In this document: piece after piece, positions 1 to 32,500 of the stretch
Layout: every line of letters starts with the position of its first letter
Numbering within the stretch: position 1 is the first letter of the stretch
Source of the DNA: Anaeromyces robustus
Taxonomy: Eukaryota > Neocallimastigomycota > Neocallimastigomycetes > Neocallimastigales > Neocallimastigaceae
NCBI GenBank assembly: GCA_002104895.1
Contig: MCFG01000343.1
Location: 1 to 32,500 of the forward strand
DNA: 32,500 bases
Direction of reading: 5' to 3'
Made by a program: the position numbers and the translations under genes
Notes under the pieces: model-generated
What the model was told of the DNA's origin: nothing
Seen by the model: the letters and a program-made list of their open reading frames with translations, nothing else
Databases searched by the model: none

Positions 1-75
1 TAACATTATATTGTAAATAAATAAAATATAAATAAATGTAATTAATATAATTAATATAATAATTAAATAACATAC
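1..75 (-). other. Start of terminal intron of the PDI-like gene, running off the left edge
   Basis: On the minus strand the coding exon ending at 76 is followed by GTATGT (positions 75-70), a strong fungal 5' splice site. No AG acceptor exists on the minus strand between 75 and 1, so the acceptor and the last exon must lie outside the window. If this intron is not used, translation would stop after four more codons (L-Y-V-I-stop) without an ER-retrieval tail. Confidence 0.6.
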
Positions 76-1471
76 AGTGAATATTGAGTAATGAAATCAA
101 TGTAATCTTCCTTGAAGTAATCATTGGTTGGGAAAAGAACTGGTTCATTCTTTCTATTAGCACGGAATAAAACTAAAGTTGGGAAACCATCAATCTTACT
201 GAATGGTGATTTACCTGGAATATCGTTTAAGGTGGCATCAATATAAGCAATTGTAATTTTATCCTTTGGTTCGGCTTCAGCAGCAATTTCTCTTAAGATT
301 GGAATAGACTTTTAAAAATAATAAGATTAAAGATTAAAAAAAAAAAAAAATATTAATATATATTATATTTATATGATTAAATTATATGATTATATCAATT
401 GTTAATATATATGTATTATTATTATCTATTCTTATTATATATTATTTGTGATTATTATTATTATTATTATTTATTTATTGATTGATTGATTAATTGATTT
501 ATTTATTATTTATTATTATTTACTATTATTATTTATTATTATTTATTATTTATTATTTATTATTATTTATTATTTATTATTTATTATTATTTGTTATTTA
601 TTATTATTCTTATTCGTTATTTATTATTTATTATTATAATTATTATTGATATCTTACTTCACGACATGGTTTACAATATTCAGCATGGAATAAAACAAAG
701 ACATCTTTAGTAATATCTAAAGCTACTTCTTCGAAAGTGTAAGCATTCATTCTAACAAGATAATCATTTGGTTTACGTGGTTCAAGATTTTCACTCTTAT
801 AGTAAGATTTAATATTACCATCATAATAATCATTAATATACTTTTGAATGAATTCCTTATCAAAACCATCAGAATCATCATATGGATACTTTAATTTAGT
901 TTTTGGATCTTGAATAAGAACAGCTGGCCATTTCTTTTCAATACCAAGTGAATCAGTACTATCACCATACTTTTCAATATCAACATAAACAAAGTTCATC
1001 TTTAAACGGTATTTACGAGCAATTTCTTCAATATTTTTACCAATAGTATTAGCATCTTCTTGATTATCATGGAAGAAATAGAATAATGGTAAATCTAAAT
1101 CTAAATAATTGTTATAGTTAGAGTGAGATAAACTATCCATTAATGGTAATTTTGCCATTTTAATGAATCTTTCTAAAGCATCTTCAGTAATTGTTTCAGT
1201 AAAGACATCATTCTTTTCAGTATTGAATTTTTTTATGAAAATTGTACTATCTAATTCAACACCATTCTTTTTGGCAAGATTTTCATCAGTACTGTAAACA
1301 AATTTATAAGTATCACGTAATTTGTGTGATACTCTGTATAAAGATTGATATTCTTCAGAATTCTTACTCTTAATGAAAGAAGCAATAAGAATATCATTTT
1401 CTTTCTTTGCTTCTTCAAGAGTTTTTTCATCTACTTCAACAAGAGATGGTGAAGTGAAACTATATAAATTA

Positions 1472-1529
<58 letters not shown>

Positions 1530-2413
1530 TTATAATATTTAAATATTGTTTTATTTTATTTTATTTTATTTTATTTTATTATCATAATATATGATAATAA
1601 TAAAAAATTAATAAAATTGTATTATAAAAAAAGTCATAAATAATTAAATATTATTACAAATAACAATAAAATAAAATATATTATTTGTATAAATATATTT
1701 AATTAATTATCTTCAAACTATAAGAAATATGAAATATATTTATACTTAAAAATTTTATATTATTTTACCTTTCAATGAATGTCTTAAAGTTTTCTAAAGT
1801 GTTTTCTTTATATTTGAATTCTAATACATCATCTTCTCTGTGTAATACGAATTTTGGATATTTATCAACATCATTATTAATACAAAGATTTTGTTCTAAT
1901 TGACAATCTACTTCAGCAAAAATTGTATTAGTATCCTTTAAAGCTTCAGCAGCTTTTTCATATTCAGCTTGAACCTCTGTAAATTTATATAATATAATAT
2001 TATAATAGAGTAAAAAATAATAATAATAATAATAATAAATTTTAATATATTTAATATCAACTATAATAAATATAATACTTTTTCTAGTATATTAATATTT
2101 TTAATATTATTATTTTATTATTTTTATTAATAACATTTTTACTTTACCATTACATTTACTGTACCATGGAGCACAATACTAATAATAAAATTATATAGTT
2201 AATTATTATTAGTTTTTTAATTATTTATTATTTAATAATAATTTATAAATATAAATAAAAATGTATTTAATGTTAATAAAAATTTACTTTAACAAAAACG
2301 TTTGGGTTTTTATCAATGAATGGGAAGAAGTCATCTTCATTTAAAATTTTAATTTCAGCTTTAACAGCTGAAAGTGATATTATAAATAATGATAAAAGAC
2401 CTGATGCTTTCAT
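76..2413 (-). CDS. Protein disulfide isomerase-like protein, a-b-b'-a' layout, five exons, 3' partial
   Basis: Exons on the minus strand are 2413-2288, 2178-2148, 1976-1769, 1459-658 and 308-76. The joins keep frame and give 466 residues. The start ATG opens a signal peptide (MKASGLLSLFIISLSAVKA). The first thioredoxin site falls in a 31-nt exon and reads CAPWYSKC (residues 44-51). In place of the usual WCGHC, the first cysteine is Tyr48 and only Cys51 is left. A b-b' region without active sites follows. The a' domain has FHAEYCKPC (site Cys384-Lys-Pro-Cys387) and the cis-proline motif GFPT. Such proteins form or rearrange disulfides in the ER. A K/HDEL tail is expected but would be on the missing last exon. 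The usual length is about 490-510 residues, so perhaps 25-45 are missing. The family call is firm; the enzymatic role is less certain because both active sites are non-canonical. Confidence 0.9.
1473..1529. repeat. ATT microsatellite inside a PDI intron
   Basis: About 19 uninterrupted ATT units, lying in the third intron of the PDI-like gene (1460-1768). The fourth intron (309-657) is likewise dominated by degenerate ATT/TTTA repeats. Apparent reading frames through these tracts (poly-Tyr) are repeat artefacts. Confidence 0.95.
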
Positions 2414-4025
2414 TTTTTATAACTATTTATTTATTTTGAGTTTATCTTTAAGATTATCTTTTAATATTATATAAAAAATATATATATATTATTTTTGTAA
2501 AAAAAAAAAAGAAAAAAAAAAAGAAAAAAAAAAATTAATATTAATGAAAAAATATTATATTATATTATTGTACATACATATATAATAATAAATATTCATA
2601 TATAAATAAAACTATTTAACATATAATTAATATTTTATTATTATTTTTTTTTAAAATACTAACTTGATAAAAAAACTTATTTTTTTTTTTATTTTAATTA
2701 TCTTTTATTATTTTGGGCTTTATTAATACCTGATTTTTTAAGCCTTAAATAAATATGTATATAAAAAAAAGACTTTTAAACCGATAAAATAATTAGTATA
2801 ATCGAAAATATTTATAAATAATATTGAAACATATACATTTATAATAAATTTTTAAAGTTCAATTTAAAGTATTTTTATTTTATTTAATGTAATTTATTAT
2901 TATAAATCATGACACTTCTTGTACTTTTTTATTTTAATTATTTTATATATATATTTTTATTTTTTTTTTATGAGAATAAAATATATTATTATATATTATA
3001 CATACTTTTATCAAATTTATAAATAAAAATTTTCTTTTATTATTATTAAGATAAAAAAAAAGGAAGTACTTTAAAGTTTAAAACCTTTCTTTTTTTCAAG
3101 CTTTAATAATTAATAATAAGAAAAAAAAAGAAAAAGAAAAAAAAATTATTAAAATATATTTATATATTTTAATTAAAAATTTTAATAATTAAAAAAAAAT
3201 TGACTGATTTTTAAAATTAATACTAAAATAGTATAATATTAAAATAATAATAATAATAAATCAAAAAATAGTAAAATATTATCATAATATTTTTTTTATT
3301 TTTATTTATTTATTTATTTATTATTTAAATATTTATTTATTTATTTATTTATTTATTTTTTTATTTATTTATTTATTTATTATAATTACTATTATTAACT
3401 ATTATTTATTATTATTTTTTATTATTTATTATTGTTATTATTAAAAATGTTTTTATTATATGTATTATTTTATTTATGTTTTAATTGTTTTATTATTATA
3501 TTAATTATTATTTATTAAAGTTTATTAGTATTATTGTTTTTCTTTATTTTTAATGGTTTTTAAATGGTTTTGATTTATTATTATTCGTTGTATCTATTCA
3601 TGTTTGTTGTTGGTGGAAAAACAAGATAGATTAATATATTAATATATTATGAGTCAATTATAATATATTAGTTGTTTAAAAATTTAATTTTAATGTATAT
3701 ACTAATATATAAATTTTTATATTGTAATATTGTAATACATTGTATACATGCTGAATAAATAAGTAAAAATCATTTTAATTATAATAAATAATGATTAAAA
3801 TTTACATTTTTATTATTTTTGAAATATATATAAAACAAAAAAATCATAATTATTAGCCAATAAAAGCATTCCACCGATTATAAATAGGTATAAAATGCCC
3901 TTAAAAAAATATAAAAATTATTTAAGATTAAACTATTTATTAATAATAATAATTTATAAAAAATCATATTACTATATATCTATTATATAATATTTAAATA
4001 ATAATTAATTATAATAATAATCTAT

Positions 4026-4314
4026 GATAGTATATTTATATAGGAATAATAGTAATAGAATTACTATTTTTTTTAGTTACATCATATTATATATAATAAT
4101 ATCTTTAAACAACAACAAAAAAAAAAGCAATTATATTTCTATTATTCATATATAAAGATACTATAGTATATAAACATGATGCAATATATTTTAAAAAAAA
4201 AAAAAACATATATTTCTATGATTCATATATAAAAATACTATCGTATATTAACATGATGCAATATAATAATAAAATAAGCAATTGTATTTCTATTATTATT
4301 CTTCATATGTAAAA
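4026..4314. repeat. Foldback cluster: direct repeat units plus one inverted copy
   Basis: Two direct units (4127-4190 and 4206-4267) share the strings TTTCTAT-ATTCATATATAAA-ATACTAT and AACATGATGCAATATA. A third partial unit starts at 4278. The segment 4026-4060 is a reverse-complement copy of the first half of the unit, matching the second unit at about 28 of 32 positions. Together they could fold back on themselves. It resembles a degraded non-autonomous element, but I see no coding capacity or clear target-site duplication. Confidence 0.65.
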
Positions 4315-5250
4315 TATTAATACTGTTTTTAAATTTTGTTACATTGTGTCAAGTATTATATTATAATATTATCTATTAAATTTTCTCTAAAGAAATTTCA
4401 TTTAAATTCAATATAATTATTATAAATAAGAAAAGGAAATAAAAAATTTTTCATCGTTTAAAATTAATTATTAATTTTAATAAGGAAATTTACAATGATT
4501 AGTAAAGCTTTAGTAATGTTTTTATAATTATAATTTTTAATTATTTTATATTGTTATTGCTATTGTTGTTATAAAAAGGATCTAAATTAAAAATATATAA
4601 ATTTATATTAAAATAGTATTTGATATTACATGCTTATTTTTGAAATTAAATTTAAAAATTTTCCTATAAATAATGTATTTTATTATTATATTTAATAGTT
4701 TTTTATATTCTATTTTTTTTTTTTTATTTTCTATAAATTTTTGTGTAACACATAAACTTCTATTGTTATAATATTTTAATTATACCATCCTTCTTTAAAA
4801 TACTAATAGTATTGTTTGTTTGAAAAAAAAAAAATAAAAAAAAAAAACAAACATATAAATCAAAATACAAATATTATATTAATAAACTTACTGGTTGTAG
4901 AATTTATCTTTTCCAAAAAAATATATTTAAAAATCGATAATATAAATCTTTATTACAGAATATTATTAAATCTTAATAAAGAATACTTCTACATATATTT
5001 TATTAACAATAAAAAAATATATATATATATATATATTTTATTTTATTTTATTTTATTTTTTTTAATACTTAAAAAATATATTATAATATTTATAAAGATT
5101 ATCTTCTAATATTTTTTATCATCATATATGAAAATAAGATAATAATAAAATGTTTTATTTTTCTATAGATGAATCATCCATTTTCAATACAAAAGATTTA
5201 TTAAAATTCCAAGCGTTAATTTTCTTTTCATTTATTAAAAATGTCATAAT

Positions 5251-5308
5251 ATAATGGTAATAAATAATAAACAATAATAATAATATTATTGTTTAATATT
5301 ACCATTAT
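5251..5308. repeat. Imperfect inverted repeat (MITE-like hairpin)
   Basis: Outer arms ATAATGGTAATA (5251-5262) and TATTACCATTAT (5297-5308) are perfect complements. After a 4-nt bulge, TAAACAATAATA pairs with its complement on the other side, so nearly the whole 58 bp is self-complementary. The GG/CC pairs within otherwise pure A/T DNA make chance pairing less likely. Confidence 0.6.
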
Positions 5309-6207
5309 TACAAAAAAAAAAAGGATTAAAAACGAAAATTATACATAAAAGGATAAAAAAAATTAAAAACAAAATAAAAAAAAAAAAAAAAACCAACAAT
5401 AATTAATTTTGATCATAATAATCATAAAATAATGTTACCCATTTTGGTATATTTTTTTATTGTAAGATTTCTTAGTATTAATCCTAAAAATTAAATTTCG
5501 AATTTTATTAAAAAAAAAAGGAAGTACCTATTTACCGCACACATTTATATATAACAGAAAGATAATTTATCCCATCTTCCCCACCTTTCTAAATTTTCCT
5601 TTTTTTTATTGATGATATTATATATAAATATATATTAAAATTAAAAGAAAAAAAAATTGGTTTACTCAAATAGTAATTAGTATAATGAATCAGTATTTAT
5701 TAATTTTTTATAGTCTTTTCTATTTTTAACCTGTCCTCTATAGATTATTTAGTATTAGTGTGTTTTTGGAAAGGTTTAATTTTAAAATTAATTGAAATAA
5801 CTGTCTTTTTTTTTTTTTTTTTTTTTTTTATAAGTAATAGGAATAAAATAAAATCATTTAATAATATATATGGTGTTATTTAAACGATTTTATTTGTTAT
5901 ATACACACACATCAATTTTTTATTTGTTATTTATAAAGATTATTGATTCTAAGTAAATAATCTTTCATAATCTTTCATAGATTTTTTTCACTTTATATTG
6001 CCTTCATTTATAAATTATTTAAAATTTTGATTTATATGTTACACAAAAAATATTATATATGAATTTTTTTTTTATATAAATGAACTTTTTATTTAATAAA
6101 TTATTAATAAATTATTAATTATTATTATTAAATTATTTCTTATTTATATTTTTTGTTTTTTTGTTTTTATTTTTACAATATACATTTTTTTTTATATTTT
6201 TATGTTA

Positions 6208-6238
<31 letters not shown>

Positions 6239-6589
6239 TATACAAGATATATTATTATTATAATTAAAATAACAATTTTTTTTTATTTTTTTCTTTAATA
6301 AAAAAATAAAAAAAAATTAAAATAAACATAATATTTAACTTATTATTCATAATGATTATTAAATAATATATAAATTATTATAGTGAATAATTTTTAAATA
6401 TATTATGTTATATATAAATAAACTATTATACATATAATAGTTATATATAATATATTATATATTAGTAATTGTTTTATGTTAAAATAACTTATATATATAA
6501 ATATATAGATATTTTAATATTAATAACTTAATATTGATCTAAAATAAATATTATATATGTTTCTAACTTAATATTTAATATTTAATTTA

Positions 6590-6591
<2 letters not shown>

Positions 6592-6627
<36 letters not shown>
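6592..6627. repeat. 36-nt poly-T run downstream of the CotH gene
   Basis: An uninterrupted run of 36 T. On the coding strand of the neighbouring minus-strand gene it is poly-A about 135 bp past the stop codon, so it lies in or just beyond the 3' UTR. It may be a simple homopolymer expansion, common in this DNA. Confidence 0.9.
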
Positions 6628-6763
6628 CAACTATATTGCTTTTTCAATTTTTTTTATGTTTTTTTTCTTTTTTACTTATTTTTTTTAGTAAAATTTCTTT
6701 TTTACTAATTTTTTTTCCATTTTTACTATTTAATTTAATTTATTTTATTTAATATTAAGTTCT

Positions 6764-9444
6764 TTAATATTCAATTAAAGCACATCTGTAGTAAAATTCA
6801 TTAACATATTCACATCTGAAACCACTTTCACAACATGGGGAAGCATCTGGATAATTCAAACCACCACATGGATAATAACCTTTAGTATATTCCTGACAAA
6901 CCTTTGGAGTTGGAATAATACTTACAGTAGTAGTAGTTGTTGTAGTAGTTTTTGGTTTAGTAGTAGTGGTAGACTTTTTAGAAGAAGTAGTAGTAGTAGT
7001 AGTTTTTTGGGCTTTTTTAGTAGATGTTGGAGTAATAGTAATAGCTGGTGAATTTGGATCATATGGAGTACACATGTAATAAAATTCATTTTGATATTCA
7101 CATCTGAAACCAGATTCACAACATGGAGAAGCATCTGGATAATTCGAACCACCACAAGCATAGTAACCTTTAGTTACACTATCACAAACCTTTGGAGTTG
7201 GAATGACAATGGAAATAGAAGTAGTAGTAGGATTTGTGGTAGTAGTAGTAGTTTTCTTAGTTGTAGTAGTCTTCTTAGTTGTAGTAGTAGTAGTAGTTTT
7301 CTTAGTTGTAGTAGTTTTCTTAGTAGTAGTAGTAGTTTTCTTAGTTGTAGTTGTCTTCTTAGTTGTAGTAGTAGTAGTTTTCTTAGTTGTAGTAGTAGTT
7401 TTCTTAGTTGTAGTAGTAGTAGTAGTTTTCTTAGTTGTAGTAGTTGTCTTCTTAGTTGTAGTGGTAGTAGTCGTTTTCTTAGTAGTGGTAGTAGTAGTTT
7501 TCTTAGTAGTAGTGGTAGTAGTAGTAGTCTTTGGTTTTGTAGTAGTGGTAGTAGTAGTTTTCTTAGTAGTGGTAGTAGTAGTCTTTGGTTTTGTAGTAGT
7601 AGTAGTAGTAGTAGTTTTTGGCTTAGTAGTAGTAGTAGTGGTAGTAGTGGTAGTAGTAGTCTTTTTCTCTTTTGGTTGTTCATGAAGGAATGGATAATCA
7701 TAACCTTTAGCCTTATATTTAGCGGATTCATTTAAAATATCATTTTTATTGAAACCGTAGTTTTTACAAGCAACATCGAATTTAGTACTAATCCAAGCCT
7801 TAAGACTACTTTCAACAGTATTTTCAAATTCAGTTAAAGAAGAAGTATTTCTAGTACCAGATTTATTAATTCTTCCTGGAAGACTACCATTCTTAGAAGT
7901 ATAATCTTCAGTGACATATGGTTTAAGGAAATGTTTTAATTCATGAATATGTGGATTTAAAAGATCTGGATTAAAAGCAGAAACTAAAATTTCACGAACA
8001 ATATTCTTAAATCTAGTTTTATTATTGTGAACTAAAAGTTTAACAATTGGAATATTCATTTCCCAATCAGCAAAAGTGTAATTAATTGGGTTATTACCTC
8101 TAGCATTTTGACCCCATTGATTAACACCACCACTACCATCTTGGTTAGCACCTTTATTATTCCAATGACTTGCAGATAAATTCATACCAAAAGTATTATC
8201 ATAATCATAATAAATAACAGTCCATTTACCATCACTTTCTCTTTTATAGAAATTAAGATTATGACCATTAATTAAAAAGTGATCAAAGGAACCAATTAAC
8301 CATTCAAAAGCAAGATATTTAAGGAAAACATCAACTTCAAAAATTTTTTCAACTTCTTGAATAGTTTTACAATTATTGATATCGGTAACAAAGTTCTTAA
8401 AAACAGTCATATGTTGATAATCATCATTAGCATTAACACATTGATAAACAGAACTTGTTTTGAAGTTAAAACCTCCACTTTTACATTGGTAAAGAGTAGT
8501 AATTTCTTCTTCAGTTGGACTGAAAGTTTGTTTAATCCAAGATGGCTTTACAGCATCCATTAAAGTATATAAACCCCAGAATTCACCATTCATATAAAGT
8601 CTAGCAAAAGAAGCTTGAATTGATGGTACACCCATTCTGTTAGCGATATCACAACTAATCTTTGAACGAAGTTTAGTCTTATCATTTGGATCTGGTCTAA
8701 GTCTAATATTTTTACGACCTAAGAATTTTTTATCTAATTTAATGTTGAATCCTACTTTATCATGAGAACGAGCATACATACCACCAGTTTTGAAACTAAC
8801 TTTTTCATATGTTTTTTCTTGACTGAGTTTTTTTTTTTTATAATTGTAATATTAAATTAATAATACGAAAATAATAATTATATATTTTCATATTAATAAT
8901 AATTAAATAATAATATTATAACAAAGATATATATTAATAATAATATTGATTAATAAATGATATTAAATAATTATTTAAATATATTTAATTAAAAAAATAT
9001 TCTTCATATTTTAAATATACATATATATATAGATATAGATATATTTCATTTACCCATTCCACTTCATTACAATTTTGGCATTTTCATATTTAAAATCTTC
9101 CTTTCCACCATAATTATTTTGGACATCCATAACACTAACTTGAGCTTTCTTAATTAAATTGTTAACTTCTGAAGTTGGCATAGTGACATACATGTCAACT
9201 ACCTTTTGTTCGATTTCATCAAATGTTCTATTTAAATCATTTAAATAAGTTGAACAAAATACAGTAGCGACTATAAAGTAATAGATATATATATATATTA
9301 ATATTAGTTTTATAATTATCGTTTTGTATATAAATAATAATATATGATATAATGATAATATATATAATATAAATAATTTTATTATATATATATATATATA
9401 TATTTATATTTACTTAAAAATGGTAAAAAGAATAAACCCTTCAT
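6764..9444 (-). CDS. Secreted CotH-type kinase-like protein with T/K-rich linker and two CBM1-like domains
   Basis: Exons on the minus strand are 9444-9414, 9270-9054 and 8822-6764, encoding 768 residues. The short first exon encodes the signal peptide (MKGLFFLPFLIATVFC). Residues about 60-450 form a CotH domain with GGMYARSHDKVGFNIKLDK, KNIRLRPD, the SFDHFLINGHN segment (Asp263) and the metal-site string DYDNTFG (Asp289, Asp291). CotH proteins are atypical protein kinases of spore coats and are abundant in anaerobic fungi. A Thr/Lys linker follows (about 470-627), then two cysteine domains (628-667 and 724-768). Each has CGG, CCESGF and NEFYY-x-C spaced as in fungal CBM1, plus an extra cysteine at the front. 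The protein probably sits on plant fibre or in extracellular complexes. Kinase activity and substrate are inferred, not shown. Confidence 0.93.
6767..7189 (-). repeat. Tandem pair of CBM1-like cysteine domains
   Basis: The copies at 7189-7070 and 6901-6767 encode about 40-45 residues each. They are nearly identical, sharing TKGYY-x-CGG, NYPDASPCCESGFRCEY and NEFYY. The N-to-C spacing of NEFYYRC matches the NPYYSQC end of classical CBM1, and the Tyr three residues before the CGG cysteine matches the cellulose-facing aromatic. Six cysteines per copy instead of four suggest an extra disulfide. I see no fungal dockerin (CBM10-type) signature, although that is the domain usually expected in this phylum. 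Confidence 0.75.
7190..7661 (-). repeat. Thr/Lys linker minisatellite
   Basis: The coding strand is built of ACT/ACA/ACC runs broken by AAGAAA and AAACCAAAA, giving Thr runs of 4-12 alternating with KK or KPK. Such linkers in secreted fungal enzymes are usually O-glycosylated spacers. All six frames stay open across it because of the codon repetition, so reading frames on the other strand or in other phases are shadows. Confidence 0.9.
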
Positions 9445-11473
9445 TTTGTATATATTTTTCTTTTCAAATAAATTTAAATTTTTTTTTTCTTTCACTTTTA
9501 TTATTTTATTTATATTTGTTTTATAATTAATAAATATGTTTTTTGAATTTTTAAATATTTACTACAGAATGTTAAAATAAAAGTAATAAAAATTATATTA
9601 CTTTTTTCTCCAATTAAATTTTTTATATATTAAATTAAAAAAACATAACTTTTTTTATAGTTTAACTTTATAAAAAAAAAAGAAAAATGAAGAAAAAATT
9701 TCTTTCTTTTATATTAAAAAAAATTTTTAATGTAAATATTATGAATAATAGTTATACAATAACAACAACAATAATAATAATATGTATATATAATAATAGT
9801 AATAATAATAATAATAATAATATATAATATATAATAATATATAAAAAGTTAAAAAAAAAAATATTAATTAAATTAATTATTATCTTTATGAATAACAAAT
9901 AAATGTGTAATGTATTTAATAATATATAATAATATTAAATTCATAATAATTTTAAATAATATAAAAAAAAAAAAAAAACACAAAAAATTGTAAAGAAAAA
10001 AAAAATTATAATGATAATAATAAGAAATTTCTAGTTAATATAGTTGTAAAAAAAAATTAATTATAATTTAATAAAAATTTTAAATATATTTAATAAAAGT
10101 AAATAAATAAATTAATAATTAAATAAATAAATTAAGTAATATTGTAAAAAAATTTCATTTAAATTTTAAAGAAAATTTTAAAGTTTTTTATCCAAAATAA
10201 TTAATTTAATTTATTATTGTTTTATCAAATAAATATTAATTCTTTATTAAGTTTAATATATAATGAAATTTTAAATATTATAAAAAAAAAAAGAAAGGAA
10301 ACGTAAGATAAAAAAGAACCAAAAATTAAAAATAAAAAGTTAACATTTTAAATGTTACATTAATTAAATAACCCATTAAATAACCCTTTTTTAATTATTC
10401 TTTTTTAATTTTCTTTTTTGCTTTTTTTTATTATATAAAAGAAATAAAACTATGATATATATAATATATCTTTAATTGTTATTTTCTATTACATTTATTT
10501 ATTACTTATTTATTATTAAATAATAAATAAATAGTCATAGTAATAACTATTAATATTAATCATAATCATTATTAAAATAACTCATAGGTTTTATTTAATT
10601 TTTATCATAATTATTAAATGATTTACTATCATAATATAATAATACTAATATTAATATTATTATAGAATATATAATGTTTCTTTGATATTATTATGAATAT
10701 TTTATAAAATTATTTTATATTTGAACAGTTATGCTATTCATTTTTTTTTTATGATATATTAAATATTATATATATTGTTATAATATTCTAATATATGTTA
10801 CCTATTTTGAATCCTTTATTATTTTTAAATTAAATTTTTTTTAATCTTTTTTTTTTTTTTTTTTTCATTTTAATATCCAATAAATTGTTTATTATTATGA
10901 TTTTATTTTAATATCAATATATTAATTTAATATAAAATATACTAAATAAGGTTAATATATAATATAAAAATAATATTTAAGTTGTTTCAAGATTTCATCA
11001 AAAAATAAAATAATTATTTAAAATGATATGGATGAATTATTCATATTGTTGAGAATTTTAATTATTAATATTTTATAATATTTATATTATATGTCATTAC
11101 TATTTTGGCGTATGTATATGTATATATAATATATAAAAATAATATTATAAATATCATAAATAGTATATTGAATGATATAAAAAAATGATATACTACATCA
11201 TCAATAATAAATAAGGAATTTACATGATACAATGAAAAACTTTGAAATTGTTTATATATTCATCTCATCCTCTCATCATTAATATTAATTTTATTATAAT
11301 AATAATACCAAAATAATTTAATTAAAAAAAAAAAACTTAATAAAGAATGGATTCTTTTATTTTTACGTAAATCCACTTTTTTCTAAATTAAAGTAAAAAC
11401 TGATTGAATTAAATCATAAAAAATATTTTTCCTTTTTAATTTTTCCTTATAATTATTTATACAAATTAAAATA

Positions 11474-11504
<31 letters not shown>

Positions 11505-14500
11505 ATTATTTTATTACTATAGAGTATACTAATAATTATTCTAATTATTTTTATTATTTTTTTTTTTTTGGTCAATTATATAAATATTTTTTATTTAAAA
11601 ATTAAAAGTAATGAATATTATTAAATATAAAATGAATAAAAACATCTTTTAATTATATATTTAAAAGTACTAAATAATATAAAAAAAAAATTTTTTTTAT
11701 TATTTGTGCTTTAAATATAAACAGTATTGAAAAACATCTTAAAACTTTAATTATATTAAATTTGTATTAAATTTAGTGTTTTATGATAGGATAAAATTTT
11801 AAAAAAAAATTTTTGTCATTTTGACTGAATTACCGCTAGTAACCATACAAAATAGGTTATTTTAAATTTCATATTTCTCATGTTTTATATATTCAATAAA
11901 CATACATAATATTTAATTATTAATATTATATAATAATACTAAATATAATATTTTTGGAAACCTTGTCAATTTATTTTATTTTATTTTATTTTTTTTTATA
12001 CTACAATAACTAAATAAAATAAATAGTATTCTAATATATAATATATATATGTAATTTATATGAAATTTATATAAAATTGTTTATATATATATATAATTTA
12101 GTATTGCAATCCCATCCATTATAAAAATTTAAAATAAATAAACTTTATATAAAATAAAATTAGAAAGTTTTTTTTTTTTAATAATATTAATTAAAACCAA
12201 GGTATATAATATGCATTTCTTATATAAGAATTTAAAGGTCAAAAAAAAATATTTAAAACGAAACAATGAAGATAATAAAAAGTAATATATTAATAATAAT
12301 AAAAATAATAAAAATAATAAAAATAATATATTATATACATTAAGTAACTTTTAATTACTTTTAATATTGTTGTTATAATTAACTAATAATTTAGTATTAT
12401 ATTATTGTTTTAAATAGTATAATGGAAAAGAATTCATCAAAATTCTTACACAATTTTTTTTTGTTTAAAAAAAAGAAAGCATTAATATTTACAACATAAT
12501 ACTAAAAAATAAAAGTAAGAAAATCTTTGTAAAAATATATATATTGAAAAGATTGGAATATTCCATAATAAATAAAATAGAATAAATTGAAAAATATTAT
12601 AAACAATAAATATTAATAAATAAATAAATAAATAAATAAAAAATAAATAAAAAATAAATAAAAACTAAATAAAATAAAAAGTAAAAAAAGATATTTATAA
12701 AAATAATTTAAAATAAAAATAAAATAAAATAATAATTAATGTAATACCAAGATTAACATAATTTTTATTAAAAATATATTAAATTTTATCTTGTGGTTAC
12801 AAATAATAATAATAATAAATATTGTTTATTTTTATCGTAGTAAAAAAAAATTTTTTTTATTTTTCATAATGCTTTTCATGTTATATAATAAAATTTTAAA
12901 ATAATTAAATAATAATAAATATTTTTATTAAAATCTTTAATAAATAAAAAAAAAAAAACTTAAGGATTTTAATAATAATAAAAGAAGTATAATTTTAATT
13001 TATAATTGTTAAATTATAGGTAAAATTTTGGATTCATTACAAAAAAAATATCTTTTTTTTATTAATTTGTTATATCTTATATTAAATATGTCTTTTTTTT
13101 TTTTTCATTTTATTATTAATTATTATTAATTATATATATAGTTAGATTTTGTTTCTAATTTCTAATATAGTTTTGTTTAAATAAACTTTAATTTATCTTT
13201 TTCTTTAATATATTTTAAATTAACTATCAAAATATATTATTTTTCTGTATAATTAAAAAAAGAAAAAACAAATTTTAATAGATTAATTAAAAAGTAATAA
13301 AAGAAAGTATTACAAAAGTATTAATTAAAATTTATTCTATTTATTATAGCCATTATTATTTAATGAGGCAAACGGATCAAAAAATTATTTATTAATATAT
13401 AATTTCCATTAAATTATAAATACTTTTATTGAACAATTAGACTTTTTCTTTTATATTTTTTTTATAAAAAGAAAATATTCTTTCTATTTAATAAAAAATT
13501 TTTAAAATTATATATAGAGAAAAAATAGTTATAAAATAGTATAACATATTTTTAAAAAACATTCTTTTTATTTATTTATTGATTGATTGATTGATTATTA
13601 TTTTTATTGTATTTATTTATTTTTTTGATATTATTTAATATTAACAATCAAATATAAAATATTTATGAAAATAATATTAATTTATTTATTTAACTATTTC
13701 ATAATAAAAAAATTTTTTTTTTATTATTTATAAATTAAAAAAATGGTATACATCTATATATATACATTAATGGGATAAAAATTTTATATTAATAAAGAAA
13801 ATCATGTACATCAGTAATATAAAAAATGTTTTTTTTTTTTTTTTCATAATAATATATATAGTTAATATTATCATAATCATAAACACTAATAAATAATAAA
13901 ATATTAAATATTAAAATATTAAATATAAAAACAATTATTTATGTTAAATTAATTAATTGCAATAATGATGTAATAAAAAAAAATACATATTATAAATTAA
14001 TTATTATTTTAGATTATTTAGGATTTTTATTAAAAAATTACAATTACGACAATCTTCTTCATATTATTTATGGCTTTAAAGAGTATATTTTATAAATCTA
14101 TAATAGAGAATATAATAAAAGAATATAAATTAAGATTATACAATTTAATTTTCTTAAAATTGAATAATTTTTGACAAAAAGATAGACTCTTTTATGTGAC
14201 CATAATAAATATTATAAATTAGTATTATTATCAGTTACTTTAAATATTTTAATTTTAATGAAGTTTCTATGAGATTAAAATAATAATAATAATAATAATA
14301 TCATGTTATTATTTGAGTATTATTATCATTTTTATTATTTTTATAATTATGATAATTATGATAATCATTATTTTTTTTTATCAAAAGAACACTCTATAAT
14401 AAAAAATTAATTAATTAATTAATAAATTAATTAATAATTAGTTAATAAAGATAATTTATTTATTTAATATTTATTTATTTTATTAATTTTTTATTTATTA

Positions 14501-15365
14501 TTATTTTGTTATGTTTTGTTTTTTTGTTATATCTTTGTTTTTCTAGTTTCTTATATATACATATTTTTTTAAAGAGAAATGGTCATTATATAAATTGAAT
14601 ATATTTAATTATTATTTAAATATATATAATATTATTTATTATCTTTTTAGAAAAAAAAACGAAAACATAATAATAAAGACAATTATTAAAAAAGATATAA
14701 TAATAAAATATAAAATAATATATATATATATATATATAAAAAAGAGAGAGAAAGAATACACATTTGGAAATCCACACATACAAAAAAAAAATTCAAATAT
14801 ATATTTAAACATTTTGTGGTTAAATATGGTTAATAATTAAATTTTTTTTTTTAAAAAATTTTTTTTAAGTTTATTGTATTTTTTTTTTATGCCATAAATT
14901 AATAATCATAATATATTATATTTAACATTTAAATTGTAAATATTTATTATGATAATTATTATAGGTGTAAATAAATATAAAATAATTATAATATTATGCA
15001 TTATATATATAATATTTTAATAATATATATTATTTTATTTACTAACATTTAATAGAAAAAATGAAGAAAAAAAGTATTAAAAAATATTTATTAATTGACA
15101 ATATAAATAATTAAATATAAATAAATAAAACAATTATACAATAATACAAAAAGTATAAAAAAACACTCAATAATGCAAATTATATTAAGATATAATATAT
15201 ACAATATTAAAACTAATAAAATAATAAAAAAAAAATCCAATACAAAAGAAATAAATATATAACAATTACAGGAAAAAAAAAAAAGGCATATGTAAAAAAT
15301 TATACATTTATAATTTGTTTATTAAATAATATATAGGTTTGATATAATTATTAAAATAAAAAAAT

Positions 15366-15617
15366 AACAAAAATGTATTAATATTTTTTTTTTATAATTG
15401 TTAAAATCAATTATTTATTAATATTAAGTATTTATTTTACATGTAATTATAACAAAAATGTATTAACAATTCTTTTTATAATTGTTAAAATCTATATTTT
15501 ATTAATATTAAGTATTTATTTTACATGTAATTATAACAAAAATGTATTAACAATTCTTTTTATAATTGTTAAAATCTATATTTTATTAATAATAAATAAT
15601 TATTTTACATGTAATTA
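15366..15617. repeat. Three tandem 84-85 bp repeats, each holding a hairpin
   Basis: Units start at 15366, 15451 and 15535 with AACAAAAATGTATTAA and end with TTATTTTACATGTAATTA. Units 2 and 3 are almost identical; unit 1 is more diverged. Units 2 and 3 each contain the hairpin TTAACAATT / AATTGTTAA (15463-15488 and 15547-15572). The array ends about 430 bp upstream of the first ten-cysteine gene, so a regulatory role is possible but unproven. Confidence 0.85.
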
Positions 15618-15764
15618 GATAATTATAATTAATCTAAATTACATATAGAATATAGAAAATATAAATTAAATAAATTTAAATATTTATATATAATTTTTTT
15701 TGTATTAATATAAATATAGGTCAATTGTAATTGGATAATTATATTAATAAATACTAAATGTTAA

Positions 15765-15805
15765 ATATCTAATATTAAATATTATATATATTTAATATTA
15801 GATAT
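15765..15805. repeat. Hairpin with 16-bp perfect arms
   Basis: The left arm ATATCTAATATTAAAT (15765-15780) is the exact reverse complement of 15790-15805, with a 9-nt loop. It lies about 250 bp upstream of the gene at 16052. Confidence 0.7.
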
Positions 15806-16051
15806 CAATAACTATAATAAATACTAAAAATCAATAAGAATAATAACATATATATATATATATTCTTTTAACATTAAAATATTATAAAATATTAATATTA
15901 TATTAATATTATTAATTATTTAAAAAAAAAAAAAAAACTTTTTTAATCAAAAAATTACATATCTAATTATTAGATCAAAAGGAAAAAAAATAAATATATA
16001 AAAAAAAAAAAAAAAAAGAATAATATTTAAAACAAAAAAAATAAAAATAAA

Positions 16052-16897
16052 ATGAAAACTAGATTATTACTTTTAATTTTTGTTTTAATTATAGCATCTC
16101 CTATAGTTTCAAAGATGACTATTGAAATTGTAACTTTTAAAGATTATCTTATGGAACATTACAGTAAAAAATTAAGTGAAGATATAATTATTAAATGTTC
16201 AAATACTATTTATGAATATGAAAAAGAATGTATTCCTGTTAATAGAGAATCATTTTCATCTACTAAAATTGATAGTGAATGTAAAAGATTAGCTTCCGAA
16301 AATTGTAAAAATTTTTTTAAAGACATTAAAGGTTCATTAATTGATTGTGAAAAAGTACCAGAAAAAGATTTAAATAAAATTATAAATTATTTCAAAGAAT
16401 CTAATGAATTAATAGAAATGTATTGTACTAAAAATGAAAATAATGAATATTGTCCATTACATAAACTTAAAAATTTTAGTGGACTTTCTATTGTAGAATA
16501 CTTTTCTCAAAATTCTCCATTTAAAGATGATGTTTCAGATAAAGATGTAAATAATGTTATATATGAAATATGTAAATCAAAGAAATGTTATGATTCAATT
16601 ACTAAATATAATATTTTATTTGAATCCATAGAATATGAAAATGATACTGAAGAAATTATAAAAAATATTAGTAGTAATTTTGGACTGTATAAAGAAATAC
16701 ATGAATTTTCATATTTTCAATATTTGAGATTTCGTACGATTGTTACAGATATTTTAAAATCTGAACAATGTAAAGCTTTAGTTAAAATTTCTGAATCATC
16801 TGGTAAAGTTGCTAGTAAGGCCTTTCCTAATCAAATAGGTATTGGTTTTTTAATTGCAACATTATCTTTATTTTTAGTATTTATAAATGCAGATTAA
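16052..16897 (+). CDS. Secreted, probably GPI-anchored ten-cysteine protein (paralogue 1)
   Basis: Single exon, 281 residues. The ATG follows an A-rich leader and opens a clear signal peptide (about residues 1-20). The mature part has exactly ten cysteines at 49, 60, 77, 85, 99, 125, 134, 174, 179 and 240. The best conserved strings are YCTKNENNEYCPL (124-136) and CKSKKC (174-179). The last 20 residues are hydrophobic (GIGFLIATLSLFLVF) and end three residues later, as in a GPI-attachment signal. It is the first of three genes in the same direction with the same cysteine spacing. I do not recognise the family and see no catalytic motif. Cysteine pairing and a role as surface protein, adhesin or protease-resistant coat are inference. 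It could instead be anchored by a plain C-terminal membrane segment. Confidence 0.9.
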   Translation: MKTRLLLLIFVLIIASPIVSKMTIEIVTFKDYLMEHYSKKLSEDIIIKCSNTIYEYEKECIPVNRESFSSTKIDSECKRLASENCKNFFKDIKGSLIDCEKVPEKDLNKIINYFKESNELIEMYCTKNENNEYCPLHKLKNFSGLSIVEYFSQNSPFKDDVSDKDVNNVIYEICKSKKCYDSITKYNILFESIEYENDTEEIIKNISSNFGLYKEIHEFSYFQYLRFRTIVTDILKSEQCKALVKISESSGKVASKAFPNQIGIGFLIATLSLFLVFINAD

Positions 16898-17047
16898 TAA
16901 ATTAAATTATTTCTTTGCTTGCATATAAAGGGTGAATATAAAATTATAAAATAATTTGAATATATTAATATGTGTAACATATATAATGTAATATAACAAT
17001 ATATACATATATTAAATAATATGTTATATATATACCACATACACATA

Positions 17048-17167
17048 ACAATATATATATATATATATATTGTTGCATGTTGTGTATAACATGTAACATA
17101 CATAAACATATTAATATATATTGCATGTGTATACCATGTAATATATATAAACATATTATAATGTATA
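17048..17167. repeat. TA-rich palindrome followed by a 48-bp imperfect tandem repeat
   Basis: Positions 17048-17074 read ACAA-(TA)n-TTGT and are self-complementary. The pair 17073-17120 and 17121-17167 both start TTGCATGT and share ATGTAA and ATAAACATATTA at the same offsets. The block is probably an expanded simple-sequence region in or after the 3' UTR of the upstream gene. Confidence 0.6.
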
Positions 17168-17297
17168 CCTATAAATATACATACTGTTATGTGTATATAT
17201 ACTGTTATGTATTATAGAATACCCCAAAAATACATGAATATTATATTTATATTATTCTATGTATTATAAAAATATATAATTTATATTATTATTTTTA

Positions 17298-17353
<56 letters not shown>

Positions 17354-18337
17354 GTCTTTATCTTTTTTGAATTATTTGGTTTGCTTTATTGATTTATGTA
17401 AAAAAAAAATTGATTCATACATTCCTCCATGGAAATTGGGTTCATTACACATAATTATAATATTCGGTTTTCTTGTATAAATATGTATTTTTTAATTTAT
17501 TAATAATAATGATGAATAAATAATTAATTAATATATATAAATGTAAAAATCATATATTAAAAAAAAAAATAAAAAATAAAAAATAAAAAATAAATAAATA
17601 AATAAATAAAATCAAATAATTTTTAAAATTAATTAATATATATATATAATAAGATTTTTTAATATTTAGTTATAGATTAATCTTTAAATTTTATTTTTCA
17701 TTTTTATTTTTTAATATTACTTTTATTAAAAAAATTAAATGAAATCATATTAAATTTTATGATATTAATTCAAATTAAAAATAGTTATGAAATATTATTA
17801 TATAATATTTATTAATAATACATTTAATCTATACTTATATTAATATTACAAATTTTACATAGTCATATTAAATATTTATATAATCATAATATGAATATAG
17901 ATATAATGAAATTAAAAATTATAATAAATATATATATATATATTTTTTAAAAAATTTAGTTTAAGAAGTTGTAATATTAATATCTTAATTCTAATAACTT
18001 TTTTTTTTGTTTTTTTTTTAATTGAATAAGTATTTAATTCTTATTTTTATAAACATTTTCAGCAATTAATATCTTACTTCAAACTTAAGGATACTCTTTT
18101 GTCTTTTTTATTGGTATTATCTTTATTTAACTTTATTATTATAATATAGGTATTAAAATAGTGAAAAATATATATATATATATATTAAAATAAAAAATAC
18201 ATTAAAATAGAATAAAAAAAAAAACCGAAATAAATATCATTGATTAATAAAAATGAATATCAAAGGTATAAAGTAATACAGTAACAATAATAATAAAAAA
18301 AATGATAAAATCCATTCATTCACATACACTTAAATCA

Positions 18338-18656
18338 TCAATACTTAAGTAAAGCAAAATTATTAGCATTTCTCTTATTAAGCTTTCATAATGTGTAATC
18401 AATATTTTCAAACTCAATCATAATAATAAATTCAATTTTTTTGTTTCATATTATGCTATTATATATATCTACCATTTAAATTACTGCAATTATATATATT
18501 ACATAAGTAAATACAAACTTTAAAAATATGATAATGATCACTATTTTATTATCTTTTTATAAATAATTGTAGAAATTAAATAATAATTTAACAATCTTCC
18601 GATAAATTAACATGATTATTTACATATGGTTGTAACTCTTTAATATTCAAGAGCTC
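18338..18656 (-). pseudogene. Possible decayed coding fragments of unknown origin
   Basis: On the minus strand 18656-18588 reads ELLNIKELQPYVNNHVNLSE followed by Asp, Cys and a stop. Positions 18421-18338 read MIEFENIDYTL, then a stop, then KLNKRNANNFALLKY in the same frame before another stop. The residue mix is that of an ordinary protein rather than the Ile/Asn/Tyr/Lys noise of the surrounding AT DNA. I cannot name a family, and no complete gene can be traced. Chance is a serious alternative. Confidence 0.2.
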
Positions 18657-18833
18657 TCACCCAATTTTTCTATTTTTTAATAAATTATCAATATTTTTTA
18701 TTAAAATATTAAAATTTTTTGACTTAAACTATTAAAAATTCTAAAAATATGATTTTTTTATAGAAATATTATTATTATTATGGATTTCACATTAATGATT
18801 ATATTAATAGATAAGCAAAATAAAGATTCTAAC

Positions 18834-18864
<31 letters not shown>

Positions 18865-18973
18865 ATAATAATATTTTAAATTTATTATTTCTTTACTTTT
18901 TTTAGCCTTTTATGTATATTTAGGATGAATTTGTTTTACGTTACACAAAAATTATTGAAAATTCTAAAAGAAT

Positions 18974-18975
18974 AA

Positions 18976-19066
<91 letters not shown>

Positions 19067-19069
19067 ATA
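18974..19069. repeat. AAAT microsatellite, about 24 units
   Basis: An almost uninterrupted AAAT/AATA tetranucleotide array of about 96 bp, the longest simple repeat in the window. Shorter relatives occur at 19260-19320 and 24645-24673. Confidence 0.95.
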
Positions 19070-19871
19070 TGAAAGTAAATAAATATATAAATTAATAATT
19101 TAAAAATCTTTACGTAGCATTATTAATATATTTTTATATATTTATATGTTTAATATATAATAATGTACTGATTTCTATTTGTTGACTAATGAAAAAAAAA
19201 AATCATGAAGTATATAAGAAAAATTAAATCATGTAATTATATTAGATTAGATAAATAAGTAAATAAACAAATAAATAATAAATAAATAAATAAATATAAA
19301 TAAATAAATATATTTAAATAAATGAATAAAAAATAATCGAGTAAAGAAATAAATGATATGAAAATAATTTTTTTTTTTTTAAAAAATAGTTATAATTATT
19401 TTAGTAGTTATAACTTTTTTTTAATATAAAATTAGATTTCAAATTACTTTTTTTTTTCTTTTTTTTTTTTTTTTTTTTGAATTAAAAAAAAAAGAAGAAA
19501 AAAAAAGTGAAGATAAAAAAAATATATATATATAAATAATAAAACAAAATAAAACAAAACAAAATAAATAAAATAAAATAAAATAAAATTAAATTAAAAA
19601 TAGAAAAAAAAAATCTAAATTAAAAAAAAAAATAAATAGAAAAATATACGTTATATAGTATTATGCTTTATTTTATATTAATAAAACAAAACAAACAGAA
19701 CAAGCAATAAAAAAAAAATATAATAAAATAAATTATAATACTATTAATAAAGTTAAAAAAAAAACTTTTTTAAAAGAATATATAATAATTATTTTTATAA
19801 ATTATATCAAAATATTCCAGAATCTTTGTTTTAATAATTTATAAAGAATAATAATTGAAAATATATAATAA

Positions 19872-20690
19872 ATGAAAATTGTTATTTTTGTATTAAATTT
19901 AGCAGCTCTTGCAACTTTAGTTCTTTCTTTTAATTCAAATGGTATATTATTGCGTAGATTATATGGAGATATTGATGCAGAAGAATCAATAGTTAAATGC
20001 AATGAAAATGCTATGGATTATATAAATGATTGTGTTCCTTCGGATAAGAATTCTTTTTCCAAGGATAATATTGATAACTTATGCACAAAAATCCATTCAG
20101 AAGAATGCCAAATTTTTTTAAGTAATCCAATGGTTAGTCTTGACGGTTGTGAAGATTTACCATATATAAAAAATAAAAATGTTAGTTTAGTATTTTTTAA
20201 ACTTATTTCTTCAAATACAAAATTACATTGTACTAAAGATGAAAATGAAGAATATTGCCCAATGAGTAATTTTAATTTATTTAAAGGTTCCAATCCTCAG
20301 GACTTTGATATTTTTAATACAATACCAAAAGATGATGTTTTTAATAAAACAATGCCAAATATTTGTAAATCTAATAAATGTTATCAAGCAACTTATGATT
20401 ATTTTTCATATATAAAAAATTATACCGAAGTTGAAACTGATAAGTTAATTGGATTTAAAGGAAATAAAAATTTTACTACTGATTTACATAATTTTTCATC
20501 TAAAGTAATTAAATACTTGAAAGCCGAAAATTGTACTATTAAGGCAGAAGCTTCAAAAAGGAAATATGAAACAATAATGAAAATGAAATATGAAAATGAT
20601 GAAAGTGGAGCTTTTTCTAATAAAATGAATTATTGCTTATTCTTTTTAATAATTTTATTCATATCAGTCTTTTTTTTAAATAGTAATTGA
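19872..20690 (+). CDS. Secreted, probably GPI-anchored ten-cysteine protein (paralogue 2)
   Basis: Single exon, 272 residues. The signal peptide is MKIVIFVLNLAALATLVLSF. The ten module cysteines are at 43, 54, 71, 79, 93, 120, 129, 165, 170 and 221. An eleventh, Cys255, lies inside the hydrophobic C-terminal tail (CLFFLIILFISVFFL) that would be removed if this is a GPI signal. Diagnostic strings are HCTKDENEEYCPM (119-131) and CKSNKC (165-170), directly comparable with paralogue 1. Five spacings (C1-C2, C2-C3, C3-C4, C4-C5 and C6-C7) equal those of paralogue 1 exactly (10, 16, 7, 13, 8). Several N-x-S/T sites (for example NVS at 103, NKT at 158 and NYT at 183) suggest N-glycosylation. Same orientation and similar size to paralogue 1 point to tandem duplication. 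The function is unknown to me. Confidence 0.9.
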   Translation: MKIVIFVLNLAALATLVLSFNSNGILLRRLYGDIDAEESIVKCNENAMDYINDCVPSDKNSFSKDNIDNLCTKIHSEECQIFLSNPMVSLDGCEDLPYIKNKNVSLVFFKLISSNTKLHCTKDENEEYCPMSNFNLFKGSNPQDFDIFNTIPKDDVFNKTMPNICKSNKCYQATYDYFSYIKNYTEVETDKLIGFKGNKNFTTDLHNFSSKVIKYLKAENCTIKAEASKRKYETIMKMKYENDESGAFSNKMNYCLFFLIILFISVFFLNSN

Positions 20691-20792
20691 TTAGATAGTT
20701 AAGTAGATAATAAATATATATATAAAAAAAAAAAGAAGAAAAAAAAAAGAAGAAGAAAAAAAAGAAAAAGAAAAAGAATATATATAATAGTA

Positions 20793-20825
<33 letters not shown>

Positions 20826-21128
20826 CAAAATTAAAGCCTATTAAAAGTGATATTTTTTAATCAACAATATAGTATTGATTATTATTAATATTATATAATA
20901 GCTATTTTTTTTTCTTTTAAAACAAATTTTTAAAATATTTCAAAAGTAAAAATAATGAAGATTGAAAAAAAAAAGTATTTTGTAAAATAATCAATAAATG
21001 ATATATATAATATAGTATAAAAAAAGATAATTGATATGATATAATAATCAACCAAAGTAAAATAATAAGCAAGGAAGTAAATAATGTTACTTAAAAATAA
21101 TTAAACGAATTATATAATATTTATAATC

Positions 21129-21187
21129 CAAATATAATATATTTGAGAAAACCTATTACTTATTTTATATCAAATATAATATATTTG
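21129..21187. repeat. Near-palindromic 17-mer present twice
   Basis: CAAATATAATATATTTG occurs identically at 21129-21145 and 21171-21187, start to start 42 bp. The outer seven bases on each side are self-complementary. It could be a paired binding site or part of a decayed repeat; the sequence alone does not decide. Confidence 0.6.
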
Positions 21188-21442
21188 AATATAATTTCTA
21201 TAATTTATTACAATTTTATTTATTATTAAATTAAAAAAAAAATTATTTAGTAAAATAATATACAAATAATGTAAAAAAAAAAAATATTTTGTTATATAAA
21301 AAATTATACCATTAAACCAAATTATTAATTCATTTTTTTCAAAAGCCTCTTTTTTTTTTTTTTTTTTTCCTAATATATATAATTTTTTTTTTTTTTTTTT
21401 TGGAGTGTTTTATGTTACGTTACATATTTTTAATGTATTAAA

Positions 21443-21488
<46 letters not shown>

Positions 21489-21771
21489 GGATTTAAAATA
21501 CATTTTTATACTTTAAATGAAAGAAAATGTATATACATACATTAATATTCACATAGATGTATTGTACCTCATAAGTTATATTAAATTTTTTATATTAAAA
21601 TTTTTTGACCAAAAAATTGGTAAATGTTAAAATATTATTATATTTAATAGAATTATATATATATAATAGAAAAATATAATATAATATTTAATATATGATG
21701 ATATTATTTAATATTATTTAATATTTATTTTGTTATTTTTTTTTTTACTTTAATTTCATATATATATAAAA

Positions 21772-21804
21772 GTATTAAGCATTTTTCAATAAAATGCCTA
21801 ATAC
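21772..21804 (+). repeat. 14-bp stem-loop followed by a T tract
   Basis: GTATTAAGCATTTT (21772-21785) pairs with AAAATGCCTAATAC (21791-21804) with one A-C mismatch and a 5-nt loop. A C and ten T follow immediately. The conserved GC-containing core (GCATTTT / AAAATGC) stands out in this DNA. The shape looks like an RNA 3' end or a small inverted-repeat element. Confidence 0.55.
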
Positions 21805-22351
21805 CTTTTTTTTTTAAATATTTTTTAAAGATTTAGTTATTTAAAGTCGTCATAAAGAATTTCTTTCTTTATTTCTTTTTATTTTTTTTTTTTTTTTAAA
21901 AAAAAAACTTTAATCGATAATTAATTAAAAAAAATTTTTTTTTTTTTTTGAAAATATATTTTCTAATTTTTTTTATTTAAATATAACTAATAATACTATT
22001 AAAGTTTGAGAAATGAGACAAAAAAAAAAAAAAAGATAATTTAGTTATTTTGAACAATAAAACTCATTTCAATACATTTTTTGATGATTTAATATCATTA
22101 AATCATAAATAAATGGAGAGAATATTTAATAATAATTAACAATAAAAAGTTTATTAATAAAATATTATTAATTATTATAATTAATCATATTTTTATTTTT
22201 TTTAAATGTATAATTCATTTGATTTTTAATTAATTTTTTGTATATCAATAAAATATTATATATATATTAAGAAAAAAATATTTTTTTTTATAAACAAATA
22301 AATAAATAATTAATATATTTTTAATATATTCATATATTAATAATTAGACCT

Positions 22352-22430
22352 TCATTTATATCCGAGGGTGTAGAATTTGCACTTTGGCTTTAAATGCTCG
22401 CAAAGAACGAGTCCAATCTGCTTAGTAGAA
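22352..22430 (-). other. GC-richer island: coding relic or structured RNA
   Basis: This stretch has a base composition unlike its surroundings and C/G-ending codons unlike the neighbouring genes. On the minus strand it reads STKQIGLVLCEHLKPKCKFY, then TLGYK and a stop, and the frame stays open for about 20 codons further upstream without an ATG. CTACTAAGCAG just before ATTGG looks like a branch point plus 3' splice site, so it could be an old terminal exon. It also contains the perfect small hairpin CTCG-CAAAGAA-CGAG. It does not fold as a normal tRNA. Family unknown. Confidence 0.3.
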
Positions 22431-22552
22431 ATAAATAACAAAATATAATTTATTCCAATACATTCATATGCTAAGAGTATATAAAAAATTTATACTAAAA
22501 TCACCCTCTATTATGTATTTATTAATTTTAAACATAAAAATATCTTATTAAT

Positions 22553-22593
22553 AATATAACCTTAAAATAATAAATAATATTTAAGGTTATATT
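22553..22593. repeat. Hairpin with 14-bp perfect arms
   Basis: AATATAACCTTAAA (22553-22566) pairs perfectly with 22580-22593 over a 13-nt loop, about 370 bp upstream of the third ten-cysteine gene. Confidence 0.65.
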
Positions 22594-22647
22594 TAAATCT
22601 TTCCATATATCAATATTTAATTATTTAAATTTGTATAATGAAATAAA

Positions 22648-22759
22648 CTTAAAATCTTAACTAATAAAAAAAAAAAAAAAAACATATTTAATATTTTCTT
22701 ATAACCAAATTTTAATAATAATTAAATATTTTTTTTTTGTTATTAGTTAAGATTTTAAG
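22648..22759. repeat. 20-bp perfect inverted repeat bounding a 112-bp element
   Basis: The left arm CTTAAAATCTTAACTAATAA (22648-22667) is the exact reverse complement of 22740-22759. The pairing continues inward, after one mismatch, as an A run against a T run. Size and symmetry fit a small MITE. I see no clear target-site duplication. It ends about 200 bp upstream of the start codon at 22958. Confidence 0.7.
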
Positions 22760-22957
22760 AAAATATTATTATATCAATATTTTGGCCTTTTTTTTTTTAT
22801 TATTACTTTATTTTTTAAGAAAAAAAAAATTTTTTTTATAATTTTATATATAGTATAGAATTTCAAAAATAATATATATAAAAGAAAAAAAAAAAAGATG
22901 AATATATAAAATAAATTTTATATATATTATTTTACATATATATATATATAGTGATAA

Positions 22958-24508
22958 ATGTTATTATTAATTATAAATCTATTATTTTTAGTTTTTCGTG
23001 CCATAGCACAAAATTCAGAAATAGTTTCAGATAAATGTTTTGATGAATTATATAAATATTCTAATTGCTTTAATGTAGTGAAAAATATAAATAATAATGA
23101 ATTTACATCAGAAAATATTAAGTCATTATGTGAAAATTTAAAATCTAAACTATGTGATGATTTTATTAATAATATAAATTCTATCAATTCTGATTGTATT
23201 TCAAAAAATGATAATGATACTATTGATAATATTTTTGCTATTTATATTTTAAGTTTGAAAGATTTTTATTTAACATTTTGTGTTAAAGATCATAATGGAA
23301 ATCAATGTCCTCTTTCTAATCATTTAATTACTAATATAGAAATACTTAAAAATTATAATGATAATGAAAATAAAAATCAAATAAATAATGAAAAAGAAAA
23401 TAATAAAGAAAAAAGAAATGAAAAAGAAAATGGAAATGGAAATGAAAATGGAAATGGAAATGAAAATGGAAATGAAAATGACAATGAAAATGGTAATAAA
23501 AATGATAATAAAAACCTAAAAGAAAATCCAGTAGCAGATAATATGATAATTAATTTTATTAATGATTGTGAAATTGAAAAATGTAATCAAAGATTAATTG
23601 ATTTAGATTCTATTAAAACAGTTCTTTTTGATATATCAAAAATTTCTGAAAATTCTGCTACTTCTTATCAAAAATTTATTAAATATTATAAATATGATAA
23701 ATGTTCTTCTATACGAAGAGATAATAAACTTTCCGAAGAATGTCATTCAGAATTTGAAAAATATAAAAGTTGTTTAAATGGTATGAATATTTCAAAAAAA
23801 AGTATTTCTATTTCAATGAAAAATTATTGTGAAATTTTTGAAACTAATAAATGTAAAGAATTTCTTGAAGATATGTTTTTAACAACTACTAATTGTATCC
23901 CAGATTATTACTATTCTGTAACTAATAATAATAACAATAGTACTTATTTCATTGATGATGATATTGATTATAATGATAATAATAGTACTTATTTTATTGG
24001 TGCTAATAATAATAATAATAATAATAATAATGTAAGTGAATATGATTTTATTACAGGTTTAGATATTTTAAATACAAGACTTGCTTATTTAACTTATTGT
24101 GCTGGTAATAATAAGGGAAGTACTTGTGCACTTTCTAAATATTTAATTAGTAATTATGATAAACTGGAAGAAAATTTTGATCCAACAGAAATTTCAATGG
24201 ATGTCTATATTGCTATAGCAAGTGATTGTAGAGAGGTTCAATGTACTAAAAGAATTCCTAACTTTGTAAATTTATCCAATTCTATTGATAAAATTAGTCA
24301 TTTTATCAATCAAGATAATACTACTTCTTATTCATTATTATCCAATAAAGAAAAATCTTTGTTTAAATATTATCTTAATCATTTTAAAGATAATCAATGT
24401 GGTTCTTTTGAAGAATATAGTGATATTTCAATATCATTTAAAAAATATTATCATTCTAATATAACATTAATGATAACATTTATATTTGCTTTTATAATAC
24501 TATTTTAA
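22958..24508 (+). CDS. Secreted, probably GPI-anchored protein with two ten-cysteine modules (paralogue 3)
   Basis: Single exon, 516 residues. The signal peptide (MLLLIINLLFLVFRAIAQ) is followed by two copies of the module. Copy A has cysteines at 27, 37, 58, 66, 80, 108, 117, 204, 209 and 249. Copy B has them at 262, 272, 291, 299, 313, 381, 390, 424, 429 and 481. All twenty cysteines of the protein are accounted for. Spacings C1-C2 (9), C3-C4 (7), C4-C5 (13), C6-C7 (8) and C8-C9 (4) are equal in both copies. Copy A carries a Glu/Asn/Gly-rich insert between C7 and C8, and copy B an Asn-rich insert between C5 and C6. The C-terminal SNITLMITFIFAFIILF resembles a GPI signal. The gene looks like an internal duplication of a paralogue-1/2-type ancestor. 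No known domain is recognised. Confidence 0.9.
   Translation: MLLLIINLLFLVFRAIAQNSEIVSDKCFDELYKYSNCFNVVKNINNNEFTSENIKSLCENLKSKLCDDFINNINSINSDCISKNDNDTIDNIFAIYILSLKDFYLTFCVKDHNGNQCPLSNHLITNIEILKNYNDNENKNQINNEKENNKEKRNEKENGNGNENGNGNENGNENDNENGNKNDNKNLKENPVADNMIINFINDCEIEKCNQRLIDLDSIKTVLFDISKISENSATSYQKFIKYYKYDKCSSIRRDNKLSEECHSEFEKYKSCLNGMNISKKSISISMKNYCEIFETNKCKEFLEDMFLTTTNCIPDYYYSVTNNNNNSTYFIDDDIDYNDNNSTYFIGANNNNNNNNNVSEYDFITGLDILNTRLAYLTYCAGNNKGSTCALSKYLISNYDKLEENFDPTEISMDVYIAIASDCREVQCTKRIPNFVNLSNSIDKISHFINQDNTTSYSLLSNKEKSLFKYYLNHFKDNQCGSFEEYSDISISFKKYYHSNITLMITFIFAFIILF
23426..23515 (+). repeat. In-frame GN/EN minisatellite
   Basis: Hexanucleotide repeats of GGAAAT and GAAAAT type encode alternating Gly-Asn and Glu-Asn (residues 157-186 of the two-module protein). 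They form the core of a hydrophilic loop between cysteines 7 and 8 of the first module. Confidence 0.9.
24005..24031 (+). repeat. In-frame AAT run (poly-Asn)
   Basis: Nine consecutive AAT codons (Asn350-Asn358) in the loop between cysteines 5 and 6 of the second module. They lie just after a duplicated NNSTYFI string (residues about 326-332 and 341-347). Confidence 0.95.
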
Positions 24509-25193
24509 TAAGAAAGAAAGAAAAAAAAAAAAAAGCAATTCTTATGATAAATTTTGTTAATTATTGTTAACAATGAACAATGTTATTATTATTACTATTT
24601 TATTTATTTATATATAAGATTAAAAAACAAAAGCAATATACATAATAAATAAATAAATAAATAAATAAATAAATGCTATAGGGCTTAAAAAATATTTTAT
24701 ATTTTTATATTAAACTTAAGTTTTAATAGATAATAAATTTAATAATCAATTAATATAATTAATTTATAGTATACATATACATTATATTTTTTTTTATTTA
24801 ATTATTATCATTACAATTAATATATTATTATAATTACAATTATTATTATTGTTGGTTTTTTATGTTCTTCTATTAACTATCTTTTTTTTTTCAATTTAAT
24901 ACATTTTGTTAAAAAAATAGTGTATAAAAAATTAACATATATATGATTACAATTTATTTTATTTTAAAATTAATCATAAAAAAAAAATATTATTAATATA
25001 TATTTTTTATAATAGTTCATATAATTTATATATGATTTAATAGAACTTTTATTTTTTTTACATTAATTATTTTTTAACTAAATTATTTTTTTTTTATTTT
25101 ATTATTTTCTAAATATTTAGTTTTTTAAAAACTATTAATATTATTTATTTATTTAAATATTAATATTTTTTTTTTAAGATTATTGTCTACATC
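24509..25193. other. AT-rich intergenic region
   Basis: The stop codons of the two convergent genes (two-module protein on plus, low-complexity protein on minus) face each other here, so this is 3' flank for both. Contents are an AAAT array (about 24645-24673), ATT stretches and poly-T runs. I see no gene and no notable structure. Confidence 0.8.
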
Positions 25194-25838
25194 TTAATAG
25201 TAACCTTGTCCTTGTTGTGCTCCATAATTTTGTTGTGCTCCATAACCTTGTTGATCATAACCTTGACCATAAATTTGTCCTTGTTGTACTCCATAACCTT
25301 GTTGATCATAACCTTGACCATAGCCTTGTCCATAACCTTGATCAAAACCTTGATTATATCCTTGACCATAGCCTTGATCATATCCTTGACCATAGCCTTG
25401 TCCATATCCTGCGTCATATCCTTGACCAAAACCTGGATTCATACCTCCTTGTGGAACAAAACCTTGTTGTTGTTGTTGTTGTTGTTGTTGTTGATTAAAA
25501 GGAGGATTATTTCCTTGTTCTTCAGCAAATTTATTTTGTTTTTCACCTTTATTTTTATCTTTATCTTCCTTCTTTTTCTTTTTTTCATCATCTTTATATT
25601 TATCTTTATCTTTACCTTCTTTGTCTTTACCTTCCTTTTTCTTTTTCTTTTTTTCTTCATCTTTATCTTTATCTTTATCTTTACCTTCTTTATCCTTACC
25701 TTCCTTTTTCTTTTTCTTTTTATCTTCATCTTTTACCATTTTTTTAACTTTAGTTTTCTTTTTGTCGTCATTGTAGGTGTGAGTATTTTCATAATCACTT
25801 GAATCACTAGAATCACTGGAACTTGAATCAGAACTCAT
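25194..25838 (-). CDS. Low-complexity protein: acidic Ser head, Lys-rich repeats, polyQ, Gly-Tyr-Gln tail
   Basis: Single exon, 214 residues, no signal peptide or membrane segment, so probably cytosolic or nuclear. Residues 1-15 are almost only Ser and Asp (SSDSSSSDSSDSSD), a typical casein-kinase-2 target. Residues 26-105 are Lys/Asp/Glu-rich and contain a near-perfect duplication of KKKKKKEGKDKEGKDKDK (39-56 and 63-80). Residues 116-125 are ten Gln, all CAA. Residues 126-214 repeat GYGQG/GYDQG/QQGYG. The layout resembles yeast Sup35 NM in composition (Q/G/Y-rich part plus charged part) but in reverse order and without the GTPase domain. Phase separation, RNA binding or stress granules are guesses from composition only. 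Reading frames on the other strand across it are shadows. Confidence 0.8.
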   Translation of the reverse strand: MSSDSSSSDSSDSSDYENTHTYNDDKKKTKVKKMVKDEDKKKKKKEGKDKEGKDKDKDKDEEKKKKKKEGKDKEGKDKDKYKDDEKKKKKEDKDKNKGEKQNKFAEEQGNNPPFNQQQQQQQQQQGFVPQGGMNPGFGQGYDAGYGQGYGQGYDQGYGQGYNQGFDQGYGQGYGQGYDQQGYGVQQGQIYGQGYDQQGYGAQQNYGAQQGQGYY

Positions 25839-27353
25839 CTTTTTTTTTTTATCCTAACTTTTATTTTTATAATAGAATATTTTTTTTTTTTTTAAATATA
25901 AATGTTAATAAATAGTTAGCATTATTTATTATTTATTTTTATTAGTAAAACTATATTAAATTATTATGTAGTACTAAAATATTTTTTATTAAATAATATT
26001 TTAATATATTTATTTTATATATAAACAATATAAACAATATATATAATATATTAAATATATTAAATATATGTTTTTTGTTTTAAATTCTTCATAATAAACA
26101 ATATTATTCTTTTTGTTTATTTATTTTTTTTTTAATATATTTATTTACTTTTATTATTATCTTATTATTATTACTATCTATTATTATTATATATTTTTTT
26201 ATTTTCTTTTTCTATCTTATTCTTATTATTATTGTATTATCATTATATTTTTTATAATTTTATTTATTGCCAAGAAATATTATGATAAAGTTATAATTAT
26301 CAAATTCAAAATATTAAGCATAACATTCAACTTTAACATCTTAATTAATTAAAGTAATTTTATTCTTTTTTACTATTTTTTTATTTTTTATTCTTATATT
26401 TTATATTGTTTTACTTTTAAAATTTTGCTTTTTGTTTGTTTTTTTTTTATGCTTTTCTTTTTTTCTGTTTTGAATGTTTATTTTCGTTTTATTATTTTGT
26501 TTTTAGTATTCAATTCATTAATAATAATATTTATTTATTTATTTATTTATTTTATATTTATATTTATATTTATCTACTACATTTATGTTATACTTCAGAA
26601 ACTTATGATTGTATGGTTTTATTATTATTAATTATAGTTATATATTTATTGAAATGTTTTTGTTATAAATATTAAAACAAAATTATTTATTTAAAAAACA
26701 TTATAACCTTCTATAATAATAAACAAATTTAAACATAAAAAAAAAATAAAAAAAAATTAACAATATTAATAATATTTACTTTTATTATCTTCTTTTTATT
26801 ATATTTTCTTTAGTATATTATCAGTATATTAAAAGAAATTCAATAATATTGGAAATATAAATATTTTATTTTTATTTTTTTATTTTAAAGGAATTTTAAT
26901 GAAAAAAGTAAAAAGAAATATTTAAAGAATAATTTTATAATTTTTTTTATTTTAATTAATTATGTATTTTTAAAATTTAAATTTTTTATTATTTAAATAT
27001 AAATTAAAAATAATCCAATAAAAATTCAGTATTATTACTCATGTTTTGTTTTTAATTATTTTTTTTAATTATAAAAGAACCACGGAAAAAATAAATAGTA
27101 AAAATTTAATTAAAATTTTGATATAGTATTTAATAAAAATTTTTGATATAATTAATAGAATAATTATAACAAAAATAAAAGATAAATAAATAAATAATAA
27201 ACAAATAAACAATATATTATTTATAAAAAAAGTATTAATATATAGGAAATAATGATGGTTAATATAAATGCTTTATTGTTAATTCATTTATTAATAATAT
27301 TTATTTATACTTAAAATATTAATATAATAATATATAAACAATATAAAAAATGA

Positions 27354-27389
<36 letters not shown>

Positions 27390-28115
27390 TAATAATGATG
27401 ATAATAAAATTAAGTATATTGTTAATTGTAAAATAATAATTATGAATTTATTGTAAAATTATTTTATATTTTAAATTAAATATTATAAATGGATAATCCA
27501 TGTATTGTAATGAATTAGCTTAAAAAAAAAAGTATATAAGAATATTTATTAAATATAATATATTTATTTATTTTTTTTTCATTTTGTTTATATTATTTGT
27601 TAAATTTTGTTTTTCTTTATTATATTTCAAAAAAATTGGTGTAATTTACATGATGAGCCTTTATATTTTTATTTATTAAATATTCAAGAATTGAAAAATT
27701 TTTTATTATAAATGATAAATACAGATAATAATATTTTAAAAATAAAATGAATAAATGGATAAATAAATAATAAATAATAAATAATAATAATAATTAATTT
27801 AATAATATAAATACCTTTTTTTTTTTTTTTTCATTTATTTATTAAATAATAATTTTTAATTTTTAGTTTCTCCCAAGGGAAAATTTATAACATTGAATAG
27901 GTTTATCTTTTTTTTACTAAAAAAAGAGTTATGAAACTATAATTACTTGTAAATTTCATTATGAATATTATAATAGTTAAATATATATTTCATTTTAATA
28001 TTCAATAAAGTTATTATATATAATATCAAAAAATCAGGAAAGATAAACTGTATATTAAGATATAATGTAATATATATTATTTATTAGTGATAACAATTAT
28101 TAAAATTGTTGTGCG

Positions 28116-28395
28116 ACATGAAATATAATTAATGAATATTATATATATATATATATATATAAAATATTATGATTGTAATTATAATTATTCAAGTATTATA
28201 GAAAAATCATTATAAAATATACATATTATAGTAGATATTACATAATATTTCATATGCACATGAAATATAATTAATGAATATTATATATATATATATATAA
28301 AATATTATGATTGTAATTATAATTATTCAAGTATTATAGAAAAATCATTATAAAATATACATATTATAGTAGATATTACATAATATTTCATATGC
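28116..28395. repeat. 142/138-bp tandem duplication
   Basis: 28116-28257 and 28258-28395 appear identical except for the length of an internal TA run (about four bases shorter in the second copy). Each starts ACATGAAATATAATTAATGA and ends ATATTTCATATGC. The very low divergence implies a recent duplication. Each unit also has ends that are partly complementary (CATGAAATAT and ATATTTCATATG). Confidence 0.9.
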
Positions 28396-29056
28396 ATATA
28401 TCTTTATATTTTTATACTTATTTACTTATTTGTAAATAATTACATAATTATATCTATAAAAAAACTTGAATTAATAGAATATTATTATATATGCTAATAC
28501 CTTTTTAGATATATTATTATTAATATAAATTGTAAGTATAATATTTCAAACTTTTATTATCATTTTAATGTAAAAAAATTAATAAGTTAATGAAAAAGAA
28601 AATACTTAATGATTATTCGATTATATACAGATAGGAAACAATATATTATAATCAAAAAAGTAATTTTTATTAAATTTTTAAAAAATTAAATGTATATATA
28701 AATCTTGATATTTTTTAAATTTTATTATTATTTATTTTCAATTTATTGTTAAAAAATAAAGTTCTAAAAAGAATTTTATTTTTTATATAATATATAGTAT
28801 AGTTGTTATTATAAAAATATAAATATGCTCTTATATAAAAATAATATATTTTTAAAAATAAATTTATATTTATTTAAATAATATAATATAATTATTTATA
28901 TTTATTATTGTATTTATAATAATAAGTAAATAATAATAATAAGTAAATATTAAAATATATGTATAATTAAAACATATGAACTATTTGTTAATTATTTTAT
29001 ATATATAAATAAATTTTATTGATTAAATTAAATAGGTTCTCGGACTGAATAATAAT

Positions 29057-29079
29057 ATATATAACAAAATGTTATATAT
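29057..29079. repeat. Small hairpin upstream of the beta-helix gene
   Basis: ATATATAACA (29057-29066) pairs perfectly with TGTTATATAT (29070-29079) over a 3-nt AAA loop. ATATATAACATT recurs at 29106-29119. It is 165 bp upstream of the start codon; chance in TA-rich DNA is possible. Confidence 0.4.
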
Positions 29080-29143
29080 TTAAAAAAAATTAATGCATTA
29101 GATTTATATATATAACATTCAATATATATATTTTAAAAAAAAA

Positions 29144-29145
<2 letters not shown>

Positions 29146-29174
<29 letters not shown>
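29146..29174. repeat. 29-nt poly-A run in the beta-helix gene leader or promoter
   Basis: Uninterrupted A tract 71 bp upstream of the start codon. A-rich leaders precede the other plus-strand genes here too (for example 15999-16051), so this may be a general nucleosome-free promoter feature of the genome. Confidence 0.85.
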
Positions 29175-29176
<2 letters not shown>

Positions 29177-29244
29177 ATAAAATACTATCATTTATCAATT
29201 AATTATCGTTATTATCATTATTAAATAATAATATATAATCAAAT

Positions 29245-31923
29245 ATGATTAAATATACATATATATTCATTTTTGTAATATTTATTCAATATATTTATAC
29301 TAAAACCATAGAAATAAATTCATGGAAAGAATTATTAGAATACAGTCCAAATGAATCAAATGATGAATATATTTTTTTATTAACATCGGATATTACTATA
29401 ACATCAAATTCAATAGACTTATTAAGTAAATATTCAAGTATTACAATTAAAGGAAAAGAATCAAAAAAAAGGATTGTTTGTTCTGGAAATGATAAACAAA
29501 CATTATTTTATTTTTCTAATAAAAGTAAATCACTTGATTTTACATTAGAAAATATTCAAATTAGTTCTTGTAATAGTAATCAAATATATGTTGAGGGGTC
29601 TAATGTTAGTGTTTATTTAATTAATAGTGAATTTTCATTAAATAAAAATTCTATTATAGAAGCTTTAAGTGTTAGCACTATATCAATAACAAATTGTATT
29701 TTTAGGTAAAATATAAATAATATAACATAATTCTATCTTTTATAGAATAAAAAAAATGGAATAATAATGATATCAAATAAAATATATAAGTGAAAAAAAA
29801 AATTAATGAAAAAAAATGAAATAATACTGAAAAAAACATTATACATATATATATCTTATTATTCATTATTAATAGTAATAATATAAGTGTTAAAGAATCT
29901 AAACCCTCAATATATATTGAAAATTCTAATAAATTCAAAACAAAAGTAAAAATTGAAGATAGTATAGGAATTGGAAATAATAATAAAATAAATAATAGTA
30001 CACTATCTGCTGGTTGGGGTTATTTTTCAAATTCAAATCTTCAATTTAAAAATATAACATCAGATGGAAATAGTAATAATTATTATGGAGGTAAGAATTA
30101 GATAATATAAATAATTATTAAAATTAAAATAAAGTTTAATAATAATTTTCTCTAAAATTATTTTATAGCTGCTTTTAATATTAACAGTTGTGTCGGGTCT
30201 ATTAAAGATTCTGAATTTAAAAACAGTATTTTCAGTGGAAAGGGGTTAATATATCAATATTGTAAATAAAAATATATATATTTAATTTTTTTTTTTTATA
30301 ATTTATAATTTTAATGTTTTATATTTTTAAAATAAATAAAATATTTTAATAATAGTCCTATTATAATTTTTATTTTATAACAAAAAATAATTAATTTAGA
30401 TTCAGAAATAGAGTATGGATAATTTTTTTTTTAATTTTTTTTTTAAATAAAATGGTTTAATAAATAATTGATTATTTTAAATTATTTGTTTTGTAGAATT
30501 TATAATACAACTTTTCATGGTAATCAAGGGTATGGAACTGGTGTATACTATACGCATGGAAATAATCCAGATATCCCTCTTCAAAATAAAAAATCTAATA
30601 TAAATGAATGCCATTTTTTCAGTAAAAATTAAACAATTATATAAAAATATATAATTAATATAAAGTCTCATAAAAATATATTAATAATTATTATTATATA
30701 ATATATTATTAATTTAATATTCAAACATATATTATAAGATAATACTAGTGTAAATAAACAAAAAACTTGTATATTTCATATTGATGGTACTCAAACAGTA
30801 AATATCAATAATAGTTTTTTCAGTAATATAACGGATATATCAAAAGGATCATGTTTTCAGGTTAATAATAATTCATTAGTAAGTTTAAATAATTGCAAAT
30901 TCGAATCTATATATGGAAATGACAGTGGAGTATTTGATTCAGGAGATGATACCAAGGTTGAAATTAAAAATTGCATATGTTAGTTTAAGCCATTTACATA
31001 TATATAATAAAAAAAAAAGTTATATAATATTTACTAATACATATATATTATTAAAAAAAAAAGTTAAAAATATATATTCTGATATAGGGGCTATTATTAA
31101 TTCTAATAATGGAAATAGTATTTTAGTTGAAAATACTTACATTGAAAATTCAGTCTCTCAAAAAGGTTTAAAAAATATTAATAAAATAATAATAGAATAA
31201 TATTCTTATATATATTTATCTAATCTATTATCACTAAAATTATTATTATCAATAATCAATAATTTAGCATTATTTTATATGAATGAGTATAATAAAAAAA
31301 CAATTGCAACATATAGAAATATTACAATTACTGATAGTATTGGTATAAATATAAAGAATGTTTTTTTTATTCTATTTTATTATTTTTCATTCATGATTAA
31401 TTTTTATAAATTATTATATATATATATATATAGGTGGTGAAGGCTTATTATATCTATCTGGAAATACATATGAAAACTCTAAAGTTAGTTTTAACGTTAC
31501 AAATAGTAAATTTATTAATAATGGGTATCAATTATCGTTAATATATAATAAAAGTGTAGAATCTGCACCAGTTATTAACATTAATGATGATGGATATTCT
31601 GTAAGTTATAATTTATTAATAATAATAATAAATATTTTATAAAAAGAAAAAATTAATAATAATAACAATATTATTATTATAAAATTAATAATGATATTAA
31701 ATTATCATAGGCAATTTTTATTCACAATTGCCAATTTATAAATAATACTGTCAATATTAATAATAACTCTGCCGGTAGTGGTATACTTTCGTTGAATCTT
31801 GATATAAAAAAACCTGTAATATTTTCTAATTTAAAATTTATTAATAATACAGTTAACTCTTTTGGTGGTGGATTGTAATAATTATTATTATATTATTATT
31901 TATTATTTATTATTTATTATTTA

Positions 31924-31959
<36 letters not shown>

Positions 31960-32260
31960 CAGTTAATATTAATTATTATTATATCATAAAAGATATATAA
32001 GTAATAGTTTATCTTCAAGCTATGGAATTACTGATATAACTATAAAAAATATACTTTTTGAAGGAAATAATTCAAAAGGTTATGGAGGAGGTTTATATAT
32101 AGAAGACATAGTTCAAAATGAATATAGTATATTGAAATCATTTAAAATAACAGATTTAACTTTCAAAAATAATAATGTTAATACATATGGAGGTATCTAT
32201 ATATGATTACTGACTGTTATTATTAATACTTTTATCATTATTATTGATTATTGATTATTG

Positions 32261-32293
<33 letters not shown>

Positions 32294-32500
32294 ATGAATT
32301 ATTATAATGAATAACACAGATGGCATGTATATCAAGAGTAATATAGATATAAATATAGATCCGTCAAGTTTTAAATATGAAAATGATCATTATGTAAGAA
32401 ATAAATAAAATTTTTATAATACTATTATATTTGAGCTACGTATATATTTAATTTATTTATTTATTTATTTATCTTTCATAATAATTTTAATTATTAGCAT
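29245..32500 (+). CDS. Secreted right-handed beta-helix protein with FxxN...GG repeats, 13 exons, 3' partial
   Basis: Exons: 29245-29705, 29876-30090, 30169-30261, 30400-30412, 30497-30621, 30739-30978, 31064-31165, 31268-31342, 31434-31600, 31711-31874, 31993-32192, 32320-32393 and 32498 onward. Every join keeps frame, giving 644 residues in the window. MIKYTYIFIFVIFIQYIYT is a signal peptide. The body repeats short beta-strand turns such as ITNCIFS, IYNTTFHGN, INNSFFSN and LNNCKFES. Towards the end come copies of F-x-x-N-(6-7)-GG-x-Y (FINNTVNSFGGGLY, FEGNNSKGYGGGLY, FKNNNVNTYGG), the pattern of the Chlamydia Pmp repeat family. These are solenoid surface proteins, and many N-x-S/T sites fit secretion. 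The 13-nt exon and the acceptor at 31063 are the least certain joins. Function is unknown; binding or adhesion is more likely than polysaccharide lyase activity, as no catalytic set is visible. Confidence 0.85.

Follow-up and report, generated by a model that had tools for sequence, protein, structure and literature searches.

The stretch of Anaeromyces robustus DNA analyzed here (the window; 32,500 nucleotides of contig MCFG01000343.1) carries three genes built on a shared frame of ten cysteines, which raises the question of what this frame is and what such proteins might do for the fungus. As listed in Table 1, the reading frames of genes 1–3 are intact and lie on one strand, and the four modules have ten cysteines (Cys1 to Cys10) in the same order. 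This confirmed the order and spacings described in an earlier note on this DNA, including its claim that Cys3–Cys4, Cys4–Cys5, Cys6–Cys7 and Cys8–Cys9 are of constant length in all four modules. The signal-type start and hydrophobic C-terminal tail that it assigned to each gene were likewise borne out in all three, as judged by hydrophobicity only. The tail of gene 2 also holds an eleventh cysteine.

Table 1. Genes, ten-cysteine modules and loops in the window (gaps are residues between successive cysteines)
Feature	Position	Strand	Description
Gene 1	16052..16897	+	281 aa; single ten-Cys module; start resembles a signal peptide, tail hydrophobic
Gene 1 module, Cys1 to Cys10	16196..16771	+	Gaps 10,16,7,13,25,8,39,4,60; from Cys positions, HMM, half-module model
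Gene 1 six-Cys unit, Cys1–Cys6	16196-16426	+	
Gene 2	19872..20690	+	272 aa; single ten-Cys module; gene 1 is its tandem sister
Gene 2 module, Cys1 to Cys10	19998..20534	+	Gaps 10,16,7,13,26,8,35,4,50; from Cys positions; AlphaFold model of low confidence
Gene 3	22958..24508	+	516 aa; two tandem ten-Cys modules; grouped with ZinT carriers
Gene 3 module 1, Cys1 to Cys10	23036..23704	+	Gaps 9,20,7,13,27,8,86,4,39; from Cys positions, HMM
Gene 3 module 1, Cys7–Cys8 insert	23309..23566	+	86 residues, N/E/G/K-rich; ZinT arrays occupy the equivalent site in two relatives
Gene 3 module 2, Cys1 to Cys10	23741..24400	+	Gaps 9,18,7,13,67,8,33,4,51; from Cys positions, HMM
Gene 3 module 2, Cys5–Cys6 loop	23897..24097	+	67 residues, N-rich

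Used as the query in a genome search, gene 1 retrieved gene 2 at E 6.6e-22, which excludes chance. A family HMM trained on 40 of 44 seeds, with the window rows left out, recovered all four window modules with Cys1 to Cys7 in order (gene 3 module 1, E 7e-19; gene 2, E 4e-18; gene 1, E 3e-17; gene 3 module 2, split over two matches, E 9e-10 and 7e-4); the best E among 482 reversed frames searched with the same HMM was 0.018. Even with the target cysteines masked, the three window genes matched at E 1e-5 to 1e-4.

With a Cys1–Cys7 profile, 64 frames with 67 modules were found in the loci fetched from the fungus's own genome (domain iE<1e-3), and the family is genome-wide and much bigger than the three genes of the window. 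The full ten-cysteine pattern occurred in 39 of the 64 family frames, in none of 360 non-family frames and in none of 12,800 shuffled family frames; the corresponding figures for the Cys1–Cys6 half pattern were 47 of 64, 0 of 360 and 16 in 12,800. Because these patterns were taken from the same family, the counts measure specificity and are not an independent discovery. The suggestion of a local tandem family stood in part: the tree pairs gene 1 with gene 2 as tandem sisters (bootstrap/SH-aLRT 99/94), whereas gene 3 groups elsewhere (98/88), together with the ZinT carriers and the C690 cluster. The tree leaves out nine rows with fewer than 100 filled columns, including all five C138 pieces, and keeps the C766 row despite its 97 filled columns.

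Gap statistics were drawn from 52 modules found with a loose pattern that allowed 6–7, 11–15 and 7–9 residues for Cys3–Cys4, Cys4–Cys5 and Cys6–Cys7; these gaps were 7 in 51, 13 in 44 and 8 in 50 modules, respectively. The Cys7–Cys8 loop, left free from 12 to 2000 in the pattern, ranged from 16 to 1518 residues with a median of 27.5; one row, C291:765, was mis-anchored through an extra cysteine. A signal-like N-terminal stretch, read from hydrophobicity, was present in 59 of the 64 frames, and a hydrophobic, GPI-like end in 46, preceded by a small-residue triplet in 42 of these. The remaining 18 frames have no hydrophobic end, some being cut by the fetched edge and some perhaps by introns. This tail pattern suggests that the family proteins are probably GPI-anchored at the cell surface.

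The earlier note recognized no named family, and comparison with Pfam, NCBIfam and the PDB gave no convincing match. Searched at full length, the window proteins gave nothing in Pfam at E<=1; against 19 modules, 23 Pfam families (best E 0.0064) and 11 NCBIfam families (best E 0.0052) each matched a single module. A 4-row profile gave a single PDB match at E 0.59, and a 19-row profile gave nothing there at E<=1. None of 131 pattern stretches from viral contigs and none of 34 from prokaryote genomes was related to the module, and nothing naming it was found among the literature matches listed. CFEM and similar fungal cysteine-rich domains are secreted, often GPI-anchored and form large families, and CFEM has eight cysteines. 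The present family resembles CFEM in secretion, cysteine frame and family size; the CFEM spacings differ, and CFEM was absent from the Pfam matches of the window proteins and the 19 modules. Dockerins of the fungal type abound in this genome, as they should in an anaerobic fungus. A role as a scaffoldin/cohesin or dockerin part was rejected: the proteins are short and without a Pfam match, and no PF02013 (CBM_10) lay on C272 among the 150 places listed (150 of 683 candidates were scored).

The ten-cysteine module is a composite of a six-cysteine helical unit and a four-cysteine extension. AlphaFold predicted helices and a small hairpin for the first half-module (best model pLDDT 78.4, pTM 0.67; five models spanning pLDDT 46 to 78). 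The earlier note's question of whether modules are predicted as unfolded was thereby answered for half of the module: the first half is predicted to be folded at pLDDT 78, but the whole-module model is of low confidence (pLDDT 53, pTM 0.41), and the Cys7–Cys10 fold and the exposure of the Cys7–Cys8 loop lie beyond that confidence. With this low-confidence model as query, the best match to PDB folds had E 9.5. True cysteine loss was seen, by our own reading, in 3 of 104 six-cysteine segments and was always double (Cys3 with Cys6 twice, Cys2 with Cys4 once). These three events suggest bridges Cys2–Cys4 and Cys3–Cys6, with Cys1–Cys5 proposed by elimination.

The six-cysteine unit is common to the ten-cysteine family and to subtilases. 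On its own it matches 90 array places that chain into 62 gene regions, 47 of which have a Peptidase_S8 match directly upstream on the same strand; the genome has 131 S8 places. An S08 subtilase expansion in anaerobic fungi has already been published (PMC8778642), although one part of that paper states low S08A numbers; the sections drawn on here mention no cysteine-rich C-terminal repeat, and the six-cysteine arrays are what the present analysis adds. In the frames that we read, the arrays adjoin hevein-like or Thr-rich stretches, or stretches that look ricin-B-like by eye.

These neighbors, the upstream subtilases and three Chitin_bind_1 matches in C128:1919-3307 are consistent with an adhesive or wall-binding role, in which the six-cysteine unit would bind either a wall polymer or a ligand on the surface of a host or plant and would tether secreted subtilases, the ten-cysteine proteins would be wall or adhesin components and the loop inserts would be incidental. 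We regard this role as possible but somewhat doubtful: the module matches no carbohydrate-binding family, and in the 19-row alignment the nearly invariant columns are the cysteines and one proline only, unlike a conserved binding site.

The earlier note also saw fixed cysteines on a fast-changing background and took them to suggest a surface protein under diversifying pressure or low constraint. The divergence is real, with a median non-cysteine identity of 16% between family members. Together with clusters on single contigs (C291, C690, C272 and C478) and 73 nonsynonymous against 8 synonymous changes in the youngest pair, it would suit a surface antigen or recognition family that rumen protozoa, bacteria or host factors drive to diversify. 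We computed dN/dS for six pairs from outside the window genes, excluding pairs with 1 aligned codon. The naive value of the youngest pair, 2.26, is too high because A+T bias inflates it; with the bias allowed for, it falls to 1.5–1.6 (P 0.12–0.15), which is not significantly above neutral, and the other five pairs gave only 0.5–1.3. Positive selection was therefore rejected as demonstrated, and a diversifying antigen family appears improbable.

Values of 0.5–0.8 in four of the six pairs, the many loop lengths and the low-complexity tracts could instead point to structural filler, secreted proteins constrained at the level of the fold alone and lacking a specific ligand. This explanation we consider about as improbable, given that dozens of copies are retained, that their spacings are tight and the tail pattern recurs, and that ZinT arrays stay in frame in two copies.

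ZinT (PF09223) is a bacterial zinc-chaperone domain. Its ten matches in the genome are all in two proteins of the family, four in C1:113323-116643 and six in C766:2565-7778 (Pfam E 4.9e-94 and 9.5e-79), inside Cys7–Cys8 inserts of 921 and 1518 residues; a folded domain in this loop is known for only these 2 of the 64 frames. After the arrays the module resumes with [DN]DC-x4-CNxR, a motif found 8 times in 482 fetched frames, namely in both carriers, gene 3 and five near kin. With the hydrophobic tail excluded, gene 3 was the best match for the C-terminal parts of both carriers, at E 3.9e-6 and 3.7e-5, against 1.8e-4 for the best of 400 shuffles. This tail-free test was used because, when the tail was kept, the C-terminal part of the contig C1 protein did not match clearly better than shuffles did (4.3e-6 vs 1.6e-5). 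Gene 3, a relative of the carriers with its low-complexity insert at Cys7–Cys8, has no ZinT itself.

The pattern DH..HxH, whose histidines we take to be the metal ligands of ZinT, is present in all four domains on contig C1 and in none of the six on C766; alignment to solved ZinT covered one C1 domain type and one C766 domain. The C1 relative may capture zinc, and classical metal capture is unlikely in the C766 relative because its domains lack the pattern. The bacterial relative found for these domains, from Salipaludibacillus (39% identity), is a single one and does not thereby identify the donor. AdcA is a bacterial protein in which ZinT is fused to a second zinc-binding domain; it is a surface lipoprotein whose lipid anchor keeps ZinT on the outside of the membrane, much as the predicted anchor of the C1 and C766 proteins would. 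The ZinT pair of the C1 protein matches AdcA (PDB 7jj9, 7jja) at E 9e-31 for 7jja, but here the arrays sit inside a fungal cysteine-framed module and are carried by two relatives, not by the window genes. Bacterial periplasmic-type binding domains at the cell surface of gut fungi have been described (PMC5168858); in the portions of that paper used here, they are of the SBP type and come either with transmembrane helices or as parts of receptors, and neither ZinT nor such a cysteine module is mentioned.

We consider it somewhat probable that the family is a disulfide-framed, probably GPI-anchored surface scaffold whose loops tolerate inserts. The window genes would then encode proteins that this anaerobic gut fungus secretes and holds at its cell surface, most likely by a GPI anchor, each module being a helical frame in which the six-cysteine unit is followed by a second part (Cys7–Cys10) leading to the anchor. 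Because the bridges would hold this frame, the Cys5–Cys6, Cys7–Cys8 and Cys9–Cys10 loops would be free to drift or accept inserts. Through them the fungus could display sequence outward, low-complexity in gene 3 and ZinT arrays in its two close relatives, and surface display may be the function of the family proteins. More tentatively, the scaffold could be a dedicated display chassis of anaerobic fungi, disulfide-locked and GPI-anchored, whose Cys7–Cys8 loop takes whole foreign domains; one lineage would have made it an outer-surface zinc trap by presenting there, along with His-rich linkers, bacterial ZinT arrays that it had captured. Gene 3, with its long low-complexity insert at the same site, would be a step on the way.

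How proteins are attached to the surface of anaerobic fungi is an open question, raised for cellulosome attachment in the part of PMC8262932 consulted. The present results mark out a domain that is missing from the libraries used and recurs in ~120 gene regions of this single fungus; the count (64 frames plus 62 array regions, less the three in both, on C128, C138 and C232) covers what the searches scored, with fragments and perhaps duplicated contigs among them. The loop site and the proposed bridge pattern are now testable, and a bacterial-type zinc chaperone has been re-used within an apparently membrane-anchored fungal protein.

The cysteine layout that the earlier note had proposed for a tandem family of secreted proteins was borne out, with three intact same-strand frames in the window (genes 1–3) carrying the four copies of the ten-cysteine module. 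With gene 1 as query, the genome of the organism itself (70.2 Mb in 769 contigs) returned gene 2 at E 6.6e-22 together with places on other contigs; queries with genes 2 and 3, and with four relatives, lengthened the list. A local HMM of C1–C7, built from 44 seed modules picked by cysteine pattern, found 64 frames with 67 modules among the fetched loci at a domain iE<1e-3; these E-values are relative to small sets of fetched frames, and the copy numbers are lower bounds, with the best candidates scored and a subset of the listed places fetched. An HMM without the window rows recovered all four window modules; masking the target cysteines left 53 matching frames, every one a family frame, and the top score among 482 reversed frames was E 0.018. 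Because some places scored identically on both contigs of the pairs C1/C672 and C398/C726, certain contigs are probably duplicates, the assembly containing those stretches twice.

The ten-cysteine module is composite. Its first half, C1–C6, occurs as a six-cysteine unit in a subtilase on contig C138, which has five units, each ending at C6 as judged by its cysteines; three of the five passed iE<1e-3 in the HMM, and the other two scored 0.035 and 0.012. With these five units as query, the genome search gave 90 places at E≤0.01, chained into 62 gene regions. A Peptidase_S8 match (131 such places listed) lay just upstream on the same strand in 47 of the 62, array and protease having been read in one frame in some of these 47 only. 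Among the 15 other regions, the one on C193 gave a Pfam S8 match on scanning, and those on C200 and C419 were subtilase-like by eye; since the latter two frames had no match in the S8 list, the S8 counts are too low. The six-cysteine part itself found nothing convincing in Pfam. That S08 proteases have expanded in anaerobic fungi is already published (PMC8778642); in the passages available to us, this source does not mention a six-cysteine repeat alongside the expansion, and another of them states low S08A numbers.

Among 104 aligned six-cysteine segments, rows with missing letters were by eye mostly cut frames, alignment slips or withheld stretches, and three showed real cysteine losses, two cysteines each. 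C3 and C6 were both lost in C44:104372 and in a unit of a different gene, C59:108502, and C2 and C4 in C507:4324. These paired losses suggest bridges C3–C6 and C2–C4, which would leave C1–C5 as the remainder. Of five AlphaFold models made with three window rows for gene 1's first half (ending shortly after C7), the best had pLDDT 78.4 and pTM 0.67 (the remaining models, 72.5 to 46.0), with predicted helices at 3–20, 30–40, 43–50, 52–55 and 64–82 and a small hairpin. The whole module of gene 2 reached a pLDDT of only 53, and this model had no match in the PDB (best E 9.5).

The C3–C4, C4–C5 and C6–C7 gaps are near-constant, and C5–C6, C7–C8 and C9–C10 take inserts. In two relatives, the C7–C8 gap holds arrays of ZinT, a bacterial zinc-chaperone domain, with His-rich or Glu/Lys-rich linkers; their ten domains are every ZinT match found in the genome. 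Past the arrays the module picks up again with C8-x4-C9, C10 and the tail, and the best match of both post-array parts is window gene 3. Eight occurrences of the motif [DN]DC-x4-CNxR came from the 482 fetched frames, namely from the two carriers, gene 3 and five close relatives. Both gene 3 modules have low-complexity inserts, one of which occupies the ZinT position. All four ZinT domains on contig C1 have the pattern DH..H[FL]H, and none of the six on C766 does; one C1 domain type aligned to solved ZinT across these residues, and the alignment of one C766 domain lacked them. Judged by sequence, the C766 domains are recent copies, since they are 97.6–100% identical to the first of them, and they are perhaps repurposed.

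In a midpoint-rooted tree of 61 rows with many weak forks, the ZinT carriers grouped together (100/96), within a 13-row group (98/88) that also contained both gene 3 modules; genes 1 and 2 paired (99/94) outside it. The youngest pair, C291:45031 and C291:49384, showed 8 synonymous changes and 73 nonsynonymous ones; under a mutation model that follows local base composition this corresponds to a ratio of 1.5–1.6, not a significant excess (P 0.12–0.15). Five further pairs, drawn from outside the window genes, gave 0.5–1.3.

Pfam, NCBIfam and the PDB gave no convincing match to the module, and pattern scans of viral contigs and of prokaryote genomes turned up nothing related. Among the literature matches listed, from a collection with few subscription journals, there was no account of such a module and no report of ZinT in anaerobic fungi; a prior description is possible, because the listing took in the top matches and the sequence searches among fungi covered this one genome.

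In anaerobic fungi the CBM_10-type domain is the dockerin. It is abundant in this genome (150 places scored of 683 candidates) and gave none in 14 control genomes, which supports an anaerobic fungus. The window's series of exon-like frames may encode a surface receptor rich in introns, comparable to the GPCRs of gut fungi in the portion of PMC5168858 available to us.

Features of the window and of relatives on other contigs (C plus number; L, fetched locus)
Feature	Location	Strand	Content
Gene 1	window 16052-16897	+	one module
Gene 2	window 19872-20690	+	one module
Gene 3	window 22958-24508	+	two modules
Thioredoxin-like frame	window 643-1158	-	Pfam Thioredoxin_6 E 2e-14, Thioredoxin E 3.5e-6; stops within the second of its thioredoxin parts, where an intron may lie
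CotH kinase-like protein	window 6764-8779	-	Pfam E 2.5e-42, then long Thr/Lys repeat; two stretches after the CotH part match fungal cellulose-binding CBM_1
Low-complexity protein	window 25194-25838	-	acidic/Lys-rich first half, then GYGQ-rich repeats; Pfam gives nothing at E≤1
Exon-like frames in series	window 29239-32206	+	short frames; beta-helix-like repeats after signal-like start; weak Pectate_lyase_5 (Pfam, E 0.022)
ZinT carrier	C1:113323-116643		1107 aa; 921 residues C7-C8, four ZinT domains
ZinT carrier	C766:2565-7778 (L033/L082)		1738 aa; 1518 residues C7-C8, six ZinT domains
Subtilase	C138:16366-20142		five six-cysteine units
Subtilase-like frame	C200:25977-30998 (L092)		six-cysteine array, followed (by eye) by ricin-B-like repeats plus hevein-like domains
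Subtilase-like frame	C419:2502-5129 (L094)		six-cysteine array, followed (by eye) by ricin-B-like repeats plus hevein-like domains
Exceptional member	C128:1919-3307		three chitin-binding domains (Pfam)

Hydrophobicity values indicated a signal-like start in 59 of the 64 members and a hydrophobic C-terminal stretch in 46, preceded in 42 of these by a small-residue triplet. GPI-anchored proteins have such a hydrophobic end stretch after a small-residue triplet, and the family tails are probably GPI-like, with anchoring predicted from hydrophobicity and the triplet pattern. Exceptional members, besides the one on C128, include those on C232, with a hevein-like end (by eye), and on C310, with Thr and Pro repeats and no Pfam match. 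We propose that the module would serve as a surface scaffold, framed by disulfides and probably GPI-anchored, whose loops would act in display. The main alternative takes the six-cysteine unit as an adhesion or wall-binding element, and the surface-scaffold and adhesion or wall-binding readings may both be true.
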